DNA from: Streptomyces sp. SLBN-118
GTDB taxonomy: Bacteria > Actinomycetota > Actinomycetes > Streptomycetales > Streptomycetaceae
Direction of reading: 5' to 3'
Assembly (NCBI RefSeq): GCF_006715635.1
Contig: NZ_VFNP01000001.1
Location: forward strand, 806,001 to 870,000
Length of the DNA stretch: 64,000 nt
Shown: positions 1-64,000 of the stretch, piece by piece
Numbering within the stretch: the stretch's first letter is position 1
How the letters are laid out: each line of letters opens with the position of its first letter
The notes under the pieces: model-generated
The model's input: the letters and a program-made list of their open reading frames with translations, nothing else
Told to the model about the DNA's origin: nothing
Databases searched by the model: none
Position numbers and translations under genes: made by a program

Positions 1-80
1 CGGGGGCTTGCCCGGCACCGCTGCTGAGGATGCGGAGCACGGTGCTGACTGACGGATGTAGGAGACTGTACGCACGTGAT

Positions 81-112
81 CAAGGCCGGGCATGGTGCCC
101 GGCCTGTGTTTC
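81..112 (+). terminator. Rho-independent-like terminator of an upstream gene
   Basis: A perfect 8-bp stem (GGCCGGGC at 84-91, GCCCGGCC at 97-104) closes a 5-nt loop and is followed by TGTGTTT. It lies just before the ribosome binding site of the first gene, so it probably ends transcription from a gene left of the window. The run of T is short, so termination strength is uncertain. Confidence 0.5.
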
Positions 113-126
113 CTGAGAGGTGTCAT

Positions 127-447
127 GTGCCCAGCGTTGTAAAAATCAACGTCCTGACGGTCCCCGCTGAGCAGCGGGAAACCCTGGAGAAGCGGTTCGC
201 GTCCCGCGCCCATGCCGTCGAGAACTCGGACGGTTTCGAGTGGTTCGAACTCCTGCGCCCGGTCGAAGGCACCGACAACTACCTCGTGTACACGCGGTGG
301 CGCGACGAGGAGTCCTTCCAGGCTTGGCTGGAAGGACCTATGAAGGCAGCACACCAGGGTGCCGGCGACCACTCCAAGCCCGCGGCATCCGGTTCCACAC
401 TCTGGTCCTTCGAGGTCGTACAGCAGGCGGCGCCGAAGGGCGACTAG
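127..447 (+). CDS. Antibiotic biosynthesis monooxygenase (ABM) domain protein
   Basis: A 106-residue protein made of a single ferredoxin-like ABM domain. The family includes small heme-degrading (MhuD/IsdG-like) and cofactor-free monooxygenases. Features seen: an N-terminal beta strand (VVKINVLTVP), the WFELLRP strand, and the YLVYTRWRDEESFQAWL segment typical of the group, with the usual C-terminal strand (SFEV). I chose the GTG at 127 because GAGAGG sits 7 nt upstream; an upstream in-frame extension to 76 would run through the terminator hairpin. It appears monocistronic. The substrate cannot be told. IsdG-type heme oxygenation is one possibility, but I do not recognise a heme ligand with certainty. 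Confidence 0.8.
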   Translation: MPSVVKINVLTVPAEQRETLEKRFASRAHAVENSDGFEWFELLRPVEGTDNYLVYTRWRDEESFQAWLEGPMKAAHQGAGDHSKPAASGSTLWSFEVVQQAAPKGD

Positions 448-538
448 TGGGTGGGGCGGGCGTTCTCTGCGGGGTTTGACGGAGCGGCCGAACCCCTCCC
501 GGGGCGTGCTCCCGCTCCGCGTGCGTCAGATCTCCCCG

Positions 539-571
539 CCTCGTGCCCAGACCAACAATCCGGGCACGAGG
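539..571. terminator. Inverted repeat, candidate bidirectional terminator
   Basis: Perfect 10-bp arms CCTCGTGCCC (539-548) and GGGCACGAGG (562-571) separated by 13 nt. It lies between the plus-strand ABM gene and a minus-strand gene remnant, where a shared terminator would be expected. There is no T tract. Confidence 0.45.
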
Positions 572-656
572 ACGGCCGCACGAACGCCTGAAGAACTCCC
601 CCCTCGGCCTGCACTTGTGTCCCGTACGACACGCTGGACCCCGCCGCCGTCCTCCG

Positions 657-790
657 TCATTCACCGAGCGCCCCCAACCGCTCGCGGCAATCCGCCGCCG
701 AAGCAGCGGCCCCCAGCTCCTCGTAGATCCGCAGAGCCTCGGTGTACGCCTGCCTGTTGCGGCCGAGGATCTCGCCGACCTGCAGCCCAC
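657..790 (-). pseudogene. Remnant of a tetratricopeptide-repeat regulator C-terminus
   Basis: The minus-strand frame ending at 657-659 reads GLQVGEILGRNRQAYTEAL and on through IYEELGA, AADCRERLGALGE, then stop. This is the classic last TPR unit of Streptomyces AfsR/SARP or LuxR-type TPR regulators (helix A with gaps at G and Y, helix B with ALRIYEELG, then the next unit). The frame is closed by a stop about 40 nt before the recognisable part and has no start, so only a fragment of roughly 45 residues survives. The rest of 448-999 shows no other coding signal. The assignment to a specific regulator family is a guess; the TPR character is clear. Confidence 0.5.
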
Positions 791-999
791 CTCCGCTCGC
801 GCGGAGAAGACGCTTCCAGGACGCGGGGCGTCAGGTCATCGTTTTGCTCACCTGACAGCGGCCATCAAGAACTCCCCACGTACGGCCAGATCGGTGAGTA
901 ACCGTGCGTGCTTGCGGGATGTTCGCTCGCACCTGGGTCAGACGGCCGACGGGCTGGGCATGAATGCGCCTGGGGACTAGAGCAGTTGAGGAGGGGGCA

Positions 1000-1647
1000 G
1001 TGAGAGGGAGACCACAGTTGTGGGTGGCCGGCGTCCTGCTGGGCGTCGCCGCTTCAGTGCTGATGTGCGCGCTGGCCGTGGCCGCGGTGGTGCTGGTTCC
1101 CGCGTGGTGGCCTCACCCGGCGGTGGCGGTCGTTGCGACGCTGTTGGTCCTCGGCGTGGGGTTCTCCTTGATCGGCGTGTGCTTCGTCCGTCTTGGTCCT
1201 TGGCACTTCGGGGTGGCCGCGGTCGTGGAGTTTCTCCTGGCTCTGGGGTTGCTGGCGTTTCTCGACCAGGCCGTACTCGCTGTGTGGGGCAAGCCGGTGG
1301 ACACCGTCGTCACGGAGTCCGTACGGCATGAGCGGAACTCGCCGACGGGGAAGGTCACCCGGTTCTGGTGGGAGTGCTCGCTGGAACGCCTCGACGGTAG
1401 GGAACTCGAGCGGAATCTGAGGGAGTCGGAATTCATCCCGGTCGGGAAGGCGTGCCCCGCCGACGCGGAGGCAGGGGACCGGCTCGTGGTGTACGCGGCG
1501 CCAGGAAGCTTCGCCGCGCCGCAGACGAACGCCCCTGTCGGGGGTATGTGGCTGGTCGTCGCATTCACTGCTGCTGCCACGGCAGCGGCAGCAACGTTTA
1601 CGGCTGTCGGCATGACTCGTGCGGGTACGCCCACGAATCCTCCGTAA
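1000..1647 (+). CDS. Hypothetical four-TM membrane protein
   Basis: A 215-residue protein I do not recognise. It has three hydrophobic segments near the N-terminus (about residues 8-33, 39-63 and 70-92), a polar loop of about 85 residues that is likely extracytoplasmic (it contains two cysteines, in WECSLE and GKACPADA), and a final hydrophobic segment (about 178-203) with a short tail. The loop ending in GDRLVVYAAPGSF may be a small beta domain. GTG at 1000 was chosen because AGGAGG is placed 5 nt upstream; the longer in-frame start at 964 lacks one. No operon partner. Function unknown. Confidence 0.6.
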   Translation: MRGRPQLWVAGVLLGVAASVLMCALAVAAVVLVPAWWPHPAVAVVATLLVLGVGFSLIGVCFVRLGPWHFGVAAVVEFLLALGLLAFLDQAVLAVWGKPVDTVVTESVRHERNSPTGKVTRFWWECSLERLDGRELERNLRESEFIPVGKACPADAEAGDRLVVYAAPGSFAAPQTNAPVGGMWLVVAFTAAATAAAATFTAVGMTRAGTPTNPP

Positions 1648-1679
1648 GCCCCCGTACGGTCAGTCGTCGACCACTCGCC

Positions 1680-1915
1680 GTCACCATCTTCGACAGCCCG
1701 CAGGACTACGTCGCCCGCCAGATCGAACTCGCCGACGACGAGATCACTTTCCTTTGCCGGACGACTTCACCCGCCGCGACGCGCAGGAGTTGAAAGACAT
1801 CGTTGCGCTGCCGCAAGGTGAACGCGTGACCCTCAAGGGAGACACGGTGCCCCTGGGGGTAGTCACCAGGGAGGCGCTGGAAATCCTTGCCAGCCCTCGG
1901 CAGGGTGAGGTGCCA
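1680..1915 (+). pseudogene. Frameshifted remnant of an unknown small gene
   Basis: One reading frame gives FDSPQDYVARQIELADDEITF and then runs into unrelated residues. Moving by one base at about 1753 continues a plausible protein (PLPDDFTRRDAQELKDIVAL, then GERVTLKGDTVPLGVVTREAL). Codon bias is typical of Streptomyces on both sides of the shift, so this looks like a real gene broken by an indel, or a sequencing slip. I do not recognise the family. The beta-turn-beta ending resembles small DNA-binding antitoxins only superficially. From about 1916 to 2127 I see no further gene. Confidence 0.3.
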
Positions 1916-2127
1916 GAGGCACTCTGTCCGTCGTCCGGGCGAGCCGGGGGCGATCACCCTGTCGGTCGGGAGGCGCATCCTAGGGGCTGATCATCGCTCG
2001 CGTCGCAGTTCCGGCATGTCCGTCGGCATCCTGCACACGACAAGTAGCGTCATCGTCGCAATCCGTTGGCAGCCGCAGGTGCGAGCTGCCGTCCACCTAT
2101 GGAGTCTGACGAGGAGTGAGCGCTGAC

Positions 2128-2502
2128 GTGGTGAGTTTGGAGACCTCTCTCAAGGAAGCGATGACATCGATCGAGGGCAGTCTCGGAGTTGCCCTCGTGG
2201 ACTACACCAGCGGGATGGCGCTGGGTACTCTCGGGGGCGGGAAGGACCTCGATCTGTCCGTCGCGGCGGCCGGCAACACCGATGTGATCAGGGCGAAGAC
2301 GCGCACCATGGAGCAACTCGGCCTCAAGGACGAGATCGAGGACGTGCTGATCACCCTGGGCGACCAGTACCACCTCATCCGCCTGCTCAAGGGTCGTTCC
2401 GGCAACGGACTCTTCCTCTACCTCGTGCTCGACAAGGCCAAGTCGAACCTGGCCATGGCCCGTCACCGGCTCAAGCGCATCGAGTCAGAGCTCGAGATCT
2501 AG
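2128..2502 (+). CDS. Roadblock/LC7-like domain protein
   Basis: A 124-residue single-domain protein. The alternation of an N-terminal amphipathic helix (LETSLKEAMTSIEG), beta strands (GVALVDYTSGMALGTLG), a long helix (TDVIRAKTRTMEQLGL) and two further strands (IEDVLITLGDQYHLIRLLKG and LFLYLVLDK) matches the roadblock/LC7 fold, which in bacteria usually binds small GTPases of the MglA/CvnD type. Start choice: GAGGAG at 2111-2116 favours GTG 2128 (or 2131) over GTG 2116, which overlaps the binding site. Unlike conservon roadblock proteins it stands alone here, with no GTPase beside it, so its partner is unknown. Confidence 0.6.
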   Translation: MVSLETSLKEAMTSIEGSLGVALVDYTSGMALGTLGGGKDLDLSVAAAGNTDVIRAKTRTMEQLGLKDEIEDVLITLGDQYHLIRLLKGRSGNGLFLYLVLDKAKSNLAMARHRLKRIESELEI

Positions 2503-2536
2503 GCACCATCGGTCTCCCCGCCTTCGTCTGCCCACG

Positions 2537-2556
2537 ACTTGAAGATTTCTTCAAGT
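2537..2556. promoter_or_regulatory. Palindromic operator upstream of ArsR gene
   Basis: ACTTGAAGATTTCTTCAAGT: perfect 9-bp arms around a TT centre, AT-rich in a GC-rich setting, 143 nt before the ArsR-type gene. ArsR/SmtB repressors bind such 12-2-12-like palindromes and often autoregulate, so this is the natural candidate operator. No convincing -35/-10 pair was found beside it. Confidence 0.55.
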
Positions 2557-2698
2557 AGCCACATCCCGATGCGTTGAACCCCCTGGGAGTGCGGCACCAG
2601 GAGGCGGGAGGATCAGACCCTGCACTGCATGGCCTCCGGGCGGCAGCAGCGGAGGCCTCAGCACACGGCAGGCCGTCGAACACAGCAGGAGCGTTCTC

Positions 2699-3037
2699 AT
2701 GCAGGTACCGCTGTACCAGGCCAAGGCGGAGTTCTTCCGCATGCTCGGACACCCAGTCCGCATTCGCGTGCTGGAGCTGCTGCAGAACGGCCCCGTGCCC
2801 GTGCGAGACCTGCTTGCCGAGATCGAGATCGAGCCGTCGAACCTGTCCCAGCAGCTCGCGGTGCTGCGCCGCTCCGGAATTGTCGTGTCCATCCGGGACG
2901 GCGCCACCGTCAGTTACGCCCTGGCCGGTGGAGACGTCGCCGAGCTGCTCCGCGCGGCTCGCCGTATCCTCACCGAACTCATCGTCGGTCAGGGCGAATT
3001 GCTGGCCGAGCTGCGGCAGGCCGACGTGAGTCGATGA
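2699..3037 (+). CDS. ArsR/SmtB-family transcriptional regulator
   Basis: A 112-residue winged-helix protein. Domain order: N-terminal helix (YQAKAEFFRMLGHPVRIRVLELL, the standard ArsR signature), helix-turn-helix (VRDLLAEIEIEPSNLSQQLAVL), beta-wing (GIVVSIRDGATVSYALAG) and a C-terminal dimerisation helix. It has no cysteine and only one histidine, so classical thiol metal-sensing sites are absent. ATG 2699 has AGGAGC 7 nt upstream. From memory, this subgroup in Streptomyces usually sits beside a SulP-type anion transporter. None is present here: the gene is followed by a terminator and about 480 bp without a gene. It may act only on itself through the palindrome at 2537-2556 or on a distant target. 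Confidence 0.85.
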   Translation: MQVPLYQAKAEFFRMLGHPVRIRVLELLQNGPVPVRDLLAEIEIEPSNLSQQLAVLRRSGIVVSIRDGATVSYALAGGDVAELLRAARRILTELIVGQGELLAELRQADVSR

Positions 3038-3055
3038 ACGGGCCTGGCATCGCGA

Positions 3056-3093
3056 GGGCCGGTGGAAGCCGCCTCCACCGTGCGGCCCCTTTT
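3056..3093 (+). terminator. Terminator after the ArsR gene
   Basis: Stem GGGCCGGTGGA (3056-3066) pairs with TCCACCG...GGCCC (3074-3088, small bulge) around a 7-nt loop, followed by CTTTTC. Position 19 nt after the stop codon fits intrinsic termination. Confidence 0.6.
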
Positions 3094-3578
3094 CTCAGCG
3101 AGCCGGTTGGCTCGAAGGGATTGGCGCCGTTCGGTGGGCGACCGCGATGCCCGTCCAGTCGTCGGTCTGCTGCGGCCCGTGGCCACGCACCGGCCACGGC
3201 CGCACCTGCCCCGAAGGGATCAGTTCGAGCCAGCCGATCCCGAACCTGATCCTCGGCCGGGGCTCGACCCTACCTTCCCGCCGTGATCTTGAATCGATGC
3301 GCGCATCCGCCCGCTGACACCGGCCGCCGTGCCCTCCTGCGCGGCGCTCTCGGAGGAAACCGCCGCCGTCGGCGCGAGCCTGACCATCGGCGCGATGCCC
3401 GCCTCCGCCGCACCGTTCCCGGCTACGCCATCCCCCTGGTCCTGGTCCTCGGGCACCAGTGCCCCGCCTCGACCCCACGGGAACCGCCCGTGACGAAATT
3501 GTGTCTGCCATGGGGAGAGCAGGTGAGCTATCGTGCGGCGGCCGCGCAAGAGCGATCGCGGCGACTGGGGGGACGGTA
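3094..3578. other. 485-bp stretch without a convincing gene
   Basis: Both strands contain open frames, but none has a ribosome binding site plus a recognisable product. A minus-strand frame here reads plausibly (GIGWLELIPSGQVRPWPV) and could be a decayed gene, but I cannot support it. The final 60 bp hold the kinase ribosome binding site (GGGGGG at about 3567-3572). The kinase promoter must lie in this stretch; no clear -35/-10 was found. Confidence 0.4.
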
Positions 3579-5195
3579 ATGAACACATGGTCGGTCCCCG
3601 GGTATACAGAGACCCGGGAACTGGGCTCCGGAGGCAGTGGGCGTGTCGTCCTGGCCGTCCACGACGCGACCGGTGTGCCGGTGGCCGTCAAATACCTCAA
3701 CGAGCGGATGCGTAGCGATTCCGCTTTCGTACAGGACTTCCGGGCGGAGGCACGCCTGCTCGGCGATCTCGACTCGCCGTACGTCGTCGGGCTGTACGAG
3801 TACGTGGAGGCTCCGCAGGGCGCCGCCATCGTGATGGAACTGGTCGACGGCGTCGCCCTGCGCGCCCTGCTCCGACGGGAGGGAGCCACCGGTCCCGAAG
3901 CGGCGCTGGTGGTCCTGAAGGGCTCGCTGCTGGGCCTGGCGGCCGCGCACCGGGCAGGTGTCGTGCACCGCGACTACAAGCCGGAGAACGTCCTGGTCGC
4001 GGCAGACGGCTCGTCCAAGCTGGTCGACTTCGGTATCGCGGCGGGGCGGGGCAGCACACCGGGCGTCGCGGGCACTCCCGCCTACATGGCGCCGGAGCAG
4101 TGGAACGGGGAGCCCGCCTCACCGGCCGCCGACGTCTATGCGGCGACCGCGACCTTCTACGAGTGCCTGACCGGCCGCAAGCCGTACACCGGCGAGAACT
4201 TCGCCGAGCTCGCGCTGCAGCACATCGACGCACCGGTTCCCGACGAGGACGCGCCGGAGCCGGTGCGCCCGCTCATCCGGCGCGGGATGGCCAAGGAGCC
4301 ACGCAAGCGGCCCGAGAACGCGGAGGCGTTCGTCGCCGAGCTCGAAGAGATCGCGGGCGCGGCGTACGGCCCGGACTGGGAGGAGAAGGGTCAGCGCAAG
4401 CTCGCCGCTCTCGCCGCGCTCCTGCCGCTGCTCTTCCCCTCGGCCGCGGGCCAGTCCGCGGGAACAACCGCGTTCGCCACGACGGCTGTGACCAGCGGCT
4501 GGCGCCGCATCTTCAAGCCCGGCCTGCGGGGAATACTGACGGGTGCCGCGGCCGTGCTGCTGGCCATCGCGGTCGCCGTCGCCGCGCGTGCGGGCGGGGA
4601 CGGTCCCACGCGGACGACGGCTCATGCCGTCGCCACCACGAGCGCGCGGCCGGGCGTGAGCGGCGCCCCGCCCGTCTGGCCCTCCGCCTCCGCGAGCCCG
4701 TCCCCCTCTGCCAGTGCCTCGGTCTCCGACTCGCCTTCCGCCGGTGCGAGTACGACGTCCGCGGCACCGACACCTGGGGCGACTCTGCCCACCACCACCG
4801 CACCGTCGCCGTCGCCGTCTCTCTCCGCTCCGACCACGGAGCCCAGCCCCTCCCCTCCCAGCACGCCACCCGTAGCCGTGAAGTCGGTGTCGGTCACGAG
4901 CTTGCGGCAGGTCGGTCCCACCAGTGGTACCGCGTCGATCGACGTCACCACGGACGGGACCGGTCCGGTGACCGTCGTCATCTCGTGGTTCACCAGCGAC
5001 GTGAAGGGCGACCTGGGGACGCCGGACGGCTCGCAGACCTTCGTACGGAGCGGAGCGACGCAGTACACGATCGCTCTTGACCACACCTTCCAGGGGCAGG
5101 GCTGCTACTGGGGTGTTCGGGCGACGACGAGCCCGGCTGCCGCGAACGGCAGTTCCTCGCAGCAGATCTGGATCCGGCGGTGCATAATCACATGA
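3579..5195 (+). CDS. Transmembrane Ser/Thr protein kinase with extracellular beta domain
   Basis: A 538-residue Hanks-type (PknB-like) kinase. Residues 9-265 form the kinase domain: glycine loop GSGGSGRV (16-23), ATP-binding Lys38 (VAVKYL), catalytic loop HRDYKPENVLV, DFGIA, and GTPAYMAPEQ at the activation-segment end, so it looks active. A juxtamembrane region follows, then one TM helix at about residues 311-333 and a long Pro/Ser/Thr-rich linker (about 340-425). A C-terminal domain of about 100 residues starts AVKSVSV and ends in Cys. That last domain recurs in the next gene and in a pseudogene at 44.7 kb. ATG 3579 follows a G-rich binding site; upstream in-frame codons are non-conserved. 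The stop overlaps the next start (ATGA), so the two are translationally coupled. Likely role: sensing at the envelope and phosphorylating cytoplasmic partners. Confidence 0.92.
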   Translation: MNTWSVPGYTETRELGSGGSGRVVLAVHDATGVPVAVKYLNERMRSDSAFVQDFRAEARLLGDLDSPYVVGLYEYVEAPQGAAIVMELVDGVALRALLRREGATGPEAALVVLKGSLLGLAAAHRAGVVHRDYKPENVLVAADGSSKLVDFGIAAGRGSTPGVAGTPAYMAPEQWNGEPASPAADVYAATATFYECLTGRKPYTGENFAELALQHIDAPVPDEDAPEPVRPLIRRGMAKEPRKRPENAEAFVAELEEIAGAAYGPDWEEKGQRKLAALAALLPLLFPSAAGQSAGTTAFATTAVTSGWRRIFKPGLRGILTGAAAVLLAIAVAVAARAGGDGPTRTTAHAVATTSARPGVSGAPPVWPSASASPSPSASASVSDSPSAGASTTSAAPTPGATLPTTTAPSPSPSLSAPTTEPSPSPPSTPPVAVKSVSVTSLRQVGPTSGTASIDVTTDGTGPVTVVISWFTSDVKGDLGTPDGSQTFVRSGATQYTIALDHTFQGQGCYWGVRATTSPAAANGSSSQQIWIRRCIIT

Positions 5196-6046
5196 ACGAT
5201 CCTCGCGTCCCCTACGGCCCGCACGACCAGGTACCCGACGTGGACAAGGCGGTCGAGGCCTCCGAGAGCGACGGGTACAGCGCGACCGCGCTGGGCAGTC
5301 ACTGGTTCGAACGCCCCGAGGCACAGCCTGAGCCCGAAACGGCCACATTGGTCCAAGGCGTGCCCGACACAGCCACATTGGTCCAAGGCGAGCCCGGCAC
5401 GGCCACCGTGATCCAGGACCCGCCCGACACGGCCACGCTGATCGAGGACGGGCCCGACGCTGCCACCCAGCTCAGGGAGGAGCCACCGGCGAGCGTGGCT
5501 CCCGACCGGGTGGAGGGCGATGTCCTCCGTTTCGGCCCGGGAGTCACCGCAGCGGTCCTCCAGCGCAATGGCGGCCACAACACCACTGCCGAGATCTGGC
5601 ACGGCACGCTTCCCGGACAGCCCGCCGGCCCGGCGCAGCCCCCCGCGCGCCGCCGGTCGGGACTGCGCCGCTACGCCCTGGCGGGCACGGTGCTGCTTGC
5701 GGTGCTGGCCTTCCTGGCCTGGCAGCGCTACGGGCCCGCACTGGCCGTGAAGAGCGTCACGGTCCAGACCACGGGGCAGGCTCTCGGCTGCGACAGCACG
5801 GCCGACATCGTGGGCGCCCTGTCGACCAATGGACGGCCCGGCACCGTGACATATCGCTGGGAACGCAGCGACGGCACCACATCGGGCCTTCTCCGGGAGA
5901 AGCTGACGCGCGGCCAGAAGCAGGCACGTCTGCATCTGCTGTGGACCTTCCAAGGAAAGGGCGAATACCGGGCGGCCGCGGTCCTGCGCATCGTCTCGCC
6001 CACTGGGGACACCGCCACGACGCGTTTCAGCTACCACTGCGCCTGA
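5192..6046 (+). CDS. Single-TM protein with TAT-repeat cytoplasmic arm and the kinase-type sensor domain
   Basis: A 284-residue protein of no named family. Residues 1-155 are acidic and probably cytoplasmic, and contain five imperfect 9-10-residue repeats (TATLVQG, TATLVQG, TATVIQD, TATLIED, AATQLRE; about residues 49-93). A TM helix follows at about 160-180, then a C-terminal extracytoplasmic domain (AVKSVTV ... TYRWERSDG ... LLWTFQGKGEY ... FSYHC). This domain aligns with the C-terminus of the preceding kinase, including AVKSV-S/T-V, the TFQG-x-G motif and the terminal Cys. ATG 5192 overlaps the kinase stop by 4 nt. Inference: it shares a ligand or dimerises with the kinase outside and offers its threonine repeats as phosphorylation sites inside. 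Confidence 0.75.
   Translation: MNDPRVPYGPHDQVPDVDKAVEASESDGYSATALGSHWFERPEAQPEPETATLVQGVPDTATLVQGEPGTATVIQDPPDTATLIEDGPDAATQLREEPPASVAPDRVEGDVLRFGPGVTAAVLQRNGGHNTTAEIWHGTLPGQPAGPAQPPARRRSGLRRYALAGTVLLAVLAFLAWQRYGPALAVKSVTVQTTGQALGCDSTADIVGALSTNGRPGTVTYRWERSDGTTSGLLREKLTRGQKQARLHLLWTFQGKGEYRAAAVLRIVSPTGDTATTRFSYHCA
5336..5475 (+). repeat. Five imperfect ~30-bp tandem repeats (coding)
   Basis: Units built on ACGGCCACATTGGTCCAAGG. The first two are nearly identical over about 30 bp; the later three are more diverged but keep the TAT-(L/V)-x-(Q/E) coding pattern. They lie in the cytoplasmic arm of the kinase-coupled protein. Confidence 0.8.
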
Positions 6047-6161
6047 GGGCATCGCCCCACCGACGGTCGTCAGCCCGGGCGAAGCAGAGCGCGCAGCCCG
6101 CACCGGGGCAGGCGAGACCCCCGTCCGCCCCTCCCGGCCCCGCCGGTACGCTGATACGCCT

Positions 6162-6893
6162 ATGCCCAACACCCCCCGCACCGGCCCCCACGACCGCGGG
6201 CGGCTTCGCGCAGCCGCCGTCGCCGCATGCGCGGCCGTCGTGGGCCTGGCCGGCTGTGCCGCCGAGACGGGCGCGCGCGACGGGGGCGTCGCTCCGCAGC
6301 TGTCGCCGCCGACCAGTGCCTCGCCACTGTGGCCCCAGTACTCCCCTCCGGTCACGCCCACCAGCGAGCCCACCGGTCCGGACCGCCGCTATCTGAGCAT
6401 CAAGGGCGTCGAGGTGCCCGCGGCCGGGCTGAAGCGGATCCCGGTGCGGGAACTGCTGGAGAAGGATCCCAATGTGGCCAAGCTCGTACGGGACGAGCTG
6501 CAGGCCTGCCCGGGTACGGAGTGCGGTCTGCGCAAACCCGTCTACCGGGATCTCACGGGCGACGGGCAGGACGAGCTCGTCGTGGCACTCGACGCGCCCG
6601 CGGCCGGGCTGACGCTGGTCCAGGTCTACCGGGCCTTCGGTACCGCGGTACGGCCTGTGCTGATCAGCTGGGGTCCCCTCGGACTCACCGGTGAGACGTT
6701 CGGCCACGATCTCGTGCTCGTCTCGACCGGGAACGAGGGCCGCTTCACCACCCGCTACCGATGGGACGGCAACGTGCTGTCGGCAGCGGCCCCACAGGAC
6801 CAGACGGGCGATTCGGCACAGAAGAGCCCTCCACCGACTCCCCCGCCGACCGACTCGGCCTCGCCGATCCCGCAGCCGACCAGGACACAGTGA
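6162..6893 (+). CDS. Secreted lipoprotein (CseA-like)
   Basis: A 243-residue lipoprotein. A basic N-terminus, hydrophobic core and lipobox LAGC put the lipidated Cys at residue 32. A Pro/Ser/Thr-rich spacer follows, then a globular domain (about 80-215) with a calcium-binding-like loop DLTGDGQDE and strands of FG-GAP type (ELVVALDAPAAGLTLVQVYR), and a Pro-rich tail. Lipoprotein, response regulator and sensor kinase in that order recall the cse system of Streptomyces, where lipoprotein CseA dampens kinase CseC, but no ECF sigma gene precedes it here. Its stop overlaps the next start by one base (TGATG). Likely a modulator of the sensor kinase. The start at ATG 6162 has no strong binding site. 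Confidence 0.75.
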   Translation: MPNTPRTGPHDRGRLRAAAVAACAAVVGLAGCAAETGARDGGVAPQLSPPTSASPLWPQYSPPVTPTSEPTGPDRRYLSIKGVEVPAAGLKRIPVRELLEKDPNVAKLVRDELQACPGTECGLRKPVYRDLTGDGQDELVVALDAPAAGLTLVQVYRAFGTAVRPVLISWGPLGLTGETFGHDLVLVSTGNEGRFTTRYRWDGNVLSAAAPQDQTGDSAQKSPPPTPPPTDSASPIPQPTRTQ

Positions 6894-7630
6894 TGACAAG
6901 TCCTGCCGCCACGCCCGGCAGCGCCACCGAGGCGCATCTGCTGCTCGTCGAGGACGACGAGGTCATCCGCAACACCGTCCGCATGCTCCTCGAACGCTAT
7001 GGCTTCACCGTCTCCGCCGCCGCCGACGGCCTGTCCGGTCTTGAGATGTTCCGCGAGCGGCACCCCGACCTGCTGCTCCTCGACGTCATGCTGCCCGAGC
7101 TCGACGGCATCGGACTGTGCCGCCGGATCCGCGAACTGAGCCTCGCCCCCATCCTGATGATGTCCGCGCGCGGCGATGCCCTCGACGTGGTGTCCGGCCT
7201 TGAGGCGGGTGCCGACGACTATGTCGTCAAGCCGGTCGAGAGCGCCGTACTCGTCGCGCGGATCCGCTCACTGCTGCGCCGCGCCTCCTTCACCCCCGCC
7301 CACCCCGCGGGCGGTGCGGGGCCCGGTGCGGGTGGCAGTGACACGACCACGATGACCTTCGGGGATCTGGCCATCGACACCCGGGGCATGGAAGTGCACC
7401 GCGCGGGACAGCCGCTCGCTCTCACCCCCACCGAACTGCGGATGCTGCTCGAATTCGCCGCGTCCCCAGGTGTCGTGCTGGAGCGCCGGACCCTGCTCAG
7501 CCGCGTGTGGGACCACGCCTGGCACGGCGACACCCGCGTCGTCGATCTGCATGTGCAGCGGCTGCGGGCGAAGATCGGCGCCGAACGGATCGAAACGGTC
7601 CGCGGCTTCGGCTACAAGCTGCGGCGCTGA
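6893..7630 (+). CDS. OmpR-family response regulator (CseB-like)
   Basis: A 245-residue protein: receiver domain (acidic pair VEDDE, phospho-acceptor Asp64 in LLLLDVMLPELD, switch region MMSARGD, conserved Lys in DDYVVKPVE), a Gly/Pro linker (about 135-155) and a winged-helix output domain (LTPTELRMLLEF, then VVDLHVQRLRAKIG and the terminal ETVRGFGYKL wing). All catalytic and switch residues are present. The start overlaps the lipoprotein stop, and it is separated by one base from the sensor kinase gene, so the three form one translational unit. The receiver resembles CseB in motif wording, but a specific orthology cannot be proven by eye. Confidence 0.92.
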   Translation: MTSPAATPGSATEAHLLLVEDDEVIRNTVRMLLERYGFTVSAAADGLSGLEMFRERHPDLLLLDVMLPELDGIGLCRRIRELSLAPILMMSARGDALDVVSGLEAGADDYVVKPVESAVLVARIRSLLRRASFTPAHPAGGAGPGAGGSDTTTMTFGDLAIDTRGMEVHRAGQPLALTPTELRMLLEFAASPGVVLERRTLLSRVWDHAWHGDTRVVDLHVQRLRAKIGAERIETVRGFGYKLRR

Positions 7631-7631
7631 C

Positions 7632-8867
7632 ATGCCGCTGAGATGGCGTATCGCCGCCCTCGTCGCCGTTGCCATCTGCGCCGTCGCCGCGGCCGTCGGC
7701 GTGATCGTCCACCAGGCCTCGCGCGACCGGGAGCTGAACCAGGCCCGCGAGGCTGCCCGGACCACACTCGACCGGGCGGCCGCCGCCTACACCCGCAGCG
7801 GCACCGTCCAGGGCACCGGCGCCGTCCTCGACGCACCCGGACTGCCCGCCGGGCTGCGAAGCCTCGCCGCCAAGGGCCGCCAGGGAACGGAGTACGACGC
7901 CGGGGCGACCGGGCCCGCGATGTGGGCAGCGCGCCCCGCGGGTGAGCAAGTGCTGTCCGTACGCGTCGACATGACCACCGCGCTGGGGGACATCAGCGCT
8001 CTCGACACGAGCATCGCCTGGGCCGGGGCGCTCACGACCGCGGTTGTGCTGCCGCTCGGAGTACTCAGCGCCGGCCGGATGAGCCGCCGGCTGCGCAGCG
8101 CGGCGGGCACCGCGCGGCGCATCGCCGACGGCGACCTCGACGCCCGTATCGAGGCCGAGCCCCGGCCGCGCGACGAAATCGCCGAGATCTCCACCGCAGT
8201 CGACACCATGGCCGCGGCTCTGCAGCAACGACTGCGCAGCGAACAGCGTTTCACCGCTGATGTGGCGCATGAACTGCGCACTCCGCTGATGGGTCTGGTC
8301 ACCGCCGCCGAACTGCTCTCCGAAGGGGAGGCGGCCGGATACGTCCGCGACCGAGTACGCGTGCTGGCCGCGCTCGTCGAGGATCTGCTGGAGATCTCCC
8401 GGCTGGACGCCGGCGGCGAACAGGCCGACCTCTCGCCCTGTCCGCTCGGCTCCCTGGTCGAGGACATCACCCTGAGCACCGGCATGTCCGTGCGCCTTGT
8501 GGTTGAGGAGGGAGCGGGCGAGGCGACTGTGTGGACCGATCCCCGGCGCCTGGAACGCATCCTCACCAACCTGATAGCCAACGCCCACCGGCACGGCCGC
8601 GCGCCCGTCACGGTCACCGTCTCCGCTGACGGCAGGACCGTGACGGTGCGCGATCACGGCGGCGGCTACCCGGACTCCCTGCTCGAGGACGGACCCCAGC
8701 GTTTCCGCACGGGTGCCCGCGAGCGCGGTACCGGAACCGGTCTGGGGCTGACCATCGCCCTGGGCCAGGCGGGCGTCATCGGCGCGACGATCGAGTTCAC
8801 GAATGCGCCCGGCGGCGGCGCGCGTGCCGCTCTCCAACTCCCCGAGCCCGGGCCGATACACGACTGA
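7632..8867 (+). CDS. Two-component sensor histidine kinase
   Basis: A 411-residue HisKA kinase. TM1 (about 5-25), an extracytoplasmic loop of about 90 residues, TM2 (about 120-142), HAMP (about 143-198), the dimerisation/phospho-acceptor domain with His213 in DVAHELRTPL, and an HATPase_c domain with N box NLIANAHRHG, G1 DHGGGYP and G2 GTGTGLGLTIA. All boxes are intact. ATG 7632 lies 1 nt after the response regulator stop. The extracytoplasmic loop is small and has no recognised ligand domain, so signal input may come through the neighbouring lipoprotein. Confidence 0.92.
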   Translation: MPLRWRIAALVAVAICAVAAAVGVIVHQASRDRELNQAREAARTTLDRAAAAYTRSGTVQGTGAVLDAPGLPAGLRSLAAKGRQGTEYDAGATGPAMWAARPAGEQVLSVRVDMTTALGDISALDTSIAWAGALTTAVVLPLGVLSAGRMSRRLRSAAGTARRIADGDLDARIEAEPRPRDEIAEISTAVDTMAAALQQRLRSEQRFTADVAHELRTPLMGLVTAAELLSEGEAAGYVRDRVRVLAALVEDLLEISRLDAGGEQADLSPCPLGSLVEDITLSTGMSVRLVVEEGAGEATVWTDPRRLERILTNLIANAHRHGRAPVTVTVSADGRTVTVRDHGGGYPDSLLEDGPQRFRTGARERGTGTGLGLTIALGQAGVIGATIEFTNAPGGGARAALQLPEPGPIHD

Positions 8868-8936
8868 TACACCTCCGAGGCACGGCCGATGTCGCGCTTT
8901 GGGTTTACAAAGATCTTCGGCGCTGAGGATGGCGCC

Positions 8937-10844
8937 ATGCGTACCAGGTGGAGTCCGGACCAGAGGGTGAGTTGGCTGACGCCGAGCGGCATCAGCGGCG
9001 AGGGCGACGAGGCTGGTACTCCCCAGGAGGCGAGAGGTCCGGGGCGCGGGAGCCGGTTGCGGCGGCATCGACCGCGCAGGCCCGGCGGCAGGAGGGCGAG
9101 GAAGAAGGCCGGCAAAAGGACCGGGACCCGGCGGTTGTTCACCTGGCGCAAGGCGCTGGCCGGTGTCATCTCTCTGGTCGCTCTGCTGATCGGCGGCTTC
9201 ACCGTTCTCTACGTCGCCATCGACATACCCAAGGCCAATGAACTGGCCCAGGCCCAGAGCAACGTCTATCTCTTCAGCGACGGCACCCGCCTCGCCCGCA
9301 CCGGCGAGATCAACCGCGAGACCGTGCCGCTCAGCAAGGTGCCCACGGATGTGCGGCGCGCTTTCGTCGCGGCGGAGAACAAGGACTTCTACAGCGACTC
9401 CGGCGTGTCGTTGTCCGGCACCGCCCGCGGCATCCTGAGCACTCTGACGGGGAAGGGCAAACAGGGCGGGTCGACCATCACCCAGCAGTACGTCAAGAAC
9501 TACTACCTCAGCCAGGAACAGACAGTCACCCGCAAGGTCAAGGAGCTGGTCATCTCCCTCAAGGTCGACCGGCGAAACTCCAAGGACGACATCCTCGCCG
9601 GGTATCTGAACAGCAGTTATTACGGGCGGCTCGCGTACGGAGTCCAGGCGGCGTCCCGCGCGTACTACCGCACCGAGGTCCAGAACCTGAGCGTCGAACA
9701 GGGCGCCTATCTCGCGGCGTTGCTGCAGGCTCCCAGCCAGTACGACTGGGCCATCGCCAGTCCCGAGGGCAAGCAACTGGTCACCCGGCGTTGGAACTAC
9801 GTACTCGACAACATGGTGGAGCAGGGCTGGCTGGACAAGGGGAAACGGCAGCGGATGAAGTTCCCCGTACCGGTCGCCCCCAAGCAGGCCTCGGGTCTTT
9901 CGGGCCAGACCGGCTATCTCGTGGACGCCGCGACGCGTGAGCTGATCGCCTCGGGCGTGAGCGAGCAGGAGCTGGCGGGCGGCGGCTGGCGCATCACCCT
10001 CAACATCGATCCCGCCAAGCAGCGCGCCTTGGAGCAGGCCGTCGCCACGGGCCTCGGCGGCAGGGCGGGAGCGACGGCCGGCGATGGGGCCGCGGACGCC
10101 AACACGCAGGCCGGTGCGGTCTCGGTGGACCCGAAGTCCGGCCGCATCGTGGCCCTGTACGGCGGCCGTGACTCGACCCGCCACTACCTCAGCAATGCCT
10201 CCCGCGCCGACTACCAGGCGGGCCCCACCTTCGAGCCGATCGCCATGGCGGCGTCCATGGAGGCCAAGACCGACGCCAACGATGTGTCCGGCACCGAACA
10301 CATCAGAAAGACCGCCGCGGCTCTTGGAATGGCTGTGGAATCACGTGACTTCGCCTCGTCCCAGGCGACAACGCTCGGCCTGATGGGAGCCAGCCCGCTG
10401 GAACTGGCCGGTGTCTACTCCTCCTTCCGCCACGACGGCAGGAAGATCACGCCCTCGATCGTCAAGTCCGCGGAGCGGGACGGCGAGCAGACCGGCCTGC
10501 GCGGGGCGATCGGCGGACAGGCGATCGATCCCCGGACGGCCGACATGGTCACCTCGTACCTCCGCGGCGACCTGAGCCCGAGTGACGTCGGCGGTCCCCG
10601 GTACGCGGACGACCGCGAGGGGACGGTGACCACGGCCCAGGGCCGCACCGACGACAGGAAGGCCGAGTGGTTCATCGGCTCGGCCGACGAGCTCGTCACC
10701 GCGATCGGCCTCTTCGGCGAGGACGCCAAGACCCAGAAACAGGTCGCCCTCAAGAACATCGGCGACGGCTCCCCCGCGATCATCTGGTCCGGCTACATCA
10801 AGCGGGCCCTCCCGCTGCCGACGCCTCAGGCAGAGGGCCAGTAG
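8937..10844 (+). CDS. GT51 peptidoglycan glycosyltransferase with degenerate transpeptidase domain
   Basis: A 635-residue class-A PBP-like protein. A long basic cytoplasmic N-terminus is followed by one TM anchor (about 8937-based residues 80-102) and a GT51 domain with the key motifs kept (Glu in FVAAENKDFY, GGSTITQQYVKN, RKVKELVISLK, YLNSSYYGRLAYG). A transpeptidase-like domain is present but every catalytic motif is lost: the SxxK position reads GPTFEP (Ser to Pro, Lys to Glu), the KTG position reads AQGRTDD, and the segment that should carry SxN is shortened. It probably polymerises glycan but cannot cross-link or bind penicillin covalently. ATG 8937 has GAGGA 7 nt upstream; ATG 8889 with GAGG 8 nt upstream is an equal alternative. 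Directly downstream of the two-component genes. Confidence 0.85.
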   Translation: MRTRWSPDQRVSWLTPSGISGEGDEAGTPQEARGPGRGSRLRRHRPRRPGGRRARKKAGKRTGTRRLFTWRKALAGVISLVALLIGGFTVLYVAIDIPKANELAQAQSNVYLFSDGTRLARTGEINRETVPLSKVPTDVRRAFVAAENKDFYSDSGVSLSGTARGILSTLTGKGKQGGSTITQQYVKNYYLSQEQTVTRKVKELVISLKVDRRNSKDDILAGYLNSSYYGRLAYGVQAASRAYYRTEVQNLSVEQGAYLAALLQAPSQYDWAIASPEGKQLVTRRWNYVLDNMVEQGWLDKGKRQRMKFPVPVAPKQASGLSGQTGYLVDAATRELIASGVSEQELAGGGWRITLNIDPAKQRALEQAVATGLGGRAGATAGDGAADANTQAGAVSVDPKSGRIVALYGGRDSTRHYLSNASRADYQAGPTFEPIAMAASMEAKTDANDVSGTEHIRKTAAALGMAVESRDFASSQATTLGLMGASPLELAGVYSSFRHDGRKITPSIVKSAERDGEQTGLRGAIGGQAIDPRTADMVTSYLRGDLSPSDVGGPRYADDREGTVTTAQGRTDDRKAEWFIGSADELVTAIGLFGEDAKTQKQVALKNIGDGSPAIIWSGYIKRALPLPTPQAEGQ

Positions 10845-10849
10845 TTTCT

Positions 10850-10882
10850 GCCCGGCGTGATGACCACGCGACCGCGCCGGGC
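10850..10882 (+). terminator. Terminator closing the envelope block
   Basis: Perfect 8-bp stem GCCCGGCG (10850-10857) / CGCCGGGC (10875-10882) with a 17-nt loop, 6 nt after the GT51 gene stop. No T run. Confidence 0.45.
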
Positions 10883-10973
10883 CACGACCGCCTTTCCCAG
10901 GTTGGTTGAGCGCTCCCCTCTCGACCGCCTTCGTACTCGCCCGCCTTCGGAAGTAATGGTCCGCACCAAGACC

Positions 10974-11002
10974 TTGACAGTGACTTAGTTCACTTCTTAA
11001 AT
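10974..11002 (+). promoter_or_regulatory. Consensus-like sigma70 (HrdB-type) promoter of the GH16 gene
   Basis: A perfect -35 TTGACA (10974-10979), exactly 17 bp of spacer, and -10 TTAAAT (10997-11002), about 90 nt before the GH16 start. This is the best housekeeping promoter seen in the window. Confidence 0.65.
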
Positions 11003-11015
11003 CACGTAGTGAACT
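10987..11015. promoter_or_regulatory. Inverted-repeat operator spanning the GH16 -10 element
   Basis: AGTTCACT (10987-10994) and AGTGAACT (11008-11015) are perfect 8-bp inverted arms 13 bp apart (21 bp centre to centre, two helical turns), flanking the -10 hexamer. The placement fits a repressor that blocks RNA polymerase. No adjacent regulator gene is obvious. Confidence 0.55.
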
Positions 11016-11091
11016 GACCATCCTCCCCGAACCCCCCACTGTCTCGGCGATGTGGCCTGTCATATACATGCCAGATCGAGAAGGGAGAGTC

Positions 11092-12363
11092 ATGGACTCC
11101 CCGCGCTCATCACGGCGTCTACTGCTGTCCGTTCTGTCCGTTCTGACGTTTGCCACGGCCACCACCGGGCTCGCACAGGGCGCCCCCGCACCGGCCCCCA
11201 AGACCACCACGGCCGCCGCACCGGCCGCCGTGACGTTCGCCGATGAATTCGACGGTCCCGCCGGCTCCCCCGTCGACGGCGGCAAGTGGCAGATCGAGTC
11301 GGGCGACAACGTCAACAACCACGAGCGGCAGTACTACACAGCGGGCAACCGCAACGCCGCTCTCGACGGTCAGGGTCATCTCGTCATCACCGCCCGCCGC
11401 GAGAACCCGGACAACTACCAGTGCTGGTACGGACGATGTGAGTACACCTCCGCCCGGGTGAACACCGCAGGCCGGTTCACCCAGGCCTACGGGCATGTCG
11501 AGGCCAGGCTCAAGGTGCCGCGCGGCCAGGGCATGTGGCCCGCCTTCTGGATGCTGGGCAACGACATCGGGCAGGTCGGCTGGCCGAACTCGGGCGAGAT
11601 CGACGTCATGGAGAACGTCGGCTTCGAGCCCTCCACCATCCATGGCACGCTCCACGGCCCCGGCTACTCCGGCTCCGGCGGCATCGGCGCGGCGTACACA
11701 CTGCCCGGCGGCCAGGCCTTCGCGGACGCCTTCCACACCTTCGCCGTGGACTGGGCGCCCGACTCGATCACCTGGTCCGTCGACGGCAACGTGTACCAGC
11801 GCCGGACACCCTCCGATCTCGGTGGCAGGCAATGGGTGTTCAACAAGCCGTTCTTCCTGATCCTCAACCTCGCGGTCGGCGGCTACTGGCCGGGCGACCC
11901 CGACGGCGGCACCGCCTTCCCCCAGCAACTCGTCGTCGACCATGTGCGCGTCAGCACCGGCGACAGCCGGCCGGGGACGGGTGGTGCCATCACGGGTCTG
12001 GGCGGCAAGTGCGTCGACATCGCCGCGGCGAACAGCGCCAATGGCACCCCCGTACAGCTCTACGGGTGCAACGGCACCGCAGCCCAGAAGTGGAACGTCG
12101 GCAGCGACGGCACGATCCGGGCCCTCGGCAAATGCCTGGACGTCGCCTCAGGGGGAACCGCCAACGGCTCCCTCGTCCAGCTGTGGGACTGCAACGGATC
12201 GGGCGCACAACGCTGGAGCGTCACCGCCGCCCACGACATCGTCAATCCGCAGGCGGACAAATGCCTGGACGCCACGGGCAACAGCTCAGCCGAGGGCACG
12301 CGCCTGCAGATCTGGGCCTGCACCGGAGCCGCCAACCAGAAGTGGACGGTGAAGGGCGCATGA
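11092..12363 (+). CDS. Secreted GH16 beta-1,3-glucanase with ricin-type (CBM13) domain
   Basis: A 423-residue secreted enzyme. Signal peptide (RRLLLSVLSVLTFATATTGLAQGAPA, cleavage near residue 32 to 35), then a GH16 catalytic domain (about 45-280) with the nucleophile/acid motif GEIDVMENVG (E-x-D-x-x-E), WPAFWML and the WSVDG loop typical of laminarinases. A beta-trefoil domain (about 300-423) carries three QxW repeats (QLYGCNGTAAQKW, QLWDCNGSGAQRW, QIWACTGAANQKW). Predicted reaction: endo-hydrolysis of beta-1,3-glucans, with the trefoil binding galactose- or xylan-like sugars. ATG 11092 has AGGGAGA just upstream. Expression is probably controlled through the promoter/operator at 10974-11015. 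Confidence 0.92.
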   Translation: MDSPRSSRRLLLSVLSVLTFATATTGLAQGAPAPAPKTTTAAAPAAVTFADEFDGPAGSPVDGGKWQIESGDNVNNHERQYYTAGNRNAALDGQGHLVITARRENPDNYQCWYGRCEYTSARVNTAGRFTQAYGHVEARLKVPRGQGMWPAFWMLGNDIGQVGWPNSGEIDVMENVGFEPSTIHGTLHGPGYSGSGGIGAAYTLPGGQAFADAFHTFAVDWAPDSITWSVDGNVYQRRTPSDLGGRQWVFNKPFFLILNLAVGGYWPGDPDGGTAFPQQLVVDHVRVSTGDSRPGTGGAITGLGGKCVDIAAANSANGTPVQLYGCNGTAAQKWNVGSDGTIRALGKCLDVASGGTANGSLVQLWDCNGSGAQRWSVTAAHDIVNPQADKCLDATGNSSAEGTRLQIWACTGAANQKWTVKGA

Positions 12364-12600
12364 CCGGCGCCTCACCTGACTGCCGACCTTGTACGCGACA
12401 TAGCCCTGGGTCGAACCGTTCATCCACGCCGCTTGGGTGGGCGGGTCGTAGGGCATCTCGTTCTGGTAGAAGTACGTCCGCCCGCCGTTGCCGTTCCACA
12501 GAGTCTGATGCTTTTGACAGTCCACGAACGTGGCCGACCTGGTGAGCCACCCGTGAGGAGGCCGGGAGTACGGCTCCTGGCCGCGCAGCACTGACGTCCT
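12364..12600 (-). pseudogene. C-terminal remnant of a secreted glucanase-like protein
   Basis: The minus-strand frame contains GWLTRSATFVDCQ, LWNGNGGRTYFYQNEMPYDP, TQAAWMNG and TQGYVAYKV. From memory this wording matches the C-terminal part of large secreted Streptomyces proteins annotated as coagulation-factor-5/8-type or GH55-like exo-beta-1,3-glucanases. Only about 75 residues remain. The frame has no proper start and the expected downstream SYCYF-type region is missing, cut almost exactly at the GH16 stop codon. The rest of 12601-12820 shows no gene. Confidence 0.45.
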
Positions 12601-12820
12601 GAGTCTTCTCGACCGGCCCGGCCCGGGTACCCGCTCCGCGGATGCCCGGGCCTCCTGTCTGTGGATCAAAGGGCCCTGTTCTCAGGTCACGAACAGGCAA
12701 CTGACCGACCGGACAGTTCATGCAACAATGCACCGGCTGCCGCTACCCACGAGTAACGTAGCCGTTCCGCCAGCATGCCCTGCCCCTGCCCCCGCACAGG
12801 CATACGAGGTACCGCACCCG

Positions 12821-13240
12821 ATGTCCCACTACCCACCACCGCGCTCCTGTCCCGAGTTCCCCGAGTACCCGGGGCAGCCGCGAAACCCGCTCCACTACTG
12901 GCAGGAGCCCGCTCCCCCGGCCCCGCCCAGGCCGCCGTCCGACCCCCACCGCGACGTGCGCGCTCTGAGCGCCGCCTACCGACGGCTGCGCCGGGTGGCG
13001 ACTTTGACGGCCCTCGGCTACTTCGTGCTGTTCCTCATCCTTTCCGCGTACGCGCCGGACCTGATGACAAGCAAGATCACCGGCGGTCTCAACATCGCTC
13101 TTCTGCTCGGCCTGATCCAACTCCCGGTGAGCCTCATAGCCGTGGCCGCATACGAGAGGTCCGCGCGCCGCCGGGTCGATCCGCTGGCCGACGCCATGCG
13201 CCGCCGGGCCGCACCGACCACGCAGGGAGCAGGCCGATGA
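12821..13240 (+). CDS. DUF485 membrane protein
   Basis: A 139-residue protein: a Pro-rich N-terminal tail (about 50 residues, longer than usual for the family), a helix (VRALSAAYRRLRRV) and two TM segments (TALGYFVLFLILSAYAP and a second at about residues 88-110), ending in a basic tail. DUF485 proteins are encoded next to acetate-type sodium:solute symporters and are thought to be their small partner. Here the stop overlaps the symporter start (ATGA), matching that pairing. ATG 12821 was chosen because the upstream in-frame residues are low-complexity and non-conserved; GAGG lies about 11 nt upstream. Confidence 0.85.
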   Translation: MSHYPPPRSCPEFPEYPGQPRNPLHYWQEPAPPAPPRPPSDPHRDVRALSAAYRRLRRVATLTALGYFVLFLILSAYAPDLMTSKITGGLNIALLLGLIQLPVSLIAVAAYERSARRRVDPLADAMRRRAAPTTQGAGR

Positions 13241-14850
13241 GCGGATTCGGCTCCGAAGCCCAGACCATGTCGTTCGTCGCCTTCATCGCGGTGACCACGG
13301 TGACCCTGCTGCTGTGCGTGATGACCGGTCCCGACCGCGACGACCTGGACGAGTTCTACACCGGCTTCCGCTCGCTGTCCCCCATGCAGAGCGGCCTCGC
13401 CATCGCGGGCGACTACATCTCCGCCTCCAGCGTGCTCGGCACCATCGGCGTCATCTCGCTGCTCGGCCAGGACGGTCTCGTACTCGCTCTCAGCACCGTG
13501 CTCTCGCTGGTACTGCTGATGTTCCTGCTGGCCGAACCACTGCGGAACGCGGGCCGGTTCACCATGGGTGACGTCCTCACCCGCCGCGAGCCCAGCTCCG
13601 CCGTACGCATCACCGCGTGCATCGTTTCGCTCATCGCCCTGTTTCCGCTGCTGATCTTCCAGCTGGCGGGCGCGGGCGATCTGCTGGCCTTCGTCCTCGG
13701 CATCGACGCCGCGGGCTTCAAGACCGGCTCCATCGTGCTGCTCGGCCTGCTGATGATCATCTACGCGGCCATCGGCGGTATGAAGGGCACCGCGTTCATC
13801 CAGATCGTGAAGACGGTGGTGCTGCTCGCCGCGGCCCTTGCCATCGCCTCGCTCATCCTGCAGCGCTTCGACTTCAGCATTCCCACACTGCTGGACGCGG
13901 CGGCACGCGGGAGCGGTGTGGGCGACGCGTATCTCGCGCCCGGGCTCCAGTTCGGCGGCGACGGCCTGGACATGATCAGCGCCCAGCTGACCGTCGTTCT
14001 CGGTGCGGCGTGCCTTCCGCACATCACTATGCGTATGTTCAGCTCCCGCAGTGCGTCCGCCGTGCGGCGCTCCCTGTCCTGGGCCGTGTCGACGGTTGTC
14101 GTCATGTGTGTGCTGAGCGCCGTCATCGGCTTCGGCGCCGCGGCGATCGTGGGCCGTCAGCAGATCACCCTCGGCGATCCGCAGGGCAAGACCTCCATCC
14201 TGCTGGTCAGCCAGGCGATCATGGGCACGGATGTGTCCACCTTCGAGACACTGCTGTTCACGGCCATGGCCACCGCGATCTTCCTGACGCTCCTGGCCTC
14301 CGTCGCCGGTATCACGCTCGCCTGCGCCAACACCCTCGCCCACGACCTGATCACGCACGGACTGGGCCGCAAGCGGGCCCAGCGCGACAGGACCGAGATG
14401 ATGATGGCGCGGGGCACGGCGGCCGCCGTCGGCCTCTGTGCGATCTTCCTCGCGGCGGCCTCCCGGCATGTGAACCTGCAGGCGATGATCACCCTGTCCT
14501 TCTGCCTGGGTGCCTCAGCGGTCGCGCCCACGCTGATCTACAGCCTCTTCTGGCGCCAGTACACCCGGACCGGGCTCCTCAGCACGCTGATCGGCGGCTC
14601 GCTGACGGTCCTGATCTTCATCACGGGGACCAACCTCGTCTCGGGTTCCCCGAGGGCGATCTTCCCCCACGCCGACTTCACCTGGTTCCCGTACACCACC
14701 ACCGGCCTGGTCTCCGTCCCGGTCGGATTCCTCGCCGGCTGGCTCGGCACCGTCCTCAGCCGCCGCAACGCCGGAGTTCCGCTGCGGCACAGCGACGAGT
14801 ACGACGATGTCGACGCCTCCATCCTCGACGCGGCAGCGCCGCGCGCATGA
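13237..14850 (+). CDS. Sodium:solute symporter, acetate/monocarboxylate type (ActP/MctC-like)
   Basis: A 537-residue SSS-family transporter with about 13 hydrophobic segments. The motifs EFYTGFRSLSPMQSGLAIAGDYISASSVLG (TM1 loop and sodium site region), FTMGDVLTRR and YAAIGGMKGTAFIQIVKT are standard for cation:acetate symporters. Most Streptomyces carry two or three DUF485-plus-symporter pairs used for uptake of acetate, propionate or pyruvate. It starts inside the DUF485 stop codon, so the two are coupled. Substrate within the monocarboxylates is not decided by sequence. Confidence 0.9.
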   Translation: MSGFGSEAQTMSFVAFIAVTTVTLLLCVMTGPDRDDLDEFYTGFRSLSPMQSGLAIAGDYISASSVLGTIGVISLLGQDGLVLALSTVLSLVLLMFLLAEPLRNAGRFTMGDVLTRREPSSAVRITACIVSLIALFPLLIFQLAGAGDLLAFVLGIDAAGFKTGSIVLLGLLMIIYAAIGGMKGTAFIQIVKTVVLLAAALAIASLILQRFDFSIPTLLDAAARGSGVGDAYLAPGLQFGGDGLDMISAQLTVVLGAACLPHITMRMFSSRSASAVRRSLSWAVSTVVVMCVLSAVIGFGAAAIVGRQQITLGDPQGKTSILLVSQAIMGTDVSTFETLLFTAMATAIFLTLLASVAGITLACANTLAHDLITHGLGRKRAQRDRTEMMMARGTAAAVGLCAIFLAAASRHVNLQAMITLSFCLGASAVAPTLIYSLFWRQYTRTGLLSTLIGGSLTVLIFITGTNLVSGSPRAIFPHADFTWFPYTTTGLVSVPVGFLAGWLGTVLSRRNAGVPLRHSDEYDDVDASILDAAAPRA

Positions 14851-14896
14851 TCGCCGACGGCGCTGTCCGCCCGAACTCACGATCGGAGTCGTACCC

Positions 14897-15406
14897 ATGG
14901 CACGAACCTTCTCGGTGTCGGACAGCGTCGTCATCGACGCCGCCCCCTCGACGATCTACACGCAGATCAGCAATCCGGCTCTGATGGGCCGCTGGAGTCC
15001 GGAGAACCGGGGCGCGACACTGCGCGACGGCGTTCAACAGGCGTACGTGGGCATGGTCTTCGACGGCCACAACAAGCGCGGGCCGCTGCGCTGGACCACG
15101 CGGTGTACGGTGACCGCCGCGGATCCCGGTGAGCGGTTCGCCTTCCGGGTACGCGCCATAGGCCGACGCCGGCCCCTGCTGCCCGGCCGGATCGCCACCT
15201 GGGAGTACCGCTTCGAGGCCGTCGACGGCAAGACACGGGTGACCGAGACCTGGACCGACGACCGTCGGGGCTGGCCCGATGCCGTGGCCAACGCCTTCGA
15301 CCGGATGGCGACCCGGGGGCACACGTTCGCCGACTTCCAGCGCCGCAACATCCGCATCACGCTGGACAACCTCAAGAAGGCGATGGAGGCACCGCCGACC
15401 GGCTGA
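14897..15406 (+). CDS. SRPBCC-family (START-like) protein
   Basis: A 169-residue protein with the polyketide-cyclase/dehydrase type START-like fold: first strand FSVSDSVVIDAAPSTIYTQI, helix NPALMGRWSPE, central strands ending WTTRCTVTAADPGERFAFRV, TWEYRFEAVDGKTRVTETW, and the long C-terminal helix. Such proteins bind hydrophobic ligands in a cavity; no substrate can be inferred. ATG 14897 has GGAGTC 8 nt upstream. It lies 46 nt after the symporter gene and converges on the LysR gene, with GACCGGCCGGTC at the junction. Confidence 0.8.
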   Translation: MARTFSVSDSVVIDAAPSTIYTQISNPALMGRWSPENRGATLRDGVQQAYVGMVFDGHNKRGPLRWTTRCTVTAADPGERFAFRVRAIGRRRPLLPGRIATWEYRFEAVDGKTRVTETWTDDRRGWPDAVANAFDRMATRGHTFADFQRRNIRITLDNLKKAMEAPPTG

Positions 15407-15429
15407 CCGGCCGGTCCGCGCGGCCCCGC

Positions 15430-16353
15430 TCAGCCGGAGGAGAGCCCGGCCGCCGACTTGGTCAGCGCGTCGAGCACCGGGCTGATCAGCGGGTGGGACT
15501 CAGCGCCGCGCCGCACAGCGGCGAAGACCCGGCGGGTCGCGGCGGGGCCCGCCACGGGCCGCACGACGGCGTCCTTGAGCTCCATCCCGCGCAGCGCCGA
15601 GCGCGGCACGAGTGCCACTCCCGCCCCCGCTCCCGCGAGGGCGACCACGGCGCGGAAGTCGTCCGAGGAGTGCATGAGGCGGGGCTGGAACCCGGCGAGT
15701 TCGCAGGCGAGCAGCACCATGTCGTGACAGGGGTTGCCGGGGTAGGGGCCGATCCAGTCGCTGTCGGCGAGTTCGGCCAGTTCCACACGTTCACCCGCGC
15801 CGAGGGGATGTCCCGCCTGCAGTACGGCGTCGAACGGCTCGGCGTACAGCGGCACCCGGGACAGCCGGCGGTCGTCCTCGCGGGGGGCTCCCCGGTACTC
15901 GACCGCCACCGCCAGATCGGCCTCGCCGTCGAGCACCAGCGGCAGGCTCTCGTCGCCTTCTGCGTCCCGCACCCGCACCCGGATGTCCGGATGGCCGGCG
16001 GCAAGGTGCGCGATCGCCGGGGCGACGACCTCGGCGATGCCGGTGGCGAACGCGGCGACGGTGACCTCGCCGGCCGCGCCGCCCTCGTAGGCCGCGAGCT
16101 CCGCCTCGGCCCGCTCCAACTGGGCGAGCACGGTGTGGGTGTGGGCCAGCAGGATCTCCCCCGCGGCCGTCAGCCGCACCCCCTTGCCGCTGCGGATCAG
16201 CAAGGCGTGGCCGGTCTCCTGTTCCAGAGCGTTGAGCTGCTGGGAAACGGCCGAGGGGGTCAGGTACAGCGCGGCGGCCGCGGCGGTCACCGTACGGTGG
16301 TCCGCCACGGCCCGCAGGATGCGCAGCCGCCGGGGGTCGATCACCCGGTCCAT
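15430..16353 (-). CDS. LysR-family transcriptional regulator
   Basis: A 307-residue LTTR. N-terminal winged helix (RRLRILRAVADHRTVTAAAAALYLTPSAVSQQLNALEQETG), linker helix, then the periplasmic-binding-like effector domain (VTVAAFATGIAEVVAP onward). It sits 14 nt downstream of kbl on the same strand, so it is probably co-transcribed with tdh-kbl. Control of threonine degradation is a reasonable inference but not shown. The start at 16353 has only a weak binding site, consistent with coupling to kbl translation. Confidence 0.9.
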   Translation of the reverse strand: MDRVIDPRRLRILRAVADHRTVTAAAAALYLTPSAVSQQLNALEQETGHALLIRSGKGVRLTAAGEILLAHTHTVLAQLERAEAELAAYEGGAAGEVTVAAFATGIAEVVAPAIAHLAAGHPDIRVRVRDAEGDESLPLVLDGEADLAVAVEYRGAPREDDRRLSRVPLYAEPFDAVLQAGHPLGAGERVELAELADSDWIGPYPGNPCHDMVLLACELAGFQPRLMHSSDDFRAVVALAGAGAGVALVPRSALRGMELKDAVVRPVAGPAATRRVFAAVRRGAESHPLISPVLDALTKSAAGLSSG

Positions 16354-16367
16354 TTTGCCAGGTGAAA

Positions 16368-17549
16368 TCAGCCCTTCAGTGCCTCGCGCGCGTCGATGAA
16401 CGCGGCGACGGCCCGCTCCACGTCCTCGGTGGAGTGCGCGGCGGAGAGCTGGACCCGGATCCTCGCCTGCCCCATCGGGACCACGGGGTAGGAGAAGCCG
16501 ATCACGTAGACGCCGCGCTCCAGCAGGAGTTCGGCCATACGGCCGGCCTCGGCGGCGTCGCCGATCATGACGGGGGCGATGGCGTGGTCACCGGGGAGAA
16601 TCTCGAAGCCCGCCTCGGTCATCTTCGTACGGAAGAGCGCGGTGTTCGCGTTCAGCCGCTCGCGCAGGTCACCGGCGGACTCCAGCAGGTCAAGGACCTT
16701 CAGCGAGGCGGCGGCGATCACGGGGGCGAGGGAGTTGGAGAAGAGGTACGGGCGCGAGCGCTGGCGCAGCAGGGCGACGATTTCGGCGCGGGCCGCGACA
16801 TAGCCGCCGGACGCGCCGCCCAGCGCCTTGCCGAGGGTGCCGGTGATGATGTCGACGCGGTCCATGACGCCGTGCAGCTCGGGCGTGCCGCGGCCGCCCG
16901 GGCCGACGAAGCCGACGGCGTGCGAGTCGTCGACCATCACCATCGCGTCGTAGCGATCGGCGAGGTCGCAGATCTCGGCGAGGGGGGCGACATAGCCGTC
17001 CATGGAGAAGACGCCGTCGGTGACGATGAGGCGGCGGCGGGCGTCCTGGGTCTCCTTGAGCTGCTGCTCCAGGTCGGCGAGGTCCCGGTTGGCGTAGCGA
17101 TGGCGCCGGGCCTTGGACAGGCGGATGCCGTCGATGATGCTGGCATGGTTCAGCGCGTCGGAGATCACCGCGTCCTCGGGGCCGAGGATCGTTTCGAAGA
17201 CACCGGCGTTGGCGTCGAAGCATGAGGAATAGAGGATCGTGTCCTCCTGGCCGAGGAACGCGGACAGGCGCGCCTCGAGTTCCTTGTGGACGTCCTGGGT
17301 GCCGCAGATGAAGCGGACGGAGGCCATTCCGTAGCCCCAGCGGTCCAGCGCCTCCTTGGCGGCGGCGACGACCTCGGGGTGGTCGGCGAGGCCGAGGTAG
17401 TTGTTGGCGCAGAAGTTGAGGACCTCGCCCGAGGCGACGGAGACGGAGGCGCTCTGCGGGGTGCCGATGACCCGCTCGGGCTTGAAGAGACCGGCGGCGC
17501 GGATCTCGTCGAGGGTGGTACGGAGGTCGTCGCGGACGGACGCGTACAT
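16368..17549 (-). CDS. kbl: Glycine C-acetyltransferase (2-amino-3-ketobutyrate CoA ligase)
   Basis: A 393-residue PLP enzyme of the alpha-oxoamine synthase family. It converts 2-amino-3-oxobutyrate plus CoA to glycine and acetyl-CoA. Motifs: [16 protein letters not shown] near the N-terminus, [21 protein letters not shown], and the PLP lysine in [15 protein letters not shown]. Length matches Kbl. AAGGAG 9 nt before ATG 17549. It is 45 nt downstream of tdh, which makes its substrate, so the pair is the standard threonine-to-glycine pathway. Confidence 0.96.
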
Positions 17550-17594
17550 GGTGGGGCTCCTTATGAGGCTGCGGAGGCTCGGACGAGGCGGGGC

Positions 17595-18623
17595 TCAGAC
17601 AGTCCAGTCGAGGATGATCTTGCCGCTGCGGGCGGTGGCGGCCTCGTCGAACGCGGCGTCGAAGTCCTGGTACCCGTAGCTGCCGGTGATCACGGGGCTG
17701 AGGTCGAGTCCGCCTTCGAGCAGAACGGTCATCGCGTACCAGGTCTCGAACATCTCGCGGCCGTAGATGCCCTTGATGGTGATCATCGAAGTGACGATCT
17801 TCGACCAGTCGACGGCGAACTCCTGCGCGGGCAGTCCCAGCATGGCGATGCGGCCACCGTGGGTCATGTTGTCGACCATGTCGCGCATGGCCTCGGGACG
17901 GCCGGACATCTCCAGGCCGATGTCGAAGCCCTCCTTCAGGCCGAGCCGCCGCTGCGCGTCGGCGATCTCGTGCTCGGCGACATTCAGGGCGAGCGTGGCG
18001 CCGGCCTTGCGGGCGATGGCGAGGCGGGACTCGCTGACATCGGTGATCACGACATTGCGGGCGCCCGCGTGCCGGGCGACGGCCGCGGCCATGATGCCGA
18101 TCGGGCCCGCGCCGGTGATCAGCACGTCCTCGCCGACCAGCGGGAAGGAGAGCGCGGTGTGGACGGCGTTTCCGAACGGGTCGAAGATCGCGGCGATGTC
18201 CAGGTCCACCTGCGTACGATGCACCCACACGTTGGACGCGGGGAGCGCGACATACTCGGCGAACGCGCCGTCCCTGCCGACGCCGAGGCCGATGGTGCTG
18301 CGGCACAGATGGCGGCGGCCTGCGAGACAGTTGCGGCACTTGCCGCAGACCAGATGGCCCTCGCCGCTCACCACATCGCCCACCGCGATGTCCTGGACGT
18401 CCGCGCCGACCGCCGCGACCTCGCCGACGAACTCGTGGCCGAGTACGCGCGGCGTGCTGACAGCCTGCTGAGCCCAGCCGTCCCACGATCTGATGTGCAG
18501 ATCCGTGCCGCAGATGCCGGTGCGCAGCACCTTGATCAGCACATCGCCCGGGCCGGTCTCCGGCTCCGGCACGTCCATGAGCCACAGGCCGGGCTCGGCA
18601 TGCTGCTTGACAAGTGCCTTCAT
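17595..18623 (-). CDS. tdh: L-threonine 3-dehydrogenase
   Basis: A 342-residue zinc-dependent medium-chain dehydrogenase that oxidises threonine to 2-amino-3-oxobutyrate with NAD. Catalytic zinc ligands lie in GICGTDLHI and LGHEFVGEV; the structural zinc cysteines are in [16 protein letters not shown]; the NAD fold motif is [14 protein letters not shown] is specific for Tdh. ATG 18623 (MKALVKQH) has GGAG 9 nt upstream, whereas the ATG six codons earlier has none. First gene of the tdh-kbl-lysR unit. Confidence 0.95.
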
Positions 18624-18771
18624 CGGTGCGGCTCCAGCCATGGTGACGGGATCGGTGGTGGACCTGGACCAATCTGCCCAGCCATGACTTCGGAGTCCAT
18701 CGAGGATTTCTTAAGCGGGTCAACAGGCCAGCTTCACATCGCGTTGCGAAGCGGTCGGCAGGCCGCGGGTC

Positions 18772-19341
18772 TCAGTCGGTGCCCCGGGTGCTTCCGGCGC
18801 GGCCCTTCGCGCCTCCGCCGGGGCGCGGAAGACGCGATTCCAGGAGGTCGGGCAATAGGGTCGCGGAGGTGTCGGCCCGTCGGTCGGTCAGGGCGCCGAG
18901 TTGTGCGCGCAGGCTCTGGTTCTCCATGTACAGATCGGCGAGCGCCCTGATTTTTGTCCGCACCACCCAGGGATCCACGGGCTTGACCAGGAAGTCAGAG
19001 ACTCCGAGGTCATACGCACGGGCGGCCAGGTCGTCGTCCCTGCCGAGGCCGGTCATCAGCACCACAGGCAGATTGCGGGTGTGTTCCAGTCGCTTGAGGT
19101 AGGCGAGCACCTCCAGGCCGTCCATCTGCGGCATCACCACGTCGAGGATCACCACGGCTATGCCGCCGCGCAGAACGGTCTTCAGTGCTTCGTCCCCGCT
19201 GTGTGCACGTACCACCGGACGCCCCACAGGGCGTAACAGGCTCTCTATCGCGAAGAGGTTGTCCTCGCGGTCGTCCACCACCAGGATTTTCAAGGCACAA
19301 CCCGCGTCTCCATCTGTGCCTCCCTCGACAGTCGGCAACAT
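18772..19341 (-). CDS. Stand-alone response-regulator receiver protein
   Basis: A CheY-like protein with acidic pocket VVDDREDN, acceptor Asp67 (VVILDVVMPQMDG), Thr in VLMTGLG and Lys in FLVKPVDP. This is the DDR-x-D/E-N type often found in orphan hybrid-kinase receivers. After the receiver a coiled helix (VRTKIRALADLYMENQSLRAQLGAL) and a Pro/Gly-rich tail replace any DNA-binding domain, so output must be by protein contact. The start is uncertain: ATG 19341 gives 189 residues, but the family usually begins at KILVVDD, for which TTG 19293 is the nearest codon. Confidence 0.8.
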   Translation of the reverse strand: MLPTVEGGTDGDAGCALKILVVDDREDNLFAIESLLRPVGRPVVRAHSGDEALKTVLRGGIAVVILDVVMPQMDGLEVLAYLKRLEHTRNLPVVLMTGLGRDDDLAARAYDLGVSDFLVKPVDPWVVRTKIRALADLYMENQSLRAQLGALTDRRADTSATLLPDLLESRLPRPGGGAKGRAGSTRGTD

Positions 19342-19516
19342 CAACGTATGCCGCGCGATACGGCTGGAGCAGCCCCGTCCTTGTCCTCCGGCTCCCGCGG
19401 GGCTTCGGGCGTAGGGGCAGTATGAAGCCTCCGGCGGCTTCAAGCACCAGACGGTATCGCGCCCCCTTCGTCCGGAAACGCGAACCGACCAGTCTGTAAC
19501 AACTTCTGTCGCACCA

Positions 19517-20488
19517 TCACCCCCGCCCTTCTCCCCCCACCCTCGCCGCGTCCCTTCGCTCCTTTCGCAGGCGCAGTCTCGCGAGCAGTCCCCGTCCGTG
19601 CGGACTGCGGCCACCCCGGTGGGCCACCGCCACCGGCCCCAGCCCCGGCTCCGGCCGCGAGCGCACGGGGACCTCGCGTCCCAGCGGCCGTGCTTCGGAC
19701 CTCGCGTCCGGCCGGGGCGCCGGACGCAGTTCGCGCGCCTCCCGCAAGGCATGAGCCAGGCTGACCCGGTGCCACAGGATCTCGTCGGGATGGTCCGCCC
19801 GGAGCAGCCGCTCCACCACCTCCCTCGCGGCCGGCGTACCCGTGCGGCCCGGAACGAGTTCGGGCCGCAGCACGCGCAGATAGGAGCGTTCGTAGGGATC
19901 GGTCACCACCTCGGCCACTGTCGCCGAATCGAGCACCGAGCCAATCGTCGCGGCCTGCTGCCAGGGGTCTTCGGTCACGCGCAGGAGCAGTCCCAGTCGC
20001 CTGCCCCGCCAGTTGCGTGCGCGCCGGTCCTCGCCCGCATCGAGCAGGACCCGCAGCTCGGGCGGGGTCCTGCCGCTGAGGAGTGCGGGGTGCGCGAGGG
20101 CGAACTCGCGCAGTTCTTCGGCCAGATAGAGCCAGACGACCGCGCGGTAGCGGTTCAGATAGAACCGGACCGGCGTGAAATGGCCCGTGCGGGCGAGCCG
20201 GGTGAAGCGCGCCGGGCTGATCGAGAGAAGCCCCGCCGCCTCCATCGTGCCCACGGTCCGCACCCGCTCCCGAAGGGCGTCGGGGAAGCCTTCTGCCCCT
20301 CGAAGCCGGTCGATCTCCTGCCGGTCGAACCTGGGCGGGTCACCGCTCGCGTCCGGCATGGTGCGGACATGTCCCAACTGGACCGCGAGATCCAGCTCTC
20401 CCCGCTTGAGGCCCAGCTCCTGCGCGGCTCGCCCCGGCGCCAGACTGCGCACGGCCCCGCCGGGCGTAGCTGCTTCCTTCACCGTCAT
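19517..20488 (-). CDS. DUF6397-family protein (possible helix-turn-helix)
   Basis: A 323-residue protein that I recall as the Streptomyces-specific DUF6397 family. It has a predicted helix-turn-helix-like stretch (GTMEAAGLLSISPARFTRLARTGHF, residues about 95-120) preceded by a second MerR/BldC-like segment (AAQELGLKRGELDLAVQLGHVRTM). The rest is a helical domain and a very basic, low-complexity C-terminal tail rich in Arg and Pro. No enzyme motifs. ATG 20488 has GGGGGAG 7 nt upstream. It follows the conservon genes on the same strand. Role unknown; DNA binding is an inference. Confidence 0.7.
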   Translation of the reverse strand: MTVKEAATPGGAVRSLAPGRAAQELGLKRGELDLAVQLGHVRTMPDASGDPPRFDRQEIDRLRGAEGFPDALRERVRTVGTMEAAGLLSISPARFTRLARTGHFTPVRFYLNRYRAVVWLYLAEELREFALAHPALLSGRTPPELRVLLDAGEDRRARNWRGRRLGLLLRVTEDPWQQAATIGSVLDSATVAEVVTDPYERSYLRVLRPELVPGRTGTPAAREVVERLLRADHPDEILWHRVSLAHALREARELRPAPRPDARSEARPLGREVPVRSRPEPGLGPVAVAHRGGRSPHGRGLLARLRLRKERRDAARVGGEGRG

Positions 20489-20597
20489 GTCGGTCTCCCC
20501 CGTGAGGTGTGACAACTCTCGGTGACGACCGTATCCGGACACAGGCACATCCCGCCCGACCTGTGGATAACCTCCCGGCGATCCGAATTCCCCCAGG

Positions 20598-21002
20598 TCA
20601 GAGGGAAGTTCCGCCCGGCTGCCTGGCCTCGACCCCCAGGTGCTCGCCGACCCGGTTCACCATGAGCGTCATCTCGTACGCCACCTGTCCCACGTCGGCT
20701 TCTGCGGCGCTCAGTACGCAGAGACAGCTTCCCTCGCCGGCCGCCGTGACGAAGAGCAGCGCCTCGTCGAACTCGACCATGGTCTGCCGCGCCTTACCCG
20801 CGCGGAAATGACGTCCGGACCCGCGGGCGAGGGAGTGCAGACCGGAGGAGACCGCGGCGAGATGCTCCGCGTCCTCCCGGGCAAGCCCCGTGCTCGCGCC
20901 CGTCACCAGACCGTCGTTGGACAGCACCAATGCGTGCCGTATGTGCTCGATTCTCTTCGTCAGGTCGTCCAGCAGCCAGTCAAGTCCCTTGTCCAGCGCC
21001 AT
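20598..21002 (-). CDS. Second roadblock/LC7 (CvnB-like) protein
   Basis: A 134-residue roadblock protein closely similar to the CvnB encoded at 22788-23210: both contain LDWLLDDL, HALVLSNDGL or HAVVLSNDGL, REDAEHLAAV, GRHFRAGKARQTMVE or its counterpart, and VGEHL near the end. CvnB-type proteins bind the GTPase CvnD and act as its activator or co-GAP. It lies 85 nt downstream of the GTPase gene on the same strand. ATG 21002 has AGGA 8 nt upstream. Having two roadblock paralogues flank one GTPase suggests alternative partners. Confidence 0.88.
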   Translation of the reverse strand: MALDKGLDWLLDDLTKRIEHIRHALVLSNDGLVTGASTGLAREDAEHLAAVSSGLHSLARGSGRHFRAGKARQTMVEFDEALLFVTAAGEGSCLCVLSAAEADVGQVAYEMTLMVNRVGEHLGVEARQPGGTSL

Positions 21003-21087
21003 GGTCGGTTCCTCCCCGCTCATACGTTCCCCGTGGTCCCGCGTTGACGTAAGCCTTTCGTACACGCGACGACTCGGCAAGGTGCGC

Positions 21088-21693
21088 CTAGCCCACCGAA
21101 TCGAGCAGCCGGGCCGTGTGCATTCGACCGGCATATTCGACCAGGCGTACGAGCACCTCCTTTCCGGAGTCGCGGTCTCTCGCGTCGCACAGCACCACGG
21201 GTGTCCCACGTTCGAGATCAAGGGCGCGCGAGACTTCGTGCGCCCCGTAGGTGCGCGCCCCGGCGAAACAGTTGACCGCGACGACGAAGGGAATCCTGCG
21301 GTGCTCGAAGTAGTCGACAGCGGGAAAGCAGTCCACGAGGCGCCGGGTGTCGGCGAGCACCACCGCCCCCAGGGCACCCTGCGAAAGCTCGTCCCACAGG
21401 AACCAGAAGCGGTCCTGGCCGGGTGTCCCGAAGAGATAGAGCGACAGGCCCGAGCGGATGGTGATGCGGCCGAAGTCCATGGCGACGGTCGTCGTGGATT
21501 TGTGGTCGACTCCCCCGGTGTTGTCGACCGCTCTGCCCGCCTGACTGAGCTGTTCCTCGGTACGCAGGGGCCGGATTTCACTGACCGCGCCGACGAGCGT
21601 GGTCTTGCCGACGCCGAATCCGCCGGCGACGAGGATTTTCAGCGCGAGGGCGGTGGCGTCCCCACCGGTGCTGTGAGAGCTCTCGAAGGCCAT
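21088..21693 (-). CDS. cvnD: Conservon small GTPase CvnD
   Basis: A 201-residue MglA/Ras-like ATP/GTP-binding protein. P-loop GGFGVGKTTLV, switch I area TGGVDHKSTTTVAMDFG, switch II FGTPGQDRFWFLWDEL, and the base-recognition region VVAVNCF (NxxD-like, altered) then LCDARD. Typical of CvnD in length and wording. In ordinary conservons cvnD overlaps cvnC; here it is separated from cvnC by an opposite-strand acetyltransferase gene and must have its own promoter in 21694-21757 or depend on read-through. GAGAGAAG precedes ATG 21693. Confidence 0.92.
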   Translation of the reverse strand: MAFESSHSTGGDATALALKILVAGGFGVGKTTLVGAVSEIRPLRTEEQLSQAGRAVDNTGGVDHKSTTTVAMDFGRITIRSGLSLYLFGTPGQDRFWFLWDELSQGALGAVVLADTRRLVDCFPAVDYFEHRRIPFVVAVNCFAGARTYGAHEVSRALDLERGTPVVLCDARDRDSGKEVLVRLVEYAGRMHTARLLDSVG

Positions 21694-21757
21694 CGGTAAC
21701 TTCTCTCGGGAGTGATATTCACTGGCGGGTGGTGCCGGGCGCGCGGAGGATCGGCGC

Positions 21758-22357
21758 ATGCCCTTCTTCCTGGAGACCGGCCGTCTGGCGCTTCGCCCCC
21801 TCGGCGAGGCCGACGTGGACCCTCTGCTCGACCTCGACAACGACCCCGAGGTCATGCGATTCATCAACGGAGGCCGGCCGACCACCCGGGAGACGGTGCT
21901 GGCCGAGTCGCTGCCGCGCTTTGTCCATCGCTGTCCGTGCATCGGCCACCCGGGCTTCTGGGCGGCACAGGATCGGTCCACCCATGAATTCCTCGGCTGG
22001 TTCGAACTGAAGCCGCTGGACGACCACAGCGCCGCGGAGGCCGAACTCGGATACCGCCTGAACCGGTCGGCGTGGGGTCGCGGCTATGCGACGGAAGGAG
22101 CCATTGCACTGGTCCGCAAAGGCTTCACGGAGTTCGGCGTGGAGCGGGTGACCGCGAACACCATGACGGCCAACGCCAGTTCGCGACGGGTGATGGAAAA
22201 GGCGGGTCTGAGCTATGTCCGGACCTTCTTCGAGGAGTGGCCGGAGCCCATCGAAGGCTCCGAGCTCGGCGACGTGGAATACGCCCTGACCAGGGCCGAC
22301 TGGGAACGGAGCGCTGGGGCTCGGGGCGACGCCCACAGGAGGGGCGACATCCCCTAG
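21758..22357 (+). CDS. GNAT acetyltransferase (RimJ/RimL type) inside the conservon
   Basis: A 199-residue GNAT of the RimJ/RimL class: LETGRLALRPL start, EVMRFINGG, LGYRLNRSAWGRGYATEGAIALV (motif A, acetyl-CoA loop Q/R-x-x-G-x-A as RGYATEG) and NASSRRVMEKAGLSYV (motif B). It acetylates an amino group of a protein N-terminus or small molecule; substrate unknown. It is transcribed against the conservon, starts 64 bp from cvnD (divergent) and its last codons overlap the cvnC stop. Any read-through from cvnC to cvnD would be fully antisense to it. Codon use matches the neighbours, so insertion is not very recent. Confidence 0.88.
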   Translation: MPFFLETGRLALRPLGEADVDPLLDLDNDPEVMRFINGGRPTTRETVLAESLPRFVHRCPCIGHPGFWAAQDRSTHEFLGWFELKPLDDHSAAEAELGYRLNRSAWGRGYATEGAIALVRKGFTEFGVERVTANTMTANASSRRVMEKAGLSYVRTFFEEWPEPIEGSELGDVEYALTRADWERSAGARGDAHRRGDIP

Positions 22358-22791
22358 AGGGCCCTCAGCCCCTGGATCACCTCCCTGAGGATCTTCTCGT
22401 CGGGCAGCTGAGCCGGTGGTACGGGGCGGCTGACGCGGACGAATCCCGCTTCGAGCAGGTCGCCGAGCAGGACGCGTACGACGCCGACCGGCAGATCGGC
22501 GTCGGCGGCGAGCTCCGCGACGGACTGGGTCTCGCAGTGGCACAGGGCGAGCAGCGCCCGGTGTTCGGGGCCGAAAAGGGACTCCTCGTCCTGGCCGGGT
22601 GCGTCGGCGGCGATGTCGACAAGCGCAATGAGGTCGAAGCGCACGTTGCCGGGGCCCGGTTTGGTCCGCCCGCCGGTCATCGCATAGGGACGTACGAGCG
22701 GCCCGGCATCGTCGTCGTACCACTGGCCGACGGCGCTGTGGGCTGTCCCCTGCGCGTCGTCCATGCCTCTCGCCTCGGTCACGGCGCTCAT
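22354..22791 (-). CDS. cvnC: Conservon DUF742 protein CvnC
   Basis: A 145-residue DUF742 protein: PLVRPYAMTGGRT is the family signature, followed by a winged-helix-like region (LIALVDI, SVAELAADADLPVGVVRVLLGDLLEAGFVRV) and the DEKILREVIQGLRAL end. Its start overlaps the cvnB stop (ATGA). In conservons CvnC forms a membrane-associated complex with CvnA, CvnB and CvnD; a nucleic-acid-binding role is possible from the fold. The 3-prime end overlaps the convergent GNAT stop by 4 bp. Confidence 0.92.
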   Translation of the reverse strand: MSAVTEARGMDDAQGTAHSAVGQWYDDDAGPLVRPYAMTGGRTKPGPGNVRFDLIALVDIAADAPGQDEESLFGPEHRALLALCHCETQSVAELAADADLPVGVVRVLLGDLLEAGFVRVSRPVPPAQLPDEKILREVIQGLRAL

Positions 22792-23210
22792 GTCGCGGTC
22801 ATCCGGGGCGGGGTCCGCAGATGTTCGCCGACGCGTTTGACCAAGCGGGCCATCTCATAGGCGATCAGGCCGATGTCGGCGACGACGGAGGCGAGGACGG
22901 CGAGGCAGGACCCGTCACCAGCGGCAGCAACGAAGAGGAAGCCGTCGTCCATTTCGACCATCGTCTGGCGCACGCTCCCGGCGTGGAAGTGACGCCCCGC
23001 TCCCTTGGCGAGGCTGTGGAATCCGGAGGCGACGGCCGCCAGATGCTCGGCGTCCTCCCGGGTCAGCGCCGTCGACGCGCCGACGGGCAGGCCGTCGTTG
23101 GACAGCACGACCGCATGGCGGACTTCTCGGGCGCGCAGGACCAGGTCGTCCAGCAGCCAGTCGAGGTCGCCGGTGGTGGGGCGGCCTGCCGCCGACTCGT
23201 AGTCGGTCAT
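22788..23210 (-). CDS. cvnB: Conservon roadblock protein CvnB
   Basis: A 140-residue roadblock/LC7 protein (LDWLLDDLVLRAREVRHAV, SNDGLPVGAS, AEHLAAVASGFHSLAKG, SCLAVLASVVADIGLIAYEM). It overlaps cvnA by 4 bp upstream and cvnC by 4 bp downstream, the usual tight coupling. Expected to bind CvnD and transmit CvnA status. Compare the paralogue at 20598-21002. Confidence 0.93.
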   Translation of the reverse strand: MTDYESAAGRPTTGDLDWLLDDLVLRAREVRHAVVLSNDGLPVGASTALTREDAEHLAAVASGFHSLAKGAGRHFHAGSVRQTMVEMDDGFLFVAAAGDGSCLAVLASVVADIGLIAYEMARLVKRVGEHLRTPPRMTAT

Positions 23211-25687
23211 GCTCTGTCTCCTTCGCTGCCGGGGGCTGCCGTGCCGGGTGCGGCGCCGCCGCCTCTGGTCCAGCCGTTGCGGTACGCCGTCATGCGGTCC
23301 CGTACCTGTTCGGGGGTGCGTTCATGGGTGTCCTCGGCGCTTGCCCCGCTCGCTTCCGGCTCGTCGGTCCTGGGCTCTTCGCGCAGTTGCGGGACGAGGT
23401 GTGCCTGCCGGATCCGGCGCGGGAGTTCGCAGTCGTCGGGCTGCTGCGGGGCTGCGCGAGGACGCAGGGCGGTGACTCCGGGCGGCGGGGTCGGCAACTT
23501 TGCCCGGGAGGCGAGTGCGCGACGGGGCTCCGGTGCGGGGACGGGGGCGCTGTCCGTACGCGCTCGCCGCTCGGGCCGGGCGGCCGGGGCGTCCTCGTTA
23601 GGGCGGGCGCCGAGCGGCGCGGACATCGCACTCTGCAGCAGCGAGGTGGGCAGCAGGACGACGGCCGTCGTGCCGCCGAAGGGTGAGGGGCGCAGATGGA
23701 CCTTGATCTCGCGTCGCGAGGCGAGCCGGCTGACGACGAAGTGGCCGAGCCGGTCGCTGTCGAAAAGATCGAGGGCCTCGGACTCCTCCAGTCTGCGATT
23801 GGCTTCGGTGAGCGCGTCCTTGCCCATGCCCAGGCCGCGGTCCTCGATCTCCAGGGCGTAGCCGTTGCCCACCGGCTCGCCGCTGATGCGCACCTTGGTG
23901 TGCGGCGGGGAGAACTGGGCCGCGTTCTCGACGAGTTCGGCCAGAAGATGCGTGACGTCCGCGACGGCAGCGCCGACGACGGCGGTCTCGGGGAGCCGGC
24001 GTACCTCCACGCGCGCGTAGTCCTCGATTTCCGAGACGGCGGCCCGTACGACGCTGGTCAGCGAGACCGGCATGCGCCAGGCACGTCCGGGCGCCGAGCC
24101 GGACAGAATGATCAGGCTTTCGGCATGTCGCCGCATACGAGTGGTGAGGTGGTCGAGCCGGAACAGGTCGCCGAGCTCGTTCGGGTCGTCGGCGCGGCGC
24201 TCCATGGTGTCCAGCAGGGTGAGCTGGCGGTGGACCAGGATCTGGCTGCGGCGGGCGAGGTTGACGAAGACTCCGGAGATGCTTCCGGCGAGTTCGGCGC
24301 GTTCGACGGCCGCGCTCAGGGCGGCGCGGTGGACGGTTCCGAGCGCCTCGCCGACCTGGCCGATCTCGTCCTCGGCAGGCGGTCCCGGCGGGGCCTCGGC
24401 ATGGATGTCGATCTCTTCGCCGGTCCGCAGCCTGCGCATGGCCTGCGGCAGCCGGTGCCGGGCGATCTTGAGTGCGCTGTTGCGGAGGCTGATCAGTTCG
24501 ACGACGAGGCCGCGGCCGATGCGTACGGAGATGACCAGAGATGCGGTGACAGCGACGAGTCCGAGGAGCACGGCCGCGCCGGCCGGGGTCAGCAGGCCGT
24601 CCGCGACGGGATCGGCCCGGTCGGCGGCGCTGGTGCGGGCGCCGTCCTCGATGCCGCGCATTCCGTCGCCCACGGCGGCGCGGGCCCTGTCCCAGGTTTC
24701 GGCCGGGACGATCTGTGCGGCCGTGCGGCCGGCGGGGGCCACGAGGACCTTGTCCTCGGCCGCTTCCAACTGTCGGTAGGAACTCTGTGCGGCGAGGTCT
24801 CGCCAAGCGGTGCGCTCGGGACCCCGCAGGTCGGCTACGGTCGATTCGGTGAGGCTTCTACGGGTCGAGACGGCGCCGGTGAACAGCCGCAGGCGCTCCG
24901 TGACAAGGGACGTGCTGAGCTGTGCCGAGCCCAGCAACGCGTCCTCGCGGGCGAGCATTTCGCCTGCCCGGGCGAATTCCAGCAGGACACGGGCATCGGA
25001 TCCGGCTCCGGCGTCCTGGATACCGGTGAGTGCTCCGCTGACGCCGAAGGCGGAGCTGACGGCCGCGGTGTACTGCTCATAGGTGGCGTCCCAGGTGGCC
25101 TTGCGGCCGAGTACGGCGCTGCGCAGCGTCCGCAGCTTCTCGGCGCGGGCGACGAACCGGTCGAGCCGTCCCGCCGCCACAGCCGGGATGCCGCCGCCCG
25201 CCGCGACCGTCGTCGTGTCGTCGATACGCAGCCTGCGCACGGCCTCGTCGGTGCGCCGGCCCTCCTGCTGGAGTGCGGCAGCACGCTCGTCGGACGGTGC
25301 TGCGATCTGCCGTACGGCGGCGCGCCGTTCGGCCTGCAGAGCGGCGACAACGGCGGTGAGCGGTTCACGGACCTGGGTGTCGACGCGTTGCAACTGGCGC
25401 AGCCGCGAGACCTCTTGGGCGGTGCTGACCGTGGCGAGTCCCCACAGGGCAAGCAGTGATACGACGGGCACCATAAGCAGGGAGATGATCTTCGCGCGTA
25501 CGGTTCTGGGACGCGGCAGTCCCCGTTCGCCTGCGACGCGCGGGGGCACCGGCATGTCCGGCGGCTCCTGCCCGGTGTGTTCGACCGCGGGCGGCCCTGC
25601 GTGCGCCCGTCGACCGCGGGTGGCCGGACCCGGGGGCAGCGGAGGCGGCGGCGAACCGTCGCCCGGGATCCTCGGGGGTGTGGGCAT
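23207..25687 (-). CDS. cvnA: Conservon sensor kinase-like protein CvnA
   Basis: An 826-residue membrane protein. Pro-rich cytoplasmic N-terminus, TM1 (IISLLMVPVVSLLALWGLA), a large extracytoplasmic nitrate/nitrite-sensing-like helical domain (about 75-365), TM2 (GAAVLLGLVAVTASLVISV), HAMP, a signature helix ARRSQILVHRQLTLLDTMERR, and an HATPase_c domain with N box ELVENAAQFS and GLGMG. The C-terminal 190 residues are disordered and charged. As in other CvnA proteins there is no canonical phospho-acceptor H box, so it may signal through CvnB-D instead of a response regulator. ATG 25687 has GAGGAGG immediately upstream; ATG 25708 has none. It follows the MHYT gene by 49 nt. Confidence 0.93.
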   Translation of the reverse strand: MPTPPRIPGDGSPPPPLPPGPATRGRRAHAGPPAVEHTGQEPPDMPVPPRVAGERGLPRPRTVRAKIISLLMVPVVSLLALWGLATVSTAQEVSRLRQLQRVDTQVREPLTAVVAALQAERRAAVRQIAAPSDERAAALQQEGRRTDEAVRRLRIDDTTTVAAGGGIPAVAAGRLDRFVARAEKLRTLRSAVLGRKATWDATYEQYTAAVSSAFGVSGALTGIQDAGAGSDARVLLEFARAGEMLAREDALLGSAQLSTSLVTERLRLFTGAVSTRRSLTESTVADLRGPERTAWRDLAAQSSYRQLEAAEDKVLVAPAGRTAAQIVPAETWDRARAAVGDGMRGIEDGARTSAADRADPVADGLLTPAGAAVLLGLVAVTASLVISVRIGRGLVVELISLRNSALKIARHRLPQAMRRLRTGEEIDIHAEAPPGPPAEDEIGQVGEALGTVHRAALSAAVERAELAGSISGVFVNLARRSQILVHRQLTLLDTMERRADDPNELGDLFRLDHLTTRMRRHAESLIILSGSAPGRAWRMPVSLTSVVRAAVSEIEDYARVEVRRLPETAVVGAAVADVTHLLAELVENAAQFSPPHTKVRISGEPVGNGYALEIEDRGLGMGKDALTEANRRLEESEALDLFDSDRLGHFVVSRLASRREIKVHLRPSPFGGTTAVVLLPTSLLQSAMSAPLGARPNEDAPAARPERRARTDSAPVPAPEPRRALASRAKLPTPPPGVTALRPRAAPQQPDDCELPRRIRQAHLVPQLREEPRTDEPEASGASAEDTHERTPEQVRDRMTAYRNGWTRGGGAAPGTAAPGSEGDRA

Positions 25688-25736
25688 GGCCTCCTCGTTC
25701 CGGTTCATGGGGCTGGGGGTGCGGCGGCCGGGCCGG

Positions 25737-26513
25737 CTAGGCGGTCGCAGTGGTACTGGTCGGCCGCTCGGCCGAGGCGTAGGCGGCATGCTCGCGTGCC
25801 GTCGGTGAGAGTGCGACGAACGCCGAGGTGACGAAGAGATACGACCCGAGACCGACGGCAAGGGGGAAGATGAACTGCATCGCCGCGGCCCCGGGCAGGT
25901 CACCGCCCGAAGGCACGACTCGCACGCTGACCGCGAGCATTCCCGTGTAGTGCATGCTGCTGACCGCCGCGCCCATGACGAGCGAGGCGACAGCGACGGC
26001 GATCGGGGACTTGGTGTTGAGCGCCGCCCACAGCGCAGCGGTCGCGGCGACCACGGCGATGACCACGGAGAGCACGACGAGTAGCGGGTCGTAGTGCACC
26101 GAGCCGTGCAGCCGCAGGGCCGCCATGCCGAGGTAGTGCATGCTGGCCACGCCGAGCCCGGTGGTGAGCCCGCCGGCCAGCAGGGCGCGGACCCGGTCAC
26201 GGCCGAAGCCGACACAGAACACTCCGGCGCCGACGACGAGCATCGCGACGAGGAGGCTGAGGATGGTCAGCGGCACGTTGTAGCGGATGTCGGTGCCGCG
26301 TACGGCGAAGCCGAGCATCGCGACGAAGTGCATCGTCCAGATGCCGGTGCCGATGGACGACGCCGCGGTGATCAGCCAGTTGCGGCGGGAGCGGCCCCAC
26401 ACGTCGAGTGCGCGGACGGTGCAGCGCAGCCCGAGGGCGGCGCCGATGACGGCCATCGCGTACGACAGCACGGGGGTCAGCAGGCCGAAGGCGGCGTGGT
26501 CCAGGTGTCCCAT
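25737..26513 (-). CDS. MHYT-domain membrane sensor
   Basis: A 258-residue integral membrane protein with about seven TM helices and three MHYT units (WTMHFVAM, ASMHYLGM, SSMHYTGM), the His/Met ligands proposed to bind copper and sense diatomic gases. No output domain is attached (no GGDEF/EAL or kinase), so it is a pure sensor module. It is the first gene of the run leading into cvnA and is therefore a plausible extra input to the conservon. Starts with ATG 26513. Confidence 0.92.
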   Translation of the reverse strand: MGHLDHAAFGLLTPVLSYAMAVIGAALGLRCTVRALDVWGRSRRNWLITAASSIGTGIWTMHFVAMLGFAVRGTDIRYNVPLTILSLLVAMLVVGAGVFCVGFGRDRVRALLAGGLTTGLGVASMHYLGMAALRLHGSVHYDPLLVVLSVVIAVVAATAALWAALNTKSPIAVAVASLVMGAAVSSMHYTGMLAVSVRVVPSGGDLPGAAAMQFIFPLAVGLGSYLFVTSAFVALSPTAREHAAYASAERPTSTTATA

Positions 26514-26583
26514 GGGTCAGGGACGCTAGACCCGCGGGGGGCGTGCGCTGGGGGCGCATTTCGAAAGCTGATGGAATATGACA

Positions 26584-26593
26584 GAGAAACGTT
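26584..26593. promoter_or_regulatory. GAAACGTTTC palindrome between MHYT and methyltransferase genes
   Basis: A perfect 10-bp palindrome in the 150-bp divergent spacer, in a locally AT-richer patch. It could be an operator for either gene. No consensus -35/-10 was identified. Confidence 0.3.
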
Positions 26594-26664
26594 TCAGAAC
26601 GATCGTGCCGAGCTCGAACGTGTGCACCGAACGGTCGCGTGAGGCTTTGGGGGATCATGTCCTC

Positions 26665-27264
26665 ATGGCCGACGACCACACACATGTGCAGGAGTTCTTC
26701 GGCGCCCGCGCCGCGGACTGGGACGCGCGCTTCCCCGACGACGGTCCTGCCTACGCCGCCGCCGTCGCAGAGCTCTCTCTGCGCCCGGGCGACGCCGTGC
26801 TCGACGCGGGCTGCGGCACCGGACGGGCCCTGCCGCCCCTGCGCTCCGCCGTGGGACCGCGGGGGACGGTGATCGGTGCGGACCTGACGCCCGCGATGCT
26901 GCATGCGGCCCTGCGCGCCGGGCGCGGGAGCAGCGGGCACCTGCTGCTGGCCGATGTCGCCCAGCTGCCGCTGCGCACCGAGTCGCTGGACGCCGTTTTC
27001 GCCGCGGGCCTGATCGCCCATCTACCCCAACCCGCTCTGAATCTACGGGAGTTGGCACGTGTGGTCCGGCCGGGCGGGAAGCTGGCCCTCTTCCATCCCA
27101 TCGGGCGGGCGGCCCTCGCTGCCCGCCAGGGCAGGCAGATCACCGAGGACGATCTTCGCGCCGAGCCCAATCTGCGTCCCCTGCTGGCCGGTTCGGGCTG
27201 GCGGATGATCTCCTACGTCGACGAGGACGCCCGCTTCCTCGCCCTGGCGGTCCGCCGGGACTGA
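26665..27264 (+). CDS. SAM-dependent class I methyltransferase
   Basis: A 199-residue methyltransferase_11/25-type enzyme. Motif I VLDAGCGTGRALPPL, acidic loop IGADLTPAML, motif II-like LLLADVAQLPLRTESLDAVFAAGLIAHL, motif III LARVVRPGGKLALFHP. It would methylate a small molecule or lipid headgroup; no substrate hint. ATG 26665 was chosen because the upstream in-frame residues run through the promoter region; GGGGGAT lies about 10 nt upstream. Confidence 0.85.
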   Translation: MADDHTHVQEFFGARAADWDARFPDDGPAYAAAVAELSLRPGDAVLDAGCGTGRALPPLRSAVGPRGTVIGADLTPAMLHAALRAGRGSSGHLLLADVAQLPLRTESLDAVFAAGLIAHLPQPALNLRELARVVRPGGKLALFHPIGRAALAARQGRQITEDDLRAEPNLRPLLAGSGWRMISYVDEDARFLALAVRRD

Positions 27265-27376
27265 ACTGAGCGCGCACAGCTCTCTTCCCCTCTCGGTCGC
27301 CCCAGTTCCAACGTTGCCCGGCGATGCGAGACTTGGAAGATCGGTGGCAGCCGCCGCCCTGAGGAAGGTGGTCCGG

Positions 27377-27673
27377 GTGTTCAGCAGACTCCGCAGGCTC
27401 CGCACGTTCCTCGCGCCCCGCCCCGGTGAGGTGCCGGCAGACCGGCCTCCGACGCGGCAGCACAACATCTTCGAGGCCGCGGCCGTCTATGTGTCGGGAT
27501 GCGCGGAGGACGATCAGGACCAGATCGACGAGGCGGTGACCTGGGTGTCTCCAGAGGCACTGTCCTTCGGGATCAACGAGCTCGCCTGCCGGGCGGTCAT
27601 CGCCCTCGCCCGCGAGCGGGACGAGTCGCCGCAGACGGTGGCCCGCAGCCTGCTCGGCCTGCCCGCAGCGTGA
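27377..27673 (+). CDS. Small hypothetical protein
   Basis: A 98-residue protein. A basic N-terminus (VFSRLRRLRTFLAPRPG) precedes a helical domain (NIFEAAAVYVSGCAEDDQDQIDEAVTWVSPEALSFGINELACRAVIALARE). Not a family I can name. GTG 27377 has GAGGAAGG 8 nt upstream, better than the earlier in-frame start. No operon evidence. Confidence 0.6.
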   Translation: MFSRLRRLRTFLAPRPGEVPADRPPTRQHNIFEAAAVYVSGCAEDDQDQIDEAVTWVSPEALSFGINELACRAVIALARERDESPQTVARSLLGLPAA

Positions 27674-27788
27674 GGCGGGCCGGGGCCGATGCGGAACCGG
27701 CCGGAGTACTTTCCGTCCGCGGACTCTCGACGGCCGGGTTACCCACTGGTTAAGGTGCGCCGACGAACGATGGGATGGGGAGGGTGAC

Positions 27789-28589
27789 GTGGCCGGGACG
27801 GACGACGCCGTCGACGAGGACGCGCTCTATGTGCTGACCGCGTTGCTTCTGACGCCTGCGCAGTACCCGAGCGTGCTCGGCGACGACTTCCCCGCGGCGT
27901 GTGCGGCGCTCGGTCTCGAGCCCTACGCCGAGGGATACGGGCTGGTACTCGGCCAGGACTCCGACGGTGCCCGCTGGACGGTCGTGGTCGACGATGTCTC
28001 GCTCGTCGCCGTCGCGATCGCCTCCTGGGACTGCGGCATGGAGTACGACCTGTCCCCGGGTGAGCGTTCGGTCGTCACGGCGCTGCCGGGCTGGCCCCTG
28101 GCCGTCGCGGTCGCCGCGCCCGGGCTGCCCGAGCCCCACGATCCGGAGCCCGAAGAGGGCGATCCGGAGCCGCTGACGCCCCCCGAGAGCGATGCGTGGG
28201 GGTCCGCGCAGCGCCGGCTCGGGGCGGACGAGATCGCACTCCAGTGGTCGGAGTGGCGGCAGCAGATCGACGATGCGGACCTGTCGTCGCCGGACGGGCC
28301 AGAGGACGCACAGAAGGAGCGGCACGAGGGCGTGCAGCGGGCCTTGAAGGAGGCCCGAAGCTATGTGGAATCCGCCCCGCCGGTCGGGCGGGTCCGCTCC
28401 AGTTTCGCGCCCGGCGGGGCACGCACGCTGCGTGCCGACGGCCCCGGCTGGTCCATGGTTGCCAGAACCGACGACATCGCCTTCGTCCTGCTGGACGAGG
28501 AGCCGTGCGAGGTGATTCCGGTGGGGCGCGGGGCGAAGCTGCCGGCACTCCTGGAGGCGCTCGACGCGATGGCGGTGCGCCCGGCCTAG
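27789..28589 (+). CDS. Hypothetical acidic protein of Streptomyces type
   Basis: A 266-residue soluble protein, unrecognised. An N-terminal alpha/beta region (residues 1-105, ALYVLTALLLTPAQYPSVLG and WTVVVDDVSLVAVAIASWDCG) is joined by an acidic Pro/Glu linker (about 115-140) to a C-terminal region that begins with a helix (ADEIALQWSEWRQQIDDADL) and ends with strands containing GWSMVARTDDIAFVLLDEE. GTG 27789 follows GGGGAGGG by 4 nt. It is 72 nt upstream of the TrmO-like gene and may be co-transcribed with it. Confidence 0.7.
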   Translation: MAGTDDAVDEDALYVLTALLLTPAQYPSVLGDDFPAACAALGLEPYAEGYGLVLGQDSDGARWTVVVDDVSLVAVAIASWDCGMEYDLSPGERSVVTALPGWPLAVAVAAPGLPEPHDPEPEEGDPEPLTPPESDAWGSAQRRLGADEIALQWSEWRQQIDDADLSSPDGPEDAQKERHEGVQRALKEARSYVESAPPVGRVRSSFAPGGARTLRADGPGWSMVARTDDIAFVLLDEEPCEVIPVGRGAKLPALLEALDAMAVRPA

Positions 28590-28660
28590 GATCGGCCGAG
28601 GGGCGCGCCGTACAGCGGGCTCGTGCCCGCGAGTACAGCACGTTACGGGGAGGAACCGTC

Positions 28661-29167
28661 ATGCCGGAGACTGCAGTTGGGGGACAGGACCCGAACGGAC
28701 GGGACGGGCTGGTCGAGTGCCGCCCGGTCGGCCGGGTCATCGGAGGCCGCAGCGTGGTCGAGGACGACGACTGGGGTCTGGAGAGCGCGGTGATCCGGCT
28801 GGACGGCAGCCGGTTCGGGCCCGAAGCGCTCTTCGGCCTCGAGGACTTCTCACATCTGGAGATCGTGTACCACTTCGACCGGGTGGCACCGGAGAAGATC
28901 CAGACGGGCGCTCGCCACCCGCGCGGCAATACGGACTGGCCGCTGGTGGGGATCTTCGCGCAGCGCGGCAAGAACCGGCCCAATCGGCTGGGGGTCTCTC
29001 GCTGCCGGCTGGTGAAGGTCGACGGGCTCGACATCCATGTGACCGGGCTCGACGCGGTGGACAGCACGCCGGTCCTCGACATCAAGCCGTATATGGCGGA
29101 GTTCGGTCCGATCGGCGAGACGGTGCAGCCGAGCTGGTCGGTCGAGCTGATGCGCGACTACTACTGA
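28661..29167 (+). CDS. TsaA/TrmO-like SAM-dependent methyltransferase
   Basis: A 168-residue protein of the TsaA (UPF0066, VirR/TrmO) beta-barrel family. TrmO in E. coli methylates N6 of threonylcarbamoyladenosine in tRNA-Thr. Motifs: PVGRVIGGR start, FGLEDFSHLEIVYHFDRV, GNTDWPLVGIFAQRGKNRPNRLGVSRCRLV (the family core with the R-PN-G-S loop) and VLDIKPYMAEFGP. GGGGAGGA 6 nt before ATG 28661. Actinomycete members may have other substrates. Confidence 0.88.
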   Translation: MPETAVGGQDPNGRDGLVECRPVGRVIGGRSVVEDDDWGLESAVIRLDGSRFGPEALFGLEDFSHLEIVYHFDRVAPEKIQTGARHPRGNTDWPLVGIFAQRGKNRPNRLGVSRCRLVKVDGLDIHVTGLDAVDSTPVLDIKPYMAEFGPIGETVQPSWSVELMRDYY

Positions 29168-29185
29168 CGGCGCTGGGGGGTGACA

Positions 29186-29209
29186 GCGCACGGTCCGGGG
29201 ACCGTGCGC
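29186..29209. terminator. Shared terminator of the TrmO-like and MOSC genes
   Basis: Perfect 10-bp stem GCGCACGGTC / GACCGTGCGC with a CGGG tetraloop, placed between the convergent stops at 29167 and 29236. Confidence 0.7.
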
Positions 29210-29235
29210 ACCCCGAGCCCGACCGGACAACGCAC

Positions 29236-29778
29236 CTAGACGCGTTCGAGCGGTGTGTGCGGCCCGTCCGGCAGCTCGAGCGAGATCGCATCGCCCGGCC
29301 TGACGACTCCGCCGGTCCGGACGATGCTCATGATCCCGGCCTTGTGCACGATGTTGCCCTCGTCGTCCCTGCCGACAACCTGCTTGAGCAGTCCGTCCTG
29401 GAAGGCGTCGATCTGCCGGCACGGATTGCGCAGTCCTGTGATCTCCACTTCCGCTTCCTCGCCCAGGCGCAGCACGGTGCCGGCAGGCAGAGCCAGCAGG
29501 TCGATCCCGTTCGTGGTGATGTTCTCGCCGAGATCGCCCGGGCCGACACCGAACCCGGCCTCCGCCAGCTCCTTGAACAGCTCATCGTGGATGAGGTGGA
29601 CCTGGCGGAGATTCGGCTGGGTCGGATCCTGCGCGATCCGGAAGCGGTGCTTGACGGTCACCCCCGCGTGCACGTCGCCCTCCACGCCGAGTCCGGCGAG
29701 CAGCGTGATGCTCGCGCGGTTCGGCTTCGTGAAGGAGTACTCCCCATTGCTGCTGACCGTCGTGACTGTTCCGTCCAT
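29236..29778 (-). CDS. MOSC-domain protein
   Basis: A 180-residue MOSC protein (molybdenum cofactor sulfurase C-terminal domain family). Core motifs: GVEGDVHAG, VHLIHDELFKEL, PGDLGENITTNGIDLL, the conserved Cys in GLRNPCRQID, and VRPGDAISL. Stand-alone MOSC proteins of the YiiM type bind the molybdenum cofactor and reduce N-hydroxylated compounds or bind sulfur; which applies here is unknown. ATG 29778 has GGGGGAG 9 nt upstream. Confidence 0.9.
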   Translation of the reverse strand: MDGTVTTVSSNGEYSFTKPNRASITLLAGLGVEGDVHAGVTVKHRFRIAQDPTQPNLRQVHLIHDELFKELAEAGFGVGPGDLGENITTNGIDLLALPAGTVLRLGEEAEVEITGLRNPCRQIDAFQDGLLKQVVGRDDEGNIVHKAGIMSIVRTGGVVRPGDAISLELPDGPHTPLERV

Positions 29779-29848
29779 CGCTCGGAACTCCCCCTCTTCC
29801 GTGCCGGTGATCGTCTTCGACCCTACCGGCACGGTCGAGAAGACCTGG

Positions 29849-30031
29849 TCAGCGGCCGATCTCCTTGCGGGACATCCGGCGCAGCCTGCGGCGCTGGCTG
29901 GGGTCGAGCATGAAATACGCCACCGCGGGGACTCCGATCACCACGAGCAGCGACAGCCAGAATCCGATCAGCGGCATCAGGAGCAGGCCTACGGCCACTC
30001 CCCCTATGACGAGCTTTGTACGTGTCGACAT
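29849..30031 (-). CDS. Small two-TM membrane protein
   Basis: A 60-residue protein: two hydrophobic segments (LVIGGVAVGLLLMPLIGFWLSLLVVIGVPAVAYFML, likely two short helices) and a very basic C-terminus (QRRRLRRMSRKEIGR). GGAGG lies 6 nt before ATG 30031, which decides the start. Unrecognised; small actinomycete hypothetical. Confidence 0.65.
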   Translation of the reverse strand: MSTRTKLVIGGVAVGLLLMPLIGFWLSLLVVIGVPAVAYFMLDPSQRRRLRRMSRKEIGR

Positions 30032-30140
30032 CTCGACGCCTCCATTCGCGGCCTCGGCCGCTCCTGCTGTGAGAACGTGCACCCACGTTCCACGGTTCCA
30101 CTATGCGTCGGCGCGCAGCGGTTCGCGCAGTGCACATGGG

Positions 30141-30380
30141 TCAGTGAGTCGGCGGCGAGGCCCCGCGATCAAGAAAGGCTGTCATGACCAGGGCGCCTCC
30201 CACGGTCACCAGTGACAGCAGTGGCAGCCACGGGCTGCGGTAGGTGAGCAGCAGGATCACGACCACCACCAGCGCGGTGATCGTTGTCAGGCCGCCCCCT
30301 CCGCTGAAGGCCTCGATCGAGTCGGATGCGTAGCCGGCCGGTCCGCTGACGTGGAACCCGAGACCGTCTGGTTGCCGTCC
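30141..30380 (-). pseudogene. MMPL/RND transporter fragment
   Basis: The minus-strand frame reads HVSGPAGYASDSIEAF, then VVVILLLTYRSPWLPLLSL. This is the characteristic periplasmic-loop-to-TM2 region of MMPL-family lipid/drug exporters. Full members have about 700 residues; here only some 75 remain, with stops or unrelated sequence on both sides. A clear deletion remnant. Confidence 0.7.
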
Positions 30381-30532
30381 GCAGTACAGGGCGAGAGGGA
30401 GAGCTGGCGCGTACATCCCGACCCGGCGAAGTGGGCCACCTCACAGCCTTGCCTGCCTCTTCATGGCACGACATGGAGTACCCTCGGCGACTCCGGCCCG
30501 CAGTAGTCAAATTTGAGGAATGCGTCATCGCT

Positions 30533-31711
30533 GTGCACACGTCCCTTGCGGCAACGCTCTCCCCGGTCAACCAACCCCCACTCGCCCCCTCCGAACTCGC
30601 CGAACTCGCCCGCTGCGCCGCGGTCTTCCTGCCCGGGGACCCGGCTCGCACCGGACGCATCGCCTTACTCCCTCCCGACGGCGGCGAACCCCCCGCCTCG
30701 CCGGGCAGAGTCGAGCCACTGACCGTGGTCGGTGACGACGTCCGCCCCCGGTCCATGCGGGCCTTGGTGCTGCCCGTACGAGAAGCGCTGCCGATGCTCA
30801 CCAGGGCCCGGTCCGACGCGGACGCCTCCCCGGCAGCGGCGTTCTGGGGTGCGGCGACGATCCTCGCGCTTCAACTTGCCGCGCGCGGGCTGCTGTTGCC
30901 CGGACTGACCGTCACCGATCGCGACGCATGGCGGGTCGGGCCGCTGAGCCCGCAGGATCGTGAGCGGGTGCGTACGCTCGCGGCCTCGATGCCGCCCGCC
31001 GCGCACGCCGTGCCGCTGGACGCCGCCGGCGATCCCTTGCTGCTGCCCGAACCGGAGCGCCTTCTGTGCGCGTTCCTCGACGCGGTCGCGGACGGGCTGC
31101 CCCGCACGCCCGCGGCCCCGATCGCCGCCGGCGGCCCCGCCTTCACCGCGCACGAGCCGCAGCTGCTGCCGGACCGGCACGCCTGGGCGGCCGACACCGC
31201 CGCTGGCCATGACGCCGGCGTTCGGCTCTCGCTGCGTGTCGAACTGCCCGGCCTGGTCAACTGGTGGTTCGCGCTGGGAGATCAGCGGCTCACGCGCGCC
31301 GAGCTGGACCAGCTCGCCGAGGCGAGCCGCCCCGTCGTAAGACTGCGTGATCAATGGGTGCTCGTCGACCCCGAGGAGGCCAGGCGCGCCCGCGAGAGCC
31401 AGGACCGCAAGCTGACTCCCGTCGACGCCCTCGGCGCCGTACCGACCGGATCCACCGAGGTCGACGGCCGCCGCGTCGACGTCCAGGCGTCGCGTTGGCT
31501 GAAGCGGCTGCGCGACCGGCTCGCCGACCCCGAGGGTGGACTGGAGATCGGCCAGCCCGAGGCCCTCGCCGCGACACTGCGCGACTACCAGCTGCGCGGC
31601 CTCAACTGGCTGAAGGGGATGACATCACTCGGCCTCGGCGCATGTCTCGCCGACGACATGGGCCTGGGCAAGACCATCACCCTCATCTTCCCTGTCAAGT
31701 CAGCATGTTGA
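30533..31711 (+). pseudogene. SNF2-family helicase truncated after Walker A
   Basis: About 390 residues of an SNF2-type DNA translocase N-terminal region. The end carries the start of the helicase core (LAATLRDYQLRGLNWLKGM ... GLGACLADDMGLGKTITLI). Immediately after the Walker A lysine-threonine the frame leaves the family (FPVKSAC, stop), so motifs Ia to VI and the whole second RecA domain are missing. Intact relatives have about 950 residues. The product, if made, cannot hydrolyse ATP. Start taken at GTG 30533 (GAGGAA upstream) but uncertain. See the SWIM remnant at 35441-35677, the likely former neighbour. Confidence 0.8.
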
Positions 31712-31893
31712 GTCGTTGAGGTCCGGCATCCGGGCCGCACACGGCGGCGGGAACATCACCCAACTCGCCGCGTCGCACAACCGGATCACGGCGGCCGCCG
31801 GTGTCTGTCCACGCGTGCTCGGGGGTGGTCCCGGGAATCCACCGCATTTGGAATGCAGGCCAGCCCCGTCCCGGCCTGTGACGCGACCACGAA

Positions 31894-31924
31894 CCTTTCC
31901 CGTGAATTCACTGCCTTTCCCGTG
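31894..31924 (+). promoter_or_regulatory. CCTTTCCCGTG direct repeat, 20-bp phase
   Basis: CCTTTCCCGTG occurs at 31894-31904 and again at 31914-31924, exactly 20 bp apart, that is two helical turns on the same DNA face. This looks like a double site for an activator or repressor upstream of the helR-like gene. Confidence 0.45.
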
Positions 31925-32010
31925 CACGGAAAAATGCCACCGGCATTCAAGGGAAACGACGGAATGTATGACCCGAAGTGCGGTCAGCCGTAAGGACATA
32001 GACGCAACAA

Positions 32011-32026
32011 GTAAGTCAAGACTTAC
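32011..32026. promoter_or_regulatory. GTAAGTC-AA-GACTTAC palindrome upstream of helR
   Basis: Perfect 7-bp arms with AA centre, 52 nt before the start codon, in an AT-rich patch where the promoter should lie. A typical dimeric-repressor operator; the regulator is not identifiable. I do not see the rifamycin-associated element reported upstream of other helR genes. Confidence 0.55.
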
Positions 32027-32077
32027 CTTTAGGGAACTTTGGCCGTATGGTGCGGCTCGAATCGAAGGAGTCCCTTG

Positions 32078-34159
32078 TTGTCAAACATAAATGATTCTGC
32101 CGTGCGTGCGGTTGAATCAGAGCAAGGTTACGTGTCCTCATTGTATGAGCTGCTCACCGAGCGGCTTTCCGAGGCACGAGCGAACCGGGCGAGTGTACTG
32201 AAGGCCCCGGCGGACGGCGCCGGCGAGGCGTACGAGAGAGAGATCGCCGCCGACCGTCTGACCAAAGAGATCGGCCGGCTGGAAGGCGCCGAGAAGGGGC
32301 TGGTCTTCGGGCGCATCGACTGGACGGACGGCACGGCCCTGCGCATCGGGCGGATCGGACTGCACACGGAGGAGGACGAACTGCCGCTGCTCGTGGACTG
32401 GCGCGCGAACGCGGCGCGGCCCTTCTACGAGGCGACACCGGTCCACCCGATGGATCTGCGGCGGCGCCGGCACCTGCGCCTCGAGGAGCGCACGGTCGTC
32501 TCGGTGAGCGACGAACTGCTCGACGGGACCGCCCCGACCGACGAAGACGTCGTGGGGGACGGCCCGTTGACCGAGGCTCTGTCGGCACGGCGTACGGGCA
32601 GGATGCACGCGGCCGTCGCGACGCTGCAGGCCGAGCAGGACGAGATCGTCCGCTCCGCCCACCGCGGGGTGACCGTGGTGCAGGGCGGGCCCGGCACCGG
32701 CAAGACGGTGGTCGCCCTGCACCGGGCGGCCTACGTCCTGTACGCGTTCCCGCCTGCCGCGGAGGAAGGCGTCCTTGTGGTGGGCCCCAACGCCCGTTTC
32801 CTCGACTACATCTCCCAGGTCCTTCCCTCACTCGGGGAGAACGACGTCGATCTGGCGACCTGTCAGGAACTGGCCGGAGTGTCCCCGGACGCGGTGGACC
32901 CGTTCGACACGGCGCGCCTCAAGGGCGGCCTGGACCTCGCCGACGCCCTGGCCGGCCTGCTGCGAGACCACCAGGCCCCCGCCGGTGACTTCACCGTCCG
33001 GGTCGGGCAGGAACTGGTCCACCTGTCCGAGAAGGAGGTCGCCACTGCACGCGCCGCCGCCCTGGCGGCCGCATCCGGCCACAACCCCGCGCGCCAGGCG
33101 TTCAAGGAACTCCTGGTCGACGCCGTCACCGACGCGATGCAACGGGACATGGGCGACCTCCTGGAGCAGATCGACGCCGATGCCGAGCAGATGACGGGCC
33201 TGAACCTCGACCGGTTCACGGGGATCGCCCAGCGCCGTGCCGAGGGCGCCGCCGACCCGGGTCCGGTCCACGAGCTGGACCTGGACGCCATCGGGGCCGA
33301 TCTCCTCGACGACGCCGGTGTCGACCGGGCGGTCGAGGCGCTCTTGCCGAGGCTGGTACCCGGCGACCTCGTGAAGGCACTGCTGACGGATGCCGACGCC
33401 CTGGCCGAGCGCCTGCCGACCCTGACCCCGCAGGAGCGGTCCCTTCTCCTGCGTTCCCCGGAGGCCCCGTGGACCGATGCGGACGTGCCGTTGCTGGACG
33501 AGGCAGCGAGCCTGGTCGACGGCCCGCCCGAGCGGACGTACGGGCACGTCGTCGTCGACGAGGCGCAGGAACTGACCGCTATGCAGTGGCGGATGATCGT
33601 CCGCCGCTGCCCAGCGAGGGCGATGACGCTGGTGGGTGACTTCGCCCAGTCGGGCCCCGCCACGACGGCACGCGACTGGAAGGAAGCCCTGAGCCCGCAT
33701 GTCGGGAACCGTTTCAGACTGCACGACCTGACGGTCAGTTACCGCACCACGCAGGAGATCCTGGAGAGCGTCCGGGACCTGCTCGCGCGGATCGCTCCGG
33801 ACCAGCGGCCCACACGGTCACTGCGCAGCGGTGAGAGCCCGCGCACCGTGACCACACATGGGGACGGGTTGGTCACCGCCGTCATGGAGGAACTGCGCGC
33901 CCAGAGCACCGCGCAGCCGGACGAACTCCTGGGAGTGATCTGCGCGGACACCCGGGTGAGCCAGTTGACGGCTCACGGCATCGCCGACCACGCACGCATC
34001 GTGCCCGCGTCCGAAGCACGTGGCCTCGAGTTCGACGGGGTCGTCGTCCTGAACCCCGAGGAGATCATCACGGCCCGCCCCGGCGGGGAGAGGGACCTGT
34101 ACGTGGCCCTGACCCGGGCCACCAAGCGCCTGTGCACCATCACCACCCAGCCCGCATGA
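32078..34159 (+). CDS. helR: RNA polymerase recycling ATPase HelR (HelD-like)
   Basis: A 693-residue UvrD/HelD-type superfamily 1 ATPase. An N-terminal coiled-coil arm (EQGYVSSLYELLTERLSEARANR), a HelD-specific region (GRIDWTDGTALRIGRIGLHTEEDE, LLVDWRANAARPFYEATP), Walker A GGPGTGKTVVALHRAAYVLY, an inserted helical arm (about 300-480), Walker B HVVVDEAQELTAMQW, VSYRTTQEI and EARGLEFDGVVV. In Streptomyces HelR displaces rifampicin-stalled RNA polymerase from DNA and gives tolerance. TTG 32078 was chosen: AAGGAG lies 7 nt upstream, while the earlier TTG at 32039 has no binding site. The neighbourhood (broken SNF2, unusual upstream DNA) suggests acquisition by recombination. Confidence 0.88.
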   Translation: MSNINDSAVRAVESEQGYVSSLYELLTERLSEARANRASVLKAPADGAGEAYEREIAADRLTKEIGRLEGAEKGLVFGRIDWTDGTALRIGRIGLHTEEDELPLLVDWRANAARPFYEATPVHPMDLRRRRHLRLEERTVVSVSDELLDGTAPTDEDVVGDGPLTEALSARRTGRMHAAVATLQAEQDEIVRSAHRGVTVVQGGPGTGKTVVALHRAAYVLYAFPPAAEEGVLVVGPNARFLDYISQVLPSLGENDVDLATCQELAGVSPDAVDPFDTARLKGGLDLADALAGLLRDHQAPAGDFTVRVGQELVHLSEKEVATARAAALAAASGHNPARQAFKELLVDAVTDAMQRDMGDLLEQIDADAEQMTGLNLDRFTGIAQRRAEGAADPGPVHELDLDAIGADLLDDAGVDRAVEALLPRLVPGDLVKALLTDADALAERLPTLTPQERSLLLRSPEAPWTDADVPLLDEAASLVDGPPERTYGHVVVDEAQELTAMQWRMIVRRCPARAMTLVGDFAQSGPATTARDWKEALSPHVGNRFRLHDLTVSYRTTQEILESVRDLLARIAPDQRPTRSLRSGESPRTVTTHGDGLVTAVMEELRAQSTAQPDELLGVICADTRVSQLTAHGIADHARIVPASEARGLEFDGVVVLNPEEIITARPGGERDLYVALTRATKRLCTITTQPA

Positions 34160-34167
34160 TGGCGCGG

Positions 34168-34191
34168 CGCCCGCGTGGTCGCCGCGGGCGC
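34168..34191 (+). terminator. Terminator after helR
   Basis: CGCCCGCG (34168-34175) pairs with CGCGGGCG (34183-34190) around a 7-nt loop, with one more G-C pair possible outside (34167/34191). It lies 8 nt after the stop. No T tract. Confidence 0.5.
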
Positions 34192-34379
34192 ACAAGTGCC
34201 CCAACGCGCCGTCAACGTACGCACTGGTGTAGCCCTGGCCTCCCTGCTCAGAAGCTGTGAATGAACCCCGGCACGAGCTCGCTATTGCTCGTCGAGGACG
34301 CCGATCCTTGGAGCTGTCATTTGCCTGCAGCGTTTCTCAGTATCCCGCTGCGAGGGCCGGTCAGAGGAATACCCGGGCT

Positions 34380-34398
34380 GTTCTGCCAGCGGCAGAAC
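34380..34398. promoter_or_regulatory. GTTCTGCC-AGC-GGCAGAAC inverted repeat
   Basis: Perfect 8-bp arms with a 3-nt centre, 41 nt before the start of the dienelactone-hydrolase-like gene. Could be an operator or a 5-prime-UTR hairpin. The remainder of 34192-34439 holds no gene that I can support. Confidence 0.4.
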
Positions 34399-34439
34399 AC
34401 CGGCCGGACCGGGCTCGACGATCACTACAGTCCAGACTC

Positions 34440-35177
34440 ATGACAACAATTACGACGCGTACGGTCGAGTATCCGGCCGACGGTTTGACGATGATCGGGC
34501 ACCTCGCGCTCCCGGCCGGTGTCGACCGTCGGCCCGCGGTGCTGCTCGGACCAGAGGGCATGGGGCTCAGCGACGTCGAGCGCCGCAGGGCCGATGCTCT
34601 CGCCGAGCTGGGATATGCAGCGCTGGCCTTCGACCTTCACGGCGGGCGCTATTTAGGTGACCCCGAGGAGATGCTGGCCCGTTGCCTGCCGCTGCTCGCT
34701 GATCCCGACCGGATGAGAGGCATCGGCCATGCGGCGCTCGACGTGTTGCGCACCGAACCGCGGACCGACCCCGACCGGATAGCCGCCGTCGGCTACGGCA
34801 CCGGGGGCGCCGTCGGGCTGGAACTCGGGCGCGGCGGCGTCAGCCTGCGCGCGATCGGGACAGTCAACGCACTGACCACGGGTCGACCGGGCGAAGCGGC
34901 GCGCATTCGCTGCCCCGTGTGGGCCGGGGTCGGGTCAGAGGACCCGATCATGCCGCCCGCGCAACGGAACGCGTTCACCGCTGAGATGCAGGCGGCGGGC
35001 GTCGACTGGCGCCTCACGGTCTACGGCGGCGCCTTGCACGCCTTCCACCACCCGCCGGTCGGTCACCCCGTGGTCCCCGGAGTCGGCTACCACCCTCGGC
35101 ACGCGCAGCGAGCCTGGCGCGACGTCGTCGATCTGCTCGCCGAGTGCCTTCCCGTGACAGAGAACCTGGGGGTATGA
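34440..35177 (+). CDS. Dienelactone-hydrolase-family protein with altered nucleophile
   Basis: A 245-residue alpha/beta-hydrolase of the DLH family: TMIGHLALPAG, PAVLLGPEGMGLSDVERRRADALAELGYAALAFDLHGG, and catalytic-type Asp (GSEDPIMPP) and His (GGALHAFHHP). At the nucleophile elbow, where true dienelactone hydrolases have G-x-C-x-G-G, this one reads GYGTGG, so the cysteine is replaced by glycine. Either Thr takes over, or it is a non-hydrolytic family member. Start ATG 34440 directly before TTA/ACG-rich codons; a binding site is not obvious. Ends in a strong terminator. Confidence 0.8.
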   Translation: MTTITTRTVEYPADGLTMIGHLALPAGVDRRPAVLLGPEGMGLSDVERRRADALAELGYAALAFDLHGGRYLGDPEEMLARCLPLLADPDRMRGIGHAALDVLRTEPRTDPDRIAAVGYGTGGAVGLELGRGGVSLRAIGTVNALTTGRPGEAARIRCPVWAGVGSEDPIMPPAQRNAFTAEMQAAGVDWRLTVYGGALHAFHHPPVGHPVVPGVGYHPRHAQRAWRDVVDLLAECLPVTENLGV

Positions 35178-35204
35178 CCCAGGCAAACATGCTGGCGCCC
35201 TGCT

Positions 35205-35238
35205 CTACCCGTCCGAGGGGTTCGCCTCGGACGGGTAG
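35205..35238 (+). terminator. Strong terminator after the DLH-like gene
   Basis: Perfect 14-bp stem (CTACCCGTCCGAGG / CCTCGGACGGGTAG) with a 6-nt loop GGTTCG, 28 nt after the stop. Confidence 0.7.
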
Positions 35239-35293
35239 GCGACCACCAGGCTGTAGTGGATTTGCATTGCGGGACAGTGTCTCGCGCTACCGC

Positions 35294-35430
35294 TCACCGG
35301 CTACCTGGTCCCGCCCGCAGCGGAGTGACGTTGCTCGGGCGCCCGCTGAGGACGTCCCGCAACTCCTCGTTCTCCAGGGTCAGTCGCGTGTTCTCCGCCA
35401 GGAATCCCTGGACATCGTCGCGAAGCCGGA
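35294..35430 (-). pseudogene. Coiled-coil C-terminal fragment, possibly from a transposon accessory protein
   Basis: The minus frame reads LRDDVQGFLAENTRLTLENEELRDVLSGRP, a leucine-zipper-like coiled coil, then a short tail and stop. The upstream part of the frame looks non-coding. Such endings occur in DUF6262/TnpC-type proteins of Tn554-like elements, among many others. Low confidence in both reality and family. Confidence 0.25.
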
Positions 35431-35440
35431 GGAGGAGTGG

Positions 35441-35677
35441 ACACCGCAGCCCGATGCACTCGCCCGGGCGCGGACGGCGCTCGACGAGGCCTGGGAAGGG
35501 GCCGACCGACCGCAGCTGCGGGGAACAGGCACAGGCGCCTGGACGGTGGTGGGCGCCGATGCTCAGCTGCGACTGGGACGGGACGGCCGCTGGTGGCCCT
35601 GTCGCAAGGAGCGGGGCCGCTGGGCTCCGGCCGGATCGGCGGACCATGACCCGGCGGCGGCGCTGGCGGATGTGTGA
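35441..35677 (+). pseudogene. C-terminal remnant of a SWIM-zinc-finger-type protein
   Basis: The frame contains DALARARTALDEAWEGAD, WTVVGADAQLRLGRDGRWWP, KERGRWAPAGSADHDPAAAL, then stop. This wording resembles the C-terminal end of actinobacterial SWIM zinc finger proteins, which as I recall are encoded directly after SNF2 helicases. There is no start and the zinc-binding part is absent. Together with the truncated SNF2 gene at 30533-31711 it brackets the helR/DLH segment. Confidence 0.45.
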
Positions 35678-35774
35678 CGCAGCGCTTCAGCTGACCCAGC
35701 TGTTGATACGGCACACCTACGGACACGCTTGTCGGCTCCCCGCGCCTGGGCCACGATGGGCGCAGGAGGACGAG

Positions 35775-37028
35775 TTGAGCGACGCATGGGTGGCCCTTGA
35801 GTCCGGCGCGGATCCGGCGGAGCGGATCGGCGTGCTGCGGCGGGCGTACGACGCGTATGTGACGGCGGGGCGGGTCGAGCGCCCGGTGCGCTCCGTGGTG
35901 GCCGACTCCTGGCGTCGCTCGGCGCGCGCCCGCGTCAGCCCGGACGGCACGGCGGGCGTCGAACTCGATGCCGACGCACTGACCGCGTACCGCGAAAACC
36001 ATCCGCTGGCCCGGGTCATGCCCCTGGTCAGGGAGCTGACGGGCGCCTATGCGCAGGACGGCGAGCATCTGGTCGCCGTCTGCGACGCACACGGACGGCT
36101 GCTGTGGGTCGACGGGCCGCCCGCTACCCGCAGCAAGGCGGACCTGATGAACTTCGTGCCGGGTGCGCGCTGGGCCGAGGCGGCCGCCGGGACGAACGCT
36201 CCCGGCACGGCGATCACCGTCGACCGGCCCGTGCAGGTCTTCGCCGCCGAGCACTTCCGGCGGCCGGTCCAGGCCTGGACGTGCGCGGCGGCCCCGATCC
36301 ACGATCCGGGCACCGGACGGGTGCTCGGCGCCGTGGACATCACCGGCGGGGACCTGCTGGCGCATCCGCACAGCCTCGCCTTCGTGGGCGCCGTGGCGCG
36401 GGCCGCCGAGTCACAGCTCGCGCTGCTCGCCCCGGCGCCGGCCGCCGAGTGCGTGCAGCTCTCCGCCCTCGGACGGGACGAGGCACTGCTCGCGGCCGGA
36501 GGGCGCAAGCTGCGCCTGAGTCGCCGGCACAGCGAGATCCTGGTGCTGCTGGCCCATCGCCCCGAGGGCATCGGCGGCGAGGAGCTGCTGGTGGAGCTGT
36601 ACGAGGACGATTCGGTCACCCCCGTCACGCTCCGGGCCGAGCTGTCCCGGCTGCGGGGTCTGCTCGGCCCCGAACTGCTGCGCTCCCGCCCCTACCGGCT
36701 CGCGGTCCGCGTCGACGCCGACTTCGCCGCGGTGGCGCGGCGTCTCGCGTCGGGCGCGGTGACCGGGGCGCTGAGCGCGTACGCGGGTCCGCTGCTGCCC
36801 GCCTCGCAGGCGCCCGCGGTGGCGCGGCTGCGCCGGCGTCTGGAGGACCAGCTGCGGGCGGCGCTCGTCGCACGCGCCGATCCGGGGCTGCTGGCGGACT
36901 GGGCCTACAGCCCCTGGGGTGAGGACGATCTTGTGGTGTGGCGGGCTCTCGCCGAAGCGCTCCCCTTGCCGCAGCGCCCCTCCGCGCTCGCGCGCGTGCG
37001 TGAGCTGGACGCGTGGCAGGGGTCGTGA
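35775..37028 (+). CDS. GAF-domain transcriptional regulator
   Basis: A 417-residue protein related to the sensory part of AcoR-type activators. An N-terminal helical region includes RPVRSVVADSWRRSARARV. A GAF domain follows (about 85-215: LVAVCDAHGRLLWVDG, RWAEAAAGTNAPGTAI, FAAEHFRRPVQAWTCAAAPIHDPGTGRVLGAVDITG). The C-terminal region has a winged-helix-like segment (LRLSRRHSEILVLLAHRPEGIGGEELLVELYEDDSVTPVTLRAELSRLRGLL). No sigma-54 AAA domain, as usual in actinobacteria. TTG 35775 has AGGAGGA 4 nt upstream. Located directly before the aldehyde dehydrogenase/permease/GMC genes, so it is the likely activator of that pathway. Confidence 0.85.
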   Translation: MSDAWVALESGADPAERIGVLRRAYDAYVTAGRVERPVRSVVADSWRRSARARVSPDGTAGVELDADALTAYRENHPLARVMPLVRELTGAYAQDGEHLVAVCDAHGRLLWVDGPPATRSKADLMNFVPGARWAEAAAGTNAPGTAITVDRPVQVFAAEHFRRPVQAWTCAAAPIHDPGTGRVLGAVDITGGDLLAHPHSLAFVGAVARAAESQLALLAPAPAAECVQLSALGRDEALLAAGGRKLRLSRRHSEILVLLAHRPEGIGGEELLVELYEDDSVTPVTLRAELSRLRGLLGPELLRSRPYRLAVRVDADFAAVARRLASGAVTGALSAYAGPLLPASQAPAVARLRRRLEDQLRAALVARADPGLLADWAYSPWGEDDLVVWRALAEALPLPQRPSALARVRELDAWQGS

Positions 37029-37240
37029 CCGCAGGGGCCATGACCGCGGAGGTCCGGCGCGCACCGGGCTTCACTCGGTGATCACTCGGTGATCAGGGGA
37101 GCGTTCCTTCCCCACCGGATGACGGTCCCCGCACTGCGAACACGGGCCGATCTCCTTACTGTCGATGGGTGGAGCACCACAGGGCATGTCCCGGCCGGCC
37201 CGTGTCGGGTGCCCGGCCATGTGAACCCGGAGGAGCCCCC

Positions 37241-38188
37241 ATGCCGGACCTGTTCATCGGTGGTCAGTGGAGCGCCGCGGTCGACGGGCAGGTACGTGAG
37301 ATCCGCTGCCCTGCGGACGGCACCCTGGTCGCGACCGTGGACGAGGCCGGATCGAAGGATGCCGCGGCGGCGATCGCCGCGGCCCGTGACGCCTTCGACC
37401 GCGGCCCCTGGCCCGCCACCCCGGCCGCCGAGCGCGGCAGGCTGCTGCTGCGCGTCGCCGACCTGCTGGAACGCGACAAGGACGCACTCGCCCGCGCCGA
37501 GTCCCTGGACACCGGGAAGCGGCTGGTGGAGAGCGAGTACGACATGGACGACATCGCGGGCTGCTTCCGCTACTTCGGCAGCCTGACCGGCTCCGGCGGC
37601 AGAGACCGGGTCGTCGACACGGGCAATCCCGACGCGGACAGCAGGGTGGTGCACGAGCCGGTCGGTGTGTGCGCGCTGATCACTCCGTGGAACTATCCGC
37701 TGCTGCAGACCGCGTGGAAGGTCGCCCCGGCGCTCGGCGCGGGCAACACCTTCGTACTCAAGCCCAGCGAGCTGACCCCGCACACCGCCGTCATCCTGAT
37801 GCGTCTGCTGTCCGAGGCCGGGCTGCCGGACGGGGTGGCCAATCTGGTGCTGTCGGTGGTGCGTGACGAGTCGTTCGGCCCGGTGCTCACCGTCGAGACG
37901 TTCCGCGACGACGAGGAGGCGGTCGCGCTCGCCAACGACACCGTCTACGGGCTGGCCGGGGCGGTCTGGTCGCAGGACGTCGGCCGGGCGCACAAGGTGG
38001 CGTCCCGGATCCGCGCCGGAACCGTATGGATCAACGACTTCCATCCCTACGTCCCACAGGCCGAGTGGGGCGGTATGAAACAGTCCGGCTTCGGCCGTGA
38101 ACTGGGCCCCGCGGGACTCGCGGAATACCAGGAGGCCAAGCACATCTGGCGCAATCTCGCACCGCGCCCCCAGAGGTGGTTCGCGTGA
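37241..38188 (+). CDS. Betaine-aldehyde-type dehydrogenase with in-frame internal deletion
   Basis: 315 residues against about 490 for the family. Residues 1-205 are a normal N-terminal half (MPDLFIGGQWSAAVDG, ALITPWNYPLLQTAWKVAPAL, NTFVLKPSELTPHTAVILM, GLPDGVANLVL). The frame then continues without a shift into the normal C-terminal part (SVVRDESFGPVLTVETF, YGLAGAVWSQDVGRAH, WGGMKQSGFGRELG). The missing roughly 175 residues include the catalytic Glu (LELGGK) and Cys, so the protein cannot be an active dehydrogenase. Cofactor-binding is also incomplete. GGAGGAG before ATG 37241; the stop overlaps the permease start (GTGA), so coupling is retained. Functionally a pseudogene, or a regulatory or structural leftover. 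Confidence 0.85.
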   Translation: MPDLFIGGQWSAAVDGQVREIRCPADGTLVATVDEAGSKDAAAAIAAARDAFDRGPWPATPAAERGRLLLRVADLLERDKDALARAESLDTGKRLVESEYDMDDIAGCFRYFGSLTGSGGRDRVVDTGNPDADSRVVHEPVGVCALITPWNYPLLQTAWKVAPALGAGNTFVLKPSELTPHTAVILMRLLSEAGLPDGVANLVLSVVRDESFGPVLTVETFRDDEEAVALANDTVYGLAGAVWSQDVGRAHKVASRIRAGTVWINDFHPYVPQAEWGGMKQSGFGRELGPAGLAEYQEAKHIWRNLAPRPQRWFA

Positions 38189-39774
38189 GCGGCGGCAGCG
38201 GCGGCGGACCTGACCGGTCACATGCCCACTACCTCCGTCGCGCCCAGGGCAAGCACGACGACGACGCGCTCGGCGAGCTCGGCTACAAGCCCGAACTCAA
38301 GCGCACCCTCGGCAACTTCCACACCTTCGCCGCAGGGATCAGCTACATCTCGATCCTGACCGGCATCTTCCAGCTCTTCTACTTCGGTATCGCCTTCGGC
38401 GGCCCCGCCTACTGGTGGTCCTGGCCGATGGTCTTCGTCGGCCAGCTGATGGTGGCGCTCTGCTTCTGCGAACTCGCCGCCCGCTACCCGGTGGCCGGGT
38501 CCGTCTACAACTGGTCCAAGACCATGGGCGGACCACACGTCGGCTGGCTCGGCGGCTGGATGATGATGACAGCCACCATGGTGACGCTCTCCGCCGTGGC
38601 CCTCGCCTACCAGATCACGCTGCCCCAGATCGACGACTGGTTCCAGTTCGTCGGTGACGGCTCCGGCAAGACCGACGCCGCCGCCAACGCCGTCCTGCTG
38701 GGCACGGTGCTCATCCTCTTCACGACCGTTGTGAACGCCTTCGGCGTCAAGCTCATGGCCACCATCAACTCCGCGGGGGTGTTCATCGAGCTGATCGCCG
38801 CCGTGGCCCTGGCCATCTTCCTCGCGGCGCACATCACCCGCGGCCCCAGCTCCGTCCTGACCGAGACATACGGGCTCGGGAGCGGCGACACCCTCGGCTA
38901 CTTCGGCGCGTTCCTCACCGCGTCACTGGCATCGGCGTATGTGATGTACGGCTTCGACACGGCATCCTCGCTCGGCGAGGAGTCGCACGATCCGAGCCGC
39001 AACGCCCCGCGCGCCATCCTGCGTGCCCTGATCGCGTCCTTCGTCATCGGCGGGCTGATTCTGCTCTTCGCGATGATGGCCGTGCCCGATCTCGCCGCGA
39101 AGGAGCTGGGGACGGAAGGACTGCAGTACGTGGTGCTCAAGACCCTCGGCTCGACGATCGGCGAGATCTTCCTGTGGTGCGTCGTCGTCGCGATCACCGT
39201 GTGCGCCCTGGCCGTGCACGCCGCGGGCATCCGGCTGATGTTCGCGATGGCACGCGACAACAACCTGCCTGCGGGCTCGATGCTGGCGCGTGTCAGCCCG
39301 CGCTTCAAGACGCCGGTCGTGCCCGCCGTGGTAATCGGCGTGGTGGCGGTGGTCATCCTGGTCATCAACATCAACCAGCCGCAGATCTTCTCGGTGATCA
39401 CCAGCATCGCGATCATCATGATCTACATCGCCTATCTGCTGGTCACTTTCCCCATGCTGCTGCGGCGGCTGCGCGGCAGGTGGCAGCCGGCCGAGGGGAA
39501 GTTCTCGCTCGGCCGGTTCGGGCTGCCTGTCAACATCCTGGCCGTGGTGTGGGGCCTGGCCATGTCCATCAACCTCGCCTGGCCGCGCGCCGCTGTCTAC
39601 AACGCCACCGGTCCCCAGCACTGGTATCTGCGCTGGGGCGCGTTCCTGTTCGTCGGTGTGGTCGCGCTCGGCGGCTTCGCCTACTACTGGTTCGTGCAGC
39701 GCCACCGTACGGGCGTACTCGCCGAGCACCGCGCCGTCACAGCGGACGAGCCTCCGGCCACCGCCACCCCCTGA
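38185..39774 (+). CDS. APC-family amino acid/amine permease
   Basis: A 529-residue transporter with about 12-13 TM helices. Typical APC wording: ELGYKPELKRTLGNFHTFAAGISYISILTGIFQLFYFG at the start, WSWPMVFVGQLMVALCFCELAARYPVAGSVYNWSK, and YGFDTASSLGEESHDPSRNAPRAI. Relatives import amino acids, GABA, ethanolamine or choline-like amines. GTG 38185 overlaps the preceding stop, with AGAGGTGG upstream. The context (aldehyde and alcohol dehydrogenases) suggests an amino alcohol substrate. Confidence 0.88.
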   Translation: MSGGSGGGPDRSHAHYLRRAQGKHDDDALGELGYKPELKRTLGNFHTFAAGISYISILTGIFQLFYFGIAFGGPAYWWSWPMVFVGQLMVALCFCELAARYPVAGSVYNWSKTMGGPHVGWLGGWMMMTATMVTLSAVALAYQITLPQIDDWFQFVGDGSGKTDAAANAVLLGTVLILFTTVVNAFGVKLMATINSAGVFIELIAAVALAIFLAAHITRGPSSVLTETYGLGSGDTLGYFGAFLTASLASAYVMYGFDTASSLGEESHDPSRNAPRAILRALIASFVIGGLILLFAMMAVPDLAAKELGTEGLQYVVLKTLGSTIGEIFLWCVVVAITVCALAVHAAGIRLMFAMARDNNLPAGSMLARVSPRFKTPVVPAVVIGVVAVVILVININQPQIFSVITSIAIIMIYIAYLLVTFPMLLRRLRGRWQPAEGKFSLGRFGLPVNILAVVWGLAMSINLAWPRAAVYNATGPQHWYLRWGAFLFVGVVALGGFAYYWFVQRHRTGVLAEHRAVTADEPPATATP

Positions 39775-39821
39775 CGTCCCGATCCGGCATCCCGATCCGA
39801 CGTCCCGAACCTGGAGCTGCG

Positions 39822-41384
39822 ATGTCCGCACAGAACCCCGCCCACGAGTTCGACTATGTGGTGGTCGGCGGCGGCACGGCCGGAGCCGTGGTCGCCGCCC
39901 GGCTGACCGAGGACCCGGAGTCGAGCGTCTGCGTGGTGGAGGCCGGGCCCTCGGACGTCGGCGACGAGAACATCCTCAGACTCGACCGGTGGATGGCCCT
40001 GCTGGAGTCGGGATACGACTGGGACTATCCGGTGGAGCCGCAGGAGAACGGCAACAGCTTCCTGCGGCAGGCCCGCGCCAGAGTGCTCGGCGGCTGCTCG
40101 TCGCACAACTCATGCATCGCCTTCTGGGCCCCGGCCGAGGACCTGGACGAGTGGGCGGCGATGGGGTGCACGGGCTGGAGCGCCAAGGACTGTTTTCCGC
40201 TCTACCAGCGCCTGGAGGCCAATGACGCGCCCGGCGAGCACCACGGCCGGACGGGCCCGGTCACCATCCGCACCGTACCGCCGAACGACCCGTGCGGGAG
40301 AGCGCTGCTCGCGGCCTGCGAGGCGGCGGGCATCCCCACCACGCCGTTCAACACCGGCACCACGGTGGTACGCGGCGCGAACTGGTTCCAGATCAACGCC
40401 CGCCCCGACGGCATCCGTTCATCCGCGTCGGTGTCCTATCTCCACCCGGTTCTCGGGAGGCGGCCGAAGCTCGAAGTACGTACGGGGCTCCAGGCCAAGC
40501 GGCTGCTCTTCGGCGAACAGGGGCGCTGCACCGGCGTCGAGTACCTGGAACCCGACGCCATCCACAGCGGGTCTGTCACCGCCCGCCGCGAAGTCGTCGT
40601 CTGCTGCGGGGCCATCGACTCGCCCAAGTTGCTGATGCTGTCGGGTATCGGCCCCGCCGGGCATCTGCGCGACTGCGGCGTCGACGTACGGGTCGACTCC
40701 CCCGGTGTCGGCTCCCATCTCCAGGACCACCCCGAGGGCGTGATCATGTGGGAGGCGAAGCAGCCCATGGTCACCTCCTCGACCCAGTGGTGGGAGATCG
40801 GCATCCTCGCCGACACCGAGCCCGGCCTGGACCGGCCGGACCTGATGCTCCACTACGGCTCGGTGCCGTTCGACATGAACACCTACCGGCGCGGCTATCC
40901 GACCTCCGACAACGCCTTCTGCCTCACCCCGAATGTCACCCGCGCCCGGTCCCTGGGCACGGTCCGGCTGCGCACCCGCGACTTCCGGGACAAGCCGAAG
41001 GTCGACCCGCGCTACTTCACGCACGAGCACGACATCCGGGTGATGACCTGCGGCCTGCGGCTCGCCCGAGAGATCGCCGCCCAGGCTCCGATGGCCGAGT
41101 GGACCGGCACCGAACTCGCTCCGGGCCCGTCGCTGCGGAGCGACGACGAGCTGTTCTCGTATGTTCGCGAGACCCACAACACGGTCTACCACCCGGCGGG
41201 CACCGTGCGGATGGGGGCCGAGGACGACGTGGACTCGCCGCTCGATCCGCAGCTGCGGGTCAAGGGAGTCACCGGGCTGCGCGTGGCCGACTCGTCGGTC
41301 ATGCCGCTCCTGCCCGCGGTCAATCCCTGCATCACGACCATGATGATCGGCGAGAAGTGCGGGGATCTGATCCGGTCGAGCTGA
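39822..41384 (+). CDS. GMC-family oxidoreductase (choline-dehydrogenase-like)
   Basis: A 520-residue FAD flavoprotein. FAD dinucleotide-binding motif DYVVVGGGTAGAVVAARL, GMC signature 1 (ARVLGGCSSHNSCIAFWAP), signature 2 (GAIDSPKLLMLSGIGPAGHL) and the C-terminal catalytic His region (YHPAGTVRMG ... VNPCITTMMIGEK). Predicted to oxidise an alcohol such as choline to the aldehyde, feeding the downstream aldehyde dehydrogenase. GGAG 7 nt before ATG 39822; 47 nt after the permease. Confidence 0.92.
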   Translation: MSAQNPAHEFDYVVVGGGTAGAVVAARLTEDPESSVCVVEAGPSDVGDENILRLDRWMALLESGYDWDYPVEPQENGNSFLRQARARVLGGCSSHNSCIAFWAPAEDLDEWAAMGCTGWSAKDCFPLYQRLEANDAPGEHHGRTGPVTIRTVPPNDPCGRALLAACEAAGIPTTPFNTGTTVVRGANWFQINARPDGIRSSASVSYLHPVLGRRPKLEVRTGLQAKRLLFGEQGRCTGVEYLEPDAIHSGSVTARREVVVCCGAIDSPKLLMLSGIGPAGHLRDCGVDVRVDSPGVGSHLQDHPEGVIMWEAKQPMVTSSTQWWEIGILADTEPGLDRPDLMLHYGSVPFDMNTYRRGYPTSDNAFCLTPNVTRARSLGTVRLRTRDFRDKPKVDPRYFTHEHDIRVMTCGLRLAREIAAQAPMAEWTGTELAPGPSLRSDDELFSYVRETHNTVYHPAGTVRMGAEDDVDSPLDPQLRVKGVTGLRVADSSVMPLLPAVNPCITTMMIGEKCGDLIRSS

Positions 41385-41482
41385 GTGACGACCGTCGTGC
41401 AACGTCGTCGCAACGTCCCGGTCCCTAGCCTCGCGGCGAGCGCCGTCCAGAGGCGGGCGGCACCCTCACCGGGAGGCCTTGG

Positions 41483-43006
41483 ATGACCCGATACGCAGCG
41501 CCGGGCAGCGACGGCGCGATCGTCTCGTACCAGTCCCGCTACGACCACTGGATCGGGGGCGAGTACGTCCCCCCGGCCCGCGGCCAGTACTTCGAGAACC
41601 CGAGCCCGGTCAACGGCCGCCCCTTCACCGAGATCGCGCGCGGCACCGCCGAGGACGTCGAACGCGCCCTGGACGCGGCGCACGCGGCGGCCCCCGCCTG
41701 GGGCCGCACCTCCGCGGGCGACCGCGCCGCCCTTCTGCTGAAGATCGCTGACCGGATGGAGGCACATCTGGAGGAACTGGCGGTCGCCGAGACCTGGGAG
41801 AACGGCAAGCCCGTCCGCGAGACCCTGGCCGCCGACATCCCGCTCGCCATCGACCACTTCCGCTATTTCGCGGGCGCGCTGCGAGCCCAGGAAGGCTCGC
41901 TCAGCGAGGTCGACGACGACACGATCGCCTACCACTTCCACGAGCCGCTGGGTGTGGTCGGCCAGATCATTCCCTGGAACTTCCCGATCCTGATGGCGGT
42001 GTGGAAGCTGGCGCCCGCCCTGGCGGCGGGCAACGCGGTGGTGCTCAAGCCCGCCGAACAGACTCCGGCCTCCATTCACTTCTGGCTGAGCCTGGTCGCC
42101 GACCTGCTGCCGCCCGGAGTCGTCAACGTCGTCAACGGCTTCGGTGTGGAGGCGGGCAAACCGCTGGCCTCCAGCCCGCGCGTCGCGAAGATCGCGTTCA
42201 CCGGCGAGACCACGACGGGGCGGCTGATCATGCAGTACGCCTCCGAGAACATCCGGCCGGTCACGCTGGAACTCGGCGGCAAGTCACCGAACATCTTCTT
42301 CGACGACGTCTGGGCGGCCGACGACGACTTCCGTGACAAGGCGCTCGAAGGCTTCACCATGTTCGCCCTCAACCAGGGCGAGGTGTGCACATGCCCGTCG
42401 CGGGCGCTGATCCAGCGCGGCCACTACAGCGAATTCCTGGAGGCGGGCATCGCCCGCACCGAGAAGATCGCGCCGGGCCACCCCCTGGACACGGACACGA
42501 TGATCGGCGCGCAGGCGTCCAACGACCAGCTCCAGAAGATCCTTTCCTATCTGGGCATCGGCCAGCAGGAAGGAGCGAAGATCCTGACGGGCGGTCAGCG
42601 CATCGAGTACGACGGCGAGCTGGCCGGCGGCTACTACGTCCAGCCCACGATCTTCGAGGGCGACAACCGCATGCGGGTCTTCCAGGAGGAGATCTTCGGG
42701 CCGGTCGTCGCGGTCACGTCCTTCAGCGACTTCGACGACGCCGTCAACACGGCGAACGACACGCTGTACGGGCTCGGCGCGGGCGTATGGACGCGTGACA
42801 TCAACACGGCGTACCGAGCGGGACGGGCCATCCAGGCGGGCCGGGTCTGGACGAACTGCTACCACGCGTATCCGGCGCACGCGGCGTTCGGCGGGTACAA
42901 GCAGTCGGGGATCGGCCGCGAGAACCACAAGATGATGCTGGAGCACTACCAGCAGACGAAGAACCTGCTGGTGTCGTATTCGCCGAAGAAGCTGGGCTTC
43001 TTCTAG
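41483..43006 (+). CDS. exaC: NAD-dependent aldehyde dehydrogenase, ExaC/acetaldehyde type
   Basis: A 507-residue class I-like ALDH. Motifs: [34 protein letters not shown], catalytic Glu in [12 protein letters not shown], catalytic Cys in [13 protein letters not shown], and [30 protein letters not shown] at the end, typical of the ExaC/AldB group that acts on acetaldehyde and chloroacetaldehyde. All active-site residues are present, so it may supply the activity lost from the deleted dehydrogenase at 37241. GGGAGG precedes ATG 41483. A 98-nt gap follows the GMC gene. A DUF779 gene, commonly next to exaC, lies 13 kb away at 56269. Confidence 0.93.
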
Positions 43007-43011
43007 ACGCA

Positions 43012-43058
43012 GAGAAAGGGCGCCTGACCAGGGCAGATGCCCGTCAGGCGCCCTTCTC
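43012..43058. terminator. Strong terminator closing the oxidation cluster
   Basis: A 13-bp perfect stem AAGGGCGCCTGAC (43016-43028) / GTCAGGCGCCCTT (43043-43055), extendable by GAG/CTC beyond a bulged A, with a second small hairpin (GGGC AGAT GCCC) inside the loop. It begins 5 nt after the exaC stop and ends in TTCTC. Confidence 0.85.
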
Positions 43059-43149
43059 GACGCACACTTGACCAGCAGTTCCCGGGCAGTTCGGGGCCAC
43101 TCGCGTGCGGGTGAACCGGATCCCGGCCGGACGCCGAGCCCGGCTGATG

Positions 43150-43570
43150 CCGGGCACCTCGAACGCGGCGACGCGTGGAAGTCAACCCTGACGCGTCTGA
43201 TCACCGGCATCTACCTGGCCGACAAGAGTCATGTCAGCTGGAACGGTTCGGACTTGGCCCAAGTCGACCCGGCCACCGTCTGGAACGCCACCGGCCTGGT
43301 CCCGCAGATCTTCGCGCAGTGGCCGCTGCGGGTCCGCGAGAACGTCACCCTCGGCCAGCCGCGCACCGTCGACGACGGGCCCGTGTGGGAGGCCGTCGAC
43401 GCGGTCGGCATGCGTGATGCGATCGACGAACTCCCGGCCGGCCTGGACACCCTCCTCGCCCGCGAAATCTTCGGAGGCGCGGAGCTGTCCGGCGGGCAGT
43501 GGCAGAGGCTGGCATGTTCCAGGGCCCTGTACCGCCGCCCGCCGCTGCTGGTCCGTCGTCCGCAGCACCG
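43150..43570 (+). pseudogene. ABC transporter ATPase fragment
   Basis: The frame reads GDAWKSTLTRLITGIYLADK, VSWNGSDLAQVDPATVW, TGLVPQIFAQWPLRVRENVTLG, and the signature LSGGQWQRLACSRALYRRPPLLV. This is an exporter-type ABC ATPase (fused TM-ATPase class). The Walker A site is mutated (GDAWKST in place of G-x-x-G-x-GKS), the TM half is gone, and the frame is lost before Walker B (DEP). Non-functional remnant of about 140 residues. Confidence 0.8.
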
Positions 43571-43898
43571 ACCTCGACGTACTGCGCTGCTACGCCCCCA
43601 TCGTCGCCCCTGATCCCTGCCCATCGTCTCCTCGCGTGTCCGGCGCCGAGACCCCGCCCTCTGCTGGTGCTCGGCCTGCGGGACCGCAAGCGGCGGCCGC
43701 GGCCGCCTCCAACCGGGCGTCGTGCCTTGAGGTGTGGCTGGCCCGGCCAGCCCGGCAGGCAGGCAGGCGAGGTGTCGTCCATGGCCCATGACCTGCAATG
43801 TTGCTCACTTCTCGAGAACTGGCGCGGTCGGTCGACGGGCGAGTGTCAGTGTCCGGTGCCAGGCTGAAGTCGTACTCGATCCGCGAAAGGCAATCGCC
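43571..43898. other. Gene-free spacer before the VOC gene
   Basis: No supported gene on either strand. It contains low-complexity GC runs (GGCGGCCGCGGCCGCC near 43690, GCAGGCAGGCAGGC near 43755) and the likely promoter of the VOC gene near 43790-43870, where the sequence becomes less GC-rich. Confidence 0.4.
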
Positions 43899-44696
43899 GT
43901 GATCACCACTGACTTCGTCCCCGGCTCCCCCTGCTGGCTCGACCTCGCCGCTCCCGACGTCCCTGCCACCGCCGCCTTCTACAACGCCGTACTCGGGTGG
44001 GACTACGAGTCCATGGGCGAGGGAGAGGACATGGAAGGCGGGATGTTCCGGAAGGGCGGCAAGATCGTCGCCGGGCTCGGCAAGCTCACCGAGGAAGGCG
44101 CACGCTCGGCCTGGATGATCTACTACAGCGTCGCCGACGCCGATGCCACGACCCAGGCCGTCGAGAGCGCCGGCGGCACGGTGCGGGTGGCGCCCATGGA
44201 CCTCGACGAGTGGGGACGGATGGCGCAGTACAGCGACCCGCTGGGGGGCCAGTTCGCCGTCTGGCAGCCCGGAACGAACAAGGGCGTTGATCTGGTGGAC
44301 GAGCCGGGCTCGCTGTCCTGGACCGAGCTGTACACGAGCGACGCCGCGGCCGCGAAGGAGTTCTACGGCGGTGTCCTCGGCTGGCAGTTCAGTGACATGC
44401 AGCTGCCGGGCGGCGGAGGCACGTACATCCTCATCACCCCCGGCGGACTTCCCCAGGAGCGCATGCACGGCGGCCTCATGGAACTTCCCAAGGAGAACCT
44501 CGCCCTGACTAAGGGACGTCCGTACTGGCACCCGGTCTTCAACGTCACCGACTGCGACGCCGCGGTCGCCAAGGTCACCGAGAACGGTGGCAGCGTGCAG
44601 ATGGGGCCGGAGGACGCCGAGGGCGTCGGCCGCCTGGCCGTCTGCCTCGACCCGTCGAACGCCGACTTCGTGGTGCTGACCCCGACCCCGAGCTAG
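43899..44696 (+). CDS. Two-domain VOC (glyoxalase/bleomycin-resistance-like) protein
   Basis: A 265-residue protein with two tandem VOC domains. The first starts GSPCWLDLAAPDVPATAAFYNAVLGWDYE and the second LSWTELYTSDAAAAKEFYGGVLGWQF; each has the beta-alpha-beta-beta-beta units and ends with a conserved acidic or polar strand (GGQFAVWQP, NADFVVLTP). Of the CFP-30/27-like subgroup common in actinomycetes; function usually unknown (detoxification or metal-dependent isomerisation). GTG 43899 with AAAGG 8 nt upstream. Confidence 0.88.
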   Translation: MITTDFVPGSPCWLDLAAPDVPATAAFYNAVLGWDYESMGEGEDMEGGMFRKGGKIVAGLGKLTEEGARSAWMIYYSVADADATTQAVESAGGTVRVAPMDLDEWGRMAQYSDPLGGQFAVWQPGTNKGVDLVDEPGSLSWTELYTSDAAAAKEFYGGVLGWQFSDMQLPGGGGTYILITPGGLPQERMHGGLMELPKENLALTKGRPYWHPVFNVTDCDAAVAKVTENGGSVQMGPEDAEGVGRLAVCLDPSNADFVVLTPTPS

Positions 44697-44725
44697 GACT
44701 TTGTTGACAGGGGTGCACCCAGGGC

Positions 44726-45110
44726 GTGCTCGGCATGGAGACTCTCCGCGCTCTGTGGCCGGCCGACGCACCGGCACCCCTCCGCCGTCGCCGACGGCGG
44801 GCCTGGTTCGGGGCGGCAGTGGTCGTGTCAGCCGTCGCCGTCGCCGTCGCTCTGTCGCTGCTCCTGCGGCCGGCGGCAGGCCCGACCGTCACCGCCGCCG
44901 AAGTGCACGTCCCCACCCAGCGATTGCACTGCGGGCAGACCGCCGAACTGGTGGGCGTCCTGACCACCGACGGTCGGGTCGGCCCATGACGTACCGGTGG
45001 CTTCGCCGTGACGGTCATGACTCCGGCGAGCTGAGCCGCACGGCGCGCCGCGGGGACCGCGAGGTCACCGTCCACCTTCGGTGGACGGTGACCTCGCGGT
45101 CCCCGGCGCC
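44726..45110 (+). pseudogene. Broken membrane protein with the kinase-associated extracellular domain
   Basis: The first frame gives a short basic N-terminus, one TM helix (FGAAVVVSAVAVAVALSLLL) and the start of a domain (LHCGQTAELVGVLTTDGRVGP). A one-base shift at about 44984 leads to TYRWLRRDGHDSGEL, then REVTVHLRWT. Joined, this aligns with the C-terminal domain of the protein at 5192-6046 (CDSTADIVGALSTNGR, TYRWERSDGTTSG, LLWTF). The rest of the domain is missing: coding ends inside a perfect palindrome at 45051-45105. So it is a third, dead copy of the sensor domain. Confidence 0.7.
45042..45110. repeat. Long near-perfect palindrome (26-bp arms, 3-nt loop)
   Basis: Arms 45051-45076 and 45080-45105 are perfectly complementary (beginning CGGGGACCGCGAGGTCACCG) around TTC. 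After a 4-nt bulge on the left, five more pairs form (GGCGC 45042-45046 / GCGCC 45106-45110). The left arm is the natural coding strand of the sensor-domain pseudogene, so the right arm looks like an inverted copy of it. There is no T run, so a terminator role is secondary. Confidence 0.9.
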
Positions 45111-45214
45111 TTGGCTCAGGGCACCTTTGCGTACTCGTGCCCCTGACTCGTCGGTCCCTGTCGCAGCCTGCCGTTCATCGGCGCCGGGCGCGGCCGTGAC
45201 CTCGGGCGACGTCT

Positions 45215-45541
45215 CTACATTCCGCCCCGCGCCTCTGCGTCGGCCACGGCGATCGCGATGCCGAGTGCCTGGGCGATGTTGCCGGCTGCCGTCATGACGC
45301 GGGCTGTGCCCACGATGGGGGCGATGGCGACCAGGACATCCTGCAGCTGATCGGCAGTCATACCGGACTGGAGGGCGGGGTCGATGTTGGCGACGTAGGA
45401 GATCGGCGGAGCGTCCGAGGCGGCGAGTGCAGCAATGCGGGTGAGCATAAACATGTCCGGGGTCAGCCCGCACCGCTCAACCGAGTCAACCGTCATCGCG
45501 GCGAGGGTGTCGAGTACCGGGGTTTCAGATGCTGTGGCCAT
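45215..45541 (-). CDS. Carboxymuconolactone decarboxylase family protein
   Basis: A 108-residue CMD/AhpD-like helical protein (LDTLAAMTVDSVERCGLTPDMFMLTRIAALAASDAPP, then a second helical pair with VLVAIAPIVGTARVMTAAGNIAQALG). The CxxC of AhpD peroxidases is absent; only one Cys (ERCGL) remains, so a thiol peroxidase role is unlikely. Often linked with small-molecule detoxification genes. ATG 45541 with AGGAGACGACC upstream. Confidence 0.88.
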   Translation of the reverse strand: MATASETPVLDTLAAMTVDSVERCGLTPDMFMLTRIAALAASDAPPISYVANIDPALQSGMTADQLQDVLVAIAPIVGTARVMTAAGNIAQALGIAIAVADAEARGGM

Positions 45542-45736
45542 GGCGGGTCGTCTCCTGCTGGTGTCGTGACGAGGATCAACGTGCGGAAGAGAGGGCTCCG
45601 CATCCCTGTGCAGCGCTTACTGCTCGACGGTAAGTCCGTTCCCCGCAGATCGCCTGTCGAGGGGGCCGTCCGAGGAGCCGGAGGAGTCAGGCAGCCAGGC
45701 GGGCAACGGGAGGGAACCTGCGGGCCACGCAGCCGG

Positions 45737-47188
45737 TCAGCCGGTCGGCTCCAGGGAGCGACGGGCGAGAGCACGGCTTCCGGCCGCTATGGCGAGCGCC
45801 ACGACGATCAGCATCGCCGCGACTGCGAACGTGACCCGCATCCCCGTCGCAACGGCGTCCGGGTGCGCCGCCCCGATGTCGGTCGTCGCCGACGCGAGCG
45901 CGAACACGGCGCCCATGACGGATGCACCGGTGACGAGCCCCAGATTGCGCGACAGGTTGAGCATGCCTGAAATGACGCCCCGCTGGTCCGGGCGGACATC
46001 GGACATGACGGCGGTGTTGTTGGCCGTCTGGAACAGCGCATAGCCGGCGGTGATGACGGCGATGGGGGCGATGTAGCCGGGGATGCCGAGCCTCGTCGGC
46101 ATCGCGGACAGGATGAGGGAGCCGACTGCTATGCCGATGAGTCCAAGGATGGTCATGCGCCCGCCGCCGAGGCGGTCCACGATGCGACCGGCCGGCACAC
46201 CGGTCACTGCGGCGACCAGCGGACCCACCGACATGACGAGTCCCACCGGGGCCGCGTCGAGGCCGAGCGCACGAGAGAGATAGAAGGGTCCGACCACCAG
46301 CGTCGCCATCATCACCGTCGAGACGAGCGCGCTCGTGGCGAGGCTCGCACTCAGCGCGGCATCACGGAACATCGTCAGCCGGATCAAGGGTGATGCCGTT
46401 CTCGTCTCGGCGAGGACGAAGAGGCCGACTCCGAAGGCGGCGGCCAACAGCAGAGCCACATTGAGCGGACCGAAACTGCCGCGCCCCGTCGTCATGGCGA
46501 GTGCGTAGGCCGCAAGCGTCACAGCCAGCAGCAGTGTGCCCGCACTGTCGAAGCGGGTTCCGCCCGCCTTCGGTGCCCGACGGTCAACGGGCAGGTAGCG
46601 ATGGGCGAGAAGGAAGGTCAGGACACCCAGCGGCACGCTGACGAGAAAGATGGCCCGCCAACTGAGCCCGGAGATCAGAACGCCGCCGAGCGACGGGCCG
46701 AGAGCGGTCCCGATCGCCGACATCGTTCCGAGCAGCCCCATGGCGCTACCGGTCCTTGCCTTCGGAACCGTCTCACCGACAAACGCGATGGTGAGGGCCA
46801 TCATGACGGCCGCACCGAGCCCTTGCGCCGCCCGGGCGGCAATCAGCATCCAGAGCGTGGACGCGACGCCGCACAGGACCGAGGCCGCCGTGAACAGGGA
46901 GATTCCGGCCAGGAGGAGCCGTCGGCGGCCGGTGATGTCACCCAGCCGTCCGACGCTGACGATCATGGTGGTGATGGCGAGGAGATAGGCGAGGACGATC
47001 CACTGGACTTCCTGGAAGGGGGCGGCGAACTCCCGTGCCAGGGTCGGCAGGGCGACATTGGCGATGCTGGTGCCGAGCGAGGACAGCAGCATGGACAGCG
47101 AGAGGCCGGCGAGCGCCCACCGGACCGAAGGCGTCCGTTGTGCAGGTCCCGCTACTGGTTCGTCCCGTCCAGCGACAGTTGGCTTCAA
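45737..47188 (-). CDS. MFS drug-type exporter (DHA2-like)
   Basis: A 483-residue MFS transporter with about 14 hydrophobic segments. Motif A reads GRLGDITGRRRLLL; motif C-like ALGPSLGGVLISGLSWRAIFLVSVPLG supports a proton-coupled exporter. It lacks an ATG: TTG 47188 has GGAG 6 nt upstream and places the first TM at about residue 20, as expected. Divergent from the isochorismatase-like gene, with shared operator-like repeats at 47289-47316. Confidence 0.88.
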   Translation of the reverse strand: MKPTVAGRDEPVAGPAQRTPSVRWALAGLSLSMLLSSLGTSIANVALPTLAREFAAPFQEVQWIVLAYLLAITTMIVSVGRLGDITGRRRLLLAGISLFTAASVLCGVASTLWMLIAARAAQGLGAAVMMALTIAFVGETVPKARTGSAMGLLGTMSAIGTALGPSLGGVLISGLSWRAIFLVSVPLGVLTFLLAHRYLPVDRRAPKAGGTRFDSAGTLLLAVTLAAYALAMTTGRGSFGPLNVALLLAAAFGVGLFVLAETRTASPLIRLTMFRDAALSASLATSALVSTVMMATLVVGPFYLSRALGLDAAPVGLVMSVGPLVAAVTGVPAGRIVDRLGGGRMTILGLIGIAVGSLILSAMPTRLGIPGYIAPIAVITAGYALFQTANNTAVMSDVRPDQRGVISGMLNLSRNLGLVTGASVMGAVFALASATTDIGAAHPDAVATGMRVTFAVAAMLIVVALAIAAGSRALARRSLEPTG

Positions 47189-47288
47189 CGTGAACTCCGT
47201 ACGTGTGGCGGCGTGAGCCGTGCCGGTCGCGGGGCCGATGTCAGTCGCCGGCCGGTCTGCGCCCACGGTGCGCCCGGCCCATAGGGGC

Positions 47289-47316
47289 GGCAAAGCCAAT
47301 TTGCCGATACGGCAAA
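47289..47316. promoter_or_regulatory. Triple GGCAAA/TTTGCC operator in the divergent MFS-hydrolase promoter
   Basis: GGCAAA (47289-47294), TTTGCC (47300-47305) and GGCAAA (47311-47316) alternate in orientation. The right pair forms a perfect TTTGCCG-ATA-CGGCAAA palindrome (47300-47316). Period of the outer sites is 22 bp. Placement about 110 nt from both starts suggests one regulator controls both genes. Confidence 0.6.
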
Positions 47317-47436
47317 CAAACGATCCCCTGGTGCGCGGGGCGTCGAATTGACCGGACCAGACGCGGCGGTCGATGGATCGGCCTAGCGTGATGCGCGTGG
47401 CGTGAGCCCGTCCGAACCCCGGCAGAGGAGATCGTC

Positions 47437-47991
47437 GTGACCACACTGTCCGATCGGCCCAACACCGCCTTGATGGTCATCGACGTCCAGAACGGCGTCA
47501 TGGCCGATGCGCACCGGCGCGACGCGGTCGTCGCCAACATCAGCTCGCTCGTCGACAGGGCTCGCGAAGAGGGGGCGCCGATCGTCTGGGTCCAGCACTC
47601 CGACGAGCAGTTGCAGCAGGGCAGTGACGCCTGGGAGTACGTCCCGGAGCTGACACGCCAGGAGTCGGAACCGCTCGTGCACAAGAGGTTCGGCGACTCC
47701 TTCGAGGACACCGCGCTGGAGAACGTGCTGGCCATGGCCGGCATCGGAGCCCTTGTCGTGACCGGCGCCGAGACGGATGCCTGCGTCCGGTCCACTATCC
47801 ATGGCGCCTTTGTCCGCGGTTACGACGTGACGCTCGTCGGTGACGCGCACACGACGCAGGATCAGAGCACCTGGGGCGCTCCCCCGCCGGACATGGTCAT
47901 CGCGCACACGAACCTCTACTGGCAGTACCAGACGGCACCGGCCCGCACCGCGCGCGTCACGGAGACGAAGGACGTGACGTTCACGGGCTGA
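47437..47991 (+). CDS. Isochorismatase-like cysteine hydrolase
   Basis: A 184-residue isochorismatase-fold hydrolase. The catalytic triad is visible: Asp in LMVIDVQNG, Lys in LVHKRFGDSF, and Cys in TGAETDACVRSTIHGAF with the preceding cis-peptide GAE. Family members hydrolyse amides (nicotinamidase, ureidoglycolate-type) or isochorismate; this short wording fits the general YcaC/PncA-like amidases. GTG 47437 with GAGGAG 8 nt upstream. Confidence 0.9.
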   Translation: MTTLSDRPNTALMVIDVQNGVMADAHRRDAVVANISSLVDRAREEGAPIVWVQHSDEQLQQGSDAWEYVPELTRQESEPLVHKRFGDSFEDTALENVLAMAGIGALVVTGAETDACVRSTIHGAFVRGYDVTLVGDAHTTQDQSTWGAPPPDMVIAHTNLYWQYQTAPARTARVTETKDVTFTG

Positions 47992-48084
47992 ACCCGGCAG
48001 GTCGACGGTGTTGAGCGCGATCCGGCCACCACGCCGCCCCGGATTCAGCCGGGTTCGGCGGATCCGACGAGCCATCAGGTCATC

Positions 48085-48178
48085 TGTCCCGGACTATTGA
48101 CTCCGAATCTGACAGCAGCGATTCTCGTCGCATCGTTCACGCGGACATGACAATCACGCATGTCCCGGACGGTATTGA
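48085..48178 (+). promoter_or_regulatory. Direct-repeat sites and promoter upstream of the M19-like gene
   Basis: TGTCCCGGAC followed by TATTGA occurs twice (48085-48100 and, with GG inserted, 48161-48178), 76 bp apart. Between them lies a possible promoter: TTGACT (48097-48102), 17 bp, GATTCT (48120-48125). The first repeat overlaps the -35. The start codon is at 48218. Confidence 0.4.
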
Positions 48179-48217
48179 TCCCCGACCCCCACAATCCTCT
48201 GACCGAAGGCGTGAGTG

Positions 48218-50284
48218 ATGACCACCACGACCCGACACTCGCACCGCCGAAGCAGGCCCCTCGCGGTTCTGTCGCTGCTCCTCACCGTCGTGGCCATGGT
48301 TCTCGGCACGGCGCCCAATTCCTCCGCCGAGTCGGGCTGGTGGACCCCGCCCGCGCGGCCCGCACCCGACTCGCAGATCAATGTCACGGGCGAGCCCTTC
48401 AAGGGAACCGACGCCCAGGGGCAGGTACGGGGTTTCGTCGACGCCCACGATCACCTGATGTCCAACGAGGCCTTCGGTGGCCGTCTCATCTGCGGCAAGA
48501 CATTCTCCGAGCAGGGCATCGCCGACGCGCTCAAGGACTGCCCCGAGCACTACCCCGACGGCTCGCTCGCGGTCTTCGACTTCATCACCAAGGGCGGCGA
48601 CGGCAGGCACGACCCCAACGGATGGCCGACGTTCAAGGACTGGCCGGCCCATGACTCGCTGACGCATCAGCAGAACTACTACGCCTGGGTCGAACGGGCC
48701 TGGCGCGGCGGCCAGCGCGTGCTCGTCAACGACCTCGTCACCAACGGCGTGATCTGCTCGGTCTATTTCTTCAAGGACCGCAGCTGCGACGAGATGACGT
48801 CCATCCGCCTTCAGGCGCAGAAGACGTACGACCTCCAGGCGTACATCGACAAGATGTACGGCGGCCCCGGAAAGGGCTGGTTCCGGATCGTCACCGACAG
48901 CGCCCAGGCCCGCGACGTCATCAAGCAGGGCAAGCTGGCCGTCGTCCTGGGGGTCGAGACCTCCGAGCCGTTCGGCTGCAAGCAGATCCTCGACGTCGCA
49001 CAGTGCAGCAGGGAAGACATCGACCGCGGGCTGGACGAGCTGTACGGCCTGGGCGTACGCAGCATGTTCCTGTGCCACAAGTTCGACAACGCCCTGTGCG
49101 GCGTCCGGTTCGACTCGGGCACCCTCGGCACGGCGATCAACGTAGGCCAGTTCCTGTCGACCGGCACCTTCTGGAAGACGGAGAAGTGCGCCGGCCCCCA
49201 GCACGACAACCCCATCGGCCTCGCGGCGGCGCCGCAGGCGGAGAAGGAGCTGCCACCGGGCGTCCAGGTCCCTTCGTACGCCGCGGACGCGCAGTGCAAT
49301 TCCCGCGGTCTCACCTCGCTCGGGGAGTACGCGGTGCGAGGCATGATGAAACGCAAGATGATGCTGGAGATCGACCACATGGGCGTCAAGGCAGCGGGCC
49401 AGGCCTTCGACATCTTCGAGTCGGCGTCGTACCCCGGTGTGATCTCGTCGCACAGCTGGATGGATCTCAGCTGGACCGAGCGGGTCTACCGTCTCGGTGG
49501 CTTCGTCGCCCAGTACATGAACGGCTCCGAGGCGTTCAGCGCGGAGGCCAAGCGCACTGACGCGCTGCGCGAGAAGTACAACGTCGGCTACGGCTACGGC
49601 ACCGACATGAACGGCGTCGGCGGCTGGCCCGGCCCCCGCGGCACGAACACTCCGAACCCGGTGAAGTACCCCTTCCGCAGCACCGACGGCAGCGCCGTCA
49701 TCGACAGGCAGACCACCGGCGAGCGCACCTGGGACATCAACACCGACGGCGCGGCGCACTACGGTCTCGTCCCGGACTGGATCGAGGACATCCGGCTTGT
49801 CGGCGGCCAGGGCGTCGTGGACGACCTCTTCAAGGGGGCCGAGTCCTACCTCGACACCTGGAAGGCGTCCGAGGACCACAAGGCCGGGGTGAACCTGGCC
49901 GCGGGCTCGTCCGTCTCGGCAAGCTCGTCGGAGTGGAACCCGTTCACGAGTTACGCACCCGCCCGGGCCGTGGACGGCAATGCGGACACCCGCTGGGCGA
50001 GCGGCTGGCGCGACGACCAGTGGCTCCGCATCGACCTGGGAGCGCCGAGCCTGATCAGGCGCGTCACCCTCAACTGGGAGCCCGCCTACGGGAAGGCCTA
50101 TCGCATCGAGGTCTCCACCGACGGCACGAACTGGCAGTCCGTATGGTCCACGAACGCCGGTGACGGCGGCCTGGACACGGTGCAGTTCCCCGGCACGACG
50201 GCCCGTTACGTACGCGTCCACGGGCTGGAACGCGGCACCAAGTGGGGCTATTCGCTCCGCGAAGTGGGCGTCTACAGCAGCTGA
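48218..50284 (+). CDS. Secreted M19 dipeptidase-like amidohydrolase with F5/8 type C domain
   Basis: A 688-residue exported protein. Signal peptide (Arg-rich start, PLAVLSLLLTVVAMVLGTAPNSSA). The catalytic region (about 70-545) has metal-ligand motifs in the order of membrane dipeptidases: FVDAHDHLMS (H-x-D/H), VVLGVETSEPFG (bridging Glu), MLEIDHMG, VISSHSWMDLS (His) and YGTDMNGVGG (Asp). Several paired cysteines suggest disulfides. The last about 130 residues are a discoidin/F5/8-C carbohydrate-binding domain (VNLAAGSSVSASSS ... WLRIDLGAPSLIRRVTLNWE ... YVRVHGLERGTKWGYSLREVGVY). It may act on cell-wall peptides or a glycan-linked substrate. ATG 48218 with GAAGG 8 nt upstream. Confidence 0.85.
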   Translation: MTTTTRHSHRRSRPLAVLSLLLTVVAMVLGTAPNSSAESGWWTPPARPAPDSQINVTGEPFKGTDAQGQVRGFVDAHDHLMSNEAFGGRLICGKTFSEQGIADALKDCPEHYPDGSLAVFDFITKGGDGRHDPNGWPTFKDWPAHDSLTHQQNYYAWVERAWRGGQRVLVNDLVTNGVICSVYFFKDRSCDEMTSIRLQAQKTYDLQAYIDKMYGGPGKGWFRIVTDSAQARDVIKQGKLAVVLGVETSEPFGCKQILDVAQCSREDIDRGLDELYGLGVRSMFLCHKFDNALCGVRFDSGTLGTAINVGQFLSTGTFWKTEKCAGPQHDNPIGLAAAPQAEKELPPGVQVPSYAADAQCNSRGLTSLGEYAVRGMMKRKMMLEIDHMGVKAAGQAFDIFESASYPGVISSHSWMDLSWTERVYRLGGFVAQYMNGSEAFSAEAKRTDALREKYNVGYGYGTDMNGVGGWPGPRGTNTPNPVKYPFRSTDGSAVIDRQTTGERTWDINTDGAAHYGLVPDWIEDIRLVGGQGVVDDLFKGAESYLDTWKASEDHKAGVNLAAGSSVSASSSEWNPFTSYAPARAVDGNADTRWASGWRDDQWLRIDLGAPSLIRRVTLNWEPAYGKAYRIEVSTDGTNWQSVWSTNAGDGGLDTVQFPGTTARYVRVHGLERGTKWGYSLREVGVYSS

Positions 50285-50306
50285 CACCACCGATTGAGGC
50301 CCCAAC

Positions 50307-50353
50307 GGCCGGGGCCGGCCGGATCAGCCCACCTGATCCTGCCGGCCCCGGCC
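50307..50353. terminator. Very strong terminator after the M19-like gene
   Basis: A 21-bp stem with a single mismatch (50307-50327 against 50333-50353, loop CCCAC), followed by ATTGCCTT. It also lies in the leader of the TetR gene, 37 nt before its start. Confidence 0.8.
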
Positions 50354-50389
50354 ATTGCCTTCGGGCGGCACAAGAGCGAAGGGAACACC

Positions 50390-51019
50390 ATGGCACGCAT
50401 GCCGTCGGCCGAGCGGCGCCGGCAGCTGATCGAGGGAGCCATCCGTGCGATGACCCGCGACGGCGTCTCCCGGACGACGACCCGGTCCATCGCCGCCGAG
50501 GCGGGGCTGTCGCTGAGCGTCTTCCACTACTGCTTCGACTCCAAGCAGGACCTGATCGAGTCCGTCATGGCGGCGATCACCGAACACTCGGTCGCCTTGG
50601 TGAAGGAAGCGATACGGCCGAAGGCCACCCTCCGGGAGACCATCAGGGCCGGTTTCCAGGCCTATTGGGACCATGTGTCCGCCAACCCCGGCGAGCACAT
50701 GCTCACATACGAACTCACCCAGTACGCCCTGCGCCGGCCGGGGTTCGAGCAGTTGGCCCGGCGGCAGTACGCGCTGTACTGCGACACCTACTGCGAACTC
50801 ATCGAACAGCTCTGTCAGAGCATGAAGTTCGAGCTCCGCGTACCCGTCCCCGTGCTGGCCCGCTATCTGGCAGCCATGACGGACGGGCTGACCCTGAACT
50901 TCCTCGTCCTCGGCGATGACAAAGCCTCGGCAGACATCCTCGACATGATCACCGACCATGTCACCGGCCTTGTGTGCGCCGAAGTCCGACCGACCGCACG
51001 GGAGGACATCGACCACTGA
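50390..51019 (+). CDS. TetR-family transcriptional regulator
   Basis: A 209-residue TetR protein. N-terminal helix-turn-helix: RRRQLIEGAIRAMTRDGVSRTTTRSIAAEAGLSLSVFHYCFDSKQDLIESV. The C-terminal ligand domain carries three cysteines in one helix (YCDTYCELIEQLC). GAAGGGA 6 nt before ATG 50390. Convergent with the NCS2 permease and separated from the M19-like gene by a strong terminator, so its target is not obvious; the permease or the upstream hydrolase are the local candidates. Confidence 0.92.
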   Translation: MARMPSAERRRQLIEGAIRAMTRDGVSRTTTRSIAAEAGLSLSVFHYCFDSKQDLIESVMAAITEHSVALVKEAIRPKATLRETIRAGFQAYWDHVSANPGEHMLTYELTQYALRRPGFEQLARRQYALYCDTYCELIEQLCQSMKFELRVPVPVLARYLAAMTDGLTLNFLVLGDDKASADILDMITDHVTGLVCAEVRPTAREDIDH

Positions 51020-51059
51020 AGCGGTCCGCCGGGCCCGCGAGCGAGCCCGGCGGGAGTCG

Positions 51060-52559
51060 CTACGCGCCGTCCGGCCCGTCCACCGACGGGCCCGACGCAG
51101 CGGCCGGAGCGACCTGGGCCGCCACCCCGGCCGGGGCGGGAACGGTGGGAGCCGGGGCGGCCTCCGCCGGGTCCCCGCCTGTCGCCGCCGACTCGCTCTG
51201 CTGCTCCTTCGGGCCCAGCCGGTTCAGGACCAGGTTGAGCAGGATCGCGGTGCTCGCACCGAGCGTGACGCCGCTGTTCAGCAGCGAGGAGAGGTCCGCG
51301 TTCATGTGCTCCTTGAACAGCACCGGGACGGTGGACGGCAGCAGGGCCATGGCCAGGGAGATGCCCACCACCAAGGCGTTCTTCTCCTCCTTGAGGTCCA
51401 CCTTGGCCAGGGTCTGGATACCGGCCAGGGCGACCATGGCGAACATGACGGTCGCGGCACCACCGAGCACCGGGTGCGGCACCGAGGCGACCGCGGCGGC
51501 GGCCTTCGGCAGCATTCCCAGCACGATCATGAAAACGCCGGCCGCGACGACCACGAAGCGGCTCTTCACCTTCGTCATACGCACCAGGCCGACGTTCTCG
51601 GCGAAGGCGACGTAGGGGAAAGAGTTGAGCACACCTCCGAGGGCGGTCGCCGCGCCATCGGCGCGCAGCGCGCGGGCCACGGTCTCGCCGTCGATCTTCT
51701 TTCCCACGATGTCACCGATGGCGTACGTGTCACCGGTGGTCTCCACCATGGTGATCAGCATGACGATCAGCATGAGCAGGATCGGGAACCACTGGAACTG
51801 CGGGGCTCCGAAGTGGAACGGGGTGGTGACGCCCAGCCAGTCCGCCTTGCCGACGTCGGTGAAGCTCGCGTCACCCAGCAGGAAGGCGGCGGCGGTGCCG
51901 GCCACCAGCCCGAGCAGGATCGCGATGCTGGACAGGAACGGCCGGCCGATCTTCATCAGCACCAGAATGAAGGCCATGGTGCCGCCCGCGTAGGCGAAGT
52001 TCTGAGGATCGCCGAAGTGCGGGCTGCCCACCCCGCCCGCCGCGTCGTTCAGCCCCACAGGGATGAGGACCAGCCCGAGGACGGTGATCACCGTGCCGGT
52101 GACGACCGGCGGGAAGAGCCCCAGCACCGCCTTGAAGGCCCGGGCGGGGAGCCAGGCGAATGCGAAGGTGGCGACGCCCGCAGTGATCACCGCGCCGTAG
52201 ATGACCAGCAGGGCGGCAGTTCCACCGCCCGCGCCGAGGCCGATGGCGATCATCGGGGACACCGCGGTGAAGGTGACTCCTTGGATCAGCGGCAGCCGTG
52301 CGCCGATCCGGCCGATGCCGAGGGCCTGGATGATCGAAGCTATACCGCAGGTGAACAGGTCCGCGTTGATCAGGTAGACGAGCTCTTCACGGCTGAGCCC
52401 GAGGGCCCCGCCAACGATGATCGGGACGATCACGGCACCGGCGTAGAACGCCAGGACGTGCTGGAAACCGTAGAGAGCCAGTTTCGGGAGGGCGAGCACC
52501 TCGTCGACCGGGTGCTCGCTTTGTTTTCCGGCAACAGAAAACGGGGCGACTCGTGCCAT
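51060..52559 (-). CDS. NCS2 nucleobase:cation symporter (xanthine/urate-type)
   Basis: A 499-residue permease with 14 predicted TM segments. Family motifs: VLALPKLALYGFQHVLAFYAGAVIVPIIVGGALGL, LPLIQGVTFTAVSPMIAIG, ETTGDTYAIGD, and the substrate-site/NAT signature region NSFPYVAFAENVGLVRMTKVKSR. The NAT motif points to xanthine/uric acid transporters over uracil ones. A disordered Ala/Pro-rich tail of about 50 residues follows. ATG 52559 was chosen over TTG 52577 because AAGG-CGGAG precedes it. Confidence 0.9.
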   Translation of the reverse strand: MARVAPFSVAGKQSEHPVDEVLALPKLALYGFQHVLAFYAGAVIVPIIVGGALGLSREELVYLINADLFTCGIASIIQALGIGRIGARLPLIQGVTFTAVSPMIAIGLGAGGGTAALLVIYGAVITAGVATFAFAWLPARAFKAVLGLFPPVVTGTVITVLGLVLIPVGLNDAAGGVGSPHFGDPQNFAYAGGTMAFILVLMKIGRPFLSSIAILLGLVAGTAAAFLLGDASFTDVGKADWLGVTTPFHFGAPQFQWFPILLMLIVMLITMVETTGDTYAIGDIVGKKIDGETVARALRADGAATALGGVLNSFPYVAFAENVGLVRMTKVKSRFVVVAAGVFMIVLGMLPKAAAAVASVPHPVLGGAATVMFAMVALAGIQTLAKVDLKEEKNALVVGISLAMALLPSTVPVLFKEHMNADLSSLLNSGVTLGASTAILLNLVLNRLGPKEQQSESAATGGDPAEAAPAPTVPAPAGVAAQVAPAAASGPSVDGPDGA

Positions 52560-52871
52560 CTCCGCCTTGCCCTTCAAGAGGTAAGTAGTGAGAGGGAGCT
52601 CTGGTTATCCGTGGCGCGACGACGATGGCGCACCCTGGTTTCAGCCAGTCGCAGGGGATCGAAGCCTTGCGGTGTCTCCGTCAGCTCTTCGTCCTGTGTG
52701 ACGCATATCCAACGCCAGCGAGGAACTCGGCGAACATCGTAGACATATCCAAAGAAAGAGCGGCTCTCGGGGCCTCTACCTGGCCAAACCTCCAAAGGCA
52801 GGGCGGCCCGCCCTCGCCCGCATCCGTCAAGTCCCCCTGAAGCGGGGCGATTTCGAGCCACCATCCACGAT
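52560..52871. other. 312-bp leader of the NCS2 permease, no gene
   Basis: No supported coding region. The stretch near 52715-52765 is AT-richer and probably contains the permease promoter (reading leftwards), but no consensus hexamers were recognised and no purine riboswitch fold was evident by eye. Confidence 0.4.
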
Positions 52872-53892
52872 TCACATGTTCACAAGCTGGAGGACGGGAT
52901 TCCCCTGCCCCCGACCGTCCGGAAGGACAGGCGCATGACCGTACCGCCGCCGTGCGCGGGCGGCCGGGGCGCGGTAGAAGCGGTCGAAGATGTACGGCAG
53001 GTCGTCAGGATCGATGCCCGGACCATGGTCACGGACGGTGAGTTCGCCATCACGCAGTCGGACGTCCACCACCGAGCCTTCGGGGCTGAACTTGGCGGCG
53101 TTGTCGAGCAGGTTCGCCGTCGCGCGAGCCAGCCGGGCGCGTACGCCGAAGATCAGCGTCGGCTCGGTCTCGACCGTGAACACCGTGGCGGGCCGATGCG
53201 CACGTGCCCGGTCCACGCACTGGGTCACGAGTGCGTCGAGCCGGAGCTCGTCGGCCGGTTCGTCCGCCCCTTCGTCGCCTCGGGCCAGCTCCGCCAGATC
53301 CTCGACCAGGTCCACCAGCTCGCCGATCTGCCGGCCCAGGGCCGCCGTGGCGCGTTCCCGGCGCCGGATGTCGTCGGGGGCGATCATGGCCAGGAGTTCG
53401 GCGTTGGTGCGCAGGCTGGTCAGCGGAGTGCGCAGCTCGTGGGAGGCGTCGGCGACCAGGCGGCGCTGGGCGGTGAGCGAGCCGTGCAGAGCGATCAGCA
53501 TCGTGTTGAAACTGCCCGTCAGCCTGGCCGCTTCGTCGTGGCCCGTGACGGCGATGCGGTGCCGGGTGTCACGGGTTGCGGCGATCCGCTCGACGACGGC
53601 CGTCAGCCGGGCCAGCGGGGCGAGGCTCGTGCGGGCGACGATGCATCCCAGAAGGCAGGCGAGGAGCACGCCTGCCGCTCCGGCTTCGATCAGTACCGTA
53701 CGGACGCGTGCCACACCGCGCTCCACCCCGTCGGAGCGCACCCAGACCTGCACCGCCCGGCCCTGGGCGACCGGCGCGGTGTAGATGCGGACCGGGTGGC
53801 CCTGGTGCCGGGCAGCGCTGAAGAACGCGGCCTTCCTGCCGTCTGCGACGGCCCGCGCGTCACGGGTGTCCAGGGCCCCTCGCTCGGCCCCG
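52872..53892 (-). pseudogene. Two-component sensor kinase missing both ends
   Basis: The frame holds one TM segment (AGAAGVLLACLLGCIVA), HAMP, H box VADASHELRTPLTSLRTNAELLAM, N box ATANLLDNAAKFSPEGS, G1 VRDHGPGIDP and the F box DDLPYIFDRFYRA. It then leaves the family before the G2 loop (GLGLAIV). The first TM helix and most of the sensor loop are also gone: the frame starts in unrelated sequence at about 53890. Without G2 the ATP lid is absent, so it is inactive. No partner response regulator is nearby. Confidence 0.8.
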
Positions 53893-54785
53893 CCGCTACA
53901 CGGTCGCATTCGCCCTGACCGACGCCTCGCCGGTCGCGGCGGCGAAGGACTACCGGCGGTGGCTGGTCGAGCAGGGGCGGCTCGGCAGCCTGGAACGCAA
54001 GATCGAAGAGAACCCGCAGGTGGCGCGGCTCATCGGCGCCTTCCACGCGTATCTGTGGGGCGACGGGCGGAGCAAGGAGTCCGTCGAGCGGATGCGAGCA
54101 CTGGGCCTGGACCGGATGTGGCTGGGCTACGACGCCGACGCCAGGCCCTGCCGGGTATCTGGTCGGTCCCTACGACTCGTGGTCCAACGCCCAGGATCCG
54201 GCAACGGCTGACGCCCCGTCCTCCACGTGGCCCGCGCCGGTCTGGCCGGACGCGTGTGTGCGCGGAGCGGACGGCAGGGTGAAGACCGGCTTCGGCGGCC
54301 GAGGGTGCTACGTCAGCTCCGAGATTCTGGCGCAGGCCGAGCCCACGCACCACTATCTGGCCGACCGGACGAGGTCGATGACCGCCAACGGCGCGAACAG
54401 ACGTGCTCCATGACTCCGTGGTGAGCGTGGAGAGGTGGGAACTCGGCTACCACAAGCTGCCCGAGCAGCAGACCGTCCGCGCGCTGCTGGCCATGCTCTA
54501 CAACACGCCGCTCAACTTCACGCTGGACGGCGCGAGCTTGAAGAAGCACGGCCCCGAGATCGCCAAGCTCCAGCGTTTCTTCTCTCATCTCCAGGAAGCG
54601 GCGGGTACCAGGGCGATGACCGGCTTCACCCGGCTCACCGCCGACCACAGGGTGCAGCGCACCACCTTCGGCGACACGGCGCTGACCGTCACCGCGAACT
54701 TCGGATCCTCGCCGTACCGGGGGCTGCCGGGCGGCTGCGTACGAGCCGAGGTGCCGGGCAGCCCTGGACGCACCCTCTGTCCGTG
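53893..54785 (+). pseudogene. Multiply frameshifted glycoside-hydrolase-like gene
   Basis: Successive frames give TVAFALTDASPVAAAKDYRRW, VARLIGAFHAYLWGDG, MRALGLDRMWLGYDAD, then after a shift at about 54152 GYLVGPYDSW, TWPAPVWPDACVRGADG and GCYVSSEILAQAEP. A later frame gives VVSVERWELGYHKLPEQQTVRALLAMLYNTPLNFTLD and a C-terminal beta region. Read together this resembles a secreted sugar-active enzyme of the GH101/GH129-like type, but I cannot fix the family. The N-terminus is missing. The left border abuts the histidine kinase remnant at 53892. Confidence 0.6.
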
Positions 54786-55041
54786 ACGGCCGAAGCAATC
54801 GGTGTCATCCACGACGCCCGGGCGTGCCGCCGTGGCCGTGGCCGCGGCGGCACGCCGACGTCGACTACGTGAACGCGCGTCTCGCGGTGCGCGCACCCAG
54901 GCCGCGCAGATCGATGCCCGGTTGCGCGAACTGCGGGACGGGGCCGACCGCAAGGACACCGGGCGGCGGCCGCCGCCGCGGCCAGGCTGCAGGCGGCACT
55001 CGTGACCGCTCAGCCCTGACCCGCGCGCTCACGCCGTCCGG
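54786..55041. other. 256 bp with only a decayed coding trace
   Basis: A plus-strand frame reads RTQAAQIDARLRELRDGADRKD, a helical segment with good codon bias, but it has no start, no family and frame breaks on both sides. Probably another gene scrap in this decayed zone. Confidence 0.3.
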
Positions 55042-55488
55042 TCAGTGTTCCTTGTCCACCGGTTCCAGGACGAACACCGGGATCTCGCGCTCCGTCTTCC
55101 TCTGGTACGCGGCGTAGTCGGGGTACGCCGCGACCGCGCGCTCCCACCACAGTGCCTTCTCGTCCCCGGTCACCTCACGCGCCGTCATGTCCTGGCGCAC
55201 CGGCCCGTCCTGCAGCTCGACGCGGAGGTCGGCCACGATGTTGTGGTACCAGACCGGGTGCTTGGGAGCGCCGCCCATCGATGCCACGGCGGCGTACGTG
55301 CCCTCGTGCTCCACCCGCATCAGCGGGGACTTGCGCAGCTTGCCGCTCTTGGCGCCACGGGTGGTCAGGACGATGACGGGCATCCCCCTCAGTGTGGTCC
55401 CCTTCGTGCCGCCGGAGCTTTCGTACAGGTCGACCTGATCGCGTACCCACTTCTCGGGGCTCGGCTCGTACTCACCCTCAAGAGGCAT
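55042..55488 (-). CDS. Deazaflavin-dependent nitroreductase family protein (Ddn-like)
   Basis: A 148-residue split-barrel protein of the F420H2-dependent Ddn family: [81 protein letters not shown], and the [33 protein letters not shown] end. Uses reduced F420 to reduce quinones or nitro compounds. ATG 55488 chosen to match the family start ([10 protein letters not shown]). 67 nt separate it from the DHFR-like gene on the same strand, so the two are probably co-transcribed. Confidence 0.92.
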
Positions 55489-55555
55489 GGTTTCCATCCC
55501 ATCGTCGAAGAGTCGAAGTCGCGCTTCGTCTCTCCAACACCGGGGATCGGGGCAG

Positions 55556-56122
55556 TCATTCCGCCGGACGCTCGTAGCGGAGCAGGACGGTCCTTGCGTC
55601 GAAGGAACGCGACTCGACGAACCGGAGGCTGAGCCGCTCCTTGCCCTGCAGGAACAGCGGCCTGCCACCGCCGAGTACCACCGGGTGCACGACGATGTGG
55701 TACTCGTCGATCAGGCCGAGCTCCGTGAGGGCGGCCGCAAGTGTCGAACCGCCGAACAGCAGCAGATCCTTGCCCGGACTCCGCTTCAGGGCGCCGACCT
55801 CTTCGGCGAGATCCCCGCCGATCACACGGACGTTGCCTTCCGGCTGTTCCAGCGTCCGGGAGAAGACGATCTTCGGAGTCCGCCGCCACACGGGCGCGAA
55901 GGCGAGGTCGTGGGGGTCGTCGGAGATCGACTCGACGTCCGGCCAGTAGCCCGCCATCATGTCCCAGACCACGCGCCCGTAGAGGAAGGTGTCAGCACGC
56001 TCCTGCAGGCTGTCGCTGTACGCGGCGAGTTCCGGTCCGAGCAGCGGCCAGTCGAAGGCTCCGCCGGGCCCGTCGATGTGTCCGTCGAGCGACGTGTGAA
56101 CGTAGTAGATGATCTTCCTCAT
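55556..56122 (-). CDS. Dihydrofolate-reductase/RibD C-terminal domain protein
   Basis: A 188-residue RibD_C-type reductase: [87 protein letters not shown]. Common actinobacterial YwjB-like proteins, probably NADPH-dependent, substrate unknown. GGAGGAA 6 nt before ATG 56122. Confidence 0.93.
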
Positions 56123-56268
56123 GGCCGTTCCTCCTGCTCCGTGGCGCCCCCCTGGGGCGCCCTCGCCCTCATGTCGAACGGGGCCGAGCCCGATCGACAC
56201 CCCAGGGAAAGATCTTCCGCGAAGGCGCTGCAACGGCATTGCAACCTGGCCGGTGCTCTGCTGACGGA

Positions 56269-56628
56269 ATGAGCGATGCCCCGCGTGTGGAGCTGACCCC
56301 CGAAGCCGCCGATCTGTTGAGGCGGCTGCGGTCCGCCCACGGTCCGCTGATGTTCCATCAGTCCGGCGGCTGCTGCGACGGCAGCGCCCCCATGTGCTAC
56401 CCGGACGGAGAGTTCCGCACGGGCGCGTCCGACGTCCTCCTGGAACACCTCCGGGTCGACGGCGTCGAGGAGCCGGTCTCGTTCTGGATCTCCAGGAGCC
56501 AGTACGAGGTGTGGAGACACACACGGCTCGTCGTCGATGTCGTCGAGGGCCGGGGCAGCGGCTTCTCGCTGGAGGCGCCGGAAGGCGTGCGGTTCCTGAT
56601 TCGCTCGCACATGGTGGACGGCGACTGA
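56269..56628 (+). CDS. DUF779 protein
   Basis: A 119-residue DUF779 protein with its signature FHQSGGCCDGSAPMCYPDGEF: three cysteines that could bind metal. DUF779 genes usually sit next to ExaC-type acetaldehyde dehydrogenases and are thought to help them. Here the exaC-like gene is 13 kb upstream. ATG 56269 has no good binding site; the start agrees with the family length. Confidence 0.9.
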   Translation: MSDAPRVELTPEAADLLRRLRSAHGPLMFHQSGGCCDGSAPMCYPDGEFRTGASDVLLEHLRVDGVEEPVSFWISRSQYEVWRHTRLVVDVVEGRGSGFSLEAPEGVRFLIRSHMVDGD

Positions 56629-56695
56629 CGGATCGGCTCCGGCCGCGAGCCATGGACCACGATCCGGGAGACATCCGCGCAGAGCCCGGGCTGAC

Positions 56696-57124
56696 ATGCT
56701 GGTGTATGTGAACGCCCCCACTCGCGGCGCATGGCTGCGCGCCGGAATCAGCCGTAACGGCGGACCGCTGCAGGAGAACGAGCACGTGGTCTGGCTCCAG
56801 ATCGACGCCTACTACGCCGACAGCCGCGGCTTCGCGGGCGTCACCACATACGAGGGCGGACAGGTCCGCTTCCACCATGACGTCGGGGAGCCCGGCGAGG
56901 ATGTGGGCACACTCCGGCGGTCGGGCGAGGACATGATCGAGACAGGCGTGAACACGGACGGCAGTACGTTCCGCGAGGTGTGGACGCCACTGCCGGACAG
57001 CGAAGGGGCCTGCGGCTCCTGGCGGGTGGGGACCGCTCAGATCGTCCGCGTCGGCCGGTATGTGGTGCATGTGGACGAAGGCCGCGGCAGCTGCTTCGAG
57101 CTGCCGGACGACGTCACGGTCTGA
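56696..57124 (+). CDS. Hypothetical protein
   Basis: A 142-residue soluble protein, mostly beta (VVWLQIDAYYADSRGFAGVTTYEGGQVRFHHDVGE, FREVWTPLPDS, WRVGTAQIVRVGRYVVHVDEGRG). Lipocalin- or DUF-like in character but not recognised. The start could be GTG 56708 (VNAPTRG). Its end overlaps the convergent small membrane gene by 11 bp. Confidence 0.6.
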   Translation: MLVYVNAPTRGAWLRAGISRNGGPLQENEHVVWLQIDAYYADSRGFAGVTTYEGGQVRFHHDVGEPGEDVGTLRRSGEDMIETGVNTDGSTFREVWTPLPDSEGACGSWRVGTAQIVRVGRYVVHVDEGRGSCFELPDDVTV

Positions 57125-57308
57125 GGCTGCCGACCACGTTGGCGGTGGCTGCGATGCCCTCCTGGATGGTCGGCGCCATGCTGGTGCTCGCGAGGTAGAA
57201 CCCGAGCAGCGCGCAGACCACGGCGTGGGACATCTTCAGTCCGCCGTTGCGCAGAAAGATCACTGCGAGAACGAGCAGAAGCAGCACGATCGAGATAGAA
57301 ATGGCCAT
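57114..57308 (-). CDS. Small membrane protein
   Basis: A 64-residue protein with two TM helices (ISISIVLLLLVLAVIFL and SHAVVCALLGFYLAST). GGAGGAGG 6 nt before ATG 57308 strongly supports translation. Not recognised. Converges on, and overlaps, the hypothetical gene at 56696-57124. Confidence 0.65.
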   Translation of the reverse strand: MAISISIVLLLLVLAVIFLRNGGLKMSHAVVCALLGFYLASTSMAPTIQEGIAATANVVGSLRP

Positions 57309-57427
57309 CGCCAACCTCCTCCGCCGCTCGGGGATCGCGGCGTACGGCGGTCAGTCTGACGCAGCAAGGGGCCCGTACGGCCGACTGGCGTGTCCGCCGT
57401 ACGGGTGTTGTCTGCGGGCCAGTTCGA

Positions 57428-58288
57428 TTACTGGGCGCGGGCGCGCAGGAAGCTCTCCAGGCCCGCCAGGTCATCGGTGTTGATGTGGTCGACCCGGGCG
57501 GCGAGCAGTTCGCTCCGCACCGCATCGCGGGCGGGCCCCGCCACCTCGGGAGTGGCCCAGAAGCGCACCCGCTGACCGTGTCCGTGGGCCTCGGCGACCA
57601 GTCCGTGCAGCTTCTGCCGCTCGGCGGCCGGGAACGGGCCCGTGCCCAGCCAGGTGAAGCTCTGCGTCCAGTTGCTGGAGATCAGCGGGACGAAGGACGC
57701 GGGGGCGGCGGTGCCAAGGTCGTCGAGGCGTCCGTCGTAGAAGGCGTACCTCTGGCTCTGGGCCTCCATGGGCATGCGAGCCGCACGGTCGCCGGAGATG
57801 ACGGGGGTGACGGCGCCGAGCTGGACCCGGCCGTGGGAGCAGCTGCTCAGCATGCCGCGGTAGTGCCGTAGCTGGCGGTCGAGTTCGAGGTAGGCATTGA
57901 CGCCGTCCGTCTTGATGTCGATCAGGAGCTGTACGGGGCGCCGGTAACCGCGGTACACGGAGCCGTGGTTGGCCTTCACCCGGGCGAGCAGCGGGTCGAG
58001 GTAGAGCGAACGCAGGGTGCGCGTCGGGTCGAGGTCCGCCGGCTCATGGGCGACGAGCAGCTCGCCGTCCACGAGGAAAATGTCCGCCTCCACACTGGTG
58101 AAGCCGTGCGACAGTGCGTCGTGCAGGGGCCGTTGGTGCAGGTAGTCGTTGTGTGCGTGCGCCCTGCGCAGCGGCTTGGGGCGGGTCTGTGCGCTGTGCC
58201 GCTGCGCGGCCCGCGCATAGGACGGCGCGGCGACGGCGGCCAGTGCGGCGGCGAGGGTGGTGACGGCTCTGCGACGGGTGGTCAGCAC
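57428..58288 (-). CDS. Secreted PI-PLC/glycerophosphodiester phosphodiesterase-like protein
   Basis: A 286-residue exported protein. The N-terminus has a twin-arginine-like start (TTRRRAVTTLAAALAAVAAPSYARA). A TIM-barrel core of the PLC-like phosphodiesterase superfamily follows: first His in RAHAHNDY, acidic pair in VEADIFLVDGELLVAHE (E-x-D and second His), LLIDIKTDG, and the NTDDLAGLESFL end. Likely cleaves phosphodiesters of lipid or teichoic-acid type outside the cell. GTG 58288 with GGAGG 7 nt upstream. Confidence 0.85.
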   Translation of the reverse strand: MLTTRRRAVTTLAAALAAVAAPSYARAAQRHSAQTRPKPLRRAHAHNDYLHQRPLHDALSHGFTSVEADIFLVDGELLVAHEPADLDPTRTLRSLYLDPLLARVKANHGSVYRGYRRPVQLLIDIKTDGVNAYLELDRQLRHYRGMLSSCSHGRVQLGAVTPVISGDRAARMPMEAQSQRYAFYDGRLDDLGTAAPASFVPLISSNWTQSFTWLGTGPFPAAERQKLHGLVAEAHGHGQRVRFWATPEVAGPARDAVRSELLAARVDHINTDDLAGLESFLRARAQ

Positions 58289-58435
58289 GATGGTGCCTCC
58301 GGGCTCTACAGGTCGGGAGGGACATCGGCGAGTATCCGTCGCGGGCGGCCCAATGGGCAGTGCAGCGCGAAGAGTTCGGCCACCCGCCACCGGGTCGTCA
58401 GCGGTCGGGCGACGGTCAGTGCGGTGACATACGAG

Positions 58436-58467
58436 GGCCGCCGCGCTGATGGTTCAGCGCGGCGGCC
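58436..58467 (-). terminator. Terminator of the acyl-CoA dehydrogenase operon
   Basis: Perfect 14-bp stem (GGCCGCCGCGCTGA / TCAGCGCGGCGGCC) with loop TGGT, 18 nt beyond the stop of the last operon gene at 58485. Confidence 0.75.
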
Positions 58468-58484
58468 GGGGAGGCGAGTTGGGG

Positions 58485-59564
58485 CTAGGGAGCCTGGAGG
58501 TCGACCAGTTCGGCCAGTTTCTCCTTGTGGCGGCCCGGCGTGCCGAGGGCGATCTCGTCGGACTTGGCACGCTTGAGGTAAAGATGCGCCGGGTGTTCCC
58601 AGGTCATGCCGATGCCCGCGTGCAACTGCACGCACTCCTCGGCGGCGTGCACGGCGACCCGTGAGCTGTACGCCTGGGCGACAGCGACCGCGAGGGCGGC
58701 CTCCGGGCTGTCGGTGGCCAGCGCGTCGGCGGCGTTGCGGGCCGCGGCGCGGGCCGAGACGACCTCGAGCCACAGCTGCGCCATACGGTGCTTGAGCGCC
58801 TGGAACGAGCCGATGGGGCGGTTGAACTGGTGGCGTTCGCGGGTGTGGCGGACCGTCTCCTCAAGGCACCACTCGGCGAGCCCCAGCTGCTCGGAGGCGA
58901 GCAGTCCGGCGCCGGCGAGCAGTCCACGCCGTACTGCCCGCTCGGCGGTCGCAGCGTCGGCGAGGCGCGTGCCGCCCGCCGTGCCGTCGATCGTGACAGC
59001 ACAGAGCGGACGCGTGAGATCGAGCGGGGTCAGCGCCTCGACAGTGATACTCGTTCTCTCGACCGCGTGCAGCCCGTCGGACGTCAGGACGAGCAGCAGA
59101 TCGGCGAAGGCGGCGTCCGCGACACCCGTGATCCTTGAGGCACCGGCGGGGAGCGGGCCGTCCGGCGAGGCCGACAGCGGCACGGCGAGCACTGCGGTCT
59201 TCCTGCCCGCCGCCAGCTCACCGATGAGATCCGCCACTTCGGGCGACTCCACATCAAGCCCGAGCAGCGTCTCGGTCGCGATCACCGAGCTCGTGAGATA
59301 CGGCGCGGGGGCAACCGCCCGGCCCAGCTCCTCCAGGACCACGGCCGCCTCGCGGTGGCTCGCTCCCTGGCCGCCGAACTTCTCGGGTACGAGCAGTCCG
59401 GCCGCGCCCATGTCCGCGGCGAGCGCCTTCCACAGTTCGGGGTCGTAGGGCGCACCGGCCTCGGCACGCGCCAGGACGGACGTCGTGTCGTTGCGGTCGG
59501 CGAGCAGGGAACGTACGGCGGCGCGCAGGTCGTCCTCGGCCTCGGAGTACAGCAGGTCAGTCAT
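58485..59564 (-). CDS. Acyl-CoA dehydrogenase (subunit 2)
   Basis: A 359-residue ACAD-fold flavoprotein: N-terminal helical domain (LLVPEKFGGQGASHREAAVVLEELGR), a short beta domain, and the C-terminal FAD-binding helix bundle with RHQFNRPIGSFQALKHRMAQ and LHAGIGMTWEHPAHLYLKRA. Its start overlaps the stop of the other dehydrogenase gene (ATGA). Paired ACADs of this type form heterotetramers in sterol or branched-lipid catabolism (FadE family in mycobacteria). The usual catalytic Glu position is not evident in this chain, as expected for the partner subunit. Confidence 0.92.
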   Translation of the reverse strand: MTDLLYSEAEDDLRAAVRSLLADRNDTTSVLARAEAGAPYDPELWKALAADMGAAGLLVPEKFGGQGASHREAAVVLEELGRAVAPAPYLTSSVIATETLLGLDVESPEVADLIGELAAGRKTAVLAVPLSASPDGPLPAGASRITGVADAAFADLLLVLTSDGLHAVERTSITVEALTPLDLTRPLCAVTIDGTAGGTRLADAATAERAVRRGLLAGAGLLASEQLGLAEWCLEETVRHTRERHQFNRPIGSFQALKHRMAQLWLEVVSARAAARNAADALATDSPEAALAVAVAQAYSSRVAVHAAEECVQLHAGIGMTWEHPAHLYLKRAKSDEIALGTPGRHKEKLAELVDLQAP

Positions 59565-60742
59565 CGCGCGAGATCCTTCCAGGCGACGTCCTTGTCGTTG
59601 CGCGGCTCGGAAGGCAGTCCGAGTACACGTTCCGCGACGATGTTCAGCAGCACTTCGCTGGTGCCGCCCTCGATGGAGTTGCCCTTGGAGCGCAGGTAAC
59701 GGTAGCCCGCGTCGCGCCCGGTGAAGTCGACGAAGTCTGGACGGCGCATGGTCCAGTCGTCGTACAACAGGCCTTCCTCACCGCGGAGTTCGACCTCCAG
59801 TCCGCTGATCTCCTGGTTGAGGCGGGCGAAGGCGAGCTTCATCCCGCTGCCCTCGGGTCCTGGCTGGCCCGCGGCGAGCTGCTGGCGCAGCCGTTCACCG
59901 GCAAGCCGGGCGACCTCGGCCTCAACCCACATTGTCAGCAGCCGCTGGTGCAGATCCTGTGTACGCAGTTCGGGGCGTTCGCGCCAGGTCTGCGCGATGG
60001 GGCCGATCATGCCGCCCTCGCGCGGGATGCGGCTGCCGCCGATGGAAACCCGCTCGTTCATCAAGGTCGTCTGGGCGACCTTCCAGCCCTCGCCGATCTC
60101 GCCGAGGCGGTGTGCGTCGGGGATGCGCACATCGGTCAGGAAGACCTCGTTGAACTCGGCCTCGCCGGTGATCTGGCGCAGCGGGCGCACCTCGACACCC
60201 GGATCGCTCATGTCGCAGATGAAGTAGGTGATGCCGCGGTGCTTGGGAAGATCGGGGTCCGTGCGGGCGATGAGGATCGCCCAGCGGGCCACATGGGCGC
60301 TGGAGGTCCACACCTTCTGCCCGCCCACGATCCAGTCGTCGCCGTCCCTGACGGCGCGGGTGCCGAGCGCGGCGAGGTCGGAGCCCGCGCCGGGCTCGCT
60401 GAAGAGCTGGCACCACACTTCCTCGCCGACCCACAGCGGCCGCAGGAAGCGCTGCTTCAGCTCGTCGGAGCCGTACTTGAGGATCGTCGGGGCGGCCATG
60501 CCGAGGCCGATGCCGATGCGGCGCGGGTCGTTGTCGGGTGCGCCCGCGGCGGTCAGTTCGGCGTCCACGACGGCCTGAAGTGTGCGGGGTGCTCCGAGGC
60601 CGCCGAGGCCCCTCGGGTAGTGCACCCAGGCGAGTCCCGCGTCGAAGCGCGCCTTCAGAAAGTCCGTGCGGTCCGTGCTTGCCGGGGGATGCGCGGCCAG
60701 CAACTCTTTTGTACGGGTGAGCAGTTCGGCGGCGTCCGTCAT
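59561..60742 (-). CDS. Acyl-CoA dehydrogenase (subunit 1)
   Basis: A 393-residue ACAD: WVHYPRGLGGLGAP, PTILKYGSDELKQRFLRPL, WCQLFSEPGAGSDLAALGTRAVRDGDDWIVGGQKVWTSSAHVARWAIL (FAD/substrate loops), DVRIPDAHRLGEIGEGWKVAQTTLMNER and the C-terminal KGNSIEGGTSEVLLNIVAERVLGLP. It overlaps its neighbours by 4 bp on both sides, so expression is coupled. Together with the 58485 gene likely one heteromeric dehydrogenase that oxidises an unidentified acyl-CoA. Confidence 0.93.
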   Translation of the reverse strand: MTDAAELLTRTKELLAAHPPASTDRTDFLKARFDAGLAWVHYPRGLGGLGAPRTLQAVVDAELTAAGAPDNDPRRIGIGLGMAAPTILKYGSDELKQRFLRPLWVGEEVWCQLFSEPGAGSDLAALGTRAVRDGDDWIVGGQKVWTSSAHVARWAILIARTDPDLPKHRGITYFICDMSDPGVEVRPLRQITGEAEFNEVFLTDVRIPDAHRLGEIGEGWKVAQTTLMNERVSIGGSRIPREGGMIGPIAQTWRERPELRTQDLHQRLLTMWVEAEVARLAGERLRQQLAAGQPGPEGSGMKLAFARLNQEISGLEVELRGEEGLLYDDWTMRRPDFVDFTGRDAGYRYLRSKGNSIEGGTSEVLLNIVAERVLGLPSEPRNDKDVAWKDLAR

Positions 60743-61707
60743 CGGGCATCTCCTTCCGGGATGACGACCAGGCGGCCGGTGGTCGTGCCGTCGGCGACGC
60801 GCTGGACGGCGTCCGCCGCGTCCTTCATGGCGACGCGTCCGCTGATCAGCGGCTTGATCACGCCCTGTGCGGCGAGCTTGGTGAGCTCGTCGTGGCAGCC
60901 GCGGATCGCGGCGGGATCCATCTGGTTGTACAGGCCCCAGTGGAGGCCGACGATCGAATAGTTCTTGACCAGGGCGTGATTGAGGCCAGGGCTGGGGATC
61001 GTGCCGCTCGCGAAGCCGACGATCACGATCCGGCCCTCGAAGGCGACGCACTTGGCGGACTTGGCGTAAGCGTCGCCGCCGACCGGGTCGTAGACGACGT
61101 TCGCACCGCGGCCGCCGGTGGCTTCCTTGACCGCGGCGACGATGTCGTCCTCTCGGCGGTCGATGACGAGGTCGCAGCCGAGCTCCCGCGCGATGCGGGC
61201 CTTGTCCGCGCCGCCGACGACTCCGATGACGCGTGCTCCGGCCGCCTTGCCGAGCTGGACGGCGGCGCTGCCGACGCCGCCGGCCGCCGCGTGGACGAGC
61301 AGGGTCTCGCCCGCCTGGAGGTGTGCCCGGCGGTGCAGTCCGAACCATCCGGTCTGGTAGCCGATGTGCAGGGCGGCCGCCTCTGCGTCGTCGAGCGCGT
61401 TGGGCGCGGGCAGCACGGCCGCGGCGTCGGCGACGACATAGTCGGCGAGTCCACCGTTCGGCAGTACGGGGTTGGCGATCACGCGGCGGCCGTTCTCGGT
61501 CTCGCCGCAGATCTCCACGCCCGGTGTGAAGGGCAGCGGGGGCCGCACCTGGTACAGGCCGCGGCAGAGCAGGGCGTCGGGGAAGTTGATGTTCGCCGCG
61601 CGGACCCTCAGCAGCAGCTGCCCCTCACCGGGCGTCGGCCGGTCCACCTCTTCGAGGCGCATCACCTCGCTCGGCTCGCCGTTCCGGTGCACTCGCCATG
61701 CCTGCAT
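60739..61707 (-). CDS. NADPH:quinone oxidoreductase family protein
   Basis: A 322-residue zinc-free medium-chain dehydrogenase/reductase: RVRAANINFPDALLCRGLYQVRPPLPFTPGVEICGE, nucleotide loop HAAAGGVGSAAVQLGKAAGARVIG, VYDPVGGDAYAKS. NADPH binding is likely. First gene of the operon with the two acyl-CoA dehydrogenases; this trio is common in actinomycetes. ATG 61707 has GGAGG 7 nt upstream. Confidence 0.9.
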   Translation of the reverse strand: MQAWRVHRNGEPSEVMRLEEVDRPTPGEGQLLLRVRAANINFPDALLCRGLYQVRPPLPFTPGVEICGETENGRRVIANPVLPNGGLADYVVADAAAVLPAPNALDDAEAAALHIGYQTGWFGLHRRAHLQAGETLLVHAAAGGVGSAAVQLGKAAGARVIGVVGGADKARIARELGCDLVIDRREDDIVAAVKEATGGRGANVVYDPVGGDAYAKSAKCVAFEGRIVIVGFASGTIPSPGLNHALVKNYSIVGLHWGLYNQMDPAAIRGCHDELTKLAAQGVIKPLISGRVAMKDAADAVQRVADGTTTGRLVVIPEGDAR

Positions 61708-61754
61708 TTCGGGGCCTCCACAAACCGTAGGCAGTACCATGCTCGTCGCATACT

Positions 61755-61766
61755 AAGCGGTCGCTT
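61755..61766. promoter_or_regulatory. AAGCG-GT-CGCTT palindrome upstream of the acyl-CoA operon
   Basis: Perfect 5-bp arms within TACTAAGCGGTCGCTTGCC, 48 nt before the first start codon. AAGC-N4-GCTT-type sites are typical targets of TetR-family regulators of acyl-CoA catabolism in actinobacteria. Confidence 0.5.
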
Positions 61767-61786
61767 GCCTCTCGGGAAGACCCCTC

Positions 61787-62371
61787 TCAGCCGCGCTTGG
61801 GCCTGGCCCGTACATGCATCCGCTCACCCTGCGGGCCGAACAGGCTCAGGAACTCCACGGGGGCGCCCCCCGCCGGGCCGAAGCCGTGCGGTACACGGGT
61901 GTCGAACTCCGCCGCCTCCCCCGCGGTCAGAACCACATCGTGATCACCGAGCAGCAGCCGGAGCCGGCCGGACAGCACATACAGCCATTCGTACCCCTCG
62001 TGGGTCCGCAGCTCGGGCTCCGGGCCGCCGCCCTCCTGCACCACCTTGTACGCCTGAAGACCCCCCGGCTGCCGGGTCAGCGGCAGCATCGTCCTGCCAT
62101 GACGCACGATGGGCTTCGCCCGCACCCGCGGATCCCCGACCGGCGGCGCACCGACCAGTTCGTCGAGTGGCACCTGGTGCGCCCGCGCGATGGGGAGCAG
62201 CAGCTCGAGACTTGGCCTGCGCCGTCCGGACTCCAGCCGGGACAGGGTGCTCACGGAGATCCCGGTCACCTCGGAAAGCGCCCCGAGCGTGGCCCCCCGC
62301 TCCCGCCTGATCTTGCGGAGCCGGGGGCCCACCTCGCTGAGTACGGCATCGAGCTGTGTGTCGTCGTCCAT
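61787..62371 (-). CDS. XRE-family regulator with cupin domain
   Basis: A 194-residue protein: N-terminal HTH (VGPRLRKIRRERGATLGALSEVTGISVSTLSRLESGRRRPSLELLLPIARA) and C-terminal cupin (ELRTHEGYEWLYVLSGRLRLLLGDHDVVLTAGEAAEFDTRVPHGFGP). The cupin probably binds a small effector. Located directly upstream of, and on the same strand as, the acyl-CoA operon, so local control is possible. Start could also be ATG 62380. Confidence 0.9.
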   Translation of the reverse strand: MDDDTQLDAVLSEVGPRLRKIRRERGATLGALSEVTGISVSTLSRLESGRRRPSLELLLPIARAHQVPLDELVGAPPVGDPRVRAKPIVRHGRTMLPLTRQPGGLQAYKVVQEGGGPEPELRTHEGYEWLYVLSGRLRLLLGDHDVVLTAGEAAEFDTRVPHGFGPAGGAPVEFLSLFGPQGERMHVRARPKRG

Positions 62372-62446
62372 GCCGTCCATTGCAGAAACGGCAAGCGCAT
62401 GTGTCAATCGGGCGACAGCGGACCGACCGTTTCGACGGTGCCCGTG

Positions 62447-63193
62447 TCAGCGGCCGAACAGCTCGAAGGTCACGGCGGGCCGGCCGCCGAAGCGTGCCGC
62501 CGCCCGCCGGGCGTTCCCCGTCAGGAAGGTCCTGCAGTACTCCTCGGGGTCCTGGTCCGTCAGCACCTCGATATAGGTGCGGTGCTCCAGCAGGGAGCGG
62601 ACGGAGCGCTCAAGGCCTGCCGTCGCGTCGACGGCATGGGTGGGCGTCGTGGTGCCCGCGACCGCCACCCAGCGCACCCCGTTCCAGGGCTGAAGGCCCT
62701 GTTCGGCGATGAGTTCGGGGAAGATCCAGCGGTTTCCGGCGTCCGCGGCCGCGTCCAGCGTGGCCCGGCCGACGGCGCGGTGGTCGGGGGTGTTCCAGGC
62801 GGTGCCGCCCCAGGTGTCCCGGTGGTTGAGGGTGATCACCAGCTCCGGCCGGTGGCGGCGGATGGCCGCCGCGACGTCCCGGCGCAGCCCGGTCCCGTAC
62901 TCGACGACACCATCCCTGTGGTCCAGGAACTCCACCGAGGACACCCCGACGACGCCCGCACTCGCCCGCTGCTCCTGCTCGCGCAGCGGGCCGCACGTGG
63001 CCGGTTCCACCGTGTCGATGCCCGCCTCGCCGCGGGTGGCGAGAAGGTAGGAGACCTCACGTCCGCCGTCGGTCCAGCTTGCGACGGCCGCGGCGCAGCC
63101 GTACTCCAGGTCGTCGGGGTGCGCGACGACGGCGAGCGCGCGCTGCCAGTCCTCGGGCATCGGTTCCAGCTGCTCGGTCGCAGGCTCGTTCAT
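62447..63193 (-). CDS. PIG-L family deacetylase
   Basis: A 248-residue LmbE/PIG-L zinc-dependent deacetylase. Zinc and catalytic motif VVAHPDDLEYG near the N-terminus, LATRGEAGID, EFLDHRDGVV, and the third zinc ligand in WNTPDHRAVGRATLDA. Relatives deacetylate GlcNAc-inositol (mycothiol MshB), mycothiol conjugates (Mca) or other N-acetyl sugars; this sequence is not clearly MshB or Mca. ATG 63193 lacks a strong binding site; ATG 63160 is an alternative. Confidence 0.9.
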   Translation of the reverse strand: MNEPATEQLEPMPEDWQRALAVVAHPDDLEYGCAAAVASWTDGGREVSYLLATRGEAGIDTVEPATCGPLREQEQRASAGVVGVSSVEFLDHRDGVVEYGTGLRRDVAAAIRRHRPELVITLNHRDTWGGTAWNTPDHRAVGRATLDAAADAGNRWIFPELIAEQGLQPWNGVRWVAVAGTTTPTHAVDATAGLERSVRSLLEHRTYIEVLTDQDPEEYCRTFLTGNARRAAARFGGRPAVTFELFGR

Positions 63194-63221
63194 GCGGGCA
63201 GGATACGACGCTGACAGGGCG

Positions 63222-64000
63222 TCATACCTCCCCGCGGGCCAGCAGGAGCAGCCGGTCGAGCACCCGCTGCCCGCTCGCCCGCACCCCGTCGTGCTCGTAC
63301 TCGTCGGTGATCCAGCTGCGCAGTCCGCGGATGGCGCGGGCGGTGCACAGCGAGTGCTCGGTGTCGACGTACATGTCGTCGTGGTAGACGGCGGCGGCGA
63401 CGGGCACCTGGTTGGCGGACAGCCGGGCCGGGTCGTACAAGGGGGTCCAGTCGGCGCGGGCGGCCAGCAGTTCGGCGCTCTCGCGCAGCGGCTGCAGGGC
63501 CGGGTCCACCTCGAAGTGCCAGGGATGGATGCTCTCCCCGGTGAACAGCAGCGGGCCGTCCCCGTCCAGCGCCGTCGCCGCGTCGAACTGCGGGAATTCC
63601 GCCCGGACCCGCTCGGCGGCCCAGGCGGTCGACCCCGCGCCCTGGGCGTAGATCGCCTCGTGCAGCACGGCGTACAGCGGATGTCCCGCGTAGGAGAGGA
63701 TCGCGAGCACGGCCTCCTGGAACGCGTCGGAGAGTTCGTACCCCGCTGCCGCATGGACGAAGGCGTCCTCCAGCAGATAGTGCAGCTGGTGGCTGCCGTC
63801 CCCGCCGCCGAGCAGAATGCCCAGCGACTGGAAGGCTTCGGGGGTGAGCCGATAGCCGCCGGGCAGCACGGTCTTGCGCTCGGCCAGATACTCGGCGATA
63901 CGGCGCGCCCGCCCCACGTCCTGCGGATAGCGGGCGTAGTGTGCCTCCACCTTGCGCTGGATGCGGGGATAGGCGGCGCGGTAGACGTCGTCGGCAGAGG
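63222..64000 (-). CDS. Proline-iminopeptidase-like alpha/beta hydrolase, C-terminal part (runs off window)
   Basis: At least 259 residues; the frame stays open to the window edge, so the N-terminal part with the nucleophile lies outside. Recognisable S33 features: RIAEYLAERKTVLPGGYRLTPEAFQSLGILLGG, YLLEDAF, LLFTGESIHPWHF, and VAAAVYHDDMYVDTEHSLCTARAIRGLRSWITDEYEHDG near the end, where the catalytic His region of Streptomyces proline iminopeptidases lies. Ends 28 nt before the PIG-L start, so both are probably in one operon. Confidence 0.85.
   Translation of the reverse strand, partial: SADDVYRAAYPRIQRKVEAHYARYPQDVGRARRIAEYLAERKTVLPGGYRLTPEAFQSLGILLGGGDGSHQLHYLLEDAFVHAAAGYELSDAFQEAVLAILSYAGHPLYAVLHEAIYAQGAGSTAWAAERVRAEFPQFDAATALDGDGPLLFTGESIHPWHFEVDPALQPLRESAELLAARADWTPLYDPARLSANQVPVAAAVYHDDMYVDTEHSLCTARAIRGLRSWITDEYEHDGVRASGQRVLDRLLLLARGEV

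Follow-up and report, generated by a model that had tools for sequence, protein, structure and literature searches.

The closest described system is found in mycobacteria, where the active kinase PknB works with the membrane protein MviN, which bears a dead kinase domain, and where the tail of MviN is phosphorylated and recruits the FHA protein FhaA (PMC12599244). By analogy, two coupled genes in the window (the whole stretch of DNA analysed here, 64,000 nucleotides of Streptomyces sp. SLBN-118) appear to encode a variant of this PknB/MviN/FhaA kind of unit. Partner proteins of one form, here called type 2, resemble MviN in combining a kinase-like domain that lacks the catalytic Asp with a transmembrane helix and an ectodomain, and an FHA gene lies beside the type-2 pair in three Streptomyces loci. 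Unlike MviN, the partner is not a flippase and is coupled to its kinase, and the type-1 partner found in the window has a threonine-repeat tail instead of the kinase-like domain. Because it lacks both the dead kinase domain and the flippase part, the window's partner is not an MviN-type member.

The kinase of the pair is laid out like the PASTA kinases (PknB, Stk1, PrkC), with a kinase domain, juxtamembrane threonines, one transmembrane segment, and a C-terminal ectodomain, but its ectodomain is different and lacks PASTA; four paired kinases of another genus do have PASTA. The outer domain of the partner shares the beta-sandwich fold of PKD and bacterial Ig-like domains and has weak PKD_4 similarity, yet in the window it lies far below the PKD_4 cut-off and has its own signature (C-x2-T...YRWxRSDG...C). 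Eukaryotic receptor kinases with kinase-dead co-receptors likewise set an active receptor next to a related inactive one; here the likeness is analogy only, and any homology would be limited to the kinase fold. Among the titles and abstracts listed for the open-access literature, none describes or names the kinase–partner pair, and databases list proteins of the partner family mostly as hypothetical.

A Coupled Kinase and Partner

The two genes and their parts, all on the forward strand, are the following.

3579..5195, +: membrane Ser/Thr kinase, 538 aa (Pkinase match 7.2e-45, residues 9–250)
4461..4490, +: juxtamembrane threonine box GTTAFATTAV, kinase residues 295–304 (alignment)
4530..4589, +: predicted kinase transmembrane helix, residues 318–337 (AlphaFold2 helix, local confidence low)
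4872..5192, +: kinase ectodomain, predicted seven-stranded sandwich (sequence and profile comparisons, AlphaFold2)
5192..5195, +: ATGA stop/start overlap coupling the two genes (sequence; NTGA overlap in relatives)
5192..6046, +: partner membrane protein, 284 aa, without kinase domain (open reading frame, family searches)
5279..5305, +: box 1, SATALGSHW (pattern count, alignment)
5330..5466, +: tandem repeat of a 30-bp unit (4.6 copies), each copy coding for 10 residues, e.g., PDTATLVQGE
5525..5545, +: box 2, LRFGPGV (alignment)
5588..5608, +: box 3, AEIWHGT (alignment)
5660..5731, +: predicted partner transmembrane helix, residues 157–180, with basic residues on the N-terminal side (sequence, AlphaFold2)
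5741..6043, +: partner ectodomain, predicted seven-stranded Ig-like sandwich bearing the family signature (alignment, AlphaFold2, structure matches)

Both reading frames and their overlap had been given in the original prediction, made from the letters alone, and the sequence bears them out. The upstream product is a Hanks-type Ser/Thr kinase in which the beta3 Lys, the HRD Asp, and the DFG Asp are all present, and alignment finds the active-site residues Lys38, Asp132, Asn137, and Asp150 retained. AlphaFold2 gave a poor model of the kinase domain (mean pLDDT 56.1); in a Foldseek search with the kinase model, all 50 among the matches listed were kinase entries. Pfam detects no PASTA domain in this kinase up to an E-value of 1, and it scores 204.7 against the NCBIfam PASTA-kinase model (PknB_PASTA_kin), below the cut-off of 450. 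No Pfam or NCBIfam family was found in the window's partner, so no dead kinase domain was recognised there, and its AlphaFold2 model has one helix, taken as transmembrane, and no multi-span flippase part of the kind that marks MviN proper (ActPs3 family).

The pairing of the two genes is strict. A partner profile search gave 220 relatives, of which the best 80, all from Streptomyces, were taken. One locus (L046) begins at the partner; in all 79 loci with upstream DNA a kinase gene immediately precedes the partner, the two overlapping by 4 bp as NTGA (78 overlaps were found by script, with frame and lack of stops re-checked, and that of L021 was confirmed by reading). Of 200 Streptomyces genomes, 53 have the partner, and the kinase ectodomain occurs in 50 of these and in no others; the genomes with a partner but no kinase-ectodomain match are G066, G079, and G101. 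The partner adjoins the kinase in 49 of the 50 by visual comparison of coordinates, the pair of G031 being split over contigs. The overlapping pair is thus strongly conserved by the phylogenetic check that had been proposed for it. Within the family of Streptomyces, 51 of 121 genomes in 7 of 17 genera carry the partner. For the other genera, 20 stretches were chosen from 19 of 40 matching genomes, and a kinase lies upstream on the same strand in 17, split between two frames in L116; the exceptions are L110, which starts at the partner, L119, with a truncated partner and no kinase, and L121, with the kinase on the other strand.

Flanking genes were rejected as members of the unit, the window's other neighbours not being kept across the 80 loci. 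The roadblock-like and ArsR-like genes and genes 964, 6162, and 8889 have no match there at an E-value of 1e-8, the window's response regulator is matched in three loci, and the histidine kinase in one (L036, 29%); this comparison covered about 7 kb on each side in most loci and less in about a dozen. A scan for promoters and terminators found nothing. The kinase and partner pair is a real unit.

Conserved Boxes and Threonine Motifs in the Tail

The cytoplasmic part of the partner carries strikingly constant marks. Box 2 (RFGPGV) is found in 117 of 120 type-1 partners, is invariant in the 46 rows of alignment A1, and recurs in type-2 partners and in partners of other families. The box-1 pattern ATxL[GA]SHW is present in 113 of 117 type-1 tails and in just six of the 16 other-genus and six of the 11 other-family tails having box 2. 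(Those samples were 18 other-genus tails, L110 and L119 having been left out of the 20 loci, and 13 other-family tails, L148–L152 having been left out of 18.) The xIW pattern of box 3 is uneven: 52/117 in type 1, 8/120 in type 2, 14/16 in other genera, and 9/11 in other families. Threonine units, often repeated, sit between or before boxes 1 and 2 in type-1 tails; the 10-residue units of the window's partner contain TATLVQ.

We counted these units as T[VLI]x?[VLIF][GADPQN], a pattern written after inspection of the tails, so that its excess there is partly built in. The 117 type-1 tails hold 163 copies versus 16.4 ± 4.2 in shuffled sequences, and the serine version of the motif occurs 0 times versus 10.2 ± 3.0. 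These counts come from related sequences and the shuffles ignore shared descent, an effect that thinning lessens and does not remove; 29 thinned tails have 38 copies versus 3.7 ± 1.9. The motif is absent from 24 of the 117. The independent part of the evidence consists of the counts in linkers, juxtamembrane regions, and other groups. The threonine-rich extracellular linkers of 112 paired kinases, taken as a control, show no excess (2 versus 2.8). An excess is seen beyond type 1, in type 2 (151 versus 36.8), in other genera (42 versus 4.1), and in other families (30 versus 5.1), with the serine version at chance (21 versus 22.3, 2 versus 2.4, and 3 versus 3.4, respectively), depletion of the serine motif being confined to type 1. 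Juxtamembrane regions, located in 112 of 121 kinases, show the two-threonine pattern in 99; Thr297 and Thr302 of the window's box are invariant in alignment A2 (38 kinases). In the juxtamembrane regions the strict threonine motif occurs 18 times versus 8.5 ± 2.8 after shuffling, and its serine counterpart 0 times versus 3.9. Around tail threonines, leucine is enriched at +3 (log2 2.14, 181 cases), as are acidic residues on the preceding side. Bacterial threonine kinases have a known consensus, and FHA domains have a known preference at +3, as in the example of Rad53 and pTEAD.

Two Related Ectodomains

The original prediction proposed that the C-terminal ~100 residues of kinase and partner are one unnamed sensor domain, carried both by a kinase and by a kinase-free membrane protein. 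The two regions do align (BLASTP E 6e-6 as a single comparison, 37% identity over 83 columns), and their local alignment score of 71, versus 28.8 ± 5.3 for shuffled sequences, was reached by none of 2000 shuffles. Profiles cross-match without placing the domains in different established families: the partner profile reaches 10 of 121 kinase ectodomains, at best with E 2.2e-6 and with 4.9e-6 for the one in the window, the kinase-ectodomain profile matches three of 120 partners, and hhalign relates the two families with probability 79.5 (E 1.5e-5). The signal between the two families is real but modest. Neither of the window's ectodomains matches a Pfam or NCBIfam family above cut-off, so the description as an unnamed common domain stands, and a PDB sequence search gave 0 matches. 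Nor are the predicted folds unrelated. AlphaFold2 places seven strands in each ectodomain, with block pLDDT of 82–97 for the partner and 84–91 for the kinase, dropping to 64 at its end. The seven strands, like those of solved Ig-like domains, would form an Ig-like beta sandwich, and structure searches match the ectodomain model to CARDB and PKD domains and to the C-terminal domains of transglutaminases. By sequence, the window's partner scores 13.3 bits against PKD_4 (cut-off 27), and weak PKD_4 similarity is seen in 7 of 12 broad members, the best E of any of the 12 being 9.4e-4. A search of the organism's own genome for further copies returned just two weak matches, L004 (E 0.84) and L005 (E 0.96); L004 was rejected as an extra copy, its open reading frames looking unrelated.

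The kinase side of this resemblance is not constant. In one other genus, each of the four loci that were fetched (L103, L106, L112, and L114) has a kinase with a PASTA ectodomain, and the partners there retain the C...RSDG...C ectodomain. Four further kinases from other genera that were scanned have neither PASTA nor any Pfam ectodomain; by eye, the kinase ectodomains of L104, L108, and L122 look Ig-like and that of L118 looks different. Kinases are present in 18 other-genus loci, eight of which the Pfam scan covered, and the 4/8 with PASTA is not a frequency, because four loci were picked for PASTA already visible by eye. A common ectodomain is thus not essential to the pair, and the idea at the core of the original prediction, that both proteins sense the same extracellular signal, is not supported, given these four loci. 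A co-receptor role for the partner is plausible; the decoy role offered beside it is improbable, since a decoy could do without conservation inside the cell, whereas the boxes and tail of the partner are strongly conserved.

Type-2 Partners and Their Neighbours

A second, divergent partner occurs in five of the 200 Streptomyces genomes. L090 resembles a type-1 pair, and the partner of L091 sits at the edge of a contig. In L092, L093, and L094 a kinase stands beside a longer partner, which has an extra domain at its N-terminus. A protein search with the L094 partner found 148 relatives among 7996 scored, of which the best 120 were listed. Pfam does not recognise the extra domain; it resembles kinases (hhalign probability 70.4, E 3.9e-5). 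Its catalytic Asp is absent: HRD reads HG[ASTG] in 17/17 aligned rows (Ala 8, Ser 6, Thr 2, Gly 1), these being what is left of 20 dead-kinase rows after three were cut at the HRD by trimming, and the DFG Asp is replaced by Glu in 16 of the 17. ActPs2 pseudokinases are defined by a change of the HRD Asp to Asn (PMC12599244), and assignment of the type-2 domain to ActPs2 was rejected, Asn occurring at that position in none of the 17 rows. The beta3 Lys column, where Lys to Arg is the mark of ActPs2 / DYD, is gapped in all 20 rows, and a nearby Arg (GALRID, GVLRFD) was seen by eye only.

The partner ectodomain extends to 30 of 296 genomes of the class. For a second family, the best match was fetched from 11 of 13 matching genomes, and all 11 partners have the kinase-like domain and an adjoining kinase-domain open reading frame (L135–L138, L140–L146); the catalytic residues are intact in all five of these kinases that were checked, the comparison having taken in kinases of six other-family loci. 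Among the seven other loci fetched, L139 pairs a kinase with a partner that has no kinase-like domain; in L147 the kinase follows the partner, and in L148 a kinase is on the other strand; in L149–L152 there is no kinase nearby, and the ectodomain lies within other multi-domain proteins. In five of the 10 wider other-family loci another kinase gene stands immediately before the first, which would fit an origin of the partner by tandem duplication. The ectodomain tree, whose deep fork is weak (79/78), favours no ancestral form of the partner.

Upstream of the type-2 kinase, all three Streptomyces loci with that flank (L092–L094) encode an FHA + PqqD/M50-like protein (FHA domain, Pfam 2.4e-14). 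The FHA-M50 gene is absent from all 10 wider other-family loci and was rejected as a general component. FHA-like open reading frames lie near just nine of the 80 type-1 loci, upstream and on the opposite strand, a count from one FHA query that may be too low.

A Type-2 Relic 39 kb Away

44735..45105, +: type-2 partner relic spread over two frames, comprising juxtamembrane region, transmembrane segment, and a portion of the ectodomain (sequence matches)
45051..45105, no strand: perfect inverted repeat at the end of the relic, 26-bp arms, 3-base loop (sequence)

This region had been read as a pseudogene copy of the partner gene at 5192. That it holds a partner-type domain is correct, with matches in two frames at 44735–44986 and about 44968–45090; "dead copy" is wrong in detail, because the relic is nearer the type-2 family. 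Type-2 partners match it with up to 219 summed bits (best 73% over 85 residues) and the 120 type-1 partners with at most 78, and descent from the 5192 gene was rejected on this comparison; the relic is that of a type-2 partner. It has no kinase beside it, and a type-2 kinase ectodomain query of the same genome retrieved only the window's kinase (E 7.5e-9) and two matches above 0.4. The FHA-M50 gene was not found in this genome, the query matching only through its FHA part (residues 1–186). The inverted repeat is the longest in the window (loops up to 8 bases).

Proposed Mechanism and Alternatives

The features read from these sequences (pairing, motifs, threonine preference, type-2 kinase-like domains that lack the catalytic Asp, and the FHA gene next to three type-2 pairs) suggest how the unit might work. 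The coupled genes would yield an active membrane kinase like PknB together with a membrane partner dedicated to it; given the predicted topology, the partner may serve as co-receptor outside the cell and as substrate or adaptor inside. The active kinase would phosphorylate threonines of the partner tail, in box 1 and in the repeated T-hydrophobic-x-hydrophobic units; phosphothreonine-binding proteins, for example, FHA proteins, could then dock on the tail, and the membrane-proximal RFGPGV may hold the tail to the kinase. The partner's inner tail looks built for tagging by the kinase, and therefore kinase and partner probably work together as a single receptor. We think it somewhat more probable than otherwise that the partner serves this kinase as a dedicated co-receptor and as a substrate that would bear phosphothreonine. 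A wider proposal is tentative and rather doubtful: an actinomycete system of several families, with a receptor kinase and a kinase-descended co-receptor that bears either a dead kinase domain or an expandable phosphothreonine array, in which repeat number (here of the 30-bp units) would tune recruitment of FHA-type readers, the kinase ectodomain being swappable (Ig-like or PASTA) and the co-receptor constant.

Three other explanations were weighed. Both ectodomains might bind one extracellular ligand, the partner being a co-receptor or decoy whose cytoplasmic part hardly matters; the relatedness of the ectodomains and the strict pairing agree with this, which we nonetheless judge unlikely given the PASTA-bearing kinases whose partners keep their ectodomain and the strong conservation of the tail motifs. 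The partner might instead be a membrane inhibitor or scaffold that keeps the kinase inactive until release, its threonine motifs docking other proteins rather than being substrates of this kinase. A type-2 kinase-like domain without the catalytic Asp could indeed pair with an active kinase domain, and box 2 is nearly invariant; phosphothreonine recognition more readily accounts for the type-1 preference for threonine over serine (163 versus 0), and the kinase's own juxtamembrane region carries similar motifs, and the chances of this model also seem low. Similarity of the ectodomains could also reflect ordinary Ig-like stalks alike through common fold, with functional coupling unrelated to any shared domain, as the many Ig-like and PKD-like folds matching the structure model and the small share of kinase ectodomains reached by the partner profile would allow. 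Since the similarity within the window's pair exceeds all the shuffles and profile cross-matches reach 2.2e-6, we regard this as quite improbable.

Implications

Streptomyces have many membrane Ser/Thr kinases, and few of their substrates are known. In the present case a candidate substrate is suggested by the genome: the coupled partner with its arrays resembling phosphorylation sites. If confirmed, the pair would offer a clean two-gene system for testing bacterial receptor-kinase signalling, would set a receptor pair of kinase and dead kinase beside the mycobacterial MviN example, and would give a name to a protein family that has mostly gone without one.

The partner relic and other partner variants

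The pseudogene of a type-2 partner ends in a feature that stands out within the window:

window 45051-45105, perfect inverted repeat (26-bp arms, 3-base loop) at the relic end

The left arm is coding sequence of the partner, and a scan of the window with loops of up to 8 bases found next-longest arms of 14 bp, compared with 26 bp here. The repeat looks like a scar of snap-back copying or a terminator-like hairpin.

In a locus from another genus (L119), the partner is truncated and lacks a kinase, possibly a second instance of decay in the partner family. One partner comes from another family:

L139:1249-3693, partner whose tail carries numerous ADATVHLAG-type repeats

In five other-family loci (L154, L155, L156, L161, and L162), two consecutive kinases precede a kinase-like partner.

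Genes upstream of the kinases

window 2116-3037, small Roadblock-like and ArsR-like genes (named by eye), upstream of the kinase
L094:2311-4068, FHA, PqqD-like, and M50-like fusion gene, directly upstream of a type-2 kinase

Neither small gene had a match beside the pair in the other loci (80 named Streptomyces loci, E 1e-8). The same fusion is found upstream of the type-2 kinase in L092 and L093 as well. Its M50 part is site-2-protease-like, scoring below the Pfam cut-off, and the fusion may be a membrane protease triggered by phosphothreonine.
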